The notes under the pieces are model-generated. The model was not told the origin of the DNA and did not search any database. It saw only the letters and a program-made list of their open reading frames with translations. DNA of 64,000 nucleotides, taken from Candidatus Aenigmatarchaeota archaeon (lineage in GTDB: Archaea; Aenigmatarchaeota; Aenigmatarchaeia; GW2011-AR5). The DNA is taken from assembly GCA_016198685.1 (NCBI GenBank), contig JACQID010000008.1, positions 62,001 to 126,000 on the forward strand, read 5' to 3'. How positions within the stretch are numbered: the stretch's first letter is position 1; each line of letters opens with the position of its first letter. The position numbers were made by a program, and so were the translations under genes. Below, piece by piece: positions 1 to 64,000 of this stretch.

Positions 1-481
1 CTTTCCGGGGTTTGCGGGATCTACAGGGGTTGCAATGGATTCTATTGATGAAGCCGCAGCACGGAAATACGCGTCACTCTTTCTTGCAACTTCTGACTGT
101 AGAAGAGATACAGAAGCTTATATCAGAAATCTTGCCGAGAAAGTCATGCCAACTACATCTACTATAGTTAATCCGATGCTGGCAGCCCGATTGCTCGCGC
201 ATGCAGGCTCATTGGAGAAGCTCTCGAGAATGGCTGCATCCAGCATCCAATTGCTTGGCGCGGAAAAAGCTTTGTTCAGGCATATCAAGAATCAGGGCAA
301 ATCGCCAAAGTACGGCATAATATTCATGGATCCAAGGATACAATCCGCCCCGCCGGAAACAAAGGGCAAAGTCGCGCGCGCGATAGCCGCCAAAATAATG
401 GTGGCTGTAAAAATAGACTTCTTTTCGCGCAGAAAAGATGAGACTTTAGCAAAACAACTGGAAAAGGAGCTGGCAGCATGA
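1..481 (+). CDS. nop5: Nop5/Nop56-family C/D box RNP protein, C-terminal part (partial at window start)
   Basis: Nop-domain segment GSLEKLSRMAASSIQLLGAEKALFRHIKNQGKSPKYGIIF; frame is open to base 2; followed by fibrillarin gene. Confidence 0.9.
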   Translation, partial: FPGFAGSTGVAMDSIDEAAARKYASLFLATSDCRRDTEAYIRNLAEKVMPTTSTIVNPMLAARLLAHAGSLEKLSRMAASSIQLLGAEKALFRHIKNQGKSPKYGIIFMDPRIQSAPPETKGKVARAIAAKIMVAVKIDFFSRRKDETLAKQLEKELAA

Positions 482-1173
482 AAGCTGCATTTTTTGACAT
501 GGACGGCGTTTTGAGCCGCGGGCATTACATGTTCAAGATATGGAGATATTTCTATGGCCAGGGTTATATGTCGCGGGAGAACCTCAAATCATTACTTTCT
601 GTTGTCAATTCGTACCTCTTGAGAAAGATAGATTATCGTGAGTTTACGAAGAAAACAATAGAAATAGCGGCATTATGCGTAGCCGGTTGCGAAAGGCAGT
701 TAATACAAAATTCAATCGATGATTTTTTGCGGAAGAAAGGTCTGTCTCTGTTCCCATACAGCGTAGATCTGATACGCTTGTTTAAGAATAACGGTTACAG
801 AACGATTATAATATCAGGTTCTACAATCGAGCTCCTGCAAGCATACAACAGGCACATAGGCGCTGATGAAATCCACGGCACGATATTTGAAACTATGGAC
901 GGAATATTCACGGGCAAGGTTGACATGAATATGTCATTGAAGGAATCGAAGCAGAGTGCCATGGATTCTTTGAAAGGCATAGACATGGAGAAATCTTTCG
1001 GCTTTGGCGACACTGACCAGGACATAGCCATGCTTGAAAAAGTCGGGCATCCTGTGGCTCTTAATCCGACAAAACCGCTCAAGAAGATCGCTACTGCCCG
1101 CGATTGGACAATTCTCACAAAGAAGGACGATGTAGTGACGCAAGTCGCGCAGATGATGGAGGGGCATTTATGA
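478..1173 (+). CDS. HAD-superfamily phosphatase (SerB-like)
   Basis: FFDMDGVLSRG (motif I), IIISGST (motif II), GFGDTDQDIAML (motif IV); overlaps both neighbouring genes by 4 nt. Confidence 0.85.
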   Translation: MKAAFFDMDGVLSRGHYMFKIWRYFYGQGYMSRENLKSLLSVVNSYLLRKIDYREFTKKTIEIAALCVAGCERQLIQNSIDDFLRKKGLSLFPYSVDLIRLFKNNGYRTIIISGSTIELLQAYNRHIGADEIHGTIFETMDGIFTGKVDMNMSLKESKQSAMDSLKGIDMEKSFGFGDTDQDIAMLEKVGHPVALNPTKPLKKIATARDWTILTKKDDVVTQVAQMMEGHL

Positions 1174-1820
1174 ACGAAATATTCCCAGGGGTCTTCCGCG
1201 ACGGAAAGAAGCTATACACGATTAATTTTGCTCCCGGCAGGAAAGTTTACGGCGAAAAATTGATAAAAAAAGACGTTGAGTTCAGGGAATGGACACCTGA
1301 AAGAAGCAAGCTCGGCGCTGCAATAGCAAACCGCATGAAAGTCATGCCAATAGGCATTCAGAGCTCAGTTTTATATCTGGGGGCGTCAACAGGCACGACC
1401 GTTTCTCATGTCAGCGACATAGCACGCAACGGCATTGTGTATGCTCTTGAATTTGCCGAGCGCGTCTTCAGACCCCTTCTGGAATTGCAGAAGTTCAGGA
1501 AGAATATCGCGCCTATTCTTGCTGATGCACGAAAGCCAGAAACATACTCTTGGATCGAGACATGCGATGTCGTCTTCGCAGACGTGGCACAGCCTGACGA
1601 AACGGAAATCGCGATAAGGAACGCAAAAATATTTCTCAAGAAGGGCGGCTATGTGATGGTTTCAATCAAATCGCAAAGCATAGACGTGACAAAGAACCCA
1701 AAGGATGTTTACCGGGAGGAGGCCTCAAAGCTTGAAAAAGCGGGCTTCTCTGTCGAAGAAACTGTCAATTTGGAACCGTACGAAGACAAACACGCGCTTA
1801 TCGTAGCGAAGTATCTCTGA
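1170..1820 (+). CDS. flpA: Fibrillarin-like rRNA/tRNA 2'-O-methyltransferase
   Basis: VLYLGASTGTTVSHVSDI SAM motif, VFADVAQPDETEIAIRNA; ATG at 1170 overlaps preceding stop (ATGA). Confidence 0.93.
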   Translation: MNEIFPGVFRDGKKLYTINFAPGRKVYGEKLIKKDVEFREWTPERSKLGAAIANRMKVMPIGIQSSVLYLGASTGTTVSHVSDIARNGIVYALEFAERVFRPLLELQKFRKNIAPILADARKPETYSWIETCDVVFADVAQPDETEIAIRNAKIFLKKGGYVMVSIKSQSIDVTKNPKDVYREEASKLEKAGFSVEETVNLEPYEDKHALIVAKYL

Positions 1821-1857
1821 CTGAGAACAAGCAATGGCATGAAAGATACGTATGCGA

Positions 1858-2949
1858 TTATTTCTTCATCGCAGCAATGAGGCGTTCCTTGAATTCGTTC
1901 CATTCTTTCTCTGCAACAGTAGCGCCGGCCGCCGCAGGATGGCCTCCTGCCGAAGCTTTGAGACCGCGGGCCGCCTTCTTCATGGTAGATGCGACATCAA
2001 ATTTCTTGCCCTGATTTCTTGCAGATGCATGAACTTTGCCTCCCGATATCTGGTATATGACAAGCATTTTGTCCATGAATTTCTCGCTAAGGCGCGTAGA
2101 TAGCGGAGAGCAGAGATTGAATCTTGTTTTGAGATTGTAAAGTATGAGATTGCCATGTGTTTCCGCATTCCTGCCGAAATCCTGTTCTATGGACATGATT
2201 TCGTTCTCTATGGTCCTGTAAGATTCCTGCATCTTCTCGCTTCCGGGTGTCTCCTTGAAGTTTTCCAAAATTTCTGCTTTTTCCATTATGCTTACCATCT
2301 CTTCGCAGGAAAGGGCATTTGTCGCCCTTGTTGAGGCTATCATGTCGGCTATTCTGCCAAGGAAAGATTCGTAAAGAGGTTTCTTGCCGGTGATATCCGG
2401 ATACGCCTTCCTCACTTCCTCGACTACGTCCTGGCTGTAATCAAGATTATAATCGCCTATCATGCCGACGGCAGCTATCCAGAGATGTTTGGTCATGTCT
2501 TTGATTTCGGAAGTCATCTTGTAGGCTATGTAAGTAGTGGACTGGTATATGTCTTTGCCCTCAAATCTGGGGTTATAATGCACAACTCCAGGCGTATTCA
2601 GGTCACTGTGCACGCTGTGATGGTCGACTATCAGTATATCCGAGATTCCCGTCAGTTTCTTTATCACAGTCTCCTGCTGATCCATGGCTAAATCCAGGAA
2701 TATCAGCTTGGTCGGTATAGTTGTCTGTATTTTCCTGATTAGATTTTTCTCTGTAGGCATGGGTTGGGATATAATGTAGGGCTTAACACCCTTTTCTTTC
2801 AGCACCATGTCAATAAGCGCACAGGAAGATATGCCATCGGCGTCATTATTGAATATAATGACTACGCTATCGGTCTTTTTCACGTCCTTAAGGAATTTGA
2901 CTGCGTTCGAAAAATAACGGGCCATGAATTTATCTGAGAATAAATACAT
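1858..2949 (-). CDS. DHH-family phosphoesterase (archaeal RecJ-like)
   Basis: NNDADGISS, LDLAMDQ, IVDHHSVH and C-terminal GGHPAAAGATV (DHHA1). Confidence 0.85.
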   Translation of the reverse strand: MYLFSDKFMARYFSNAVKFLKDVKKTDSVVIIFNNDADGISSCALIDMVLKEKGVKPYIISQPMPTEKNLIRKIQTTIPTKLIFLDLAMDQQETVIKKLTGISDILIVDHHSVHSDLNTPGVVHYNPRFEGKDIYQSTTYIAYKMTSEIKDMTKHLWIAAVGMIGDYNLDYSQDVVEEVRKAYPDITGKKPLYESFLGRIADMIASTRATNALSCEEMVSIMEKAEILENFKETPGSEKMQESYRTIENEIMSIEQDFGRNAETHGNLILYNLKTRFNLCSPLSTRLSEKFMDKMLVIYQISGGKVHASARNQGKKFDVASTMKKAARGLKASAGGHPAAAGATVAEKEWNEFKERLIAAMKK

Positions 2950-3014
2950 TTAAACAGGTTCCGCATGTCACTGGCAAGTGACAAACCTAAAAACTTTAAA
3001 TATGCACATATAGG

Positions 3015-3398
3015 TTATTTTTCCCACGGATATTTGATTTCAAGTGTTTCGACACTTTCCTTGCCTACTCCCAGCGTTTCATGCAGATATTCCCTGACTT
3101 TCTCGAAATCGAAAGGCCTGCAGGAAAAAACATCTATGTAAGCCTCGCCCCTGTCTGCAAAGGTGTGTATGGAGATATGGGAAAAGCTGATTATTTCTAT
3201 TCCGGTTATGCCGGCGTTGTCCGGATTGTGATCGCGCAGTATATTCGGACCGGAGAGAACCTTCATGCCTATTAGCTTCGGTATTTCCATTAAGAGCTGA
3301 AATACAAAATCTTCGCGGTCTATTCTTTTGTCGCATCCTGCGGCATCAAAAATTATATGATACGTTTTCATGAGGTTTCTGGCGGCTTCAGTTTCCAT
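3015..3398 (-). CDS. speD: S-adenosylmethionine decarboxylase proenzyme
   Basis: SFSHISIHTFADRGEAYIDVFSC, prokaryotic AdoMetDC motif with the pyruvoyl-forming Ser. Confidence 0.88.
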   Translation of the reverse strand: METEAARNLMKTYHIIFDAAGCDKRIDREDFVFQLLMEIPKLIGMKVLSGPNILRDHNPDNAGITGIEIISFSHISIHTFADRGEAYIDVFSCRPFDFEKVREYLHETLGVGKESVETLEIKYPWEK

Positions 3399-3402
3399 AA
3401 AC

Positions 3403-6243
3403 TCACGCTTTCTTTATGTGTATCAGCAGTTTTTCCCCTTCAAAATCAACTTCGTCCCCTTCTTCAGTCGAGTAGTTTATTTTCTTCGCGCCTACCTGTC
3501 TTTTCAGCTGATCTTCGAACGCCTTGAGCGCCGATCGGGACACGGAAAGAATTATATGATCTTCGACCTTCATGCCCAAATTCTTGCGCATTTGTTGTAT
3601 CTTTCTCACAACCTCGCGGTAAAGCGCTTCGGCTTTCAGTTCTTCGGTAAGATTAACGTCAAGGCTTACGAATCCCTCTCCTAGCGGCTTCTTTGCGTAT
3701 CCTTCAGCCGTCTTTGTTACGGCCTTGACATTGCTCATGCCTTCTATGACAGGATAGATGTCTTTTGAGATTTCTATATTCTCCAGTGCCAGCGCTGCAA
3801 GCGGCCATCTGAGTTTGATTTTGTTTTCTTGGCGTATGAAGCTTGCCGTTTCCACTATGCCTTTCGCGATTTGCATGTCGAGTTCAAGTTTCTCATCTAT
3901 CAGCTTTTCATCCGCTTCAGGCATGTCCTCATGATGGACGGACTCCTTGGCCGAGCCTAGCGGCTTCAGGACGTCCTGATATGCCTTCTCTGCAATGAAC
4001 GGGCAGACAGGCGCAAGCAATATCGCGCTCTTTCTTGCAACTTCATATAGCGCATAAAATGCCTCTTTCTTGTCGCTGCCTTCATATGCAGGCCATGTCC
4101 TTTCACGGACCAATTTTATGTACCATCTTGAAAAATCGTTAAGCAGGAAATCGTGCAGGGACTCTATCGCCTTGTGCCCTTCGTATGCCGAGAACGCGCG
4201 GTTGTATTCCCTGATTATTGTATTGAGACGCGATATTATCCACCTGTCTTCTGCTTTCTTCAGGGTCACGTGGTTAGCATCCGGCACATATGTCTTGAGG
4301 AAATTAAACGTGTTCTCTATGACTATGAAGGATTTGGCTATCTCATCAACATCAAGCCATTTGAAGTAGAAGTCATCCCAAGGCGGTGAATGGAGAAGGT
4401 AATAGCGCAGAACGTCCCTGCCGTGCTTTTTGACAACGTCAAACGGATCAACAACATTTCCCTTGCTTTTCGACATCTTTATCCCGTGCGCATCAAGAAC
4501 GAAACCGTGGAAAAGTATGTTGTTGAACGGTCTTTGGTTAAATGTGATTACTGACGTAATGAGCTGCGAGTTCCACCATCCGCGTATCTGGTCCGGCCCT
4601 TCGGTCTGGAAGTCGCATGGCCACCAGTTCTTGAATTCTTCCTTGTTTTTCGGATAGCCCAGAGATGCCCATGCTGCAAGCCCAGAATCGAACCATACAT
4701 CCAAGACATCGGGTATCCTTTTCATTTTCTTGCCGCATTTGCAGGGAAGAAGGATTTCATCAACATAGGGCCTGTGCAGGTCTTGTATTTTCACAGGCAG
4801 TTCGTCAGCCGAGCCCACGACCTTTGTTTCGCCGCATTCGCACGTCCATATCGGGAGCGGTATGCCCCAGTAGCGCTGCCTGGAAATGGGCCAATCGCTC
4901 AGGCTTTCCAGCCAGTTGGCGAAGCGCTTCTTGGCCCACGCCGGCTGCCAATTGACCTGCTCATTTTCTTCCATCAATTTCTTCCTTATTTCTGTGACAC
5001 GGAAGAACCATTGTTTCACCGCCATCTCCAAAAGCGGCGAAGAGCATCTCCAACATTTTGGATAGTCGTGAGTATAACTCTCTTCTTTGAGAAGTGCGCC
5101 TTTCTTGCTCAGATCTTCTATTATTGTCTTGTTTGCTTTCTTGACAAAAAGCCCTTTATAGTCGCCTGCCTCCTCGTTGTATGTTCCATCCATATTTACA
5201 GGAGATATTATAGGCAAGCCCGCCTCTTTTCCCGCCTTGTAGTCCTCTTCTCCGTGGCCAGGTGCCGTGTGAACAAGGCCGGTTCCATCTTCCATGGTGA
5301 CGTAATGCGATGAAAGTATAACCCTTCCCTGTATTTTCTGCTGGGCCGTGACTTTATCTTTTAACGGATGCTCGTACTGCACGCCTTCAAGTTTCTTGCC
5401 TTTGAACGTTTCCAGTATCTTGAAGTCGGCTATGCCGGCCTTTTCCATGACCTTGCTTACCAGAGGCTTCGCTATTATGAGAATATCCTTGCCAGCCTGT
5501 ACGCGGGCGTATTCTTCTTCAGGATGAACCATCACGCCTGCATTGGCCGGCAACGTCCATGGTGTTGTAGTCCATATGACCAGATATTCGGCCTTGCCAT
5601 TTACTTTGAATTTCACGTAGACTGAAGGGTCGGTCGCCTTCATGTATTCTATTTCATTATAGGCAACTGCCGTCTGGCAGTGCGGGCAGACGTGGACGGG
5701 ATAGAATCCCTGATAAAGCAGTCCCTTTTCAAAGCCGGTCTTGAAAGTTGCCCAGCCTCCTTCTATGTACTCTTTATCCAGAGTCAGGTAGGGCTTTGAA
5801 AAATCCATCCATACTCCAAGGTCAATAAATTGTGAATTCATTACGCCAATGTATTTTGTTGCGAACTCGCGGCACTTCTTGATGAATGTCTCAACGCCCA
5901 ATTTCTCTATATCCGGTTTTGAGGTCAAGCCAAGCTCTTTCTCTACTTTGTTTTCTATGGGCATTCCATGCGTGTCGTAGCCTGGCTGGTCGCGGACATT
6001 GAAGCCGCGCATGCGAAAGTAGCGTATGTAAGCGTCCTTAAGGACCTTGTTCCATGCCGTGCCCATGTGTATCGCGCCTGTGGCATAGGGAGGCCCGTCA
6101 AGAAAATAGAATTTCTTGCCTTTGCTTCGCAAAGCCTTGGCCTTCTGATAGCTAGCGTTCTTGTTCCAGAACTCCTGTATTTCCTGTTCTTTCTGCGGGT
6201 TCATCTCTGTCACTATTAGCTTATATGGAAAATTTAAAAGCAA
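3403..6243 (-). CDS. ileS: Isoleucyl-tRNA synthetase
   Basis: HMGTAWNK (HIGH-like), KMSKSKGN (KMSKS), WPISRQRYWGIPLPIW. Confidence 0.96.
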   Translation of the reverse strand: MLLNFPYKLIVTEMNPQKEQEIQEFWNKNASYQKAKALRSKGKKFYFLDGPPYATGAIHMGTAWNKVLKDAYIRYFRMRGFNVRDQPGYDTHGMPIENKVEKELGLTSKPDIEKLGVETFIKKCREFATKYIGVMNSQFIDLGVWMDFSKPYLTLDKEYIEGGWATFKTGFEKGLLYQGFYPVHVCPHCQTAVAYNEIEYMKATDPSVYVKFKVNGKAEYLVIWTTTPWTLPANAGVMVHPEEEYARVQAGKDILIIAKPLVSKVMEKAGIADFKILETFKGKKLEGVQYEHPLKDKVTAQQKIQGRVILSSHYVTMEDGTGLVHTAPGHGEEDYKAGKEAGLPIISPVNMDGTYNEEAGDYKGLFVKKANKTIIEDLSKKGALLKEESYTHDYPKCWRCSSPLLEMAVKQWFFRVTEIRKKLMEENEQVNWQPAWAKKRFANWLESLSDWPISRQRYWGIPLPIWTCECGETKVVGSADELPVKIQDLHRPYVDEILLPCKCGKKMKRIPDVLDVWFDSGLAAWASLGYPKNKEEFKNWWPCDFQTEGPDQIRGWWNSQLITSVITFNQRPFNNILFHGFVLDAHGIKMSKSKGNVVDPFDVVKKHGRDVLRYYLLHSPPWDDFYFKWLDVDEIAKSFIVIENTFNFLKTYVPDANHVTLKKAEDRWIISRLNTIIREYNRAFSAYEGHKAIESLHDFLLNDFSRWYIKLVRERTWPAYEGSDKKEAFYALYEVARKSAILLAPVCPFIAEKAYQDVLKPLGSAKESVHHEDMPEADEKLIDEKLELDMQIAKGIVETASFIRQENKIKLRWPLAALALENIEISKDIYPVIEGMSNVKAVTKTAEGYAKKPLGEGFVSLDVNLTEELKAEALYREVVRKIQQMRKNLGMKVEDHIILSVSRSALKAFEDQLKRQVGAKKINYSTEEGDEVDFEGEKLLIHIKKA

Positions 6244-6255
6244 AAATCATCTTCA

Positions 6256-6552
6256 TTATCTGATAGAGTTTGGCCGGTTTTCTGGTCTTCGTTTATATGC
6301 CATTTCACGCTCTCGTCGTTCATGGTGATTAGGTCGATCCGCTTCAAGAAGATATGTGCCAGATCTTTGAGGATTATTTTCGACAGGGAAAAAATAGTTA
6401 TTGCATCTCATGAACATATTCCCGCTAGCATCATTATATATGCTAAATCTTCCTAAATAGCCGCTCATATCAAACACTTTCCCGACATTGAGCTTGGAAA
6501 TTTCATTTTGCGGTTGCCGCACATCCCATTTATAGCTATGTACCATATTCAT
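6256..6552 (-). CDS. Hypothetical protein (98 aa)
   Basis: ORF filling an intergenic space; no recognised domain. Confidence 0.4.
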   Translation of the reverse strand: MNMVHSYKWDVRQPQNEISKLNVGKVFDMSGYLGRFSIYNDASGNMFMRCNNYFFPVENNPQRSGTYLLEADRPNHHERREREMAYKRRPENRPNSIR

Positions 6553-6784
6553 TACCTCCTTTTTTATTCTGCATTCCCTCCTCTCCGTGTTATGTTCTCA
6601 ATGGCGTTGCAAAAGATTTGTAAAGTTTTTTACGGAGAGAAGAGATCGAAAGGCCTTAAATAATCAGGCCAATAATCGTGATAATCTGGCGTATGCTAAA
6701 CTTGGTATGTACAGAAAGTTTAGCTTCCATAAAAATAGTATTTTTAGAAAAATATATAAAATAAAAATGGGAAACGGTGGGAAA

Positions 6785-7201
6785 ATGCATTGCGAAATTT
6801 GCGGCGGCAAGGCAGTAACTAAAGCGGTGATTGAAGGGGTACCGCTTGATGTATGCGCCAATTGTGTGGGTCACGGGACCGAGATAAAGCAGCTTCAGAT
6901 CAGACAGGCGCCAGAAATATCAGAGAGCACGATAAATCCGGACTTTTCGGCCATGATAAAGCAGGCTCGAGGCAAAGTAGGAATTGAGAGAAAGATGCTC
7001 GCAGAAAAGCTCGCAGTCAAGGAAAGCATACTTGCCCGGATAGAGAACGGCATGCGGCCTGACAACGTGACAGCACGGAAGCTGGAAAAGGCTCTAGGAA
7101 TAAAGTTACTGGGCTTCTCTGCGGATGCTGTTGTGCAAAAGCAGGCGCCGAATGAAATAACTCTTGGGGATGTTGCAATTATAAAGAAGAAGCGGAAATA
7201 A
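6785..7201 (+). CDS. Archaeal MBF1-like transcription factor (Zn ribbon + XRE HTH)
   Basis: MHCEICGGKAV...CANC followed by HTH RKMLAEKLAVKESILARIENGMRPDNVTARKLEKALGIKL. Confidence 0.88.
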   Translation: MHCEICGGKAVTKAVIEGVPLDVCANCVGHGTEIKQLQIRQAPEISESTINPDFSAMIKQARGKVGIERKMLAEKLAVKESILARIENGMRPDNVTARKLEKALGIKLLGFSADAVVQKQAPNEITLGDVAIIKKKRK

Positions 7202-7251
7202 CCAATCTATTTTAATTTTTCATCTGTAATTATCGCAAGAGTCGATGAGCT

Positions 7252-7818
7252 GTGGTAACTAAATTTGATTATCTTGAAGAAGCCCTGCGCAAAGGGGGAT
7301 TTTTTCCTGAACAGGCTGGGCACAACAGTGGTGCTACTTATAGTGCCAGAATAAAATCTGTCGCGCAAACAATCGGCTTGACAAATGGCGGAATAGATCC
7401 CGGTAATAACAGTTATTGGCATCATCAGGAGGAGCCGGTTATATGGACTCAGTTCAGCAATGAAAACCCTGCTTATAGGAGGGTCCCTAGGTATATCGGG
7501 CGCGATCTTGAATTACCGACTTTTCAAAAGGAGCTTTTAGATAAATTGCGCAAGAATGGATATGAAGTTCAAGTCAATGGAAGGAATTACGGGCCGAATG
7601 CGGACAGTGCGATTATTGCCTATCGGCAAGGCAATTTCGAAGGTATGATAAGGGCCGACGGGCTTGTGGTAATTCCGTTATCTGCGCTGCATCTGCAGAA
7701 ACCAAGAGAAGTTATAGATGAAGTCGTATACACGCTTTTCGGCGACCAAGCGATGAAAAAAACTCGGCAAGATGTCTCTGGCAAGAAAAACGGACGAATG
7801 CATTGGCCGAAAAGATAG
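7252..7818 (+). CDS. Hypothetical protein (188 aa)
   Basis: Long ORF in otherwise empty interval. Confidence 0.5.
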   Translation: MVTKFDYLEEALRKGGFFPEQAGHNSGATYSARIKSVAQTIGLTNGGIDPGNNSYWHHQEEPVIWTQFSNENPAYRRVPRYIGRDLELPTFQKELLDKLRKNGYEVQVNGRNYGPNADSAIIAYRQGNFEGMIRADGLVVIPLSALHLQKPREVIDEVVYTLFGDQAMKKTRQDVSGKKNGRMHWPKR

Positions 7819-7999
7819 GGAGAAGACGCTAAGCCTCGAATTCTATTGATATTTGTCATATAATGCCATAGAATTGATGTGGAAATCCGCAGGCTTGGAA
7901 AGAGTGGATTTTTAAATCCTGCTGGGTTAAGTTAAGGTTAGCCATTATGAGCCGATTTAAGGCGCTTCACGTGCCTTTATCCGGCGATGACTTGGTTAT

Positions 8000-8094
8000 G
8001 GCTGTGGTGGTGCAGTGGCAGCATTGGAGCCTGTGGAAAGCGCTTTGGCGCTTACGGAAAGCTCCCGACCCGAGTTCGAATCTCGGCCACGGCC
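8000..8094 (+). tRNA. tRNA-His(GUG) with ~23-nt anticodon-loop intron
   Basis: Acceptor GCTGTGG/CCACGGC, G-1 at 8000 opposite C73 (tRNA-His hallmark), anticodon stem GGAGC/GCTCC, anticodon GTG 8033-8035, putative intron 8037-8059, T-arm CCGAG-TTCGAAT-CTCGG. Confidence 0.88.
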
Positions 8095-8264
8095 CTTTTC
8101 TTATTTATCTGTTCAGGCATGCATTCCCATAAAAAGATTGGATGCGTAATATTTCTTTATTCTCATAATCCTTGGCGGTATTTTCGTGGCTTCGTAACGC
8201 TGCTTGCCTGATCATCGTCTGTATCGCGTTTCTGTAATATTCATGCGGCGCGGAGGTAAGAAAA

Positions 8265-9101
8265 ATGGTCATGTATTTTGATGAAGTAGTCAAAAGGTTC
8301 CCAGGGTCGCTTACAAGGCTTGAAGGGCTCAGCGAGATAGGTTATTCACCATTGACGCTTAACGAGAACAGGGATGCAAAACTTGCCGAAAGAAACAAGC
8401 AATTGGCAGAGATTTTCAAGATACTTGATGTTGAACACGTCGAATGTCTGTACAACGGGGGCGAGGAGATTGCAATACAGTTCCGTGCAGGTTCGCCTCT
8501 CAGACGGCCTGTGAGGCACGGGAATTACGGTGGAAGTTATTTTGGATTCAATCTCGACAGGTTTGATTCATTGGTAAGCGGAATAAAAGAGGCAGGTCTT
8601 GATTGCGATATACGGGTTCATCAGCCCGATAGTGACGGCGGGCAGGAAGTAGCCGAAATTGCGGTAAAATCGGAAGGGGATTCTGGATACGATATCATCC
8701 GCAGAGGCACGCTAAGCGAACTTCATGTAGATCCCGATCATCCAAACCCTAAAGGTGTTCCACCCGGAGATTATTATATACATGAAACAGGCAACACCGA
8801 GAAAGTGCTAGTTGAACTATCACCGCCGAGATGCTTTCTTGGCGTCGAGCTTGGTGGCAGAAAAGTTAACGAAGTGGAGGAGCCGCTATATGAACTTCGC
8901 AGGCGCCTTCCGCAGCTAGCAACAATATATGCAAGGCCCGATGGCACAATACGCGTATCAAGAGACCAGTTGCATAATCCTGATATAAGAAAGGCTCTGG
9001 ATTACGTCGCTAAGACTCTTTTTGATGTCGACACTAATCCGGGGGTTAAGAGTAATTTTTATGCGAACAGTGATGCTCGAAATCTCGCTAATGCTGTATG
9101 A
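8265..9101 (+). CDS. Hypothetical protein (278 aa)
   Basis: Long ORF; no recognised family. Confidence 0.55.
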   Translation: MVMYFDEVVKRFPGSLTRLEGLSEIGYSPLTLNENRDAKLAERNKQLAEIFKILDVEHVECLYNGGEEIAIQFRAGSPLRRPVRHGNYGGSYFGFNLDRFDSLVSGIKEAGLDCDIRVHQPDSDGGQEVAEIAVKSEGDSGYDIIRRGTLSELHVDPDHPNPKGVPPGDYYIHETGNTEKVLVELSPPRCFLGVELGGRKVNEVEEPLYELRRRLPQLATIYARPDGTIRVSRDQLHNPDIRKALDYVAKTLFDVDTNPGVKSNFYANSDARNLANAV

Positions 9102-9195
9102 TACGCCGTATATTGGATTCAGATATCGATACACAACCACTTTGCCCACAAAACGCTTAAGTAGTATTTTTTTCAATCAAAGAAAGGTGGAAAAG

Positions 9196-9503
9196 ATGGG
9201 TGAATATCTTCACGGGCGAGTGCCTTCATATGCAGTAAGAATAATACGTTAACGGCAGATTCATCCAGATTTTTCTATGCAAAGCTTGATGACAGGGGGC
9301 GCATCCGCCTCCCGAGAGTCTTTGTTTCAGGCGAAACAATCCGATTTTCCGCTGACGTGAAGAAGCGCACGGTTTGCATTTTCCGCGGCGGCCGCTATCG
9401 TGTGGATTCAAGGCGCCGCGTTTTCGTGCCTTCTGACATACGGCGCAGCTTGGGGCTTGCCAAAGGTATATATGTCAAAATCGTGGAGCGCGGGAACGCA
9501 TGA
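9196..9503 (+). pseudogene. AbrB/SpoVT-like swapped-hairpin protein split by a frame change (not in the ORF track)
   Basis: RBS (aggtgg) + ATG 9196 encodes MGEYLHGRVPSYAVRIIR then TAA 9250-9252; the -1 frame continues TADSSRFFYAKLDDRGRIRLPRVFVSGETIRFSADVKKRTVCIFRGGRYRVDSRRRVFVPSDIRRSLGLAKGIYVKIVERGNA* ending at 9503, overlapping the next ATG by 4 nt. Confidence 0.65.
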
Positions 9504-10207
9504 AAACCAACAGCGTTCTTTGGAAACCCATAGGGATATTGGGCGGCATGGGGCCGGAGGCCACGGCGGAACTTTACAAGCGCATAGTAAATGTGTGCCA
9601 GTTCAAATACGGCGCCATAAAGGACTCAGATTTTCCAGAAATGTTCATATACAATCTGCCGCTCCCTGACATTTTGGGAGACGAGGAGGACAGGGATGCG
9701 ATACGGGAGCTTATCAATGCGGCTCTCCGTAAACTCAAGGGCGCAGGCTCCGACTTTATCGCCGTGCCGTGCAATACGGCGTTTGATTACATAGACTCGT
9801 CAAGCACAAAATTACCGGTTGTGAACATAATTGAAGAGGCTCTTCGTGAATGCAAGCGCTTGGGAGTTAAAACGGCAGGCCTTATTTCCACGGGCAGAAC
9901 CGCAAGGAGAGGATTATATTCGGCTTTTGCAAGCGGGATAGAAATACGTGTGCTTTCGGAGCAGCCGCAGGAAAGGGCGGATAACGTAATTCTCAACGTG
10001 CTGGCAGGCCGAAAAGTAATCGAAGATCGGGAATACCTGAAAGCGTTATCAACACAGTTCGCAAAAGAGGGATGCGATGCAGTTATTCTGGGATGCACGG
10101 AGCTTCCGCTGCTCGTGTCGCAAGAAGACATGGAATTGCGCACGATAGACACGCTTCAGGTGCTTGCAGAAAGATGCGTTTTGAAATCAAGGGGCGACAT
10201 ATCATGA
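9500..10207 (+). CDS. Aspartate/glutamate racemase family protein
   Basis: GILGGMGPEATAELYKRI, VPCNTAF, GCTELPLL. Confidence 0.9.
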   Translation: MKTNSVLWKPIGILGGMGPEATAELYKRIVNVCQFKYGAIKDSDFPEMFIYNLPLPDILGDEEDRDAIRELINAALRKLKGAGSDFIAVPCNTAFDYIDSSSTKLPVVNIIEEALRECKRLGVKTAGLISTGRTARRGLYSAFASGIEIRVLSEQPQERADNVILNVLAGRKVIEDREYLKALSTQFAKEGCDAVILGCTELPLLVSQEDMELRTIDTLQVLAERCVLKSRGDIS

Positions 10208-10288
10208 AAGAAGGCGGATTTCTTCATAATAGAAGAAACAAGGGAACCGAGAGAATATTCGGGCAATAATCTCTATTACGGACTGAAC

Positions 10289-11113
10289 GTGAGCGCCAAT
10301 GCCAGCCTTGAACCTATAGACCAATTGGATGGTTTCCTCGCAGCCGCACATGTCCAGCGGAATACCGGCGCACTTTTTTATCCATACATAGCCGGCGTCT
10401 ACAATTGTCTGAACGCGAGATCGCCAAAGGAAGCGGCAAAGCAAGCCGAGCGGAGGGCATCGCTTGATGCGGGCAAACAAGTTCTTCTTTCCAATGTGAT
10501 GATAAATCTTGCGATATCCGGTACTGTGCTGACAACCTATGATTTTTGGAAGGAGAGAGGATATTGGGAGATTGTAAGATGCCTTCTGGAGGATGGAATT
10601 GTGGGTCGCCTGCCTGAGGATCTTTGCAAAAGAGGCATTAGATTAGGGGATTTTCCGCGAGAAATTGCCGGCAATATGGGAAAATCGTTGGGTCGTAGTT
10701 TTGATAACCTTTATACCGGAAGCCTATACGTGCCCGTAGAGGTGGCGGAAGCGTTGTGGTTGAGGAAAAGATATGGCGTAGACTGGAAAATCGGTCCGCC
10801 TTCCGAAGAATTGTACGATAGATTCATAGAAGAATCCGGCATTGGCATAATCCGCACGCCGCAGCCAAGCGCAACTGAAGACGGGGAAGTGAAAATAGGA
10901 ATGCCTTATATAGGCAAACCCGCGCAAACAGAAAGGATACTATTTTCAGATGATATGTCATCATTGCAAAGAAAGGCATTTGATGGCAATCCGTCTTTCG
11001 GTTATGCCTTTAAGCTGTCGGACGCATATGAGAAATTATTCGGGAATGATGGGTATTCCCGCCGCCCGGCAGAAAGAATTTATAATCTGATAGAGTTAGC
11101 TAAAAAGAAGTGA
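10289..11113 (+). CDS. Hypothetical protein; true N-terminus probably upstream at ~10204 (frame disrupted)
   Basis: GTG-start ORF; same frame is open upstream as KKADFFIIEETREPREYSGNNLYYGLNV. Confidence 0.55.
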   Translation: MSANASLEPIDQLDGFLAAAHVQRNTGALFYPYIAGVYNCLNARSPKEAAKQAERRASLDAGKQVLLSNVMINLAISGTVLTTYDFWKERGYWEIVRCLLEDGIVGRLPEDLCKRGIRLGDFPREIAGNMGKSLGRSFDNLYTGSLYVPVEVAEALWLRKRYGVDWKIGPPSEELYDRFIEESGIGIIRTPQPSATEDGEVKIGMPYIGKPAQTERILFSDDMSSLQRKAFDGNPSFGYAFKLSDAYEKLFGNDGYSRRPAERIYNLIELAKKK

Positions 11114-11235
11114 TAGTATGGCACTTCGGCCGCGAAAAGGTCGTCAACCATAAATCCGCCGAGATAAGGATGAGCAATAATGGGATGCCCCCCACCACAT
11201 AAAGCTTATAAATTAGTATATACAAGTTATACTTT

Positions 11236-11475
11236 ATGGAGAAACTGGTAAAGGACGTCAAAGAAGAAGAATGGAAAGTCTTCCGTGCCGAGGCTGCCAT
11301 GCACGGCCTTAAAGTCGGGGAATTTTTCGGGTATCTTGTTGAGGAGCATATAAAAATGGAAAGAAAAACCGGCAATTGGGATAATTTGTCAAAGCGCAAA
11401 GTGCTTACCGAAAAGGATGCAAAAAAAATGAAGGAAGCGCTGAAGATATTTGAAAAAGGATACGATTTTGAATAG
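11236..11475 (+). CDS. VapB-type antitoxin (putative)
   Basis: 79-aa ORF directly upstream of a PIN-domain toxin. Confidence 0.65.
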   Translation: MEKLVKDVKEEEWKVFRAEAAMHGLKVGEFFGYLVEEHIKMERKTGNWDNLSKRKVLTEKDAKKMKEALKIFEKGYDFE

Positions 11476-11485
11476 CGGTGATACA

Positions 11486-11881
11486 ATGATCGTGCTTGAT
11501 ACCGATGCCCTGATAGAGCTGGAAAGGAATAACGCAAAGGTTATAGAAAGGATAAGCAAAATGAGGAAGGAGCACCCGGAAGATATTTCCATCACATCTG
11601 CGGTATATGCGGAATTCTCGTTTGGCCTCATGAACTTGAGCAAAGAAAAGCAGGACCTCACTGTTGCATCCCTGAATCGATATAGGGTACTGGATTTTGA
11701 CAGGCCGTCGGCTTCTGAATTCGCTAAGCTGAAATGGAAATTGGAAAAAGAAGGCAGAGTCGTGCCGATAATGGATTTGGTTACCGCATCAATATCTATG
11801 AGACACGGCGCCACGCTCGTCACAGGCGACGCACATTATGAACGGATAAACGGTCTGAACGTGATTATGCTTAATTTATAA
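11486..11881 (+). CDS. PIN-domain toxin (VapC family)
   Basis: MIVLDTDALIELE...SAVYAEF...VPIMDLVTASISMRHGATLVTGDAHYERI (PIN acidic residues). Confidence 0.85.
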   Translation: MIVLDTDALIELERNNAKVIERISKMRKEHPEDISITSAVYAEFSFGLMNLSKEKQDLTVASLNRYRVLDFDRPSASEFAKLKWKLEKEGRVVPIMDLVTASISMRHGATLVTGDAHYERINGLNVIMLNL

Positions 11882-13113
11882 TGATTGTGTATGCCATGAC
11901 ATTCCAGCCGCCGAAAGGCACGAGGGATTTCTTGCCTGAGGAGATGGCAAAGAGAAGGAAAGCTTTTGATACGTGCCGCGCTGTCTTTGAAAAATATGGA
12001 TTTGGGGAAGTGGATACCCCTGTTTTTGAAAGTCTGGAAATGCTTACGGCCAAAGGCTCGTTAGGCGAAGAGGCCGTCAAGGACATATACCGCTTTGAAG
12101 ACAAATCGAAGCGCAAGCTTGGGCTTCGTTATGATCTTACTGTTCCTATAGTTCGGCTTTTCCTTTCTCAGAAATTCTCAAAGCCTGTCAAATGGTATTA
12201 TATTAATAAAGTCTGGCGTTACGAGGATATTTCCAAAGGGAGATGGCGTGAATTCTCTCAATGCGATGCCGAGATTATAGGCTCGCCTTCGGCTGAAGCA
12301 GATTCTGAAATCCTTGGCGTTGCGATAGATTGCCTGCTTTCGCTGGGGGTAAAGGATATAGATGTCCGGATAAACAGCCGCAAAATCATGGATTCTATGG
12401 CTGAGAAAGCCGGCATCAAAGAGAAGGACGCCTTATTCAGGGCAATAGACAAGCTTGAAAAGAAAGGCGAATCTGAGGTAAGAAAAGAGCTTTCTTCTTT
12501 TGCCAATGCAAAGCAGATCGATATCGTCATGAAGGCCGTGCGCTCTTCTTCAGGAGAGCCTGAATTAGATGGCATAATAGCATTGTTGCCGCAGGCATAC
12601 CGCAAATTCGTGAAACAGGATTTTTCAATAGCACGTGGTCTTGATTATTATACGGGCTTCATATTCGAAATACGCATAAAGGGCGCGGAGTCTCTTGGCT
12701 CTGTGCTTGGAGGCGGCCGGTATGATCGTCTCATAGAAAAATACGGAGGCGAGCCTACGCCTGCGACAGGTTTTGGACTTGGCATCGACCGCGTGATAGC
12801 AGGAATGAGTAATACTGCACTCAGTGAGCCGAAAGGACTTTTCATAATTTCTCTAAGCGAACCTGCTAAAGAAAAGGCTCGTGAATTAGCGCAGGAATTG
12901 CGCGTAGCGGGTATCGTTGCCGAAACTGACCTGATGGGTCGTCCTCTCTCCAAGCAGCTTGATTATGCAAACAAAAAAGGCGTGAAATACACACTTGTCA
13001 TAGGCGACAAAGAGCTTTCTTCCGGCAGGGCCATGCTTCGTGACATGAAAAGCGGGAAAGAAATTCAAGTTGGCTTGAAGGCGAAGGAAATCGCGAAAAC
13101 GCTATCGGCTTGA
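11881..13113 (+). CDS. hisS: Histidyl-tRNA synthetase
   Basis: PPKGTRDFLPEEM, GLRYDLTVPIVR, ARGLDYYTGFIFE. Confidence 0.95.
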   Translation: MIVYAMTFQPPKGTRDFLPEEMAKRRKAFDTCRAVFEKYGFGEVDTPVFESLEMLTAKGSLGEEAVKDIYRFEDKSKRKLGLRYDLTVPIVRLFLSQKFSKPVKWYYINKVWRYEDISKGRWREFSQCDAEIIGSPSAEADSEILGVAIDCLLSLGVKDIDVRINSRKIMDSMAEKAGIKEKDALFRAIDKLEKKGESEVRKELSSFANAKQIDIVMKAVRSSSGEPELDGIIALLPQAYRKFVKQDFSIARGLDYYTGFIFEIRIKGAESLGSVLGGGRYDRLIEKYGGEPTPATGFGLGIDRVIAGMSNTALSEPKGLFIISLSEPAKEKARELAQELRVAGIVAETDLMGRPLSKQLDYANKKGVKYTLVIGDKELSSGRAMLRDMKSGKEIQVGLKAKEIAKTLSA

Positions 13114-13359
13114 TTTTTTGCGGTCCGTGCTTTTTCTGCTTTTGCCCATCATCTTCTTGCGGACGGCAAAATAATATACGAGTGCGCCTATAGGGCCGCC
13201 TATGAATATTATGATTATCCAAAGCAGCTTATCCTTGAAGTCGCGCTGTATGCAGTCAATGAGCATCCATACGGTAAATGCAAGAGAGGCGAAACCGAGA
13301 ATCATAGCTAACAGAAAAAACACGCCGAATAATAATGCTAAACCTTCAAGAAGGCTCAT
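13102..13359 (-). CDS. Small membrane protein with PLDc_N-like domain
   Basis: Two TM helices with FTVWMLIDCIQRDFKDKLLWIIIIFIGGPIGALVYYF. Confidence 0.6.
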   Translation of the reverse strand: MSLLEGLALLFGVFFLLAMILGFASLAFTVWMLIDCIQRDFKDKLLWIIIIFIGGPIGALVYYFAVRKKMMGKSRKSTDRKKSSR

Positions 13360-13529
13360 TCTCTTACATGGTAATATTCTATATATAAAGATAATACATC
13401 GAGGTTGCATTCTCATAGAATGCAATCAAAATGTCCGCTGTACAGCAGTACGAAATTCAGCGTAGGGAACACGGATGTTATCGGAAAGCCCGACTGGTTT
13501 TCATACTATCCTTCTGAGGAAAGTCTATA

Positions 13530-13631
13530 TTGAGAAAATCCACAGACATCAAAGTGTTTGCCTGCATGAAATGCGGGAACATGATCTTCACGGCCGATAT
13601 AGATCAGCTAAAGCAGATAGTAAAGAAATGA
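13530..13631 (+). CDS. Possible small CxxC protein (33 aa, TTG start)
   Basis: Reads LRKSTDIKVFACMKCGNMIFTADIDQLKQIVKK*; very short. Confidence 0.3.
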   Translation: MRKSTDIKVFACMKCGNMIFTADIDQLKQIVKK

Positions 13632-13691
13632 TTAATATTTCCCGCAAACCGACTATCGTAATAATACGTTATTTATGGTGCCCGTTCCAGT

Positions 13692-13802
13692 TTAATATCC
13701 AGCCATGACCCTCGCTTCCTCAAGGACGATACCACATTTCATGCAGTATGCTTCAAAACTGCTGTAAATCACTTTTCCGGACTTGCAGTTGGAACATTTC
13801 AT
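13692..13802 (-). CDS. Mini zinc-ribbon protein (36 aa), TFIIB-like ribbon
   Basis: Reads MKCSNCKSGKVIYSSFEAYCMKCGIVLEEARVMAGY* with two CxxC knuckles and TFB-like CGIVLEE. Confidence 0.5.
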   Translation of the reverse strand: MKCSNCKSGKVIYSSFEAYCMKCGIVLEEARVMAGY

Positions 13803-14058
13803 AATTTAATTATCGTTTTTATGCAATAAACATTTTTCCGTGCTCTGACCAATAGATTTCAATAAATATGATAGGTTATCTCAATTGCCATGGGTTCTCA
13901 TGAGTATGGCCTATGTCGGCATTCAATAAGCTTTATAAGAATTTCGATAGTAATCAGTCATAGGCTCTTACTTCTGCCGGCGAAAGCCGGTTAGGTTAGA
14001 ACACAAAATAAAACATAGAGTTAGAATATAAAACAAAAGCATAGAATAGGTGAAATAA

Positions 14059-15882
14059 ATGAAAGAAAAGAATGCGCACAGCGCGCAGAACGTACAGAAG
14101 ATTGTACCCGATACCAGCGTGATAATATCCGGCATACTGTCGGATCTGGTGAAGAAAGGCGAATTGAAAGGGATAGAGATTATAATTCCAGAATTCGTTG
14201 TAGAGGAGCTCCGCTCCCAGGCATCCCGCGGCCGCGAGATCGGCTTCAAGGGTCTGAGGGAACTGAAGGAAATCCGCGCCCTTGAGGAAGAAAAGAAGCT
14301 TACTGTCATAAGAACAGGCAGACGCCAGACAATGGAAGAAATCCAGCTTGCCAAGTACGGCAGGATAGACGGACTCATAGTTGACGTCGCCAAACAGGAA
14401 AAAGCGGTTCTTTACACTTCTGATCGTGTCCAGCATCTGGTCGCTGAAGCCGAAGGTGTAGTTTCGGTATTCTTTGAGCCTTACCAGAAAAAGGAGACGG
14501 TTCTTGCAAAGATGCTCACAGACGATACAATGAGCTTGCATCTCAAGGAAAAATGCGCGCCTATGGCCAAGCGGGGAAGACCTGGCGAAATGAAGCTTGT
14601 GAAAATATCAGACGATCTTCTTACAGAAGAGCAAATGGAATCTATAATAAAAGAGGTCATGGATGCATGCCGGTACGAGGAGGATTCGTTCCTTGAAGTG
14701 GACGGTCATACAGCCAGCGTAGTTCAGATGGGCAATATGCGTATTGCAATAGCAAGGCCGCCGTATTCTGACGGCATAGAAATCTCGGTTGTAAGGCCAA
14801 CAGCGAAGCTTACGCTTGACGATTACAAGCTTTCTGAGAAACTGAAGAAGCGCCTCGAAGGCAAAGCCGAAGGTATACTGCTCTCCGGCCCCCCAGGATC
14901 GGGAAAAAGCACTTTCGCCGCGTCATTGGCGGAGTTCTACGAAAGCAAAAGCAAGATAGTAAAGACCATGGAATCGCCGCGTGATCTTCAGGTGAGACCG
15001 GAAATAACGCAGTACACAAAATTGAAAGGAAGCTTTGAGAATACGGCAGACATGCTTCTGCTTGTTCGTCCGGATTATGTAATCTTTGATGAAGTCCGCA
15101 AGACCAACGACTTCCATGTTTTTTCGGACATGCGCCTTGCAGGCATAGGCATGATAGGCGTTGTGCATGCAACAGATCCGGTAAGCTCGGTTCAGCGTTT
15201 CATTGGCAGGGTTGAAATGGGCATGATACCGCATATCGTAGATACGGTCGTGTATATCAAGGACGGCAAGGTAGGCAAGATATATACCCTCTCACTCATA
15301 GTCAGGACGCCTACCGGCATGACGGAAGCCGATTTGGCAAGGCCGATAGTGGAAGTACGCGACTTTGAAAGCAATGCCCTTGAATATGAAATATACAGTT
15401 ACGGTGAAGAGAACGTCATAATACCTGTCAAGGAAGAGGCAACTTCTGCAGTGCAAGAATTGGCTAAGAAACAAATTCTTGCAGAATTGCGCAAATACGA
15501 CAGGAACGCAGAAGTCGAATTCCTTTCTGACAACAGCATAACGGCATACGTAGAGAACGATGTGATGGCAAGAATAATCGGCAAAGAAGGCCGCAACATC
15601 AAGGAACTTGAAGAAAAACTTGGCTTGAGGATAGACGTTTCTCCAAGAGTCGCCACTATGGGCAAGGAAGCCAAGTTTGTCTACGACGAATCGGGCGGAT
15701 ACATACTCTTTAACTTTAACGAGCGGCTTCAGGGCCATGTAGCGAATTTTCACGTTGACGGCGAGTATCTGTTCTCGGCGACCATAGGGAAAGGAGGAAG
15801 CGTCCGGGTTTCGAAAACAAGCGACACGGGCAAGGAACTAATGAAGGCATTGGTCAAGGGAAGCCTCACTACATTCGTGTAG
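14059..15882 (+). CDS. PIN-domain / ATPase / KH protein (PINA-like, VirB11/PilT-type ATPase)
   Basis: N-terminal PIN (VPDTSVIISG), Walker A GPPGSGKST, late KH segment MARIIGKEGRNIKELEEKLGLRIDV. Confidence 0.9.
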   Translation: MKEKNAHSAQNVQKIVPDTSVIISGILSDLVKKGELKGIEIIIPEFVVEELRSQASRGREIGFKGLRELKEIRALEEEKKLTVIRTGRRQTMEEIQLAKYGRIDGLIVDVAKQEKAVLYTSDRVQHLVAEAEGVVSVFFEPYQKKETVLAKMLTDDTMSLHLKEKCAPMAKRGRPGEMKLVKISDDLLTEEQMESIIKEVMDACRYEEDSFLEVDGHTASVVQMGNMRIAIARPPYSDGIEISVVRPTAKLTLDDYKLSEKLKKRLEGKAEGILLSGPPGSGKSTFAASLAEFYESKSKIVKTMESPRDLQVRPEITQYTKLKGSFENTADMLLLVRPDYVIFDEVRKTNDFHVFSDMRLAGIGMIGVVHATDPVSSVQRFIGRVEMGMIPHIVDTVVYIKDGKVGKIYTLSLIVRTPTGMTEADLARPIVEVRDFESNALEYEIYSYGEENVIIPVKEEATSAVQELAKKQILAELRKYDRNAEVEFLSDNSITAYVENDVMARIIGKEGRNIKELEEKLGLRIDVSPRVATMGKEAKFVYDESGGYILFNFNERLQGHVANFHVDGEYLFSATIGKGGSVRVSKTSDTGKELMKALVKGSLTTFV

Positions 15883-16003
15883 CTCTTTAAAACCCACCGC
15901 TTGAAAGCGGTGGATTTGCACATCGAATTCCCGTTGTTTCATCCGCCGTGTTAATACGGCGGAATTCGATGTTTAAAGGTTTCTTTGAGATTTATTTCAG
16001 CAA

Positions 16004-16119
16004 GCTCGCGTAGCTCAGCTTGGACAGAGCACTTCCCTCCTAGAGGTGACCTGAGCCGCAAGGCGATGAAGATTCCTGGAGTGAGGAAGGGGTCGCGCGT
16101 TCAAATCGCGTCGCGGGCG
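16004..16119 (+). tRNA. tRNA-Arg(CCU) with ~41-nt anticodon-loop intron
   Basis: Acceptor GCTCGCG/CGCGGGC, D GCTC/GAGC, anticodon stem CTTCC/GGAAG, anticodon CCT 16039-16041, intron ~16043-16083, T-arm GCGCG-TTCAAAT-CGCGT. Confidence 0.88.
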
Positions 16120-16258
16120 TTTAAGTATTCGGATATCAAATCCAATATCCGGCAAGTTGCCATTTTTTATTATCTGCTTTTGCGCAAAGACGCATCCAGT
16201 AACCTATAAATATTTCCGGCGACATGGTCATTGATATAATAATTACAGAGGTTTCCCG

Positions 16259-17566
16259 ATGAATAAGTTTTTATTGCCACTTCTTGGTTTTTTCTTTCTC
16301 GCTGTTCCTGTTTATGCAAATGTGAATCTTACTGTAAACGGCACTGACATCGCTCCTGCGTTCATCAACACAATAGACAGGACAGCAATGCTTAACCTTA
16401 CCTTTAACATAACCGGGGATATAGGTGTGGCGAGTTCTATCGTAAATGTAACTTATATAAACGTGACTATAATTAACTCTTCTTTCGGATTCAATATAAG
16501 CAATATAACTGCGGTGGAAATAATCAACGCCTCAGGCGATGTCATAGCTTCTAATACAACAAATTCCAGCGCCTCGAATTTCACAATATTTTTCATAAGA
16601 ACTAACGGGTTTGTTGTCAATTCTTCTCACGGGAATTCAAGCTTTATAATATCGCTCAACATATCCTCCGCCGGAGCATTAGACAACGCTACTGGCGTGA
16701 ATATATCGGCCAATAGCTCTATAGTTACGGCGGGCAACATCAATATAACCGTAGGAAGCAACCGAGGATATACGCATGCATATTCCAATTTCTCGCGCAT
16801 AGCGGATATCCATGCATCAGCAAGCGTCAGCCCACGATATGTGGATACTTTCACAATCAATCAGACGATGATTTATACAATAAACGTCACGGGCAGGGAC
16901 GACATAGGCAATGTCACCATCACACTTCCGGTGGAGTACACAAACATTTCCATACAGCAGATTAAGAAAGACGGTTCTGTTGTTTCTACAGACGTCACAA
17001 GCAGCAATGTAAGCAGCAAAATCAATATAACCTTCACTACTGCCGCCGGTTCTAGCATAATAATCAATTTCACGGTTAATTCTTCAGTTGCGACAGGCAA
17101 TCTGACCTTGAACACGACATTGAAGGATTACAGATTGAACACAACGGCCAATGATAATAATACGGGCGTTTCGGTGTCGCCCATAATCACAATCCATAGC
17201 ATAGTCGGATCAAAGCTGACAGCGCTGCCCAATGGCACGGATTACTGGGAATTCAATTTCACGCTTAACTTTTCGGCCAATATCAGCGGAGGATTCATGT
17301 TCAGGATGCTGGATTGGACAAACAACGCGAGCCAAACAATAAACGTGAATACGACCAATACGAGCTATGCAGAAGTGCGCCTGGATGCAGACGGCACTAA
17401 GAGCGCAAATATAACGAATTCCTATGTATTATCAAGATATCTTCCCATGACATTGGTTTCCACCTCACAGCAGCGCATTGCGCTAAAGATGATACTGCCT
17501 GCAGGCACCCCGGTATCTTCAACGTGGTGGTCCACGTATTTCATGCTGTTCAGGACAGACCCTTGA
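16259..17566 (+). CDS. Secreted/surface protein, very rich in Asn, Ser and Thr
   Basis: N-terminal signal peptide LLPLLGFFFLAVPVYA; many N-x-S/T sequons. Confidence 0.75.
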   Translation: MNKFLLPLLGFFFLAVPVYANVNLTVNGTDIAPAFINTIDRTAMLNLTFNITGDIGVASSIVNVTYINVTIINSSFGFNISNITAVEIINASGDVIASNTTNSSASNFTIFFIRTNGFVVNSSHGNSSFIISLNISSAGALDNATGVNISANSSIVTAGNINITVGSNRGYTHAYSNFSRIADIHASASVSPRYVDTFTINQTMIYTINVTGRDDIGNVTITLPVEYTNISIQQIKKDGSVVSTDVTSSNVSSKINITFTTAAGSSIIINFTVNSSVATGNLTLNTTLKDYRLNTTANDNNTGVSVSPIITIHSIVGSKLTALPNGTDYWEFNFTLNFSANISGGFMFRMLDWTNNASQTINVNTTNTSYAEVRLDADGTKSANITNSYVLSRYLPMTLVSTSQQRIALKMILPAGTPVSSTWWSTYFMLFRTDP

Positions 17567-17576
17567 GGTATAAAAA

Positions 17577-18869
17577 ATGAAATATTTAGCAGCCTTTTTG
17601 TTAGCTTTTTCCATCTTTTTGTTGCCGGCATTTGCAGACACATCCGGCGACATAAATACGTCTCTGCCCCAGCCAATAGTAACGGGGTTCTTTGCTTATT
17701 CCGCAGGAAACTGCACGCAGAATTATGGATACCCGCCCAGCGGCTGCGGGACGTATCAATGCTTCTTCGTTGCAGGCAGCACGTCAAACGGCTCCTGCAG
17801 GCCTACAGTCAATACCGCATGCTATCAGGGCGGAACGTGGTATGCTACAGGTTCGAGCGGCCCATCGTGCAAGAATGATACTCATAAATGGAGTTGCAGT
17901 TCCGGAACATGGGCCGCCAGTGAGTGCAGCAACGGCTGCTCGGCAGGAGCATGTGCAAGCTCAAGCACAGATACCAGTACGAGTACCAGCACTTCAAGCA
18001 ACAGCAACAGCACGACTACAACAGTCAAATATTCGCTTTCAATAACATCATCAATTGATGACTTTAGTCTGATTCAAAATAGCTCTGCATTGAAATCATT
18101 GACTGTGAAGAATAACGGGGACGCGAAAGTCAATAATACCAAGCTTATTGTGGCAGGCATTCCTGATGCATGGGTCATTATATCACCGGCATCGTTTACT
18201 ACAATAAACGTCAGCTCGTCCGTTTCTTTCACTTTGAGTTTCGTAATACCTGAGAATGCGACCGTTAAGGAGTACGATGTCACGCTTACTGCCAAGTCAG
18301 ATCAAGCGGAAGCTTCGGATATCTTTAAACTCAAGGTGCTTCCAAGCACCCAAACGGTGCAGAACGTAATAATCCCGCGTTATGATGGCCTGGGCGCAAT
18401 ACTTCTGGAGCTGGAAAAGAATCTTACAGAATTAAGGAATGCCGGGATCAACAGCACCGAGATAGAGGCTCTTTTTGCGGACATAAGGGCAAAGATATTG
18501 CAGGCGAATACTTCTATATCGTCTTCGGATTATTTTGCGGCCTCTACGACAATGGATGCAATAGATTCGTTGAGTGCAGAGCTCACGCAGAAAATAGAAG
18601 CTGCCAAGGCGGCACAAAGCTCTAACACGGTTATTATCATAATTATAGTCATAGTCCTGATAGCTCTGGGAGTGGTTGCCTATATGCTCATGCCATCCAA
18701 ATTTTCCTCTGGCAAGAACTTGCCGTGGAAAGATGACAAAGACAGCAGCGGATTCCGACCAGGCAAGGGCTTTGTTCCGTCTGAAACCTCGCAGATATCC
18801 AAGATAATGAGCGATATCCAGAGGAAGAAAAAAGAAAGTGCCCGCTATCAATTCGGTGGCAAGCAATGA
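17577..18869 (+). CDS. Membrane-anchored surface protein: Cys-rich head, Ser/Thr linker, CARDB/NEW3-like domain, C-terminal TM
   Basis: Signal peptide, cysteine pattern CGTYQC...C..GCSAGAC, TSTSTSTSSNSNSTTTT linker, TM NTVIIIIIVIVLIALGVVAYML. Confidence 0.75.
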   Translation: MKYLAAFLLAFSIFLLPAFADTSGDINTSLPQPIVTGFFAYSAGNCTQNYGYPPSGCGTYQCFFVAGSTSNGSCRPTVNTACYQGGTWYATGSSGPSCKNDTHKWSCSSGTWAASECSNGCSAGACASSSTDTSTSTSTSSNSNSTTTTVKYSLSITSSIDDFSLIQNSSALKSLTVKNNGDAKVNNTKLIVAGIPDAWVIISPASFTTINVSSSVSFTLSFVIPENATVKEYDVTLTAKSDQAEASDIFKLKVLPSTQTVQNVIIPRYDGLGAILLELEKNLTELRNAGINSTEIEALFADIRAKILQANTSISSSDYFAASTTMDAIDSLSAELTQKIEAAKAAQSSNTVIIIIIVIVLIALGVVAYMLMPSKFSSGKNLPWKDDKDSSGFRPGKGFVPSETSQISKIMSDIQRKKKESARYQFGGKQ

Positions 18870-19540
18870 ACTTCAGGCATGCAGGCAAGGCCATAGGCGG
18901 ACTTCTGTTCCCGCTCATACTGACACTTTTCGTGATTGCACTTTCGCTTTCACAAATAATGGAAGGCGGGGCCCTCAAGGATATCTTCATAGAAGTTATC
19001 TCGTCTCAAGTGCCTGAAGATGTCGATGATGCCAGCTTAGTTGCCGCATTCATCGCCCAGTGCAGCGGGAAAGAAACCCTCCAAGTTGATATTGGTGGGG
19101 AATATCTTCCCGTGAAATGTGAAGAGATGCGGAAATCAAAAACCGCTGAAGATGTGGCAGGCGCCATATTTGATGCGCAATACGCAAAAAAATATGACTG
19201 CAGTTTTATCGATTGCGTGAAATTCATTCCCGGAATAATCGCAACAGCGCAGGGCAACGGCGTCATAAAGAATTTATCCTACATCTTTTTGGCATTGAGC
19301 GTTATTTTTGGCGCGGTGCTCATGGCATCACTCAAAGGATTTGGCAGATTGACTTGGTTTGGAATCGCTGTAATTTCGGTCGGCGTAATGTACTTCCCGC
19401 TTCTTTATATGCCTAATATTGCAGGCGGCTTGGAAACCACCATGGTAAAGACTTTCGCATCCAATTTTTTGATAGTCCTGGTAGCAGGCTTTGCCATCGC
19501 AGCGGCAGGCGTCATTGGCGGATTGCTGAAAAAGAAATAG
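18866..19540 (+). CDS. Multi-TM membrane protein (224 aa)
   Basis: One N-terminal and three C-terminal TM segments; overlaps upstream gene by 4 nt. Confidence 0.7.
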   Translation: MNFRHAGKAIGGLLFPLILTLFVIALSLSQIMEGGALKDIFIEVISSQVPEDVDDASLVAAFIAQCSGKETLQVDIGGEYLPVKCEEMRKSKTAEDVAGAIFDAQYAKKYDCSFIDCVKFIPGIIATAQGNGVIKNLSYIFLALSVIFGAVLMASLKGFGRLTWFGIAVISVGVMYFPLLYMPNIAGGLETTMVKTFASNFLIVLVAGFAIAAAGVIGGLLKKK

Positions 19541-19838
19541 GATTTTTGGAAAGCATATTGCAGATTTCGCAGAATTTGGCAGGGAGATCGTCTTTGCCGA
19601 TGACTTTGGCGTGAAGTGCGCGGGATATTTCCTTTATTGCTTGCCTTACAGGTTCTTCCTGTAGTATGCCTCTACCTCGCAGGCTTCTCATGTACTGTGA
19701 AACTGCAGGCTGCGTTATGCCTATCAAAGATGCCGCTTCACCCTGGCTCATGCCATAATCAGCAATAAGGTCCTTTGCAATCATGGCTCTTAAGGAGGGA
19801 AAAATTTCCCGTACCATGTATTCGCAGAACGGCTGCAT
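19512..19838 (-). CDS. HTH transcriptional regulator
   Basis: HTH LIADYGMSQGEAASLIGITQPAVSQYMRSLRGRG. Confidence 0.85.
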   Translation of the reverse strand: MQPFCEYMVREIFPSLRAMIAKDLIADYGMSQGEAASLIGITQPAVSQYMRSLRGRGILQEEPVRQAIKEISRALHAKVIGKDDLPAKFCEICNMLSKNPISFSAIRQ

Positions 19839-19875
19839 GAGAAATAATGCGGACTGGAGTTTAAAAATCCACTGC

Positions 19876-20340
19876 TTAGAATGATCTCCCGATGGATATT
19901 GCTCTTCCTTTTTCGCTTTTCACTGCCGCAAGCCCGTTCTTTTCAAGGAATCTTCCCCACTCCTCTATCTGCAATTCATGCACGTGAAGTTTTCTTGACA
20001 TTTCTTTCACGTTGACTTCCCCCTTGTCAACTATTTCATCAAAAAGCATGCTGACATTTTTGTCCGAAGACATCTTTACTATCTCGGCATTGTCCTTCAT
20101 GAAAGGCACTATGAACCTACGGAACACGTCCTTGTGAAGTTTATTTTCCTTAGGCACCAAAGCAAGCAGCTTACGGCTGGATTCCAGCAGGGTTTCCCTT
20201 TCGCTCATGAGCGTTTTCCTTTCTTCTCCAAGTTGCTTCACTACATCTGCCAATACCGCAACTGAGGAACTGACTTTATTCAGTTTTTCTTCCATCGCTC
20301 TTATTCGTTTTTCAGTTCTTTCGTCGCGGTCCTCAAACAT
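19876..20340 (-). CDS. Hypothetical coiled-coil protein with possible wHTH C-terminus
   Basis: ORF 154 aa; charged coiled-coil, then EVNVKEMSRKLHVHELQIEEWGRFLEKNGL. Confidence 0.65.
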   Translation of the reverse strand: MFEDRDERTEKRIRAMEEKLNKVSSSVAVLADVVKQLGEERKTLMSERETLLESSRKLLALVPKENKLHKDVFRRFIVPFMKDNAEIVKMSSDKNVSMLFDEIVDKGEVNVKEMSRKLHVHELQIEEWGRFLEKNGLAAVKSEKGRAISIGRSF

Positions 20341-20476
20341 AGAACTGAAATAAATGCAAAGATTATAAAACCTATCGGTCCTGAAAAGCTTTCTGAATCG
20401 GAAAGAAGCTTTTATTAAACTACGTAAATCAGGCTTTCATTACAGTATTAAACGTTGAATGCTATATCTTTTCTGT

Positions 20477-20608
20477 GCCGGCGTCGCATAACCTGGCAAC
20501 TCCGCGCTTTTTGAAAATTAAGCATGGCATCGGGAAATTGCGCTGGTCTCGAATTAACGGGATAACCAGTGTCCTCTGGACTTGCAGGTTCAAATCCTGC
20601 CGCCGGCG
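20477..20608 (+). tRNA. tRNA-Ser(CGA) with a ~39-nt D-loop insertion and a ~10-nt anticodon-loop insertion
   Basis: Acceptor GCCGGCG/CGCCGGC; anticodon stem CTGGT/ACCAG, anticodon CGA 20550-20552; variable arm GTCC/GGAC; T-arm GCAGG-TTCAAAT-CCTGC; insertion 20499-20537 defined by alignment to the tRNA-Ser at 21881. Confidence 0.8.
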
Positions 20609-20764
20609 TCTTATTTTCATAAATCCCTCATTTATATGCATTTAACAGCCCTCCGGTTGCGCATTTTAGCCAAAAATCCCATCTGCCTATAATGGCAAGA
20701 AACGACCGGTTTCCGCCAAATTTACCTAAAATTGGAGCCAGTGTTGCGGATTTGTTGATAGGAT

Positions 20765-21718
20765 TTATATCCCGCCGGCTCGAGTTTCTTCGAGGTACTT
20801 GATTATCATGTTTGTCATTGGCCTTAGGTCGGACTTGTTGCCGGCCTCCAGAGTGGCATAATACGTCGCCCTTTCCCTGCTCTTTATGTTTATCATGGGC
20901 AGGCCGCTCTTCCGCAGGGTGAAATTAAGCAGGAGCCTGCCAACACGACCATTGCCGTCCCGGAATGGGTGTATCGATTCAAAGACGTGATGGAAATAGG
21001 CGGCTATAACGACCGGATGATATTTTTTCTTGTTTGACCTGTACCATAACATCAGATGCTTGAACTGTTTCTGTACTTCGCCTGGGGGCGGCGGAGTGAA
21101 GCTGGCCCCCCTTACATAAACCTGAATGTCCCTGAATCTGCCTGAATGCTTCCATAGAATATTATGCATTAGGAGTTTGTGAAGCTTCAGAACAAAAGCC
21201 CTGTTTATGTCACCTTTGTATGAAAGCATGTAGTCGAAAGCGTCTTTGTGGTTCTGGACCTCGCTTATTTCCCTCAGGGTTTTTCCTTTAGGAACTACCT
21301 TGTCAAAAAGTATCATTCCGGTTTCCTGGAGGGTGATCGTAGAGCCCTCTATGGCGTTAGTGTCGTAAGTGAACTCCGTGACAAAATGCTCATAGTAGTT
21401 TTCGTAAACGCTATTAGTCACTTTCGGCTTGTTTTTCAGGTAAGATTCCTTGATCTGGTTCAAGCGTTTTTTCTGGTCTTCTGAAATGAGTCCGAAAAGC
21501 GGATCTGACTGCATCTTTGCTTCGTTGACTTTTGCGGTTAATTCTGATTTTTTTGCCTTCATGCGTTTTTCAATTTCTTTCTTTGTGAGATCTTTTCCAA
21601 GATAAATCCTCACCTTTTTCCATCTGCCTCCTTGGCGCACATTGTTAACAATATAAAAATATGCACCATGTCCTCTTTTCTGCTTCTCAGTATACATGCA
21701 GTTTATATGGGCACGCAT
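20765..21718 (-). CDS. Fic-domain protein (class II, N-terminal inhibitory motif)
   Basis: Fic motif HPFRDGNGRVGRLLLN and inhibitory TNAIEG. Confidence 0.92.
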   Translation of the reverse strand: MRAHINCMYTEKQKRGHGAYFYIVNNVRQGGRWKKVRIYLGKDLTKKEIEKRMKAKKSELTAKVNEAKMQSDPLFGLISEDQKKRLNQIKESYLKNKPKVTNSVYENYYEHFVTEFTYDTNAIEGSTITLQETGMILFDKVVPKGKTLREISEVQNHKDAFDYMLSYKGDINRAFVLKLHKLLMHNILWKHSGRFRDIQVYVRGASFTPPPPGEVQKQFKHLMLWYRSNKKKYHPVVIAAYFHHVFESIHPFRDGNGRVGRLLLNFTLRKSGLPMINIKSRERATYYATLEAGNKSDLRPMTNMIIKYLEETRAGGI

Positions 21719-21880
21719 GAATAAAAAGCTTCGTTATGTGTGCCCATAGGTGACCGCGCTTGTAGTCGCCCCGCCAAATCAACATTTCTGCAACATGCCT
21801 AATCCTTCGGAGTTTATGCAACAATGCGTCTTAACGCAAACTGACAAAGTTAAGAACATAATACATCTAATTATTCACAT

Positions 21881-21993
21881 GCCGGCGTCGCATAACTTGG
21901 CATTGCGCCAGCCTTGAGAGCTGGTGAGTCTCTGACTCTTGCAGGTTCAAATCTGATGCAGTATCTGCTTCAGTGAAAATCCTGCCGCCGGCG
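21881..21993 (+). tRNA. tRNA-Ser(UGA) with ~28-nt T-arm insertion
   Basis: Acceptor GCCGGCG/CGCCGGC; anticodon arm CCAGC-CTTGAGA-GCTGG; variable arm GAGTC/GACTC; T-stem GCAGG...CCTGC split after TTCAAAT by CTGATGCAGTATCTGCTTCAGTGAAAAT (21953-21980). Confidence 0.85.
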
Positions 21994-22056
21994 TTTTTCT
22001 TCTTCAAAAAATCTTTATAAACGGGCTACCATAAAGTTACTTAGGTGAACGCATAA

Positions 22057-22689
22057 ATGGCATTTCAAAGCATAGGAAGCGTTCTGACAGACTTGGCCAC
22101 AGAAACCATAACCTTTGTGCCGAACCTTGTTGGAGCAATAGTACTGCTCGTGATAGGTTTGGTTGTAGGTAAGGTTGTAGGCAGAGTCGTTAAGGAAGTC
22201 TTAAGCAAGGTAAAGCTGGACTACTATCTGACAGAAACAGAAAGGCCTGTGATAAGCATATCCAACCTATTCGCTCTCATAACACGATGGTGGATATATG
22301 TGGCCTTTATTGTAGCGGCTGTAGACACGCTGCGCATACCCTCACTTTCCGCGTGGCTTACCCAAATCCTGCACTTCCTGCCCAACGTTGTCGGAGCTAC
22401 GACAGTGATGGTCGTGGGCTACGTACTTGCTGAGTTCGTCAAGGACCAGCTGAAGAAGGTTGGAAAGTCCTATTCGTTGTTGATAGGCAAAATAACGTTC
22501 TTCTTCATCATGTACGTGGCTATTGCCGTCGCTTTGCCGATACTCCAGATACCCGCAACACTGATAAGCCAGATACTGCTGATAATAATCGCCTCGATGG
22601 GCGCTGGTATTGCAGTTGCGATGGGCCTCGGTCTGAAAGACGCATTGTCTGACGTGTCCAGAAGATACGTCAAGAAGATGAAGGTATGA
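22057..22689 (+). CDS. Small-conductance mechanosensitive channel-like membrane protein
   Basis: 210 aa, TM-helix repeats (VGAIVLLVIGLVVGKVVGRVV; VVGATTVMVVGYVLAEFVKDQLKKVG). Confidence 0.65.
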   Translation: MAFQSIGSVLTDLATETITFVPNLVGAIVLLVIGLVVGKVVGRVVKEVLSKVKLDYYLTETERPVISISNLFALITRWWIYVAFIVAAVDTLRIPSLSAWLTQILHFLPNVVGATTVMVVGYVLAEFVKDQLKKVGKSYSLLIGKITFFFIMYVAIAVALPILQIPATLISQILLIIIASMGAGIAVAMGLGLKDALSDVSRRYVKKMKV

Positions 22690-22824
22690 GTTTTTCCCTT
22701 TTATTTTCTCTTTAATTTTATTCTTTAAAGTTTTCGTTTCTTATTATAGTGGAGGCATTACGCAGCAAAATATGTCTTTAGGCAGACTGATAATAAGAAT
22801 TAATGTCAGAAGCTCGGTTGCAAA

Positions 22825-22924
22825 GCGCTTGTAGTCTAGTGGCAGGATACGACCTTGCCAAGGTCGAGTTTCGGATCGATAACGGTTCGGACGGCATACC
22901 CGGGTTCAAATCCCGGCAGGCGCA
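22825..22924 (+). tRNA. tRNA-Gly(GCC) with ~28-nt insertion in the variable region
   Basis: Acceptor GCGCTTG/CAGGCGC, anticodon arm CGACC-TTGCCAA-GGTCG, T-arm CCGGG-TTCAAAT-CCCGG; 33 nt between anticodon and T stems where 4-5 are expected. Confidence 0.83.
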
Positions 22925-22944
22925 TACTGGGATTTTCCAAGGAC

Positions 22945-23144
22945 AAGCTTCGCTTCTCCTGGATGTTGAAGACGCCACTTCAACAGAACCGAAGGTTCAT
23001 AGGGAAGACGAAGTCTTCACTGCGCCGGAGGAAGAATGTCCTCCTTGCGAATGCCGGCAGGCGCATCCAAGAAAAAATTCAAATCCCGGTTTGGCATCAT
23101 GATTTGAACCCTTGAATCATCTGAAGATTTTGATTTTCAGCATC
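22945..23144. repeat. Cluster of perfect short hairpins downstream of tRNA-Gly
   Basis: AAGC-TTC-GCTT; TGTTGAAG-(6)-CTTCAACA; GAACC-GAA-GGTTC; GAAGAC-GAA-GTCTTC; GGAGGA-(6)-TCCTCC in succession, 22945-23144. Confidence 0.6.
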
Positions 23145-23250
23145 CGAAGAAGCAGAGATTCTCCAGCGAAGATCCCGCAGAGGCGCGTATCTAAATTCAA
23201 AGCCGATTGTAGTGGGATAGATATTTAAGTGGCTGTTCTAGTAGTATTAT

Positions 23251-23757
23251 ATGATATTTCAGAAAAAGAGCGAGATGCAGGAAATAAAAGACGCTCTTTC
23301 CCAGGATAATCCTTCTGTTCAAAAATATTATGGGCGCGAAAATTTTGCTAAAGAGGAGAATCGCCGCGCAGCTGCTCATGAGCCTGTTCGCACAGAAGAC
23401 GATGCAGTTGCTCCGCCGGTCAAAGGAAGCGCCCCGCTTTTTGTCAAGATTGATAAATACTATGATATTCTTAAGGATCTTCAGGAAATGAAAATGTTTC
23501 TGGCAGGGACAAAGCATCTTTATCATGTTCTTGAGGAAGTCGAAAACGTAAGAAACGACACGCTCAAGATAATGCGCGCAACGATACAGCGTCTTGAGAA
23601 GAGCGTTGTAGAAATGGATTCGGGGCTTCTTCGGCCAAGAGAAGATCAGTACCCAACACCTCAGGAAACGCCTGAGGTTCGCCACATAGAAGGCTCATTG
23701 AATGAGCTTCAGGGCCAGCTTGATGTTCTCAAAAAAGAATTGCAGTCCATGAAATAG
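23251..23757 (+). CDS. Hypothetical coiled-coil protein (168 aa)
   Basis: Charged ORF with C-terminal coiled coil. Confidence 0.6.
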   Translation: MIFQKKSEMQEIKDALSQDNPSVQKYYGRENFAKEENRRAAAHEPVRTEDDAVAPPVKGSAPLFVKIDKYYDILKDLQEMKMFLAGTKHLYHVLEEVENVRNDTLKIMRATIQRLEKSVVEMDSGLLRPREDQYPTPQETPEVRHIEGSLNELQGQLDVLKKELQSMK

Positions 23758-23815
23758 TGGAGATTTCTTTTTACCCGCCATCCATTTAAGCCTTGCCATC
23801 TAATTCTTCAATTGC

Positions 23816-23970
23816 GCGGGGGTAGCCAAGTGGCCAAAGGCGCAAGTTGAGTTATAAGGGCATTATGCCCGATGAATGCGAAACTCAAGAAACGCTTTGG
23901 GATATCTTGTCCCTTAGAGAAGAGTAATCTTCGGGGTATGGGTTCGCAGGTTCAAATCCTGCCCCCCGCA
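23816..23970 (+). tRNA. tRNA-Leu(GAG) with two insertions (anticodon loop ~52 nt; variable arm ~22 nt)
   Basis: Acceptor GCGGGGG/CCCCCGC, D GCC/GGC, anticodon stem GCAAG/CTTGT, anticodon GAG 23849-23851, insertion ~23852-23903; variable stem CCC...GGG interrupted ~23918-23939; T-arm GCAGG-TTCAAAT-CCTGC. Confidence 0.75.
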
Positions 23971-24188
23971 TAGTTTTTAGATTTTTATAATTTCCGTTTT
24001 GATAATTGTTATACCACTAATCAACACCAACGAATTGGTAAGGCATAATGCAGGAAAAAGGCATGGGTCCGATGGTTCTGCAGGAATTTTCATCCTTGCG
24101 TATCCTTTGATTCTCGCGGCAAACTATGTGTGTTCTTTCGGTGTTTGCAAGGGTCATGGAAAGTATATAGGCAACGCTGAAATTTGAA

Positions 24189-25187
24189 TCAAATTCCGTA
24201 TCTCAAGAAGGCGCCCACGCCCCCGAAACTGAGGAAACGCTTTCCTGCATCGTGGTGCGAATCTATTATCTTGACTCTGCCGCCGTATCTTTCAGCGAGT
24301 TTCATCAGGTCCTCATAATCCTGTGCTTTCTCGTCGCTGACAAGCAACATTTCTGCGGCTCCTGCCTCTATTGCCGCTTTGGTTTTTGCAGGGCCGTATG
24401 CGGCTTTGGTACCTTTTGAGACCTCTGCGAAAAAATCCTCAACCAGCTTTGTCTGCTCTGAGACAGAAGAGTCACGGATTATTTTTTCAACTATGCCGCG
24501 GCGCAAAACTTCCTGTATGCCGGCTTCTCCCGCATAGGAGACGCTGTCTGTGTGGACTTTCTTTGCAACTTCCGGCTCTTTGGTTTTCAGTATGTTCATC
24601 ACGTTTTCCTTGGCGAAGCCGGGCCCTGCAAGCACACATGCATGGAACTGTTTGCTCTTGATGTAGCTTATTATGTCGGCATAGTACGCAGATGAATCAT
24701 GTTCTCCCATGCTCTTGCCTGTGCTTCCGTATATTGTAGTCAGCATCTCAAGGCGCTCTGTAAGGAATGCAAAGCCTGCTTCAGCATCGTCTATAGCAGC
24801 GATAAGTATAGGCGGATGACGCGTCTTTGCTTTTTCGAGCTTTTCAATCTCGTAGCCTTTCCATTCTTTTTCTATACTTACCGGCCTGTTGACTTCTATT
24901 TCAAAAGCATGATGCGAGCGGTCACCTTCCGAGGACTCAATGATTATTCCCCCGACCCTCAATTGATCACCTGAAAAATCAATTTTTTCAGCCCGAAGCT
25001 TGACAAAAATCCTGCGCTTTTCACTTCGCACCTCGCGGTCGCCCTGAAGTATTTTTATGCTTCTGACCGTATAGCCAGAGACAGAAGTTCCTGGATTTAT
25101 TATTTTTTCCAGTACCCACAGATCATCCTGATTCTCAGGAATGACCGTGATAACGCCATGCTTGAGGTCCTTTTCCGTTATCTTCAT
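24189..25187 (-). CDS. pelA: mRNA surveillance protein Pelota
   Basis: DDLWVLEKIINPGTSVSGYTVRSIK, domain 3 YGPAKTKAAIEAGAAEMLLVSDE; full-length ~332 aa. Confidence 0.93.
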   Translation of the reverse strand: MKITEKDLKHGVITVIPENQDDLWVLEKIINPGTSVSGYTVRSIKILQGDREVRSEKRRIFVKLRAEKIDFSGDQLRVGGIIIESSEGDRSHHAFEIEVNRPVSIEKEWKGYEIEKLEKAKTRHPPILIAAIDDAEAGFAFLTERLEMLTTIYGSTGKSMGEHDSSAYYADIISYIKSKQFHACVLAGPGFAKENVMNILKTKEPEVAKKVHTDSVSYAGEAGIQEVLRRGIVEKIIRDSSVSEQTKLVEDFFAEVSKGTKAAYGPAKTKAAIEAGAAEMLLVSDEKAQDYEDLMKLAERYGGRVKIIDSHHDAGKRFLSFGGVGAFLRYGI

Positions 25188-25248
25188 GTTTCTAAGGTGC
25201 AGGAAAGCGATTTATATGCCTTGCAGATAATTATTTGCAGGTGCGCGG

Positions 25249-26376
25249 ATGGCTGAACTCGATACATTTACAATTTTTCTTGTTCTAGGCCTTGCCATGA
25301 TAATCGTGGGCATACTCGTATTCTCATCGGCAGAGACCTCTTTCATCGGCGGCATACTGCCCGGAAGCCAACGAACCGTAGTCAGCTCTTCTGTCGATGA
25401 ATCCTTTTCCGTGGGTCCTGAGAACGTCGAAACGGCTCTTCCTTATCGCATATCATTTAACGTGAGCAATCTTCGTGCTCCTGCAGTCCATGCCCTGGAA
25501 GACGGCCGCATATTCTCAGGCGTGCTCTTCGGATCCGGCTCGATGAAATACACGCTTGACACTAATGTCCCCCAGTTCATGACCATAAATTTCACAGTCA
25601 CCAAGACCAATTCTTATGCCCCTCTGATCATAAAAATAAACGGCAAGGAGGCGATGCGTAAACTGCTTTCGGCTGGCGATTACTCGTTTAATATTGATAA
25701 GGAATTGCTCTCTGACACGATGGAGATAGAAATAGGCGCTGAAGGGTCTGGATGGAAAATATGGGCTCCTGCAGTTTATGACCTTTCCAGCGTGCGGATA
25801 ACCGTTGATACGTTCAATGAGCGTTCTTATATCTACAAGTTCGATCTTTCCGGCAAATACGATACTTTCAAGCGCGGCAGAATAGTTCTTAATTTCATCG
25901 AAAACCGCGGCAGTCTTTCAGTGCCCCTCAATGGCGTTGAAATATTCGATGAGCCCCCTGCAAACTCACAGAACATAGAGTTCTATAAAGACCGTGTCAG
26001 GAACGGCGTCAATTCCCTGGAATTCCGCGCGTCTGAAGGTTCTTCTTTTCTTGCTAATGGCGCGATGACAATAGCCTACGTCACTACGCAAGAAAACAAG
26101 CTTGTCCAGCCCTTCAACGTCAGCAATTCGACTTATCGCAGCTTCAAGAGCGGCGAATTGCGTTTTGAGGTTACAGGAGTTTCGAAAGACGGCGGGATAG
26201 GCGTGTTGATAATGAACGGGATGGGTACGACTTTCAGCCGCTTTGAAACTGTAAGTCCCGGTGAGTACAGGTATGCTTTTAACGCAACAAACATCGCCAT
26301 GGGCAAGAACGATCTTGTCATAGAGTCCGCAGGCGGCGCGGTCTTTTCCGTGAGGAACGTCCGCATAACCGTATAA
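25249..26376 (+). CDS. Membrane-anchored extracellular protein (375 aa)
   Basis: N-terminal TM FTIFLVLGLAMIIVGILVF followed by beta-rich ectodomain. Confidence 0.7.
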   Translation: MAELDTFTIFLVLGLAMIIVGILVFSSAETSFIGGILPGSQRTVVSSSVDESFSVGPENVETALPYRISFNVSNLRAPAVHALEDGRIFSGVLFGSGSMKYTLDTNVPQFMTINFTVTKTNSYAPLIIKINGKEAMRKLLSAGDYSFNIDKELLSDTMEIEIGAEGSGWKIWAPAVYDLSSVRITVDTFNERSYIYKFDLSGKYDTFKRGRIVLNFIENRGSLSVPLNGVEIFDEPPANSQNIEFYKDRVRNGVNSLEFRASEGSSFLANGAMTIAYVTTQENKLVQPFNVSNSTYRSFKSGELRFEVTGVSKDGGIGVLIMNGMGTTFSRFETVSPGEYRYAFNATNIAMGKNDLVIESAGGAVFSVRNVRITV

Positions 26377-26448
26377 TCTATTTATTGCGCTTTTTCCAAG
26401 TATTGCCAGAGAACCATGGAATTAGGTTTAGCTATAGCGGTGTGATGG

Positions 26449-29400
26449 ATGCCTATCAAAAATGAAGAGCGGGATAAAATAGTAAAGGATGCTCTGGCTT
26501 CCATGATAGTCGGCATAGCGCCTGCGCAGGTTTATGCCAATATAGTAACTGACATATTGGCGATATACCCAACGATGTCTCATCATGAAGTAAACGAAAT
26601 AGCATATGATATCTCCCAAGAAGTGCGCATCGAATTCCGAGTGAATCAGGGCAAGCTACGTCTCGCGGAAGAGCGTGAAGGCTGGACACAGAGTCAAATA
26701 GCGGGTCAAGGCAGGGTAATCAGAGGGCAGCGGGCAGTGGAGAACGGTCCTGTCGCACCGGCCATACGGGATTATCGTTATGCAAGGCAGGATGTAAAAA
26801 ATGCGGTTGGGGCAAGTACCGACTGGTGGAAGCGGAGGAAGGCGTCCGCTCTTTCTTTTCTTGGTGACGAGTCCGGTGCGGCACAGCAATTACGCGAAGC
26901 CGAGCAATACAGGCGACGTCGGGAGATAGACGACATGATTGACGTGTTGCGTCGGGAGATAGACGACATGAAATCGCAATTCTCCCTTCAGCCCGTTGGT
27001 GGTCGCGACCGCGAAACGTTAAAACATGATATAGACGAACGTCTGGAGAGGATAGAGAAGCTCAACGAGGAAAAGTCGAAATACTACTATACGCCGAGCG
27101 GCGCCATGCGTGCAGGTGCCCGCTCGCTCGGTCGCCCACTCATGGGCAGGGTTGCAAACGCTTCTTCCGGATGGAACCTGAACAGCGAGCAGGCCATGCA
27201 TCCGCTTGCCAGAAGCCGTGTGAACAAGGCCCGGCAGAAGTTGCGCAAAGAAGGAGACGAGATGTTCAAGGAACTTATGGAAGGTGCAGAAAAGGAAATA
27301 AGGCGGGAAGAAGAATCGTTTGAAGCGGCAAAAAAGAAATATGAGAAGGAAAAGGAAGCCGCAGCAAAATTTGTAGTCGGAACGACTGGAAATCATAGGA
27401 GTTTTTTGGATAATCTTGCTGGACATAATGACAATGAAAAATTCGGCGCGTTGCAAGGCGAAGTAAGAGCCAACATGAAGACGTCGGCGGATCGTGTATA
27501 CATAGAAAATCTCAGAGAAGCATTCACCGAGTATCAAGCTGCCAGGAAAAGTTTGGAAGACTTCCGTAAGAGCGCCTTCACACGGGACAGAACTCTTTAT
27601 GGTCTTCATCTGGTAGAAGAGAAGCTAAACAAAATAATCGGGGAACTACTTGAAGAGAACGCCCTCGGGGAAACGGATGCTGCAGGAAATTTCCATGGAA
27701 TAAAAGCGGCGGAGGAGATGCTTCACAGGGAGCGCGATATACTCATGTTCAAATACAGGGCTCGCTACCGCAACAAAGTCATGAGAGGAGTTGCAAATCT
27801 TCGCCTCTTTGCCCGAAACATGGCAATGGGCACCATGACATGGGGGGACGTGTGGCTCACGTTCTGGTACAATATCCGTGATTTCCTGTTCGGTCCGTGG
27901 ATATGGGGTAGCCTTGTTGTCATGCTTGAATGGATGCTCGTGGGCAGCTACATATCGCAGATAGCGCCTAGCGCGCTTTACTTTGTTGCGCCGATAGGAA
28001 TGGGAGGCCTTACGCTGCTTCTTAACATAGAAGGCTCAATGTCAAGGCCATGGGATTGGCTCACGCATTTTGTTTCCGGCATGCTCATAGGTTTCAGTGC
28101 CGTCATAATGGCCGTGGCCGTGATAACGCCGGAAGACATGGCGGGCTGGGACAACAGGGAATGGTTCCAGTTCTGGTTCATATGGGGCGGCGCCACGATG
28201 TTCATAGGCATATTCAGCTTTTACAATACAGGCGGCTTCCTCTTTGTATTCCAGCTCTCGGTCCTGATAATGCTGTTCGGATGGTTTGCCCTCGGACCGT
28301 ATAGAGGGGTGTATGCGGAGATCGTAGATCAGATACGGGCGCCTATCCTATTCGTCTATAATTCCTTCCGTGACGCTTTTACTGACGTATGGCTTCTAGC
28401 GACAAACCCGCAGGAATATTTCGCAAGGCAACAGCTCAAGAATGTCCGTGCGGCACAGGGCGTGAGCCTGCCTGACGGCGTAGAAATAGAAAGAATAGAC
28501 TTGCAGCCGCCAAACCCTGCACTCTCCGAGAAAGGCGGCGTCAAGCAGTCGTTCTCGGCTTCTCTTGAGATAAGAAACAAAGGAAAAGCCGATGCAAGGA
28601 ACGTGGTTGCGTGGGTTGAGTGCGACGCATTCTGCACGACGGCAACCATAGGCAACATAGATTACGTCGGCTGGCTAAAGGACATAAAGAATGCCGATAC
28701 AAGGAATCCGAACACAAAAATATCGCCTGAGTTGATAGCAGCAGCCAAGGCAGTGTCCGACAATGATCCGAAACAAGCTGAAGAATTTCTCAAAGGCTCG
28801 GGTCTCATAGAAGAAACAGTAGATAGCCCGGGGCCTTTTGTCAGGGCCGGAGGGGCCACTCTCAAGGCAGCAGCCGATGTCGCGACCGAAATAATAAAAT
28901 CGCCACAATGGATAGGGGCAAGCATAGATGCCCTTAAGGAAATCCGGGACAAGGGAAGCATGCATGCAAAGTCTCAGGCTGTGGGTTTCAAGGTCCGTGA
29001 TGCCATGCGTCCAAGCGAGGCAGCAGTGCAGACCATCACGAATATCGGCTCGCACGAAATAAGCCCTGACAGCAAGGCATATCTTTTGGTGTCTTCGCTC
29101 AAGGCTCATGTCGAATACGATTACTCGGCATCGTCAACTCTTGCGGTCAAGGTTGCGTCAAACGAGGAATACAACCAGATCCTGCGCGAAGGGCTTCTTG
29201 AAAACGTAGTTGCAAGAGGCAGCCCGACCACCGCGCAAATATCGCTAAGCGTAGGAAGGCAACCTCTGAAAGCAGGGCAGCAATATGATCTTGTCGTATC
29301 TGTAATCAACACGAGGCCCGACGGCCACGTTTATCTTGATTCCACAACGCCGATAAACATATCAATTCCTGCGTCAATGGCTACAAGTTTGTCATGCCTG

Positions 29401-29742
29401 ACTTTGGACGGCGAGTATACACCTGCTACTCCTGATACGAAAGAAGGTGCCTATAAAATATCTTACGCGCCTGGCGCAAACGTAGACATAAAGCCAAGCA
29501 AATTCTCTTCATTATTCGCGTTTACGTGCAAGTTTACAACGCCTGCCACGATAGACGCAGTAAAGACAGGTCTTATAACAGCGAAGCTTGATACATACAG
29601 GTTCAGGACAACAAAAGATATCAATGTCCGCTACTCGCCGCCGGTCGGAGTTTCCGGGCTCTTGGACAAGGGCGTAGTGATACAGGATAGCGTGACAACA
29701 ACACTGCCTTCTGCGTCTTCATCGCCGGTTGTCATCGGTTAG
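26449..29742 (+). CDS. Giant membrane protein: N-terminal coiled-coil region, multi-TM core, C-terminal tandem extracellular domains
   Basis: 1097 aa; TM segments around residues 480-640; C-terminal module shares hinge motif with the downstream lipoproteins. Confidence 0.75.
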   Translation: MPIKNEERDKIVKDALASMIVGIAPAQVYANIVTDILAIYPTMSHHEVNEIAYDISQEVRIEFRVNQGKLRLAEEREGWTQSQIAGQGRVIRGQRAVENGPVAPAIRDYRYARQDVKNAVGASTDWWKRRKASALSFLGDESGAAQQLREAEQYRRRREIDDMIDVLRREIDDMKSQFSLQPVGGRDRETLKHDIDERLERIEKLNEEKSKYYYTPSGAMRAGARSLGRPLMGRVANASSGWNLNSEQAMHPLARSRVNKARQKLRKEGDEMFKELMEGAEKEIRREEESFEAAKKKYEKEKEAAAKFVVGTTGNHRSFLDNLAGHNDNEKFGALQGEVRANMKTSADRVYIENLREAFTEYQAARKSLEDFRKSAFTRDRTLYGLHLVEEKLNKIIGELLEENALGETDAAGNFHGIKAAEEMLHRERDILMFKYRARYRNKVMRGVANLRLFARNMAMGTMTWGDVWLTFWYNIRDFLFGPWIWGSLVVMLEWMLVGSYISQIAPSALYFVAPIGMGGLTLLLNIEGSMSRPWDWLTHFVSGMLIGFSAVIMAVAVITPEDMAGWDNREWFQFWFIWGGATMFIGIFSFYNTGGFLFVFQLSVLIMLFGWFALGPYRGVYAEIVDQIRAPILFVYNSFRDAFTDVWLLATNPQEYFARQQLKNVRAAQGVSLPDGVEIERIDLQPPNPALSEKGGVKQSFSASLEIRNKGKADARNVVAWVECDAFCTTATIGNIDYVGWLKDIKNADTRNPNTKISPELIAAAKAVSDNDPKQAEEFLKGSGLIEETVDSPGPFVRAGGATLKAAADVATEIIKSPQWIGASIDALKEIRDKGSMHAKSQAVGFKVRDAMRPSEAAVQTITNIGSHEISPDSKAYLLVSSLKAHVEYDYSASSTLAVKVASNEEYNQILREGLLENVVARGSPTTAQISLSVGRQPLKAGQQYDLVVSVINTRPDGHVYLDSTTPINISIPASMATSLSCLTLDGEYTPATPDTKEGAYKISYAPGANVDIKPSKFSSLFAFTCKFTTPATIDAVKTGLITAKLDTYRFRTTKDINVRYSPPVGVSGLLDKGVVIQDSVTTTLPSASSSPVVIG

Positions 29743-29747
29743 AGGAA

Positions 29748-30608
29748 TTAAACGCCCATGGCGAGCCTGAAGAAATTTCTCAGTCCCGGACCCAGACCGA
29801 GGACAAGCACTATGAGCTTGAAGAGAGTTCTCTTGTTATTGTCGGCCACTTCCTTGTCTATATAATACAGGGCGGCAGGCACGACAGCGAGCTTAAGCAT
29901 GAACATGGATGCAGGGCCGAATATGGAAATGACAAAGCGCGGCAGGAAATGCTGCTCAAAGTAATCGTAGAACTGCAGGGCCGTGAATGTCGTGGAAGCG
30001 TCAAAAAGATGGGCAGATATTATCGCTGCGTTCTCCTTGGTCAGGAATTTCAATTGTGCATATTTGGGCGCAAGATACTTGTGTGTGCCGAACACTAGAA
30101 CTGCAAAGAGTGCTGCAACGGACAGCATCATGCCAACAGCGAATAAATCCTTGATATTAGGTATTAACACAGAGAGCAAAGCAAGAATAAAAACGGCTCC
30201 GATGGAAAACATGATTTTGTCATACGGGACTCGGGAAGGCTTGGAAAGAACGATGGATATTGCCAGAGCTGTGCTTGCAATAAGGAACATCGTGACATAT
30301 ATGACCGGGGACACCAAGAGCATGTTTCTTGGTCCTTCTGACGTCATGACCGTGAAAAGGCCCAAGGACATATTTTGTGATTCCAGAAGATCCTCGAAGG
30401 CCCTTAACATGGCCCCTGCGAATATATACGGCACAAGAGCAGTGAGAAGCCTCTGGTCCATGGAGATTCCACGCGATTTCAAAAGATGATAGATGCCTAT
30501 GGCCGCTGCTATGAGCATTATCCCGTAGGTTGCGGTATTCACAGGATTGTAGCCGGTATTGTAAATCACCGGATCAATGTACCATTTCTGGAAGAATTCG
30601 GAGAGCAT
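29748..30608 (-). CDS. DUF63-like multi-TM membrane protein
   Basis: FFQKWYIDPVIYNTGYNPVNTATYGIMLI N-terminus and multiple TM helices. Confidence 0.75.
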   Translation of the reverse strand: MLSEFFQKWYIDPVIYNTGYNPVNTATYGIMLIAAAIGIYHLLKSRGISMDQRLLTALVPYIFAGAMLRAFEDLLESQNMSLGLFTVMTSEGPRNMLLVSPVIYVTMFLIASTALAISIVLSKPSRVPYDKIMFSIGAVFILALLSVLIPNIKDLFAVGMMLSVAALFAVLVFGTHKYLAPKYAQLKFLTKENAAIISAHLFDASTTFTALQFYDYFEQHFLPRFVISIFGPASMFMLKLAVVPAALYYIDKEVADNNKRTLFKLIVLVLGLGPGLRNFFRLAMGV

Positions 30609-30641
30609 AAGGTTTTTTATGCAGGGAAGATAAATAAGCCT

Positions 30642-31649
30642 ATGCTTAAAACGGGGGCATTTCTATTGCTTGTTATTCTTGCCGCCGGTTGCACGGGCCT
30701 AGGGCAGGATTTCGGCAACAACGAAATCAAGGTCAACAAGCCTGTTACAGAGGGTTCAAGCAACATAGCAGTGATCAGGGATATCAATACGATACCCACA
30801 TCTCCCGTGCTTCCAAGCGATCAAGTTGATGTTTCTTTCATAGTGGAAAATACTGACTCCCAGGAAAGTCTCAAAGGCATGACAGTGGAACTCTATGATG
30901 CTGCGAGCTTCTATAATGGGGATCCTGATGATGCGTATACAGGGCTTTGCAATATTCATGACATCTTATGCCTGCCTGAAGGCGCGTTCTGCAATGCAGA
31001 AAAATGCGAATTGAGCAATCTTGCCCCGGGAGGCCAGAAGCTCATAAATTACAAGCTTCTGGCACCGTCCGAAAGTTCGATATTGGGCCTTTCAACGGAC
31101 ATGGAACTTCGCTTTGCAGTCGAGCATGAGTTCACGGCAAAGACGACTTACAGGCCTGTCGTAGTCAATGCGGACGAGATCAAGGCGCTGCAAAGAGCAG
31201 GGCAACAAGTTTCCATTGAAGCGCCTACAAGCATCGGAAGCGGCCCTGTCAAGCTGGACGTTTCACTCAAGAACAGGGATTTCATATTGAACAGGAACAG
31301 AGCTACTTTTGAAGTGCAAGCAAGGCATGTCGGAACCGGCAGGCTTTCTGGCAATGCCATAGAGGCAGGGAAGCTGGAAGCAAGGTTCATAGGATTTACG
31401 TGCGATGAATTTGAAGAGCCGGTAGGCATCGCATTCAGAGCCAGTGCAGAAGAGAATGCCTGCAAATTCACAAATACTGAAAATATAGAGTTCTTCAGGC
31501 AGGGCTTGTCTGTGCCCATGCTGTTTGTCATGAAAGGCGTTGACATCGGGACGGTTCCGCAGAGATCATACGAGGTTGCTGCGACTGCAGATTATGCATA
31601 CAGGCTCACGGGCGTGGTGCCGATAACCGTGAAGCCCGCCGAGATATAG
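30642..31649 (+). CDS. Predicted lipoprotein, tandem CARDB-like domains
   Basis: Lipobox LLLVILAAGC; hinge VNADEIKALQRAG; C-terminal ADYAYRLTGVVPITVKP. Confidence 0.75.
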   Translation: MLKTGAFLLLVILAAGCTGLGQDFGNNEIKVNKPVTEGSSNIAVIRDINTIPTSPVLPSDQVDVSFIVENTDSQESLKGMTVELYDAASFYNGDPDDAYTGLCNIHDILCLPEGAFCNAEKCELSNLAPGGQKLINYKLLAPSESSILGLSTDMELRFAVEHEFTAKTTYRPVVVNADEIKALQRAGQQVSIEAPTSIGSGPVKLDVSLKNRDFILNRNRATFEVQARHVGTGRLSGNAIEAGKLEARFIGFTCDEFEEPVGIAFRASAEENACKFTNTENIEFFRQGLSVPMLFVMKGVDIGTVPQRSYEVAATADYAYRLTGVVPITVKPAEI

Positions 31650-31657
31650 GTGAATCG

Positions 31658-32797
31658 ATGAAGTATCTTGTCGCTGCAATACTATTTTTATGCGGCTGCG
31701 TTTCTGTCACATCGCCGCAATCAGTGAACATGCTTTCCATAGACATAGCGCCGTCCGATGTCTTTGCAGGTGGCACGGCGACTGCAACACTTGAATTCCG
31801 CAATCCGGGAGGGACTGATATACGAAATGTAAAGATGTCGATTTTCAACGCTGGCGCGCTTACGCCGCAGGAATGCGATTTTGGGACGGGTCAGGCGCTC
31901 CAAGACTTTTCGCCTCAGGGCACGCTTTCGGTTTCACGCAATCCGGACAGAGGAACCGTGATTCTCGCGGCAACAGGACGCGATGACAAGGGCGTAAGCA
32001 GGGTTGGCGTCAATTTTGATGATAGCTGGCATTATTGCTATTGCGACAGTTCAGGTTCTCCTGCATGTAGGGTCTCAAGCGGAAAAAGCTGTAGCAACGA
32101 ATGGGAAATATCGGCAAGAGACGACGCTATTTATTATATCAGCGTGCTTGACAAGATAGGGCAGAGCAGCGATGCCAGCCACCCGATAACAGAAGGTACA
32201 AGCGTCACGCCATCCGGAACTCAGGATATCATCATAGACAATGTTGAGGCTGGCTCTTTCGCCATAAGGACATGCTCGCTAAAGGCGCCTGAGAAAATAG
32301 AAAACGATGTGATAAGCACGACGGTTGAAGGCAATGCCAAATTTTCCAGCACACTCTCGGGTAGCCAGGCAGTCTCGATCATCAGCGAAGAGGAATACCG
32401 GATAAGGCAAGCCAAAGATGAAGTGATTCAGTCCGCCCCTGTGCTTACGGCATCAGACGGCCGTCTTCAGCTAATGGTTAGCTTCAGCGAGGCGATGCCC
32501 GTCATAGCACGCCCGGGCAAGAAAGCTTACATATATATTGATATTTCTAATGTAGGAGGGGGCAGGATTCCGTCATTAGAAAAAGGAAGCATAACGTTGC
32601 AGGAATCCGGAGAACAGATAGTAGACAAAAGTTGCCTGGATCAGAAGTTCTACATACAAGGCGCAACATTTCCGAAGATAGCGTGCGAAATCAATTTGCC
32701 CGATAATATAAACTATTTAGAAGCCCACTCCATAATACTAAGCATAGATTACGATTATGAAATTCGTGCGTCAAAAGATGTGCAAGTAAGAAGGTGA
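31658..32797 (+). CDS. Predicted lipoprotein, tandem CARDB-like domains
   Basis: Lipobox AAILFLCGC; hinge ISEEEYRIRQAKDEV; C-terminal IDYDYEIRASKDVQVRR. Confidence 0.75.
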   Translation: MKYLVAAILFLCGCVSVTSPQSVNMLSIDIAPSDVFAGGTATATLEFRNPGGTDIRNVKMSIFNAGALTPQECDFGTGQALQDFSPQGTLSVSRNPDRGTVILAATGRDDKGVSRVGVNFDDSWHYCYCDSSGSPACRVSSGKSCSNEWEISARDDAIYYISVLDKIGQSSDASHPITEGTSVTPSGTQDIIIDNVEAGSFAIRTCSLKAPEKIENDVISTTVEGNAKFSSTLSGSQAVSIISEEEYRIRQAKDEVIQSAPVLTASDGRLQLMVSFSEAMPVIARPGKKAYIYIDISNVGGGRIPSLEKGSITLQESGEQIVDKSCLDQKFYIQGATFPKIACEINLPDNINYLEAHSIILSIDYDYEIRASKDVQVRR

Positions 32798-32801
32798 ATA
32801 T

Positions 32802-33797
32802 ATGTCTGCGATCAGGAGTCTATGTTTCATTATCATGGTTATTCTTGCGGCAGGATGCACGGCAAGTGCGCGTCCTGTTACAGTCTCTGCCAGCGACGGC
32901 CTCCAGATAAATGATTTTTCTGCCGATACGACAGATGTATTTTCGAATGAGGCCGTGAGGCTCAATCTGGAAGTCGAGAATATAGGCGGGACAACGGCGC
33001 AGAATATCAATGCCGTGCTGTTCGGAAGCGTAAGATCGTGGGAAAATGTGCCTTCAGGAGCGCAGAAGCTTGCAGATGCCATGACGCCGCCTCTTCTAGG
33101 ATCAGGCTCGCCGGGCGACATGAGCAAGCGCATATGGACCATGACCGCTCCTTACCTGCCTCAAGGCCTTTCGCAGGACTATCCTATCGGCGTGAGGGTA
33201 GGATATGACTATACTACTACATCAATAACGTCATTTGATGTCATAAATTATGACCAGTTTGATCTTCTAAGAAAGAAGGGCGAATTCGCCCAGATGGACA
33301 GCGTATCAGGCAACTCAAATGCTCCGGTGAAGGTGCAACTCACCGCTTCTTCGCCGATGAGGCCGCGCATCAGGTGCGCTGAAGATGCCTTGAATTGCAT
33401 ATCAGAAACAGTGACGCTTACATTGTCAAACGTTGGCTCCGGCGTGCCATTCAAGAAAGGCTCTAATCTTGAGGATCCCGTATCCGATGATATAGGCGTC
33501 GTGATGCTGGGAATAAGGTCAAGCGGAGGCCATCTGGAATGCGATACAGGCGTGAAGCGTGAGGATTCGGAGGAGACGACTAAAATCACGTCTTCAGGGC
33601 TGGATGTCATGCCTGAGAAAAAAGAACTCAAGCTCACAAGAGGCTTCGGCTCAGTGAGAATACCATGCACATTTCTGATGAAAGGCAGCGAGGTAACATC
33701 AGGAGTGCCCAAAGATACTATCACTGTTGAGATAGTTGCGGATTACTCTTATGCGATAGACAAGACGTTGAACGTAAAAGTCACGAGCAACGAGTAG
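32802..33797 (+). CDS. Predicted lipoprotein, tandem CARDB-like domains
   Basis: Lipobox IMVILAAGC; YDYTTTSITSFDVINYDQFDLLRKKGEF; C-terminal ADYSYAIDKTLNVKVTS. Confidence 0.78.
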   Translation: MSAIRSLCFIIMVILAAGCTASARPVTVSASDGLQINDFSADTTDVFSNEAVRLNLEVENIGGTTAQNINAVLFGSVRSWENVPSGAQKLADAMTPPLLGSGSPGDMSKRIWTMTAPYLPQGLSQDYPIGVRVGYDYTTTSITSFDVINYDQFDLLRKKGEFAQMDSVSGNSNAPVKVQLTASSPMRPRIRCAEDALNCISETVTLTLSNVGSGVPFKKGSNLEDPVSDDIGVVMLGIRSSGGHLECDTGVKREDSEETTKITSSGLDVMPEKKELKLTRGFGSVRIPCTFLMKGSEVTSGVPKDTITVEIVADYSYAIDKTLNVKVTSNE

Positions 33798-33833
33798 ATC
33801 TGGGAACCTATATATACAACTTCCATACAAATC

Positions 33834-34808
33834 TTGAAAATGCACAAACCATTTGCTTTCTTTTTGTTTGCAATCCTGGTATTGGGATGCGTTTCTTCGC
33901 AGGAATCTTCCGGAGGCTACTTGACATGGTCCAATGCAGATTATGGAGTGTCGATGCAATATCCTGCCGACTGGACCGCAAATGAAGATTCTCAATCTGT
34001 AATAGTTGCTTTTTCGTCCCCCCTTGAAGGAAACGATGATGCGTTCGCCGAGAGCGTTAACATAGTCATGAATGATCTTTCCGGGCAGGAAATAACAATG
34101 GAGGATTACACGGAACTCACACTCCAAGCTCTTGGCGAAACATTCCCTGAAGCCATGATCACAGAGGCGTCAGATACCACGCTTGGAGGCTATCCTGCAA
34201 GAATGGTCGTGTACGATTTCAACGGCCAGTACGGAAAACTGCAGGCACTGCAGATATGGACAATCAAGGATGAAATCTCTTATGTTGTTACATATACCGC
34301 CCTGGAGGAGAACTTTGATGAGTACAGGCCTGCATCAGAAAAGATGATAGACTCCCTGATCATATCGCCGATACCGTCAAGAATTGCGGCAGAAACAAAA
34401 GAAACTTTGACGCCAGTTCAAGATTCAAACGAAGACACGGCAGGAGCCGCGGGAAAATGGAGGGCGTACTCAGAAGCTATCTATTATGACAATGGAGGAT
34501 CGAACTATCTGAACAGGGCAACGACAAGACAGTTGATACTTGACACTGATGGAACATGGGAATTTGGGGCATCGAAAGGAAAGTGGAAGATAGAGGCGAT
34601 AACAGACAGCGACTGGGAAAAATGGGAAACGTCTTCATATGGCCCGACAAGAAAAATTGTGCTTGATGGATGGAACGATTCTATCGGCGACGGTCCGATA
34701 GAGGAGTCTGAAAGTAGAATAGATTTTCTTTGGTTAATTTATAGGGAAGAACCACCCACAGTGAGTCCGCCCGGCCAGATACAGATAAAGTTCGGACACA
34801 GCAACTGA
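33834..34808 (+). CDS. Predicted lipoprotein with PsbP-like domain
   Basis: Lipobox FAILVLGC; DYGVSMQYPADWTANEDSQSVIVAFSSP...YPARMVVYDFNG. Confidence 0.65.
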   Translation: MKMHKPFAFFLFAILVLGCVSSQESSGGYLTWSNADYGVSMQYPADWTANEDSQSVIVAFSSPLEGNDDAFAESVNIVMNDLSGQEITMEDYTELTLQALGETFPEAMITEASDTTLGGYPARMVVYDFNGQYGKLQALQIWTIKDEISYVVTYTALEENFDEYRPASEKMIDSLIISPIPSRIAAETKETLTPVQDSNEDTAGAAGKWRAYSEAIYYDNGGSNYLNRATTRQLILDTDGTWEFGASKGKWKIEAITDSDWEKWETSSYGPTRKIVLDGWNDSIGDGPIEESESRIDFLWLIYREEPPTVSPPGQIQIKFGHSN

Positions 34809-34866
34809 TTAAAGCTATTTAAGCCGGCCGGCTTAATAAGTAATAATATTTACGTTGGGTGTATAG

Positions 34867-36345
34867 ATGAAAAACTTGTCTGTCATTGCTGTTCTTGGTA
34901 TTGTCCTTCTTGTAGCAGGCTGCACAGGCACGTCCCGTCCTGTCACGGTTGACGCTAATGAAGGGCTCCAGATAAAAGAGTTCTTGCCTGATCGTTCAGA
35001 CATATTTTCGAGTGAAACAATTATACTTGACATGGAGGTTGAGAATGTTGGCGGCACGGCAGCAGAGAATGTCGTAGCAAAGCTCTTTGGTGGGATTTCC
35101 GGCTGGACAGGCGATGCCGCAGCTGAAAAGACAATGGGAAGAGGATCTAGCAATGCATTATCCGCGCCTTCGGCAGACAGAAATATTCCGGGTGACTTCA
35201 ATAGAAAATCATGGAATGTCAAAGCTCCTGACCTTGCCCAAGGTCTGATACAGACGTATGATCTTGGCATGAGGGTAAGATATGATTATACTACTACATC
35301 AATAACGTCGATTGACATAATAAGTTATGATCAATTCGACCTTTTGAGAAGGCAAGGCAGCTTTGTCCAGGATTTGACAGTGACAAAGAATTCATATGCT
35401 CCAATAAAAATAGCTCTTGAAGGTCGTGCGCCTATGAGGCCCGATTCTCCAGGCGGCGGCGTAGAAGAATCTCTTATTCTTACGATATCAAACGTTGGCT
35501 CTGGCGTGCCATTTAGGGACACCGGGAGTGCCAATGATTTCCCGACGCAGACTTCTCTTGGAAGAATTACATTTCTTATAGAAACAAGCAAAGGCAATGA
35601 TGTATTGAGATGCGATACAGGCGATGGAAGTCTTGTCAATACCGGTACGGTGACATTAAGGCGCGGCGTTGAAGAAGTAAGAATACCTTGCATCTTGAAA
35701 ATAGATGCGACTAAGATAAGCGCAGGCGTTCCAAAAGAAACCATGAGCGCTACGATAACTGCAGGATATTCTTATGCAATAGACGGTGTGGTACCAGTAA
35801 AAGTAACCTCTATGCGGGACACAGTCGCGGGGTTGCCGTCCACCCCTCCTGCTGGGGCGACCACAACAGTGCCAGGAAGTGCAACAACTACGACTATAGC
35901 TTCGCCAAGTGAATTACGATTCTATATAGCGGCTCGATATTTTGATGATAGTAGTAATAATGGGATATGGGGGAGCGGAGAAGCGCTACTCAATGGACTT
36001 GATAATGTTCAATTAAGGCCGCCTACGTGTGCCGTAAACACTGATAGTATAAGGTTCTCTTCAACAAATACAGACATAACAGGAAATACAGAAAATATAC
36101 TTTACAATCTTGAGCACCCGACCAAAAATCCTGCCAGTACTTGCGGATCGGATGTGACATATGAAATGAAGATAACGCTTAGAAGCGGATACGAAGTAGG
36201 AAATATAAATACTCCCGGAGGTCTTGGCGACCAATGCAAGACAGGAAGAAAGAATGACTGTGTGATACAGATTCAGGTATCGAAATTGGATGCTCAAGAA
36301 GGTAAGGTGTACAGAATAGAGATTCCAGTTAGAAGAACAAGCTAG
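34867..36345 (+). CDS. Predicted lipoprotein, tandem CARDB-like domains plus C-terminal extension
   Basis: Lipobox GIVLLVAGC; YDYTTTSITSIDIISYDQFDLLRRQGSF; GYSYAIDGVVPVKVTS; Thr-rich linker then extra domain. Confidence 0.78.
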   Translation: MKNLSVIAVLGIVLLVAGCTGTSRPVTVDANEGLQIKEFLPDRSDIFSSETIILDMEVENVGGTAAENVVAKLFGGISGWTGDAAAEKTMGRGSSNALSAPSADRNIPGDFNRKSWNVKAPDLAQGLIQTYDLGMRVRYDYTTTSITSIDIISYDQFDLLRRQGSFVQDLTVTKNSYAPIKIALEGRAPMRPDSPGGGVEESLILTISNVGSGVPFRDTGSANDFPTQTSLGRITFLIETSKGNDVLRCDTGDGSLVNTGTVTLRRGVEEVRIPCILKIDATKISAGVPKETMSATITAGYSYAIDGVVPVKVTSMRDTVAGLPSTPPAGATTTVPGSATTTTIASPSELRFYIAARYFDDSSNNGIWGSGEALLNGLDNVQLRPPTCAVNTDSIRFSSTNTDITGNTENILYNLEHPTKNPASTCGSDVTYEMKITLRSGYEVGNINTPGGLGDQCKTGRKNDCVIQIQVSKLDAQEGKVYRIEIPVRRTS

Positions 36346-36353
36346 TGGGATAA

Positions 36354-37583
36354 TTAAAGGAATTTCTTCAATCCCTTATTCGTTTCTTCTTCGATGACGG
36401 GCTTTCCATAAACGCCGTCATATCCGGGAGTTACTTTTATCCTGCCTTCTCGGTTTTTCAGTATGAGATTTGCAAGTTTTTCGTTTGTAACTTTGTGCAG
36501 TTGTTCCTTGGCTACATTAAGCAGAATATTCATTTCACTGCCGAATTTGGTTATCAGAAGCTCATATAGCGCTTGAACCTTCTTGCTGAGGGGAGCCTGC
36601 CCTACCGAAAGGCCGATAACCTCTGTCAGTGGTAGCAGGCTCTTGTAACCCACAGCTCCACTAGGCACGTATTTTTCCGGTCTGGCCGGGTCTGCCAATT
36701 GTTCTACTCGGTTTAATACGCCTATAGTCAGGGGCTTTCCGCATTTTGGACATATGCCGTTGTGCTTCTTGCTCTCTTTTGGATGCATGGAAATACCGCA
36801 TGTTCTATGCCCGTCATAATGATATTTGCCATAATCTGGCGAAACCTCTATTGTAGAAAGAAGACCCTCCCTTGTTCTTATGGCGTTTAGCAGATGTCTA
36901 TAATCGGTTTTTTTGAGATCAAATGCATTTGCTTCGCGTCCGAGCCTGTAAGGATGCGGCGAATGCGAGTCGCTATTTGAAAGAAGTGTGATTTTGTCAA
37001 GAAATGCACAGCGCCAATTCATGGGGGGGTCACTGGAAAGTCCGGTTTCTATTGCATGTATGTATTTTGTCTTCTCTTTGAAGCAGGTTTCCAAAGAATC
37101 AAAGCCGCTCATGGAGCCAAGGATGCCGAACCATGGTGTCCATGCATGGGCAGGTATTACTTCTATATACTTTGATATTGACATCAACTTTTCAACCAAT
37201 TCTATTGACGAGAAACCGAATATCGGCCTGCCGTCATAATCGAGACGGCCGCGTGAAGCAAGGAATTCGTTTATCTGCGCTACGACCTCAAAATCAGGTG
37301 CAAGAAGCATATGATGTATTCTTCTGCCTTTGCCGTCCTGCGTGTATATAAGTGATATCTCATTGGTGAGCACAAATTTCATTCCATTATGTTCATACAT
37401 GCCGCCTGAGGAGTTGTCAAGCCTTGATTTGAGTTCCTTGAACCATAAAGGATGGGAAAAGTCGCCTGTCCCAATGATATTAAGCCCTTTTTCCTGCCCT
37501 TTCTGCGCAAGAACATCCAGAGTCATGTTTTTGGAAACTGCGCGAGAATAAGGGGAATGTATGTGCAAATCTGCAAATTCCAT
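36354..37583 (-). CDS. Endonuclease Q-like PHP-domain protein
   Basis: PHP motifs MEFADLHIHSPYSRAVS, HAWTPWFG, NSDSHSPHPYRLGREANAF; Zn knuckle CGISMHPKESKKHNGICPKCGKPL. Confidence 0.87.
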   Translation of the reverse strand: MEFADLHIHSPYSRAVSKNMTLDVLAQKGQEKGLNIIGTGDFSHPLWFKELKSRLDNSSGGMYEHNGMKFVLTNEISLIYTQDGKGRRIHHMLLAPDFEVVAQINEFLASRGRLDYDGRPIFGFSSIELVEKLMSISKYIEVIPAHAWTPWFGILGSMSGFDSLETCFKEKTKYIHAIETGLSSDPPMNWRCAFLDKITLLSNSDSHSPHPYRLGREANAFDLKKTDYRHLLNAIRTREGLLSTIEVSPDYGKYHYDGHRTCGISMHPKESKKHNGICPKCGKPLTIGVLNRVEQLADPARPEKYVPSGAVGYKSLLPLTEVIGLSVGQAPLSKKVQALYELLITKFGSEMNILLNVAKEQLHKVTNEKLANLILKNREGRIKVTPGYDGVYGKPVIEEETNKGLKKFL

Positions 37584-37631
37584 AATGGCTTTCCCTTTGA
37601 AATTTTAAATGCGTGTGATTCATTTAATGGT

Positions 37632-38171
37632 ATGCTTATTGGTCGCAGTGATATCCTTTCCTATGTTGCGAAAGGTCTTTTGGTTCAAGACATGCTGGAT
37701 CAGGAAAAACAGGTTCAGTCTTGTGGCGCGGATTTGACCGTAGGCAAAGTCTTTATACTTGAAGGGAAAGGAGTGCTTGACTTTACCAACGAAAAGCGGA
37801 AGTTGCCGGAATACAAGGAATTGCCCTCTGTTAACGGCGTGTGGAATCTTTCACCGGGCATGTATCATTTTGCCATGAACGAAAAAATCGTGCTTCCTAA
37901 AAACGTAGCCGGCCTTCTGCTTCCACGTTCTTCTGCGCTGACGTGCGGCGTTGAAGTCCATACCGCAGTGTGGGATCCGGGATATGAGGGCAGAAGTTTT
38001 ATACATGTCAGCCTTGTTCGCGAAGTCGAGATACACAAGAACGCTAAAGTTGCGCAGATGATATTCTTTGATCTTGGAAAAGAAACTGCCGCGTACAGCG
38101 GCATATACAAAAACGAAGACATAATAAAATTCGCCAAACGAGGCGGACAGGAAGGCCAGGGTTATCAGTGA
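37632..38171 (+). CDS. dUTPase/dCTP deaminase-family protein
   Basis: LPRSSALTCGVEVHTAVWDPGYEGRS; ATG 37632. Confidence 0.85.
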   Translation: MLIGRSDILSYVAKGLLVQDMLDQEKQVQSCGADLTVGKVFILEGKGVLDFTNEKRKLPEYKELPSVNGVWNLSPGMYHFAMNEKIVLPKNVAGLLLPRSSALTCGVEVHTAVWDPGYEGRSFIHVSLVREVEIHKNAKVAQMIFFDLGKETAAYSGIYKNEDIIKFAKRGGQEGQGYQ

Positions 38172-38506
38172 AGGACATGATAAGGATTCAATCAGGAAAA
38201 GAAATTTTCACTGTCAAAGATTGCCGTTCTTTATTGAGTGCAATGCACGGCCTCATGTTTGACTCCCTTAATCATGACGGAGCTCTAATCTTAGGCGGCA
38301 GCATATGGATGCCTTTTGTCAAAAAGCCTCTCCATCTTGTTTTTCTTAGCAAGGAATTAACTGTAACCTCAGTTCAATATGCCGTTCCAATAACATTGAA
38401 TCCAACCACATGGAAGACCTATTCTGACAAGAATGCAAAATATTGTCTTGAGCTTGCAAGAAAGCCAAAATTGGCACAGGGAATGCGGATTAAAATATTA
38501 CCATAG
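38168..38506 (+). CDS. Hypothetical protein (112 aa)
   Basis: Overlaps upstream dUTPase-like gene by 4 nt. Confidence 0.6.
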   Translation: MKDMIRIQSGKEIFTVKDCRSLLSAMHGLMFDSLNHDGALILGGSIWMPFVKKPLHLVFLSKELTVTSVQYAVPITLNPTTWKTYSDKNAKYCLELARKPKLAQGMRIKILP

Positions 38507-38601
38507 AAGTCATATACTATGTTCAGTTAACAAGCCAATTTTGCGCTGAAGATAGATATAGCATATTCGTAATATTTCAACCCACAAAATGCTATATTGA
38601 C

Positions 38602-38674
38602 GGGCCCGTGGTCTAGCGGCTATGACGCATCCTTGACGTGGATGAAGCCAGCGGTTCAAATCCGCTCGGGCCCA
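38602..38674 (+). tRNA. tRNA-Val(GAC), no intron
   Basis: Acceptor GGGCCCG/CGGGCCC, anticodon arm CATCC-TTGACGT-GGATG, T-arm AGCGG-TTCAAAT-CCGCT. Confidence 0.92.
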
Positions 38675-38860
38675 TATAAAAATTCTTCTCATTGCTTCAG
38701 GAATACTTTTCTAATACTGACATTTCACAAGTTATTTTAGGTGCTGCTAAAGTATTTTGTGGAGTTCCAGCTATATTGGTTAGAAAGTATGTCCCTAGGC
38801 TTAGGAACGTTATCATAGAATTTCTCTACACATTGTCCTGCATGTGCGCAACAGAAACAA

Positions 38861-39454
38861 TTACACATAAAGCACATGACGATACAGAATCTTATCTGGA
38901 AGCCCTGTGCCAGGCTCAAGAGATGCAACTATCTCGAAAGGCCCATGCCTGCCCAAAGAATCTCTCACAATGGGCGAAAATCCGTCAGGCGTAGGATGAG
39001 AAAAATACGATGCATCTTCTCCGAATGTTCTGACTGCATCATCCTTGTTAATGGATGTCCTGCTTGGCAAACCGGTAACATAATCTATTTCTGTTATCCA
39101 TCCGTCAGGCGGCAATTCGACAGGGATTTTGTTGTCTCCTTCGGCTATCCACATTTCGGATTTTTCGTCAAAATAAACTCTTAGCGGTCTTTCTATCATA
39201 ATTTTTCCGTCTGTATATGTCGATGTCCATTCCCCTTGTCCGTTGTCTCTATGTACAGCCTGCCTGTATGCCGGGGACAGCCAGCCTTGTTCGTTTCTGC
39301 CAAAATACGCTGTCACTAGATCTTTTATCGTAGGCAGGAATAATGCTTTGTCTAAATTTGATATCGGAGAACCTTTCAGATCAAGTAGTTTTTCACCTAG
39401 GTAAAATTCTCCATCTTTCGCAGGAACGTAAATGCTGTTCTTCGGGTTTGACAT
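38861..39454 (-). CDS. Hypothetical protein (197 aa)
   Basis: Long ORF in interval with no competing gene. Confidence 0.55.
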   Translation of the reverse strand: MSNPKNSIYVPAKDGEFYLGEKLLDLKGSPISNLDKALFLPTIKDLVTAYFGRNEQGWLSPAYRQAVHRDNGQGEWTSTYTDGKIMIERPLRVYFDEKSEMWIAEGDNKIPVELPPDGWITEIDYVTGLPSRTSINKDDAVRTFGEDASYFSHPTPDGFSPIVRDSLGRHGPFEIVASLEPGTGLPDKILYRHVLYV

Positions 39455-39553
39455 CTATATAATTGTCAACTGGTATATTTAAAGCTTTACTACTTTTAAG
39501 TAATATAAAACATTAATTAATTCCTCAAATAAATAAACCCACGCAAATATCTA

Positions 39554-39940
39554 ATGATGGGAAATATCCCTTCTTCTGATTCGGAATGGAAGAAGAAGCT
39601 CTCTGCAGAGCAATATCGTATTCTCAGGGAAAAAGGCACAGAAGCGCCGTTCACAGGCAAGCTTCTGAAGAACAAGGAAAAGGGTGCTTATTTGTGCAAA
39701 GGCTGCGGCACGGAATTATTTTCCTATGAAACCAAATTTGAATCAGGAACAGGCTGGCCAAGTTTTTATGACGCAAAGAACGTTCAACTGAGAGAAGATG
39801 ACAGCCACGGCATGCGCAGAACAGAAGTCCTATGCAAGAAATGCGGCGGGCACCTTGGGCATGTTTTTGATGATGGCCCACAGCCTACGGGCAAACGTTT
39901 CTGCATAAATTCGGCGGCGCTGGAGTTTCGGAAGAAATAG
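39554..39940 (+). CDS. msrB: Peptide methionine (R)-S-oxide reductase
   Basis: [56 protein letters not shown]. Confidence 0.96.
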
Positions 39941-39945
39941 CGTCA

Positions 39946-40197
39946 TTATTTGTATACGTTTCTTCTGTGACCTATTTCTATGGCCATTATTATCAATAGC
40001 TCGTTCTTGATGTCAAGAATTAGTCTATAATCGCCTACACGAAATCTGTAGTAGGGGAATCCAATTAATTTTCTTATGAATTCATACGGTCTTACTCTTA
40101 TTCTCTCCAAGGAAGAAATGATGCGTTCCTGCAGATTTTTTTCGAGTTTGTCGAGTTGTTTTTCTGCTAAAACGGAAAAAGCTATAGTGTAACTCAT
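39946..40197 (-). CDS. RelE/ParE-superfamily toxin
   Basis: FSVLAEKQLDKLEKNLQERI...YYRFRVGDYRLILDIKNELLIIMAIEIGHRRNVYK. Confidence 0.88.
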   Translation of the reverse strand: MSYTIAFSVLAEKQLDKLEKNLQERIISSLERIRVRPYEFIRKLIGFPYYRFRVGDYRLILDIKNELLIIMAIEIGHRRNVYK

Positions 40198-40430
40198 AGT
40201 GCTTTTTCCTTCTTTATCTGTTCAAGTCTCTTGAATTTGCCTTCCTTGAACCATTTTTCAGAATTTTTTTCATACTCTTGTATGTGACGTTTGGTTTCCT
40301 CGGAAAGTTCGAGAGAATCCTCTACCAAATCCCATATGACGTCTTCATAACTCTCTCCTTTGAATAATTTCCTCTGTATGAGTTGATCCTGAAGACTTTC
40401 ACTTATTTGTATTGTCGTTGTCATAGACAT
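40194..40430 (-). CDS. Type II antitoxin (partner of RelE-like toxin)
   Basis: 78 aa, TTTIQISESLQDQL N-terminus; 4-nt overlap with toxin. Confidence 0.78.
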   Translation of the reverse strand: MSMTTTIQISESLQDQLIQRKLFKGESYEDVIWDLVEDSLELSEETKRHIQEYEKNSEKWFKEGKFKRLEQIKKEKAL

Positions 40431-40494
40431 CCATAGACATCTATAGTAAGCTATAGTATTTAAAGCTTTATTTCTTTTTCGACAAAATCAGAGA

Positions 40495-41082
40495 ATGAAA
40501 GCAATATTGGTCCATGGTTGGGATGGTCATCCTGAGGAAGGATGGTTCCCATGGCTCAAGAAAGAGCTTGAGAAAAGGGGCTTTGAAGTCACCGTCCCGC
40601 AACTACCAGACGCAGAAAAACCACGCATAGAAAAATGGATTCCGGCCCTTGCAATGGCCGCAGGCAAAGTAGATGAGAACACGTATTTTATTGGCCATAG
40701 CATGGGATGCCAGGCAATAGTGAGGTACGTTGAATCATTACCGGAGGCCGTGAAGATCGGCGGCGCTGTTTTTGTAGGCGGTTTTTTCCTGCGTTTAACT
40801 GGTCTTGAAAACGATGCTGATGTGCAGGAGACCGACCGGCACTGGCTCGGCTCCCCTGTTGACTTCAGGAAAGCAAAAAGCCACATGAGAAGAAGTGTTG
40901 CCATATTTTCGGATGATGACCCTTACGTGCCTCTTGATAATCAGGAGGATTTCATGGAAAAACTGGGATCGGAAATAATCATAGAACACAACAAGGGGCA
41001 TTACAACGAAAGTGCAGGCGCCTTTCAAGTTCCTTCAGTTCTTGATGCCGTTCTCAGTATTTCAGGAAAAGATAAACGGTAA
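40495..41082 (+). CDS. Alpha/beta hydrolase, RBBP9/YdeN family
   Basis: AILVHGWDGHPEEGWFPWL, FIGHSMGCQAIVRY. Confidence 0.85.
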   Translation: MKAILVHGWDGHPEEGWFPWLKKELEKRGFEVTVPQLPDAEKPRIEKWIPALAMAAGKVDENTYFIGHSMGCQAIVRYVESLPEAVKIGGAVFVGGFFLRLTGLENDADVQETDRHWLGSPVDFRKAKSHMRRSVAIFSDDDPYVPLDNQEDFMEKLGSEIIIEHNKGHYNESAGAFQVPSVLDAVLSISGKDKR

Positions 41083-41202
41083 AATATCATGCGATTTTCA
41101 GAAAAAGTGGTCTTGGTAACCGGAGAATAGTCTGGCTATAACAAATATATACCATTACTTTACATCTTAAATATCTAATTATAGATAATTTGTAATGGTA
41201 AC

Positions 41203-42063
41203 ATGAGAGTTGTGCAACGAAACAGGGGGGCAAGAACCTACTTCTATCTGCAATATTCATTCAGGAAAGACGGGCATGTTGTAACGAGAGAGAAATATCT
41301 GGGATTACACATACCGGAAAATATGGAAATAATCAAGGAGGAAGTTCTGAAGGAAATGAAACGTCACGTCTATTCTGACCTGGAAAATATAAAGGCGCGG
41401 TTCCAGCAGGAATGGCAGGGGCTGCCGGAAACAGTCAAGGAAAACCAAAAACACGAAATAGCGATAGCCTTCACTTACAATACGAATGCAATAGAAGGGT
41501 CAATAATAACACTGAAGGATGCAAGGGAGATAATAGCGGAAGGCATTGCGCCTGCAAAGCCGCTTCGTGACATCAAGGAAACAGAGTCCCATGCATCAGT
41601 TTTTTTGCGTATGCTAGGGGAAAATAATGATATAGACGAACAGTTATTGATCAAGTGGCACAAGGACCTATTTTTGCCCACAAAACCTGACATCGCAGGC
41701 ATTTTCAGAAATTATCTCATACGGGTCGGGTCTTATGTCGCGCCTGACTGGCAGGACGTGAAAGAGCTGATGCGTGAGCTCATAAGATTCATAAGGATGA
41801 GCAGCGGGAACCCTGTTGAGCATGCGGCCCGCGTCCATTACAGATTCGAGAAGATACATCCCTTCGGTGACGGCAACGGTAGGCTCGGGAGGCTTCTGAT
41901 GAACTGCATGCTCTGGCGTGCGGGCTACCCTATGCTCATAATAGAATACAGGAAAAGGCGTGCGTACTACGCCGCATTGGAAAAGGACGAGGAAGGCTTC
42001 GTGAAATATTTTATGAGGATGTATCTGAAGGCGTTCAAGAAACTGACAGGGAAAGCGCAATAG
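41203..42063 (+). CDS. Fic-domain protein (class II)
   Basis: HPFGDGNGRLGRLLMN and inhibitory TNAIEG. Confidence 0.92.
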   Translation: MRVVQRNRGARTYFYLQYSFRKDGHVVTREKYLGLHIPENMEIIKEEVLKEMKRHVYSDLENIKARFQQEWQGLPETVKENQKHEIAIAFTYNTNAIEGSIITLKDAREIIAEGIAPAKPLRDIKETESHASVFLRMLGENNDIDEQLLIKWHKDLFLPTKPDIAGIFRNYLIRVGSYVAPDWQDVKELMRELIRFIRMSSGNPVEHAARVHYRFEKIHPFGDGNGRLGRLLMNCMLWRAGYPMLIIEYRKRRAYYAALEKDEEGFVKYFMRMYLKAFKKLTGKAQ

Positions 42064-42123
42064 TGCAAGAAAAGAATGTATATGTGGCGGGGGTTACAGA
42101 ATATTCAACGGCTATAAATTTGT

Positions 42124-42339
42124 GTGAAGACCATGAAAAAACGCGTATTTACGATTCTGATAGAAAAAGGCGAAAACGGCGCCTATATAGCAGAAGTGCC
42201 GGGCCTCAAGGGCTGTAATACGCAAGGTGGCGCAGTAGAAGACGCGATGAAGAACATAAAGGAAACAACAGATACGTGCCTTGAAGAGCAGGACGTAATC
42301 CCGAACGAATTCGCAGAGGTCCAAAAAATAGGGGCATGA
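42124..42339 (+). CDS. HicB-like antitoxin
   Basis: FTILIEKGENGAYIAEVPGLKGCNTQGGAVEDAMKNIKETTDTCLEE. Confidence 0.82.
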   Translation: MKTMKKRVFTILIEKGENGAYIAEVPGLKGCNTQGGAVEDAMKNIKETTDTCLEEQDVIPNEFAEVQKIGA

Positions 42340-42342
42340 TGC

Positions 42343-42510
42343 ATGAATTTGCCTTCGGGTTCCCGGCAGAAAATGATAAGGATTCTTTATATGCAAGGCT
42401 TTCAGATCGTCAGGCAACGAAGCAGTCACGTGCAGATGAAAGACGCAAAAGGAAGGTTTGTCACTGTGCTGGTTCATTCAGGAATGGGGACAAATCGTTC
42501 CGCCTGTTAG
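42343..42510 (+). CDS. HicA-like toxin, apparently C-terminally truncated (55 aa; not in ORF track)
   Basis: Reads MNLPSGSRQKMIRILYMQGFQIVRQRSSHVQMKDAKGRFVTVLVHSGMGTNRSAC*; stop lies in an inverted repeat. Confidence 0.7.
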   Translation: MNLPSGSRQKMIRILYMQGFQIVRQRSSHVQMKDAKGRFVTVLVHSGMGTNRSAC

Positions 42511-42543
42511 GCTGATAACTTTATGCAATTTTATCAGCCTAAC
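42506..42543. repeat. 13-bp perfect inverted repeat (hairpin) at the hicA-like stop
   Basis: GTTAGGCTGATAA (42506-42518) / TTATCAGCCTAAC (42531-42543). Confidence 0.85.
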
Positions 42544-42780
42544 TGTATTCAGGGAATTGCCATTGTCGCCAAAGAGTGTCGTAGCCGTGTCCAGCAACGG
42601 CTCGGTTCCTTACGCGCCTTTGGCAAAGAAGGCGGTATTTTTCACAGCCACGGACAATAATCCGCCAATTCCGCGGATTATTGAAACTTAATTTACAACT
42701 GTTCTTATTGTCGGGCATGTCATTTTGTTATGGCGACCAGCTAAGTTAATTATATATGTAATGGAAAAGTAATGTGACGT

Positions 42781-43218
42781 ATGTACAACAAAATAGAGAA
42801 GAAATTGATTCAAGCGGCCATGGAAGGCGTGAAGAATGCTTTTACTGGAAAGAATAAACCAAAAGATGTTAGGTTTGGGGCAGCTGTTCTTACAAAGAAA
42901 GGCAACATATACTTTTCCGGTCAGTACTACTCTGATACATATTCACTCACACTTCATGCAGAACAGGCGGTACTTGCGTATGCAGCTGCTCATGGAGAGT
43001 ATGACATAGTTGCGATTGCAATTACAGGGAATGGATCTGCCGGAGGTATAAGGGGCGACGATTCTATATACCCATGTCATATGTGCAAACAGCTTCTGTG
43101 GGAAAGCTACATTCGCTCTAAACGAAATACAGAAATTATACTGGCAGATGAAAAAGGCAACGTTATAGAAAGACTGAAACTGCTTGACATAATGAATCAC
43201 GCGTGGCCGAAAGGTTGA
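42781..43218 (+). CDS. Cytidine deaminase family protein
   Basis: RFGAAVLTKKGNIYFSGQ, HAEQ, PCHMCKQLLWE. Confidence 0.85.
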   Translation: MYNKIEKKLIQAAMEGVKNAFTGKNKPKDVRFGAAVLTKKGNIYFSGQYYSDTYSLTLHAEQAVLAYAAAHGEYDIVAIAITGNGSAGGIRGDDSIYPCHMCKQLLWESYIRSKRNTEIILADEKGNVIERLKLLDIMNHAWPKG

Positions 43219-43256
43219 GAATATAAATTTAATTATAGGAATAGTTGATGTTGGTT

Positions 43257-43329
43257 GGGCTTGTAGTCTAGCTTGGTAGGATCCGTGCTTTGGGAGCATG
43301 AGACCCAGGTTCAAATCCTGGCGAGCCCA
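43257..43329 (+). tRNA. tRNA-Pro(UGG), no intron
   Basis: Acceptor GGGCTTG/CGAGCCC, anticodon arm CGTGC-TTTGGGA-GCATG. Confidence 0.92.
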
Positions 43330-43388
43330 TTAATTTTGCTTATTTCGGCTTTAAAAAAATAATGAACATTTTCTTTTCAGGATAATTT

Positions 43389-44393
43389 ATGGCTGTGTTT
43401 TCTGATGTTGATATTCGTGCAAATCTGGGCAATCTAATAGACATAGAAAATTTTGACGAGAAGCACCTGAGACCCAATTCTTATGATGTAGACAGGGGAG
43501 ATTTATGGGAAGTTACAGACAGCAGCGTGAAAGAAAATATACTTGAAGTGCAGAGAAGGCTTGGGAGCCGCGGAATTGATACGGAATATATGCTTCCTGA
43601 ATTAAAGCCCCGGCAGTTGCGAAGGCTCAAGAAAGATCCTATACTCGTGCCTAAAAATGTATATATTGCCGAGTGTGTCCCGGGAGCATGGGTTTCAGAT
43701 AACATGTCTGCCAGAATCATACCCAGGAGCCGCCATGCAAGAGACGGGCTTTATGCATTCAATCCAAATCTGAACTCAAACATGCCTTTTCTTGCTATCG
43801 TCCCGCATGCTTATGCGAAAGCGCCAGAGCATGGAATAGCCCAGATGATAATATACGAGCGCGGAACCAAGGCACTCACACGTGCGGAAATAAGAGAGTC
43901 CATCAACAACGGCAATTTATATTACCGTGACCCGGCCAGTCAATCAGAAGCCCGAATCTTTTCTGACGAAGATGACAAAGGTTTTATGCCCGCAAGATTT
44001 GCGAATGAACTTGTCGCATACAAAGGTAACACGCTGGGTAATGGGGAAAGCTCAGAGAAGTTCTCGAATGGGGGCAGTCGCAGGGGCGTTTTCGATTTTT
44101 ATCTTGGCGTAACGGTTGAGGAATTCGGAACAGGGAAATCCCATATCTTATGGATGCTCTCTGACAAGGGACATATATATCCCAATGCGCCTCTGTGCAA
44201 TGCAGGCGTCCCTGCGCAGCAACATACGCTGGAAGTTACTCTAAATCCGGAGGAAATAACGAAGATAAAATCCGGAAGATATCCGCACGCATGCCGTCTG
44301 AGGGCATATGCCCTGAAGACGCCGGCTTCAGCAGACTATGCAGAAGTCGGGAATTACAACGGGCAGACATCACCACTGCCGAGGATAGCTTGA
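43389..44393 (+). CDS. dCTP deaminase/dUTPase-superfamily protein, probably two-domain
   Basis: MAVFSDVDIRANLGNLIDIENFDEKHLRPNSYDV start and RIIPRSRHARDGLYAFNPNL. Confidence 0.65.
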   Translation: MAVFSDVDIRANLGNLIDIENFDEKHLRPNSYDVDRGDLWEVTDSSVKENILEVQRRLGSRGIDTEYMLPELKPRQLRRLKKDPILVPKNVYIAECVPGAWVSDNMSARIIPRSRHARDGLYAFNPNLNSNMPFLAIVPHAYAKAPEHGIAQMIIYERGTKALTRAEIRESINNGNLYYRDPASQSEARIFSDEDDKGFMPARFANELVAYKGNTLGNGESSEKFSNGGSRRGVFDFYLGVTVEEFGTGKSHILWMLSDKGHIYPNAPLCNAGVPAQQHTLEVTLNPEEITKIKSGRYPHACRLRAYALKTPASADYAEVGNYNGQTSPLPRIA

Positions 44394-44433
44394 ACTGTTG
44401 ATAACGACATCCAAAACCTATTAATCCGGTAAT

Positions 44434-45870
44434 ATGAAAGTGATAAGCATGTCAGAAGATTTGGGAATTACGGTGAAGCGGGAAGAAGATTTCTCCAAGT
44501 GGTATCTTGAGATCGTGAGAAAGGGCAATTTCATGGACCAGCGTACTCCAATGAAAGGGTTTGATGTCATAATGCCATGGGGATATGCCGTATGGGAGAT
44601 AATGCAGCAGACTTTCGACCGGATGATAAAGGAGAAAGGAGTGCAGAATGCATACTTCCCGTCCTTCATTCCTGAAAGCCTGATAAAGAAAGAGGAAGAG
44701 CATTTCGCGGGTTTCAAGGCGGAAGTAGCCAAGGTCACTGAAGCCGGCGGCGAAAAGCTTGCCGATCCTCTAATTGTCCGTCCTACGTCTGAAATGATTA
44801 TGTATTATATGTATAAGCTATGGATACGCTCTTACAAGGATCTGCCGCTTAAAATCAATCAGTGGAACAATATCGTGCGCATAGACACGAAAGTCACAAA
44901 GCCGTTCATCCGGGGCCGCGAATTTCTCTGGCAGGAAGGCCATACCGCGCATGCCACGAAAGGCGAGGCAGAGGAATTCCTTCATGATATCATAGGATTA
45001 TATGCAAAGATGTACGAGCTTTTTGCGATGGAAGGCTTGAAATTGGTACGGCCCCAGCACGACACGTTCCCTGGCGCAGGCTATACCGTTGTATTCGATA
45101 CTCTTGTTCAGGATGGAAAAGTTGTCCAGGGTCCGGGTTCGCATTTCCTTGCGCAAAAATTCTCAAAGGCGCTTGACATTGCTTATACGGATGAAAAAGA
45201 ACAGAAGCAGCACGTCTGGCAGACCTGCTGGGGCCTTACAACAAGACAGATAGGAATACTTCTCATGCATCATGGTGATGACAAGGGCGCAGTGTTGCCT
45301 CCTGGGGTTGCCCCGATACAGGTCGTCATAATACCTATCTTGTTCAAGGGCAAGGAAGAAATTGTGCTTGAAAAGGCCAGAGAAATAGCCAAGAAGCTGA
45401 AGGCTCGGGTTTACATAGACGAAAGGAATCATACAGCCGGCTTCAAGTTCAACGAATGGGAACTTAAGGGCGTCCCTCTTCGCATAGAGATAGGGCCAAA
45501 GGATATTGAAGCCGGACACATAACTGTTGTGCGAAGAGACACACGTGAGAAAATCCAGGTCAAGACGGTAACTGACGTTGAGAAGATGCTTGAGAAAATG
45601 CAGCATGACATGCTCGAAAAATCCCGGACATTCCTCAAGGAAAATATACGCGACGCAAAAAGCAAACAGGAAGCGATATCTGCCATGGCAAAGGGCGGCT
45701 TTGTGCGAATAAACTGGTGCGGCTCTGCTGAATGCGATAAATCCCTGAAGAAAGAAACCGGCGGCGAGATACGCGGCATTCTATGGGGCAAAAGCGAGCA
45801 TGCATCGGGCGCATGCCTCTATTGCTCCTCTCCTGCCGGCCATGTAGCGTATGCGGCAAGAGCATACTGA
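44434..45870 (+). CDS. proS: Prolyl-tRNA synthetase (archaeal/eukaryotic type)
   Basis: RPTSEMIMYYMYKLWIRSYKDLPLKINQWNNIVR, WQEGHTAHAT, CLYCSSPAGHVAYAARAY. Confidence 0.96.
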   Translation: MKVISMSEDLGITVKREEDFSKWYLEIVRKGNFMDQRTPMKGFDVIMPWGYAVWEIMQQTFDRMIKEKGVQNAYFPSFIPESLIKKEEEHFAGFKAEVAKVTEAGGEKLADPLIVRPTSEMIMYYMYKLWIRSYKDLPLKINQWNNIVRIDTKVTKPFIRGREFLWQEGHTAHATKGEAEEFLHDIIGLYAKMYELFAMEGLKLVRPQHDTFPGAGYTVVFDTLVQDGKVVQGPGSHFLAQKFSKALDIAYTDEKEQKQHVWQTCWGLTTRQIGILLMHHGDDKGAVLPPGVAPIQVVIIPILFKGKEEIVLEKAREIAKKLKARVYIDERNHTAGFKFNEWELKGVPLRIEIGPKDIEAGHITVVRRDTREKIQVKTVTDVEKMLEKMQHDMLEKSRTFLKENIRDAKSKQEAISAMAKGGFVRINWCGSAECDKSLKKETGGEIRGILWGKSEHASGACLYCSSPAGHVAYAARAY

Positions 45871-45912
45871 ATAGTGCAAATCAATTTATTCCGCCAAAGC
45901 TGATAATTAAGC

Positions 45913-46281
45913 ATGAAAAGCGAAAAAATAGCGCGCCAGGAGATAGAGCGTCTTTTTGCTAGTGACAATTATATTTCTCTAAAGCCGTTGGATAAGCCCG
46001 TGCAGATGCCGATGGAAAATATTATTTCACTGGAAGGAATGGCAGAGCCTGTGATGCCAGACATTGAAATTTCCTTGGACCTGCTTGGTATGTTTCCCAA
46101 TGAATCTGATACCCAAGGTCTTGTCATGAAGATATTGCAAAATAGATGCGAGCATCTTTCCCCCGGCGTGGAATGCAATGTAGGGGGCTTTGGCAGCCTG
46201 CAATGCCTCGATCAGCCTTTCCATAACCAATGTCCTTTCAAGCAGAATCATGCTGAGCTCGAGCGCCAAAAGACGCTCTGA
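45913..46281 (+). CDS. Hypothetical protein (122 aa)
   Basis: ORF only; competing antisense ORFs are shorter. Confidence 0.35.
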   Translation: MKSEKIARQEIERLFASDNYISLKPLDKPVQMPMENIISLEGMAEPVMPDIEISLDLLGMFPNESDTQGLVMKILQNRCEHLSPGVECNVGGFGSLQCLDQPFHNQCPFKQNHAELERQKTL

Positions 46282-46336
46282 AAACTTAAATACTTAACAG
46301 TCAATAACTAATAGGTTTCATTCTAACGGTGAACAA

Positions 46337-46954
46337 ATGCAGGCTCAACGGATAACGGCGGAAGATGCCATGAAAACAGGAACAACTACTCTTGCAATGG
46401 TTTGCAAGGATTGCGTAGTTGTAGCTGCCGAAAGCAAGGTTACTATGGGATATCTTGTTTCTTCGAAAGAATTCCCTAAAGTATACCAGATAGATGACAA
46501 GATAGTCATGACAGTTTCCGGCGGCGTTGGAGACGCGCAGAGCGTGGTCAGGATACTCAAGGCCGAAATAAACATATACAAGTTAACAAGGAATGCAGAG
46601 CTCACGGTGAAAGGAGTCGCCACGCTTCTTGCAAACATCCAGCAGAATTCAAGATTTTACCCTTACATGCTTATGCCGATAATAGCAGGCGTAGACCGCA
46701 CAGGCATGCGGGTTTTCAGCGTGGATCCTGCAGGAGGCATAGGTGAAGACGCTTTCACTTCCACAGGTTCAGGTTCGCCGTTCGCATACGGCGTACTGGA
46801 AGACGGCTTCAAGAAGGACATGACAAGGGAAGAAGGCATAGACCTTGCAGTCCGCGCCATCAGAGCTGCACGAGAACGTGACATAGCTTCAGGCGGAAAG
46901 AATATAGATATAGCTGTCATAGACAAGAATGGCACGGAATTTCTGAGAAAGTGA
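46337..46954 (+). CDS. psmB: Proteasome beta subunit
   Basis: Short propeptide then G-TTTLAMVCKDCVVVAAESKVTMG. Confidence 0.93.
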   Translation: MQAQRITAEDAMKTGTTTLAMVCKDCVVVAAESKVTMGYLVSSKEFPKVYQIDDKIVMTVSGGVGDAQSVVRILKAEINIYKLTRNAELTVKGVATLLANIQQNSRFYPYMLMPIIAGVDRTGMRVFSVDPAGGIGEDAFTSTGSGSPFAYGVLEDGFKKDMTREEGIDLAVRAIRAARERDIASGGKNIDIAVIDKNGTEFLRK

Positions 46955-46998
46955 AAATTTCATATTATCATAATTACGCCTAGTTTTCAGGTGAACAC

Positions 46999-48861
46999 AT
47001 GACAATATTGGAAGATGTAAAAAAAGAACTGCCGGCAGATGCCGAAATCAGCGATTCATCATATGAAGGCAGTGAACTGATCTACTATACAAAAAATAAG
47101 GCATTCTTCACCGACTCCCTTCCTGCGATAAAGAAGCTAGTCAGTAAATTCAAGAAACGAATAGAGATACGAGCCGATCCTTTAATTGTCATGAACGAAG
47201 AAAAAACCGTTGAATTCATACGCAAGATCGTGCCTAAAGAAGCTGGCATAAAAGACATTTATTTTGAGCCTGAGTTTGCTAAAGTCGTAATTCACTCAGA
47301 GAAGCCGGGAATCGTCATAGGGAGAAGCGGTGAAGTTCTTGCTGAGATACGCAACAAGACTTTTTGGACTCCTGACATCAGGCGCGCTCCGGCTATAGAC
47401 TCGGAAATCATACGTTCCATAAGAAAGATGTTGCATAATGAAGCCGGTTACAGGAAGAAATTTCTGCATGAGACAGGAAAGAAAATATATTCCGAAGGCA
47501 AGGACGTTGAATGGGTAAGAATCACGGCTCTTGGTGCTTTCAGGCAGGTAGGCAAATCGGCAGTGCTTGTGCAGACGCCTCAGAGCAAAATATTATTGGA
47601 TTGCGGTATTGATGTTTCGGCCACAGGCAACAGGCCTTTTCCGTATCTTGATGCCCCTGAATTCCAGTTGCAGGCTTTGGACGCGGTCGTAATAAGCCAC
47701 GCGCACCTCGATCATGCAGGTTTCGTGCCGTATCTTTATGAGTATGGTTACCGCGGCCCCCTGTACTGCACAAGGCCTACAAGAGATACGATGACACTTT
47801 TGCAGCTTGATTATATCCAGATTTGCCAGCGAGAAAACAAGAAGGCCCCTTATAGCTCAAAGGCGATAGAAGAGATGATCAAGCACTGCATACCTCTTGA
47901 GTATGGGGAGGTTTCGGATATAACACCTGACATACGTCTCACACTCAATAATGCCGGGCACATATTAGGATCGGCTACAACACATCTCAACGTTGGCAAT
48001 GGCCAGTATAATTTCCTATATACAGGAGATCTCAAATACGAGAACACCAAGATGTTTGACAAGGCTTATACTGATTATGCAAGAGTAGAATGCGTATTGA
48101 TAGAAGGGACTTATGGCGCCAAGACTGACACGCTGCCGCCCGGAGAGAAAGGAGAAGAATATCTGATAGCGAAAGTCAAGGAAGTCAAGGAGCGTGGAGG
48201 AAAAGTCATAATTCCCAGTTTTGCTGTGGGCAGAGCTCAGGAAGTCATAGCCATGCTCATGGATTCGGATATAGATATGACGGTCTATCTGGACGGCATG
48301 CTATGGGACGCGACGGCCATCAATACTGCGTATCCTGAGTTCATGTCAAAGACCATGCAATCAAAAATACTTCACGAGGGCAAGAATCCATTCATGGATC
48401 CAAGGCTCAAGGGGGTCGGTTCACAGAAGGAAAGGATGGCCATCATCGAGTCAGTTGAGTCATGCGTCATTCTTGCAACTTCAGGTATGCTGGTGGGCGG
48501 GCCTGTCATGAATTATCTTGAAAATTTCGCAGGTAACGAGAAGAATGCCTTGCTGTTCGTAGGATATCAGGCTGAAGGCACCATGGGAAGAAGGATACAA
48601 AAGGGCTGGACGCACATACAGATGGACAATGGCAAAAGCATGGAACTGAAGCTGGAGATAGGCACTGTTAAAGGACTTTCCGGTCACAGTGATTTCAGCC
48701 AGCTCATGGCATTCATAGCTGCTTTCAGGACCCGACCCAAGAAAATACTCGTCAACCATTGCGAAAACACGAAATGCGTGGAGTTTGCAAAGGAAGCTCA
48801 TAAGCACTTTGGAGTAGAAACTATGGCTCCAAAATTGCTCGAGACCATCCGGCTGAAGTGA
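46999..48861 (+). CDS. KH-domain beta-CASP ribonuclease (aCPSF1/FttA)
   Basis: KH IVIGRSGEVLAEI, metallo-beta-lactamase SHAHLDHAG, beta-CASP GLSGHSDFSQL. Confidence 0.95.
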   Translation: MTILEDVKKELPADAEISDSSYEGSELIYYTKNKAFFTDSLPAIKKLVSKFKKRIEIRADPLIVMNEEKTVEFIRKIVPKEAGIKDIYFEPEFAKVVIHSEKPGIVIGRSGEVLAEIRNKTFWTPDIRRAPAIDSEIIRSIRKMLHNEAGYRKKFLHETGKKIYSEGKDVEWVRITALGAFRQVGKSAVLVQTPQSKILLDCGIDVSATGNRPFPYLDAPEFQLQALDAVVISHAHLDHAGFVPYLYEYGYRGPLYCTRPTRDTMTLLQLDYIQICQRENKKAPYSSKAIEEMIKHCIPLEYGEVSDITPDIRLTLNNAGHILGSATTHLNVGNGQYNFLYTGDLKYENTKMFDKAYTDYARVECVLIEGTYGAKTDTLPPGEKGEEYLIAKVKEVKERGGKVIIPSFAVGRAQEVIAMLMDSDIDMTVYLDGMLWDATAINTAYPEFMSKTMQSKILHEGKNPFMDPRLKGVGSQKERMAIIESVESCVILATSGMLVGGPVMNYLENFAGNEKNALLFVGYQAEGTMGRRIQKGWTHIQMDNGKSMELKLEIGTVKGLSGHSDFSQLMAFIAAFRTRPKKILVNHCENTKCVEFAKEAHKHFGVETMAPKLLETIRLK

Positions 48862-48907
48862 CTAATCCGTACTTAAATATTTGCATCCTAATAGCTTGTG
48901 TGAGATC

Positions 48908-49087
48908 ATGGTAGTTGGATATGGCAAGTCAATAAGGGAAAAGGTAAGAAACGCTGTCCTGAAGTCCAAGACTCGTTATCAGTGCCCTAAGTGCTCTAGG
49001 ATGGCCGTGAAGCGTGCTTCATCTGCCATTTGGCAGTGCATAAAGTGCAATGCCAAATTTGCATCCGGCACTTATGAGTTCAAGTAA
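48908..49087 (+). CDS. rpl37ae: Ribosomal protein L37Ae (eL43)
   Basis: YQCPKCSRMAVKRASSAIWQCIKCNAKFASGTYE. Confidence 0.92.
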   Translation: MVVGYGKSIREKVRNAVLKSKTRYQCPKCSRMAVKRASSAIWQCIKCNAKFASGTYEFK

Positions 49088-49098
49088 ATGGTGTTCCT

Positions 49099-49227
49099 AT
49101 GTACAAGTGCATGCTTTGCAAGAAAGAATTTGAGATGGAAGACAACGCAATACGATGTCCTTTCTGCGGTTATAGAATAATCAGCAAGACCCGGGAAACA
49201 TTCCGCAAACACGTTAAGGCTGAGTGA
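49099..49227 (+). CDS. rpoP: DNA-directed RNA polymerase subunit P
   Basis: 42-aa ORF absent from ORF track: MYKCMLCKKEFEMEDNAIRCPFCGYRIISKTRETFRKHVKAE*. Confidence 0.92.
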   Translation: MYKCMLCKKEFEMEDNAIRCPFCGYRIISKTRETFRKHVKAE

Positions 49228-49231
49228 TATT

Positions 49232-49579
49232 ATGAAAGAGCTGGAGGAAGTGATGAACCAGCTGCAGGCCCAGAACCAGCAGCTTCAGGGAATAATGTCC
49301 CAGAAGCAAACTTATATGCTTCAAATACACGAGCTGGAGAAAGCCCTCGAGCATTTATCTGCAGTTAAAGAGCAGAAAGTCTACAAGGCTGTGGGCCCTC
49401 TCATAATAGAAGCCAAAAAAGATGACGTAAAGAAAGAACTGGAAGAAAACAGGGAGGATATGGATCTTAGAATAAAAACCCTGGAATCGCAGGAAGATAA
49501 AATAAAAAATAAACTCAAAGAGACGCAGAAAAAATTCCAGGATATGGCCGATAAGTATCGCGGCGGCCAAGGCGGCTGA
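49232..49579 (+). CDS. pfdB: Prefoldin beta subunit
   Basis: Paired coiled coils around EQKVYKAVGPLIIEAKKDDV. Confidence 0.9.
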   Translation: MKELEEVMNQLQAQNQQLQGIMSQKQTYMLQIHELEKALEHLSAVKEQKVYKAVGPLIIEAKKDDVKKELEENREDMDLRIKTLESQEDKIKNKLKETQKKFQDMADKYRGGQGG

Positions 49580-49594
49580 TTATTCGGTGATTTT

Positions 49595-49849
49595 ATGGAT
49601 ATAAATGTGATAAACAGCTTGCTGGATGAAATATCCCAGGATCGCACTGTTCCGAAGAACATCAGGACGGCCATGGAGCATGCCAAGGCTTCGCTCATGA
49701 ATACGAAGCAGGAGATAGCTGTCAGGATAAACGGGGCCATTTCCATACTTGACGAGGTCGCAAATGACCCGAATATACCGGTTTACAGCAGAACGCAAAT
49801 ATGGAATATAGTTTCCATGCTTGAAGTCCTAAACGAAAAATCGCAGTGA
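49595..49849 (+). CDS. UPF0147 family protein
   Basis: LLDEISQDRTVPKNIRTAMEHAK...LDEVANDPNIPVYSRTQIWNIVSMLE. Confidence 0.88.
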   Translation: MDINVINSLLDEISQDRTVPKNIRTAMEHAKASLMNTKQEIAVRINGAISILDEVANDPNIPVYSRTQIWNIVSMLEVLNEKSQ

Positions 49850-49883
49850 TACTAATTTAAGGTTAAGGAGGAATTATAGGGGT

Positions 49884-50225
49884 ATGGCAATTACCGACAT
49901 CTTCAAGAAGCAGCCTCAGGAATATGTTGAACTTGACTTTGAGGAGGATGAGAAGCCTCACGGTAAGCTGATGATACAGGTTGAAAAGCTTTCTTCTTAT
50001 CCCGACGCAGACAGAATACAAGAAAAGATCAGAAACGGAAGAATAGTTCTTATCAGAATACACGAACTGAAGGCCAAGGACATCGGCGAACTGAAGCGTG
50101 CTGTCGCAAAGATAAGGAAAACATGCCTTGCACTTGACGGTGACATCGCCGGCATAGGTGAAGACTGGCTTCTCGTTACGCCTAAGTCAGCAAAGATTCA
50201 TCGCGGCGGCGACGAAGCGGAATGA
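49884..50225 (+). CDS. sepF: Archaeal SepF-like cell division protein
   Basis: IQVEKLSSYPDADRIQEKIRNGRIVLIRIHELK...ALDGDIAGIGEDWLLVTP. Confidence 0.85.
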   Translation: MAITDIFKKQPQEYVELDFEEDEKPHGKLMIQVEKLSSYPDADRIQEKIRNGRIVLIRIHELKAKDIGELKRAVAKIRKTCLALDGDIAGIGEDWLLVTPKSAKIHRGGDEAE

Positions 50226-50327
50226 TTCTTTTCTTCGTATTCTAACATATTATATCAATGTAGATACATGTTTTCATGCCACTGATAGTAAATAACATCT
50301 ATTTGGAACATTTTATATGTCATTTAT

Positions 50328-50377
50328 TTATAGTAAATTGCAGCTAAAAGTTCCATTATCATTGCAATTTACTATAA
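50328..50377. repeat. 15-bp perfect inverted repeat between convergent sepF and cca
   Basis: TTATAGTAAATTGCA (50328-50342) / TGCAATTTACTATAA (50363-50377). Confidence 0.85.
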
Positions 50378-50407
50378 GTGCCTATATTATTATCATACAC
50401 GATGAAA

Positions 50408-51763
50408 TCAAGCAAGCTTCTCGAAATACTTCCTGCGTAAGAATGCGGAAAGTTCGCGATGCTTGGTTACCGTTTTCCAGAACTCATCGGCCTGAAGCAG
50501 CGTTGCATCGTGCAATGGTTTTGCGATATGAGTGGGCATGGCAAGCTCTTCCGGCTTTTTTGAAACAATGCTTTTGAGCAGGCTCACCGCATCTTTGAAC
50601 GGTCTCTTCTTTTCTGCGAACCATTGATTTTCTTCAATGTAAGGAGGAAATTCCGATTTGCCGTACTTTTCCGTGAATTCTCTCACGTGCTTGGCAGAAA
50701 ATATTTCCGGGCCCGGCATTTTTTTCACAGGCGTTTGCTGCCATACATTCATTTCCATGATTATGTACATATCATCATCGGAAAAGGCAAGGCTTCTAAG
50801 CACTGAAAATTCCTCTTTCTCGGCTATAGCTTCCAGCCTCTTTGCTGTTTTCCTTAGCTGCGGATATAATGTGTCTTCTATGGCATCCGGCTTTTTCATC
50901 TTCAGCGCAACAAAGAGCGTACCGCGTTCTTTCATTTTCTGAACTTCTTCTTTCCCAAGGAAAAGCTCATGCAAAGAGAAATACGAATCTTCAGGTTTTG
51001 CAATAAACGATGCGGCTGAACGGATGAATTTCACGAAATTTTCAGCTCCAAGGTTGGCGGCCACGTTCCTTTCAGGGTCAACAGGATCCACTATGACAAG
51101 CGGTTCTGTAAATTTGGAAGCAGTGCCTGCGTTCTCGACATCTATCTTGACAGGAGCTTTCCACATGGCTGCAGCCTTGAGCAAGTTCTCAAGCTTTCCG
51201 TAGTTTATGACAAGCAGTTCGCACGTGTAGCCTGAGAAGCCCCGGGTTTTGGCATCACTGCCATAAACTCCAATGCCTTTGCAGAACTGTTTAAGGAGAC
51301 GTACTTCGTCGCGATATTCGGCAGGTAGTTTCTTGAGCACGTATTCCCGGTGAAGCGGGGAACGGTCCACGGCGCTCTTTATTTTTTCGCCCGGCGCTAT
51401 CCGATAGCATGGCACAATATCAACTAAAAAATCAGGCGTGCGCGCCCTCACATAAGGATGCTCGGCGTACTTTATTATCGTTGCGCCGTTGATTTGTTTT
51501 GCAACCTGTTTTCCAAATTCAAGCCCGCTTTTTTCCAGTTCTTCACGCAACGCAGAAACAGGAAACACAATGAAAAGATCCACGTCATGATCGCCGCGAA
51601 GCCATGTGTGCTTTCCGATAGAGCCGCAGATCACCCCTTCCAGTCTTGAGACATTCTTGGTTGCAGATAACAGGCGCGTAGTAAAAGCTTCAAGTTTTTT
51701 CTCCTCTTCAACGCTGGGTCTTATCTTCCTTAATACCGCCTGCTTTATCGTCTTGACAGTCAT
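50408..51763 (-). CDS. cca: Archaeal (class I) CCA-adding enzyme
   Basis: GSIGKHTWLRGDHDVDLFIVF and full-length class I architecture. Confidence 0.93.
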   Translation of the reverse strand: MTVKTIKQAVLRKIRPSVEEEKKLEAFTTRLLSATKNVSRLEGVICGSIGKHTWLRGDHDVDLFIVFPVSALREELEKSGLEFGKQVAKQINGATIIKYAEHPYVRARTPDFLVDIVPCYRIAPGEKIKSAVDRSPLHREYVLKKLPAEYRDEVRLLKQFCKGIGVYGSDAKTRGFSGYTCELLVINYGKLENLLKAAAMWKAPVKIDVENAGTASKFTEPLVIVDPVDPERNVAANLGAENFVKFIRSAASFIAKPEDSYFSLHELFLGKEEVQKMKERGTLFVALKMKKPDAIEDTLYPQLRKTAKRLEAIAEKEEFSVLRSLAFSDDDMYIIMEMNVWQQTPVKKMPGPEIFSAKHVREFTEKYGKSEFPPYIEENQWFAEKKRPFKDAVSLLKSIVSKKPEELAMPTHIAKPLHDATLLQADEFWKTVTKHRELSAFLRRKYFEKLA

Positions 51764-51927
51764 GATGATACTTGTAGCCGGCGGTTTAAGTTTGTTTCAG
51801 GTGCCGTGCGTCATCTATACACTCTCAATTTATCCGTTGTCTTGGCAAGTATCTTGTCTTTGCATAATCCGGATGGTTGCATCTCATCTGTACACCATCA
51901 ATTTATCCGTTGTCGCCAAATAGAAGC

Positions 51928-53442
51928 ATGGAATTCGTTTCCCACCCTTGGATTGCGCCTAATACGATAGAGAAAAGGAAATACCAGGAGCATGTCGTGG
52001 CTTCAGCAATAGACGGCAATACGCTCGTTGTTCTGCCAACCGGGTTAGGTAAGACGTCAATAGCCGCTTTAGTTGCGGCATTCAAGCTTCAGCGCGATAT
52101 GAACAAGAAAATATTGTTCCTTGCGCCTACGCGGCCCCTGGTAGAGCAGCAGTGCGTCACTTTTGGAAGATACATGCGCATTGGCCTTGAGATGAAAGTA
52201 ATTACCGGCAGCACAAATCCCGCGGACAGGAAAACGCTTTATCTCAAGGCAGACGTGATATTTTCAACGCCGCAGACCATAGAAAATGACCTTAAGAGCG
52301 GTATACTCTCGCTGGAAAACTTCTCGGTCTGCATCTTCGACGAAGCCCATAGAGCTGTGGGTAACTATGCCTATCCTTACATTGCCAAAGCATATATGGC
52401 ATCTGCGCGCGATCCCCTGATAGTGGCTCTTACCGCTTCCCCCGGGGCAGAGCGGGCTAAGATAGAGGAAGTGAAAAGGATGCTTTTCATAAAGAACGTT
52501 GAGATACGTTCCCGGGATGATGATGATGTCAAGCCGTATGTTCATGCCGTTGAGCAAGAACGAATAGAGGTCGAGCTTACCGAGCCCATGAAATCTTTGA
52601 GAAAATACATCACCAATGTTCGCGAAGAAAGAATAAAGAAGCTTATGACGTGGGGAATCATAAAAACGCCGAATATAGGAAAGGCCTATATTCTCAAGCT
52701 GCAGGAAGAATTATCGAAGAACAAGACCGGATACAGTTTTGCTGCAATGTCGGTATTGGCCGAAATCCTCAAGCTTGATCATGCGTTAGTGCTCCTCGAA
52801 ACCCAGTCATTGTATTCTACTAAAAAATATTTTGATCGTATGCTATTGCAGGAAACGCGCGCCGTGGAGCGGTTGATAAGGGAGGATGGCGTTAGGAATG
52901 CGATGAGGTTACTATCAGAGCTTGTTGAAGAAGGGCAGGAGCATCCGAAACTCGCAAAGTTAAAGGAAATAGTCAAGCGTGAGATCGAACGCGACAAATT
53001 CTCGAGGATAATGGTCTTTGCCCAGTACAGGGACACAATAGAAAAAATATATAATGAGCTCTTAGGAGTTGAAGGAGTAAATCCCGTACAATTCATCGGT
53101 CAGGCTAAGAAATCCGGGAAGGGACTCAGCCAAAAAGAGCAGGTGCAGATTCTCAACGAATTCAAGATGGGATTCCATAACGTTCTTGTGGCAAGTTCTG
53201 TAGGTGAGGAAGGCTTGGATGTCGCAGAGACTAACGTAGTCGTCTTTTACGAGCCTATTTCTTCTGCAGTGCGCAAGATACAACGTTCCGGCAGGACTGC
53301 AAGAACGCAGGCTGGACGCGTAGTAGTCCTTATGACCAAGGGAACGCGTGATGAAGCATACCACTGGGCAGGTTTCAACCGCGAGAAGAACATGAAGAAA
53401 ATATTGTATGGGATGTCCAATTCCTTGAAAAAGTACGTGTGA
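51928..53442 (+). CDS. Hef-like DEAD/DEAH helicase (helicase half)
   Basis: VLPTGLGKTSIA, DEAHRAVGNYAY, SSVGEEGLDVAETNVVVFYEP, QRSGRTAR. Confidence 0.93.
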   Translation: MEFVSHPWIAPNTIEKRKYQEHVVASAIDGNTLVVLPTGLGKTSIAALVAAFKLQRDMNKKILFLAPTRPLVEQQCVTFGRYMRIGLEMKVITGSTNPADRKTLYLKADVIFSTPQTIENDLKSGILSLENFSVCIFDEAHRAVGNYAYPYIAKAYMASARDPLIVALTASPGAERAKIEEVKRMLFIKNVEIRSRDDDDVKPYVHAVEQERIEVELTEPMKSLRKYITNVREERIKKLMTWGIIKTPNIGKAYILKLQEELSKNKTGYSFAAMSVLAEILKLDHALVLLETQSLYSTKKYFDRMLLQETRAVERLIREDGVRNAMRLLSELVEEGQEHPKLAKLKEIVKREIERDKFSRIMVFAQYRDTIEKIYNELLGVEGVNPVQFIGQAKKSGKGLSQKEQVQILNEFKMGFHNVLVASSVGEEGLDVAETNVVVFYEPISSAVRKIQRSGRTARTQAGRVVVLMTKGTRDEAYHWAGFNREKNMKKILYGMSNSLKKYV

Positions 53443-54122
53443 TTTTCATGCAAAGCGCCTTTAAGCCCGAACAAGAAGTGGTAATATATGCCGATACACG
53501 TGAGGCTGCCAGCAGCATTTCTTCCATACTGGCAAAAAAGTGCGTAGTGCGAGAGAAACAGTTGCATGTTGCAGATTATCAGCTCAGCGACAGGATGGGC
53601 GCCGAGCGGAAGACGACGCAGGACTTCATAGGCAGCATAATGGACGGGAGGCTTTTCCGGCAGATGCACGAGCTGAAAGCCGAGTTTGAGATACCTATAC
53701 TTATTGTGGAAGGAGAGAGCCTTTTTGATACGGATATAGCCATTCACCCTAATGCTATACGCGGTGCCATAGCTGCGGTAATTGCAGACATCAGAGTTGG
53801 CATGGTGTGGACCAGAAATGCTTCCGAGACAGCAAGCATACTCTTTACGTTTGCAAAGCGGGAGCAGTTGGCTGAAAAGCGCGGCATAGCTATACGCGGG
53901 AAAGCCAAGTTTCTTTCAGATAATGAACAGCAGGAATTTATCATCGCTGGCCTTCCGAAAATATCAACCCTGAAAGCGAAGGCACTGCTAAAGCATTTCG
54001 GAAGCCCGGAGGGCGTTTTTACGGCAACCGAGGAGGAACTGAAGAAAGTCCCGGGAATCGGCAAACAAATAGCGAAAGTCATGCGTCGGCTTCTTCAAAA
54101 AAAGTACGAAAAAGCAGTTTAG
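53439..54122 (+). CDS. ERCC4/XPF-type nuclease with HhH (nuclease half of Hef)
   Basis: IYADTREAASSI, ERKTTQDFIGSIMDGRLFRQ, HhH LKKVPGIGKQIAKVM; 4-nt overlap with helicase gene. Confidence 0.92.
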   Translation: MIFMQSAFKPEQEVVIYADTREAASSISSILAKKCVVREKQLHVADYQLSDRMGAERKTTQDFIGSIMDGRLFRQMHELKAEFEIPILIVEGESLFDTDIAIHPNAIRGAIAAVIADIRVGMVWTRNASETASILFTFAKREQLAEKRGIAIRGKAKFLSDNEQQEFIIAGLPKISTLKAKALLKHFGSPEGVFTATEEELKKVPGIGKQIAKVMRRLLQKKYEKAV

Positions 54123-54162
54123 AAGATTAAAATACACAGGAAACAAAATAACGGAAGATAAG

Positions 54163-54459
54163 ATGGACCCCAAAGAAATCAGGAATACAATGATATCGCT
54201 TGCAATACTTGCCGCAGGCATATGGTTTGTGATAAATATCACGAAATCTTACATGACGATCACGACCCTGCCTGGAATCCCTGAAGGGCTTTCAAATTCT
54301 CTTGACTCTCTTGGAATGCTGTTACTTTATGCCATAGGGGTCATTGAAGTACTACTCTTACTTGCATGGCTCTTTGCTAGAAGGGGACGAAGTTCTGCAG
54401 GAAAAGGAAATACACCGCCCCTGCAATCAGGAAACCCGCAAGGCCCGCAGCAATTCTGA
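54163..54459 (+). CDS. Small membrane protein (98 aa)
   Basis: Two predicted TM segments. Confidence 0.5.
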   Translation: MDPKEIRNTMISLAILAAGIWFVINITKSYMTITTLPGIPEGLSNSLDSLGMLLLYAIGVIEVLLLLAWLFARRGRSSAGKGNTPPLQSGNPQGPQQF

Positions 54460-54547
54460 AGAGTTTATGATTCATCGTGTCAAATTCTTCCTTTGTCATT
54501 TCCCAGAATACTTTGACTGTATCCTTTACATCTTCTTTCAGTGACAT
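54377..54547 (-). CDS. Small membrane protein (56 aa), convergently overlapping the previous ORF
   Basis: Reads MSLKEDVKDTVKVFWEMTKEEFDTMNHKLFRIAAGLAGFLIAGAVYFLFLQNFVPF*. Confidence 0.5.
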   Translation of the reverse strand: MSLKEDVKDTVKVFWEMTKEEFDTMNHKLFRIAAGLAGFLIAGAVYFLFLQNFVPF

Positions 54548-54670
54548 AATAAAACTTGGCTTGAAATTATATATAAATGACTAGTTTAACGATATTAAAT
54601 GCCGATTATTCATAACCGCATTTAGCTCAATTCAAAAAATCTAAAGGCATGCCTTAACGTCTAGTTGCGG

Positions 54671-55420
54671 TTAAAGTTTCTTTATTCTTCCGGGCTTAGG
54701 CTCAAAGCACGATCCTTCATCTAGAAGCTCCTGTATGGCCGCATCTATCGCGTCTTCGTTTAATCCGGATTTCTCTATCAAAATTTGATATTCACAGCCT
54801 TCTCCTGCATCATTCTCGCTTATAATATTGAGAAGTTTTTCTTTGGCCGATTCCTTGGGCTCTCCGGCAGGACCCTCTTCTATTGACACCTTTGTCATTA
54901 CTATGGCTTCCGTTTCTTCTGCCTCAATTCCGTATCTTTCTTTCATTATTTTCTTCAGTTCTTCCAGGTCGGAAACGGATTTCTCGTTCTCGAGTACAGT
55001 CATGCGTTTCTTTCCCCATGTCTCTGACAAAACGCGCAGTTCCAGCCTTCTTAGAATTTCCATGTTAGGATCTTCAACCTTCTTTGCTATCTCCGGCGTT
55101 ATGTAAATTTCGCCTTGATACTCCTTTACCTTCCCCACAAGCTCTACGTCATCACCGGTTTCTATGCCATTGAATACGGAAAGATCGCTGAAGGCTTTGG
55201 ATCTTATAGTATCAGTACCGTCGTCCAGTGTCAAAGAAGCAAATTTCCCGCTCTCTGCCATGAACTTGTCAACTACAGTGCTCATGATCCTTACCCGCGA
55301 AAGCTTAACGCCTTGGGGGCTTATCACATAATTAGGGTTGAATCCTTCCTGCGCATAATATTTTCCCTTCGATATGTCTTCTATCGTCACTTTAACTGCA
55401 GGCAATCTCTTCTTTTCCAT
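54671..55420 (-). CDS. RPA-like OB-fold protein with C-terminal winged helix
   Basis: VRIMSTVVDKFMAESGKFASLTLDDGTDTIRSKAF...GDDVELVGKVKEYQGEIYITPE. Confidence 0.8.
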   Translation of the reverse strand: MEKKRLPAVKVTIEDISKGKYYAQEGFNPNYVISPQGVKLSRVRIMSTVVDKFMAESGKFASLTLDDGTDTIRSKAFSDLSVFNGIETGDDVELVGKVKEYQGEIYITPEIAKKVEDPNMEILRRLELRVLSETWGKKRMTVLENEKSVSDLEELKKIMKERYGIEAEETEAIVMTKVSIEEGPAGEPKESAKEKLLNIISENDAGEGCEYQILIEKSGLNEDAIDAAIQELLDEGSCFEPKPGRIKKL

Positions 55421-55431
55421 ACAATCATCTC

Positions 55432-58400
55432 CTATGTCTTTTTTATGAAGCCGGGCCTGGGTTCAAATAATGTGCCCTGGCTCTTTAGCCTTTCTATTAT
55501 TTCATCGGCATTCTCAACACCCTGTTCTTCAGCAGCGGCCTTCAGGTCCTCAATTGATATTTCGCCGCCGCGTTTGTCAAAGGTTGAGATTATGTCCGTT
55601 ATTATAACTATCTTTCTTCTTTTATTTGAAGTGACACCGGATTCCATCATGTCTATATCGAACTTGCCTGTGTCATAATCATAGCCCAGTTGGGACAACG
55701 AGTATTTCATGAGTCTTATAGAGCGCTCGGCATCTTCCGGAAGAACTTTGTTGTCCAATCTCACTTTTGCCGAGGCCTCAGCCAGTCGTAGCAGCGCTTC
55801 GTATTGCCTTAGAGTTATGCTTACAGTATTATTTTCGTTATCTCCCGGATTTCTCATCTCGACATAGAACTTCTTCAAGGTATCCGCCGCATCCTTGCTA
55901 AGCACTACAGATGTGATTTTCTGCTTGGCATAGGCGATGTATTTTCTTAAGGTATGGGCATCTATGACGGGTTCAACGACTTCTGGCGTTATTCTTGACA
56001 TGGTTATGTGCTCTGCAAGGCGCTCGTCGAGATTCCTGTCAGGCTTGTCGCGCAGGGCGAATTTGAGATCAAATCTTGAAAGAAGGGTTTCTGAAATCTG
56101 TATCTGATCTACTATCGGCATGTAAGGATCGAACCTTCCGAGCTTGGGATTCGCGCCGGCAAGAACAGCAGTCTGGGCAGGGAGTGTAGCGACAATCGAC
56201 GCTTTCGCGATGCTAATCGTATTGTGAAGTACCATGCCGTGGGAAACAAACACCTCGCCGGGAACGCTTATATCATATGACCACTCTTCGGTTTGATCCC
56301 TTATTTTTTCTATTTTTTTTATTCTGCAGAGTGCTACTTCCCCGTGTGCTATATTTTTAAGCATATGGACATCTCTTTCGTTTGTAATGATGCCATCTAT
56401 TATCTGTAGCAGTGCTTTTCTGTACGATTCGACAAACTCAGGACATGTTTCACCTCTCTCCCACAAAGAGATGGATTGGTGGGATCGTCCTGTCTTCTCT
56501 GCAATTTGAAACAGTGATATACCAAAATGTTTTCTGAGACTCTTCAAGTCCTCTGTGTTAGCAAAGTCCGAAAGTCGGCGCTTGGCCAACTTAAGTTCTT
56601 CCAGGCGCTTTTCTAGTAAAGGAATGATTCGGGATATTTTGTCTGTAGTGAATGCAAATTTTTCCCCATACTCAGTTAGGGTATAGCCAAATACCGTTTT
56701 TTCCGACAGGCCTAAACTTCGTAGAAGCGTTCGCATGGTGTTTCCCAATGGCAATGTTTCGGAATAATGTCTTCTTAAAGTTCTATTTCCGGCGTATTCT
56801 AGTATTTTTTGATTTTTGGCCGCATCAGAGAACCCTATGGAGCTCTCGAATTTTCTAAGATTCTCTTCGCCGGTTATTATGATCCTGTAAATATCGTGAA
56901 CCGAACGCGATTTCCTTATTGAAGTTGTTATGCCAAACCTGAGGAGTAAATCTGATATCTGTATGCCGAGATCTTTGCTTGCCGTAGTATAAACTATGTA
57001 GAAACCCGACCCTTGGCATATACCCCCGTCGCCGTCAAACAAGGCTCTGAGCATAATAGCAATGTCAGCTTTCTTGCATTTCATAAAAAGAGCGGGAATC
57101 TTTTTTTTGTATGAATTCATCAGAAGCCGGGGCTCTATAGAATTGATGTAATCCGCAAGTTCCATGGATACATAGCGTAGCATAGTTCTCCCTTTTTTCT
57201 TATGAACGTAAGGCGCAAGACCGAATAGATTCTGCGTTATGGATTCAAAATCTTTGAGCAACAGCTCGTTAGAATTAGTAAAGGAAATGCCGCAATTTTT
57301 GCCTCGATTTACCTCATGAGAGCCTTCTGATATAAGGTATCCGAGGAATTTGCACATTTCTGGAGAATTGTGATTCGGAATGTTTATATGTTTGGCATTA
57401 TAATGGTTGTTTTTCGATAGTTTTACGATTACTTTTTGTTCCTCGCCCTCTATGGGAAGACATTTTGGTATCGGAACGAATTCTCCTGATTGCAATTGTT
57501 CGGATGGCCTTGTTATGAACGTTTTACCGTTGAAGACGAAAAACGGATGTCTTGGGGTGACGGTCACTTCGCGGCCGTTTTCCAGAATTATCCTATAAAA
57601 ATGCTCAGGTGCAGCGTGTTTGCTGACTCTAAAAGTCCGCGCTTTTTTTATGTCCACAAAGTCGGTCACGAGTATCTCCGGCCCGTTCACTTCGGCAAAG
57701 AGGCAGTCATCGCCTTTTTTTATTCTCGAGCTATTTTCTTCAAGCATTCGTTCTACAAGGTCTCTTATTTTTATGTGTTCTCCGGTCGCAAGCGTTATTT
57801 CGGTGTCGCCGTGATAGCTTTCTACCGACATCGCTTCATGCATCGCGATCTGGTCGTCCTTTCCCATCTTGTCAAATTCGTCAATAGATATCACAGATTT
57901 GTTTGTAAGTATCAGGGCTCCTGCTTCAAGAAGCCATCCGCCCATTATTTCGTCCTTGCGCACGCTGGCGGTTAATCCCGCGCCCGTGGCTCCGGAACCG
58001 GAGACGTAACGGCCGCGGGGCATTATGTCCGACACGAACTTGAGCATTATGGACTTGCCTACTCCGGGGTCTCCGGTCAGAAGTATATGGATGTTGCCCC
58101 GTATGTGCGACCCATCAGGCAATTTATGCGCTACGCCGCCGAATAATTGCAACGCAATTGCCTCTTTTATTTCCGCAAACCCGTAAATGCCAGGAGCAAT
58201 GGAAGCGACAAGTTTCTCATAGATTTTCGGGTCAGCGGCCATGGCCTTGATCATCATTTCGTCTTCCTTTGTTATTTCGACATCGTCAAACTCCATTTCC
58301 GAGAACTCAACATGCAGGGCTTCCATCATCATGTCCATCTTAGTGCTAAGTTTTCCCTTTATGCGCTTAGGAACTTCCTTGAGTATGCCAACGATCTTAA

Positions 58401-59040
58401 GTCGGTTGCCAGGGTCGGTTCTCTTCTGCATTCTTGGCGTTGTGAGGTCTTCTTTGAGGAAAATTGCAATTTCTCCCGGCTGGTCGCCTTCCGTCACTTC
58501 GAACGGTTCAACACCTGTAAGCCAGCGCACGTCAAACATTTTTTTAGCGATAACGTTGAAGTCCCCCCGCCTTCCGCAGCCGCTTTCGGTGTAAGGCGGC
58601 CCGCAGATCGCAGGCTTCTGCACGATATTAGAGTCCTGTTTCATTGACATCTTAGTGTCGCATTCCGGGCACTGAAAGACAACTTCATATATCTGGGGCT
58701 TGACTTCTGTTGCAGACTTCACAACAGCGTCTATGCACCACAATTTGTCCATGTGCTTGGAGCGCAAATTCCTTATCCTGACCATCCTGCGTTCAGGTAT
58801 TGCGCGTATGCGGATGTTGACGTCTGCTTCCGGAACGATCCGTTTCGCAGCTTCAGCAAAGCCATCAAGGACCTCATTCGGAGCTTCAAGGAGCATATCT
58901 GCCGTTATCGGGTCGTACCTGTCAAAATCGTTGAAATCTATGGCGAGGGCGGATTCATTGTTCGCGGCCCTTTGCAACTCAGAGTTGTATCTCTCATAGA
59001 GGAATTCGTAAAGCTTGGAAACCGTGTCCTCGGAGGCCAT
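55432..59040 (-). CDS. mcm: MCM replicative helicase precursor containing an intein
   Basis: Walker A GDPGVGKS, SIDEFDKM, SRFDL; extein junction AMHEAMSVE/TISIAKASIVATL. Confidence 0.95.
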   Translation of the reverse strand: MASEDTVSKLYEFLYERYNSELQRAANNESALAIDFNDFDRYDPITADMLLEAPNEVLDGFAEAAKRIVPEADVNIRIRAIPERRMVRIRNLRSKHMDKLWCIDAVVKSATEVKPQIYEVVFQCPECDTKMSMKQDSNIVQKPAICGPPYTESGCGRRGDFNVIAKKMFDVRWLTGVEPFEVTEGDQPGEIAIFLKEDLTTPRMQKRTDPGNRLKIVGILKEVPKRIKGKLSTKMDMMMEALHVEFSEMEFDDVEITKEDEMMIKAMAADPKIYEKLVASIAPGIYGFAEIKEAIALQLFGGVAHKLPDGSHIRGNIHILLTGDPGVGKSIMLKFVSDIMPRGRYVSGSGATGAGLTASVRKDEIMGGWLLEAGALILTNKSVISIDEFDKMGKDDQIAMHEAMSVESYHGDTEITLATGEHIKIRDLVERMLEENSSRIKKGDDCLFAEVNGPEILVTDFVDIKKARTFRVSKHAAPEHFYRIILENGREVTVTPRHPFFVFNGKTFITRPSEQLQSGEFVPIPKCLPIEGEEQKVIVKLSKNNHYNAKHINIPNHNSPEMCKFLGYLISEGSHEVNRGKNCGISFTNSNELLLKDFESITQNLFGLAPYVHKKKGRTMLRYVSMELADYINSIEPRLLMNSYKKKIPALFMKCKKADIAIMLRALFDGDGGICQGSGFYIVYTTASKDLGIQISDLLLRFGITTSIRKSRSVHDIYRIIITGEENLRKFESSIGFSDAAKNQKILEYAGNRTLRRHYSETLPLGNTMRTLLRSLGLSEKTVFGYTLTEYGEKFAFTTDKISRIIPLLEKRLEELKLAKRRLSDFANTEDLKSLRKHFGISLFQIAEKTGRSHQSISLWERGETCPEFVESYRKALLQIIDGIITNERDVHMLKNIAHGEVALCRIKKIEKIRDQTEEWSYDISVPGEVFVSHGMVLHNTISIAKASIVATLPAQTAVLAGANPKLGRFDPYMPIVDQIQISETLLSRFDLKFALRDKPDRNLDERLAEHITMSRITPEVVEPVIDAHTLRKYIAYAKQKITSVVLSKDAADTLKKFYVEMRNPGDNENNTVSITLRQYEALLRLAEASAKVRLDNKVLPEDAERSIRLMKYSLSQLGYDYDTGKFDIDMMESGVTSNKRRKIVIITDIISTFDKRGGEISIEDLKAAAEEQGVENADEIIERLKSQGTLFEPRPGFIKKT
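56221..57819 (-). mobile_element. MCM intein (533 aa) with LAGLIDADG homing endonuclease and internal HTH
   Basis: Starts SYHGDTEITLATG, ends GEVFVSHGMVLHN followed by T; LAGLIDADG motifs FLGYLISEG and LRALFDGDGG. Confidence 0.93.
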
Positions 59041-59107
59041 GCTATAATAATCAATGAAAAATTTTTATACGGCGTTCCACGGGAAGGAGAGGTTATTGAT
59101 TTATATG

Positions 59108-62100
59108 TCATGGCGTTGTGTCGATAAGATCTATGACAAAGTCTTGCGTCTGTCCTGCCGTGACGACGCAATCTTCAACGGTTCCTGTATATGCAGGATC
59201 TTTACATTGCGAATGATCGCTGGGCCATGACCTACCAGAAGATCCGACATAAGCGGCTACCATGTATTTTCCTTTATTTAAGCTGCTCATCGTGTATCCA
59301 ACAGTTTGATCTTTATTGGTCGGAAGCTTTTCTGGGACTTCCAGTATTGCAGGCTCAACTTTGGTGTATCCCAATGAGGGGTCATCCTGGCTCACGAGAG
59401 TTTCTATATACACCCTTATATTGTCATATGTGCGGCCATTTGCGTTTATCCTGACAGTACCGCTTATTGTTCCCGAAGGCACCGTTGTTGTAGCCAAGGT
59501 TTCTGCTGGAGCTGGTGTGCGTGTTCCTGTAATGAAATTCAATAGTGTACACGCGGGTCCAAAAGTGCATTCCGATTCTTGTTTCATGCTCGCAGGACCT
59601 TGCGCCGCCCCTTCAGGTGAGCTTGTGGCGCACATGCCGGTGCCGACGTCGCACCCGAATTGGCACGTTTCGGAGAGTTCCGTGCCACAACTGGGCATCC
59701 TGTACCAGCTTTCCCTGCCGTTGTTGGTGCAGTAATATGATGCTTGGCAGTTACTCATCGTTTCGCCCGCACTTGCAACAGTCTGCGAGCCGCCGATTCT
59801 CGTGCCATAGTGGCATGTGTTCTTTTCACAGACGAGCCCCGCAACGCAGTCCGTGTCTATGGCGCATGCGGCACCATATTCTCCTTGACCAAGCGGTATC
59901 TGTTTCACTTCACCGCTCGGAATCAATACCACTTTCTGGAGCGAACCAAGAAAGTTGCTAATGCCGCATCCGAAATCGCAGGCTATGTCTGAGCTGGGTG
60001 ATGCGGCGCCAGTATTGGCGATTGTGGTTGTCGTGGAGGCGGTCGCAGCAGAAGTTATATCGGTAACTGGAACTGTTGTCGTAGTGGATGAAGCGCTCGC
60101 TCCGTCAGCCGTCACAGGCTCATAGTGGCATCCGAAGACAAGGAAGGCACATACTTTCCTGCTGGGTAACCATGTCACTTCAACGGAGTCTGTGGCGATT
60201 GTGTTGCCGCTGGACGCGTCTTTGACAAAAGCGTAATAACGCATTGTCCCGTAGGAATGTTGAGTCATAGATATGGAACATGTGGTCTGGCGGCATGCTA
60301 TAAGATCCCGTGGATCGGTCGCGGCTGTGGTGAGGTCCTGAATCATGATATAGCTCTGGGAAAGCGTCTTGCTGCCATCGGACAGGGTTGCCGTGGCCGT
60401 AAGAACTACCGGATTGCCAGTAAGGGGGATTGAATTGTCTGCAGTAAGTCTGAAAGACGTTATGCCTGCCCTGGCACCCTCCTGCGTCACGGTTCGCTTC
60501 TCTATCATTGAAGGGGTGACATCAACTTCGATGACGGCTATTTCGGCTTCTATACCGAGTTTCTGTGCCTTGGCAAGCATATAGCAAGTTGTGCCTGCCG
60601 GGCATTTGCTCTCGTCTATAGTTATTGGCATGACGCAGTCTCTTGGGATAGGATTGAGACTGTCGAAAGAGCGCGAAGCTCCTGCGCCGCCGCCGAATAA
60701 GGAATTAAATTTACTTTCCTTGAATATGTGCGGACCATTGAGCAAGAGCCTTATTAGCTCGCTAAATGCGCTGTCGGATTGTGAAATCAGGGCATAAGAG
60801 CATGAGTCTGCTGTATTTTCCTGGACGAATACCTGTCCACCTGTCTGTATATTCATGAGCCTTGGGGTGATTTCGTTTATTATTACGGGCGTATCCTGCG
60901 GGATTGTAGTTGTCGTGGATACCCTGCCGGCAACCGGCGGCAGTTCGTTGCGCGGCATCGTGGTGGTGGTTGAAGACGCCGTAGTCGACGAATAGTCGTT
61001 GCCCCACATCACGGCGGACACCTCCTTGCTCTGGGCGACTGTCGTGCCCACCGCATTAAGAACGGCAGTATAAAATCTTCTTGTTGCCGGCGTTGAGGAA
61101 TAGGCAATTGTAGTGCAAGTCTTGCTTGAGCATTCTGTTATTGTCTTGCAATTCGGCGAATCGGCCGTCACGCAAGGGGTTTCTCCGGAAGTTATTTCGT
61201 ATATTCTTACTTTGTATCCTTCAGGAAGTTGCGATAAATATGACGTTACTATCCCGTTTATAGTTATGGTGCTGCCTACCGCCAAGTTTGAGCGCAAAGG
61301 CGCAATGCCTACCGAGGTTATTTCGAGATAAGTCGTTGGCGGAACCGCAGAATCCAAAGGTTTGTCCGTTGTAGTCGTTGCCGTGGTGTATGGCTTGCAT
61401 GCATTGGCTTCGCATCCGTATGAGCATGATTGCCATTTTATTGTTGAGCAGTCAGCGTATCGGTAGCGGCGTTCGCTGCCGCTGCAGTAATAGCCTGCAG
61501 TGCATGTTGCAGGCGTTGTTGCGGTTGTGACTGTGATAGTTTTTGATGTCCCGGTCACCTTTCCTGTGTCGTCGTGGACATAAACATAATAGTTATATGC
61601 TCCGGGTGCCGTTTCGGTCACATGCCATGACGTTGAGCATGATGTTTGGGTTCCCTCACACAAGTAAGATTCTGCCAAGCGGCCGCTTATCTCGATCTTG
61701 GCCACATCCTTGTCATCAGTGCCGATGCCAACAAGCGTGAATGGCTTGCCCGCCTCGGCAGTCGATGGCGCAACTATCGTTGCTTTTGGCGGCTGGTTTG
61801 TTGCCGATGCTATCGTTGTGGTCGTGCTCCTCGTGCCGACTATGCAAATAAGTTCATCCTCATCGCAGATGAGGCCAGATGTGCATTGAGAATCCGACGT
61901 GCATGTTGAGCCCCATGTTCCCTTCGTTATTGTCGTGGTCGTGATGGTCTTGTAAACGCAGTTCCCGCCCTCGCGGTCCACTATCTCGCAGCGCAAGCCA
62001 GATGTGCATTGCGCGTCTGACGTGCAGAATGTTCCCCATCCTCCTGAGATCGTGGTCGTCGTGGTCGCAGGCTTTGACGGGGCGACAGATGCGCATATGC

Positions 62101-63031
62101 TTGAGCTTGTGACCCAGTCAAGACCGCTGCTTGTTCGGTCTTCAGATTGGGAAGAAGAACGCGGTATTCCTGCGCTGAGGCATTTCTGTTGCGTTGCCGA
62201 CCAGCCGCAAAGGGAATATATCGTGCAACCCGCGCAGGTCGTCGCCCGCGCGGCGCATTCATTGTTTCTCACTGTAACAGAACTTGGGACTGTTGTTGTC
62301 GTTGTTGTGGGCCCTGTCGATGAAACAGTTATGCTTATGGAAGAAGATGCAGTTTTGCCCGAAGTATCATCAACAAATCCGAGTACTGTGGTCGTGCCTA
62401 GCGGGAATTCAAGCTGGCTGAACTCGACCCTGCAAGAAGTCTGTATTCCTGAGCAATCGTAATCTTCAGAATGACCGTTATATAGAATCGAGAGACTGGC
62501 GATATCCCTGTCATCATTCCCTACTATGGTGATTGACCCCTTTTCGCCGACCGTCAACATTGTTTTTGCCGCGTACATGGAGATTGTAGGCTTGGCGCTA
62601 TCGGCTATTGTGGTTGCTGTAGGGCTTGGTTTGCATGTTCCTGCCGCGGCATCGCAGCCATAAGTGCAATATTGATCAAAAATTTGCGAGCAATCTGAAT
62701 TCTTCTTATATCGGTCATATCCATTCAAGCTACATACATATCCCGGGGTGCATGTTGTGGCCGTGTCAGGCTTTACGCAATATTTGATTTCGCTGCCGTC
62801 ACCCACATCTTTGCATATCATTTTGATGCCAGAACCGGATATTGTTGTAGTGTAACCACATTCAGCATCGCCGTCACATTTGTAAGCGTACGGCTTTGTG
62901 CATGTATCAACTTTCCCATCGGCGACATTTCCGCAGGGATCGACTGCTGCAAAGGATGGGGAAAATATAACAGCAATCAGAAGGAATGCCGCAAAAAATG
63001 CGATTTGAAGAAACTTTCGGGTAAATCGCAT
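59108..63031 (-). CDS. Large secreted Cys-rich/Thr-rich repeat protein (1307 aa)
   Basis: Signal peptide IAFFAAFLLIAVIFSPSFA; repeated CTSDxQCTSGLxC units, three C-x4-C...YGC units, TTTT linkers, Ig-like repeats. Confidence 0.85.
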   Translation of the reverse strand: MRFTRKFLQIAFFAAFLLIAVIFSPSFAAVDPCGNVADGKVDTCTKPYAYKCDGDAECGYTTTISGSGIKMICKDVGDGSEIKYCVKPDTATTCTPGYVCSLNGYDRYKKNSDCSQIFDQYCTYGCDAAAGTCKPSPTATTIADSAKPTISMYAAKTMLTVGEKGSITIVGNDDRDIASLSILYNGHSEDYDCSGIQTSCRVEFSQLEFPLGTTTVLGFVDDTSGKTASSSISITVSSTGPTTTTTTVPSSVTVRNNECAARATTCAGCTIYSLCGWSATQQKCLSAGIPRSSSQSEDRTSSGLDWVTSSSICASVAPSKPATTTTTISGGWGTFCTSDAQCTSGLRCEIVDREGGNCVYKTITTTTITKGTWGSTCTSDSQCTSGLICDEDELICIVGTRSTTTTIASATNQPPKATIVAPSTAEAGKPFTLVGIGTDDKDVAKIEISGRLAESYLCEGTQTSCSTSWHVTETAPGAYNYYVYVHDDTGKVTGTSKTITVTTATTPATCTAGYYCSGSERRYRYADCSTIKWQSCSYGCEANACKPYTTATTTTDKPLDSAVPPTTYLEITSVGIAPLRSNLAVGSTITINGIVTSYLSQLPEGYKVRIYEITSGETPCVTADSPNCKTITECSSKTCTTIAYSSTPATRRFYTAVLNAVGTTVAQSKEVSAVMWGNDYSSTTASSTTTTMPRNELPPVAGRVSTTTTIPQDTPVIINEITPRLMNIQTGGQVFVQENTADSCSYALISQSDSAFSELIRLLLNGPHIFKESKFNSLFGGGAGASRSFDSLNPIPRDCVMPITIDESKCPAGTTCYMLAKAQKLGIEAEIAVIEVDVTPSMIEKRTVTQEGARAGITSFRLTADNSIPLTGNPVVLTATATLSDGSKTLSQSYIMIQDLTTAATDPRDLIACRQTTCSISMTQHSYGTMRYYAFVKDASSGNTIATDSVEVTWLPSRKVCAFLVFGCHYEPVTADGASASSTTTTVPVTDITSAATASTTTTIANTGAASPSSDIACDFGCGISNFLGSLQKVVLIPSGEVKQIPLGQGEYGAACAIDTDCVAGLVCEKNTCHYGTRIGGSQTVASAGETMSNCQASYYCTNNGRESWYRMPSCGTELSETCQFGCDVGTGMCATSSPEGAAQGPASMKQESECTFGPACTLLNFITGTRTPAPAETLATTTVPSGTISGTVRINANGRTYDNIRVYIETLVSQDDPSLGYTKVEPAILEVPEKLPTNKDQTVGYTMSSLNKGKYMVAAYVGSSGRSWPSDHSQCKDPAYTGTVEDCVVTAGQTQDFVIDLIDTTP

Positions 63032-63062
63032 GCGTAATAATGCATGAGGCTGAATAAATAGC

Positions 63063-63647
63063 TTATTTAGGTAATTTGACTTTCAAATCCCTAAGTTTCT
63101 TCTCAAGCTTGTCAACCGCGTCCTTGACCTGAGTCAGGCTCTTTGCGCCTGCGCATACGACGCGGCCGGAAGAGAAGAGCAGGAACGCTACCTTGGGGTC
63201 AGGTATTCTATAAACAAGTCCCGGGAACTGCTCAGGCTCATATTCACTGTCCTCAAGCTGGAACGCCAGTTGATCTAAGTTCAACTCTGCGCCTAAATCA
63301 ATGGCAACAACGATATTTTCTATTTTGACCTTCAATTTTGTTTCGTCAACACGCAAGCCTATCTTCTTTATCTTGCCAACGACAATCTGAAGCGCCTCTT
63401 TCGCGGCATTGGTGCTTCTTGCGCCTACGCAGATGATTTTGCCGGATCGGAAAATAAGAGTGGCAACTTTAGGGTTGTCCAAGCGATATACAAGTCCCGG
63501 GAACTGCTCAGGCTCATATTCAGACGCTTCCATTATGGTCAAAAGCTTGTCAAGGGAAATTATTTTATCTATCTGGGTAGAAGCCACTACGTTTTCAACT
63601 TTTATTTTTACAGCCATGATATCCCCAGAATTTTGTGCATTATGCAC
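63063..63647 (-). CDS. tbp: TATA-box-binding protein (start probably MAVKIKV at 63617)
   Basis: Two direct repeats with YEPEQFPGLVYRLDNPKVATLIFRSGKIICVGA / YEPEQFPGLVYRIPDPKVAFLLFSSGRVVCAGA. Confidence 0.96.
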   Translation of the reverse strand: MHNAQNSGDIMAVKIKVENVVASTQIDKIISLDKLLTIMEASEYEPEQFPGLVYRLDNPKVATLIFRSGKIICVGARSTNAAKEALQIVVGKIKKIGLRVDETKLKVKIENIVVAIDLGAELNLDQLAFQLEDSEYEPEQFPGLVYRIPDPKVAFLLFSSGRVVCAGAKSLTQVKDAVDKLEKKLRDLKVKLPK

Positions 63648-63687
63648 AATATTACTTTTTATATGGTATGAAGTATTTAAATACTAA

Positions 63688-64000
63688 ATGCTGTACAGAA
63701 ATATTTTTCGTGTAACAATGCCTGCAGGCATGAGCCATGTTGACATTACGGATCATATCAATGAAGCAATAATTCAGTCCGGAATACAGGACGGCCTCTG
63801 CTCTATATTTGTTTCATCTCCTGTCTGTGGCATGATGGTAGGTGAAGCACACAGGCTGCTCATGGAAGACTTCAAAAATTTCTTCCGCATTGTTGATGAA
63901 AAAAAGATATACGCATATCCAAGCAATGCGCATTCGAGGATACGGGCATCAATGCTGCCGCGAGATGTCAATGTTCCCGTTTCCTCAGGAAAGCTTTCTG
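63688..64000 (+). CDS. YjbQ/UPF0047 family protein (partial at window end)
   Basis: MLYRNIFRVTMPAGMSHVDITDHINEAIIQSGIQDGLCSIFVSSPVCGMMVGEA...NAHSRIRASMLPRDVNVPVSSGKLS. Confidence 0.8.
   Translation, partial: MLYRNIFRVTMPAGMSHVDITDHINEAIIQSGIQDGLCSIFVSSPVCGMMVGEAHRLLMEDFKNFFRIVDEKKIYAYPSNAHSRIRASMLPRDVNVPVSSGKLS

Follow-up and report, generated by a model that had tools for sequence, protein, structure and literature searches.

The window, by which we mean the whole 64,000-nt stretch of DNA analysed here, comes from a draft genome of a tiny, uncultured member of the Aenigmatarchaeota and contains eight tRNA genes, all on the plus strand, six of which are interrupted by a total of nine introns. 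tRNA-His(GUG), in which G-1 is present, occupies 8000..8095 and has a 23-nt intron (8037-8059) at 37/38 with a strict bulge-helix-bulge (BHB) motif, and tRNA-Arg(CCU), at 16004..16119, has a 41-nt intron (16043-16083) at the same site, also with a strict BHB. Two introns interrupt tRNA-Ser(CGA) (20477..20608), one of 39 nt in the D-loop, ahead of its last base (20498-20536), and one of 10 nt at 37/38 (20554-20563). Single introns are found in the T-loop of tRNA-Ser(UGA) (21881..21993; 28 nt at 59/60, 21952-21979) and in the variable loop of tRNA-Gly(GCC) (22825..22924; 29 nt at 45/46, 22869-22897), and three in tRNA-Leu(CAA) (23816..23970), of 36 nt at 30/31 (23847-23882), 14 nt at 37/38 (23890-23903) and 21 nt in the variable arm (23918-23938). 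The remaining genes, tRNA-Val(GAC) (38602-38674) and tRNA-Pro(UGG) (43257-43329), are uninterrupted and were found by ARAGORN, the Rfam model and our intron-aware search.

An earlier, sequence-only reading of this DNA had described eight tRNAs, six of them (His, Arg, Ser-CGA, Ser-UGA, Gly and Leu) with insertions, in the D-loop, anticodon loop, variable arm and T-loop. All eight genes proved to be real, the same six are interrupted, and each of these locations was found, together with the 30/31 site in tRNA-Leu. The reading had placed all eight within 8000-23970, which holds for six genes but not for tRNA-Val(GAC) and tRNA-Pro(UGG), and had assigned two insertions each to two tRNAs, which is correct for tRNA-Ser(CGA), while tRNA-Leu(CAA) has three. 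Its description of the intron positions as mostly non-canonical was too strong, since such sites account for 5 of the window's 9 introns and for 20 of the 41 genome-wide, or about half.

On the unspliced window, ARAGORN detected three of the eight tRNA genes and miscalled tRNA-His(GUG) (Pro when unspliced, correctly His when spliced), and the Rfam tRNA model detected six of the eight, four of them with long insertions. The intron-aware search written here scores the mature cloverleaf together with a BHB at every junction, and assumes cleavage between the second and third bases of each 3-nt bulge, a rule that yields the classic motif in tRNA-His. Allowing at most one intron per gene, it recovered six genes (His, Arg-CCT, Ser-UGA, Gly-GCC, Val and Pro), all scoring between 63 and 67. 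Reversing the window left no match at a score of 38 or above, which rules out chance matches as the source of the window tRNAs.

Genome-wide parsing of short sequences surrounding T-arm pattern matches and Rfam matches reconstructed 42 tRNA species (with separate entries for initiator and elongator Met) from the assembly, which comprises 934,889 bases in 8 contigs and is 93.7% complete. Thirty-four of these species (81%) are interrupted, by 41 introns in total, and eight are uninterrupted. Twenty-one introns are at or adjoining 37/38, and the 20 at non-canonical sites are located in the D-loop, at 22/23, from 28/29 to 30/31, in the variable region and in the T-loop, with one near 8/9; most of the non-canonical sites found here have already been catalogued for other archaea (PMC4090602). 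ARAGORN, which was not used in the parsing and served as an independent check, reported the expected anticodon for 42/42 tRNAs spliced in silico compared to 10/42 unspliced. Standard tRNA finders miss most Aenigmatarchaeota tRNA genes, and this lineage joins the more intron-rich tRNA sets known. No gene for tRNA-Cys, Leu-GAG, Leu-CAG or Arg-CCG turned up in the 93.7% complete genome, reflecting either its incompleteness or more fragmented genes.

Pairing at the exon-intron junctions exceeded that of shuffled introns when the 41 introns were combined (Fisher p about 1.2e-19), and 21 of the 41 fell below 0.05 singly. A strict central helix, with all four central pairs, is present in 27 introns; the other 14 have a relaxed motif with three of the four, and several of these pair no better than shuffled introns, suggesting that some of those junctions are possibly misplaced by 1-2 bases. 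The check for BHB motifs that the sequence-only reading had proposed thus came out in its favor, and it is near certain that the insertions are genuine BHB introns. The intron richness is of a known kind, here in a new lineage. Because the genome is a draft in eight contigs, assembly errors could be invoked for the insertions, or the tRNAs could be taken for pseudogenes. Either is hardly credible, however, given that one gene was found per tRNA species, that the spliced forms are near-perfect cloverleaves, and that two same-genus genomes have intron sites in common and conserved exons, with altered introns.

The comparison with the same-genus genome G001 illustrates this pattern of change. The exons of tRNA-Gly(GCC) are identical at 71/71 positions and its intron at 20/29, and tRNA-Ser(UGA) has its intron at the same T-loop site, with 84/85 exon and 21/28 intron positions identical. 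In tRNA-Leu(CAA), G001 retains the three-intron layout with a shortened intron 1. Both genomes have a D-loop intron in tRNA-Ser(CGA). The 37/38 intron of this gene is absent from G001, which has instead a T-loop intron that the present genome lacks; over 28 nt this intron is identical to the one in the T-loop of G001 Ser-UGA (L259, C26:4300-7500). This identity marks a recent copy between paralogous Ser tRNAs, and the comparison as a whole indicates that introns are gained and lost at fixed sites, with at least one copied between paralogs. Large-scale intron transposition inside the present genome was rejected, as comparison of its introns with each other revealed just two weak similarities.

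Splicing of these tRNAs is likely carried out by EndA and RtcB. RtcB is encoded by one gene with an intact frame. The EndA gene lies outside the window (contig C3:36,232-36,726, minus strand), and its 203-aa protein matches PF01974 (E 3.6e-28), PF02778 (1.1e-15) and TIGR00324 (102 bits, cut-off 59.6), and is 91% identical to the EndA of Candidatus Aenigmatarchaeota RIFCSPHIGHO2_02_FULL_49_46. It is the sole EndA in the genome by PF01974, PF02778 and the beta-subunit profile; within the 93.7% complete assembly, no second subunit was found by PF01974 up to E=1 or by the beta-subunit profile. A candidate for a hidden beta subunit, matched at E=0.1, was rejected as a 300-aa frame without the look of an EndA. 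Neither the separate beta gene of an (alpha-beta)2 enzyme nor the three-unit protein of about 400 aa with an ASL that defines epsilon2 is thus present, and the alignment places neither an ASL nor a CSL insertion in these 203 aa. The sequence-only reading had invoked Thermoproteales and ARMAN/Micrarchaeota-type archaea and an epsilon2 or other architecture; the host instead belongs to the Aenigmatarchaeota, and its endonuclease is encoded by one alpha-type gene, with no epsilon2 and no detectable alpha/beta heterotetramer. An AF2 model of the sister EndA (pLDDT 86) has the alpha4 enzyme 1A79 as its best structural match (TM 0.90). The acidic C-terminal VDNEGD is retained in this single-gene EndA, whereas in two-gene relatives the corresponding VDxEGD..YY is altered in alpha and retained in beta. 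Its retention favors a self-sufficient tetramer, and the protein, an alpha-type enzyme, probably forms an alpha4 homotetramer.

All four EndA types share a conserved Tyr, His, Lys triad (PMC6379350), and replacing Y236, H251 or K282 of ARMAN-2 EndA with alanine abolishes cleavage (PMC12397907). The present EndA departs from this triad at the Lys only. In an alignment with 1A79, 3IEY, ARMAN-2, M. kandleri and A. fulgidus, the catalytic Lys site (MJ K156, AFU K287, ARMAN-2 K282) is Ala, at residue 180. This residue is Ala, Thr or Ser in 92/92 distinct relatives and K in 14/14 lysine-bearing relatives, same-class epsilon2 proteins included; the two groups were set by eye on the Lys itself, and it is the accompanying features that are informative. 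Tyr133, His149 and Arg173 are invariant in the 92 lysine-less relatives. In all of these, an inserted loop that always includes Lys144 also separates the catalytic Tyr from the catalytic His. The loop, modeled with moderate confidence (pLDDT about 76 to 83), contains Gly-x-Lys in 91/92, and Gly-Pro-Lys here. Two loopless matches in our genome collection (L188 and L191) both retain the catalytic Lys. The lysine-less, loop-bearing EndA is a new enzyme variant, and no publication dealing with the EndA or the tRNA introns of Aenigmatarchaeota was found in the literature searched, which excluded most subscription journals. In a tree, the lysine-less sequences group together, and NEQ205 falls among them on a very long branch. 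As NEQ205 has both the loop and the Lys, its placement suggests that the loop arose first and the Lys was lost later.

Within the class, EndA sequences are about 50 to 70% identical, and the layouts are mostly a single gene, in some cases accompanied by an epsilon2 enzyme, with three cases of adjacent alpha/beta genes and two of fused two-domain proteins. The adjacent alpha and beta genes (L092-L094) provide a natural series that connects one-gene with two-gene enzymes, and several Aenigmatarchaeota (L095-L101, L223, L224) retain the lysine-less EndA beside an ARMAN-like epsilon2 with the full triad. In G063 (bin779, about 833 kb), which is listed as a chromosome, the sole EndA is the lysine-less form, and a gap in the draft is therefore an unlikely cause of the missing second enzyme. 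G063 is also rich in tRNA introns: Rfam at E 0.01 gave six tRNAs in it (L227-L246), and five of the seven that were parsed are interrupted, two of these twice; most of its tRNAs are maybe still more fragmented, possibly split or permuted. The sequence-only reading had expected a relaxed-specificity endonuclease elsewhere in the genome. This was a sensible inference, but Nanohaloarchaea with the same kind of EndA have mostly intact tRNAs with few introns, indicating that the lysine-less EndA may permit intron richness and does not alone predict it.

The explanation that we favor, and consider probable, is that these are protein-spliced BHB introns cut by a single EndA and joined by RtcB, with a loop Lys compensating for the one that is absent. 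Folding of the pre-tRNA would put each exon-intron junction in a 3-nt bulge, to be cut after the second nucleotide; the single EndA, most likely an alpha4 homotetramer, would cut both junctions, and RtcB would ligate the exons. The enzyme would act with the usual Tyr and His and with Ala in place of Lys, the missing cation being most likely supplied by the Lys of the Gly-Pro-Lys in the Tyr-His loop, and Lys56 may help to accommodate the relaxed motifs. By analogy with the mutant data, an EndA without this Lys is predicted to be dead unless compensated. That the loop Lys functionally replaces the lost catalytic Lys is a proposition for which we see an even chance, and we are equally divided on whether, across a clade of Aenigmatarchaeota and Nanohaloarchaea, the active-site Lys of EndA, an essential enzyme of RNA splicing, has been naturally relocated from the usual helix to this loop.

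The lysine-less EndA might instead cut with no such replacement, the Lys being dispensable (or Arg181 or Lys56 sufficing) and the Tyr-His loop only binding substrate. A role of CSL and ASL lysines in positioning the RNA is established, and the Lys56 position, which corresponds to the ARMAN-2 ASL insertion point, is K/R in 88/92 lysine-less relatives vs 0/14 lysine-bearing ones, with R or K at residue 181 in 62/92. About a third, however, have neither R nor K at residue 181, and Lys56 is not invariant; only Lys144 combines invariance across the lysine-less relatives with a link to their inserted loop. The other high-contrast residue, Arg135, is also found in M. jannaschii. We think this reading rather unlikely. 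Less probable still is that the lysine-less EndA is dead or repurposed, and that the cuts are made by an unrecognized nuclease or by a divergent subunit encoded in sequence that the assembly lacks. Although K282A abolishes cleavage (PMC12397907), several class members have a second, lysine-bearing epsilon2 enzyme and the genome is 93.7% complete, a defunct protein fits poorly with the invariance of Tyr, His and the RNA-binding Arg in 92/92 sequences at class identities of about 50 to 70%. Most relatives, chromosome-level G063 included, have no second homolog, the beta profile recovers EndA alone, and the introns bear EndA-type BHB motifs.

As in Thermoproteales, where Pyrobaculum calidifontis has over 70 tRNA introns (PMC3218864), BHB introns occur at canonical and non-canonical sites with up to three per gene, and sites 20/21, 22/23, 29/30, 30/31, 37/38, 45/46 and 59/60 are common to both (PMC4090602). 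There are fewer introns here (41), yet 81% of the genes are interrupted; introns of different isoacceptors have little sequence in common, whereas large-scale intron transposition has been reported in Thermoproteales, and a single alpha-type EndA takes the place of their (alpha-beta)2 enzyme. The epsilon2 EndA of ARMAN-2 (4FZ2, 9W2K) likewise belongs to ultrasmall archaea, has lysines near the active site and has an expected broad substrate role, but it is a three-unit chain with an ASL insertion, while the present protein is a single alpha unit with Ala at the K282 equivalent and an extra loop between Tyr and His. The alpha4 EndA of Methanocaldococcus jannaschii (1A79) is also encoded by one gene, is the best structural match over the full length, and retains the acidic VDxxGD..YY near the C-terminus. 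It differs in that six extra loop residues with Gly-Pro-Lys are present here, K156 is replaced by Ala, and the predicted substrates here include non-canonical introns. The Nanoarchaeum equitans EndA alpha subunit (NEQ205, 3IEY) has a similar Tyr-His loop of equal length (KKGKRSEREH), but retains the catalytic Lys and partners with the beta subunit NEQ261. A large clade that depends on splicing for its essential tRNAs thus lacks, at the usual place, a Lys deemed indispensable. These natural enzymes make the role of that Lys testable, and also the question of why the triad does not suffice and lysines of the CSL or ASL are required as well.

Several individual tRNAs have unusual features. Initiator tRNA-Met (G000:C2 near 21,230, minus strand) apparently has three introns, at 29/30, at 37/38 and in the variable region, according to a partly manual parse, and its position 33 is C (loop CCCATAA), where T is usual. 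A tRNA-Ile with the anticodon UAU contains two introns (G000:C3:52,030-52,144); its usual archaeal counterpart has a CAU anticodon with agmatidine. Euryarchaeal tRNA-Trp introns contain box C of an sRNA, and the 80-nt tRNA-Trp intron of this genome (G000:C6 near 153,961, minus strand) includes GATGATT, a possible sRNA box C.
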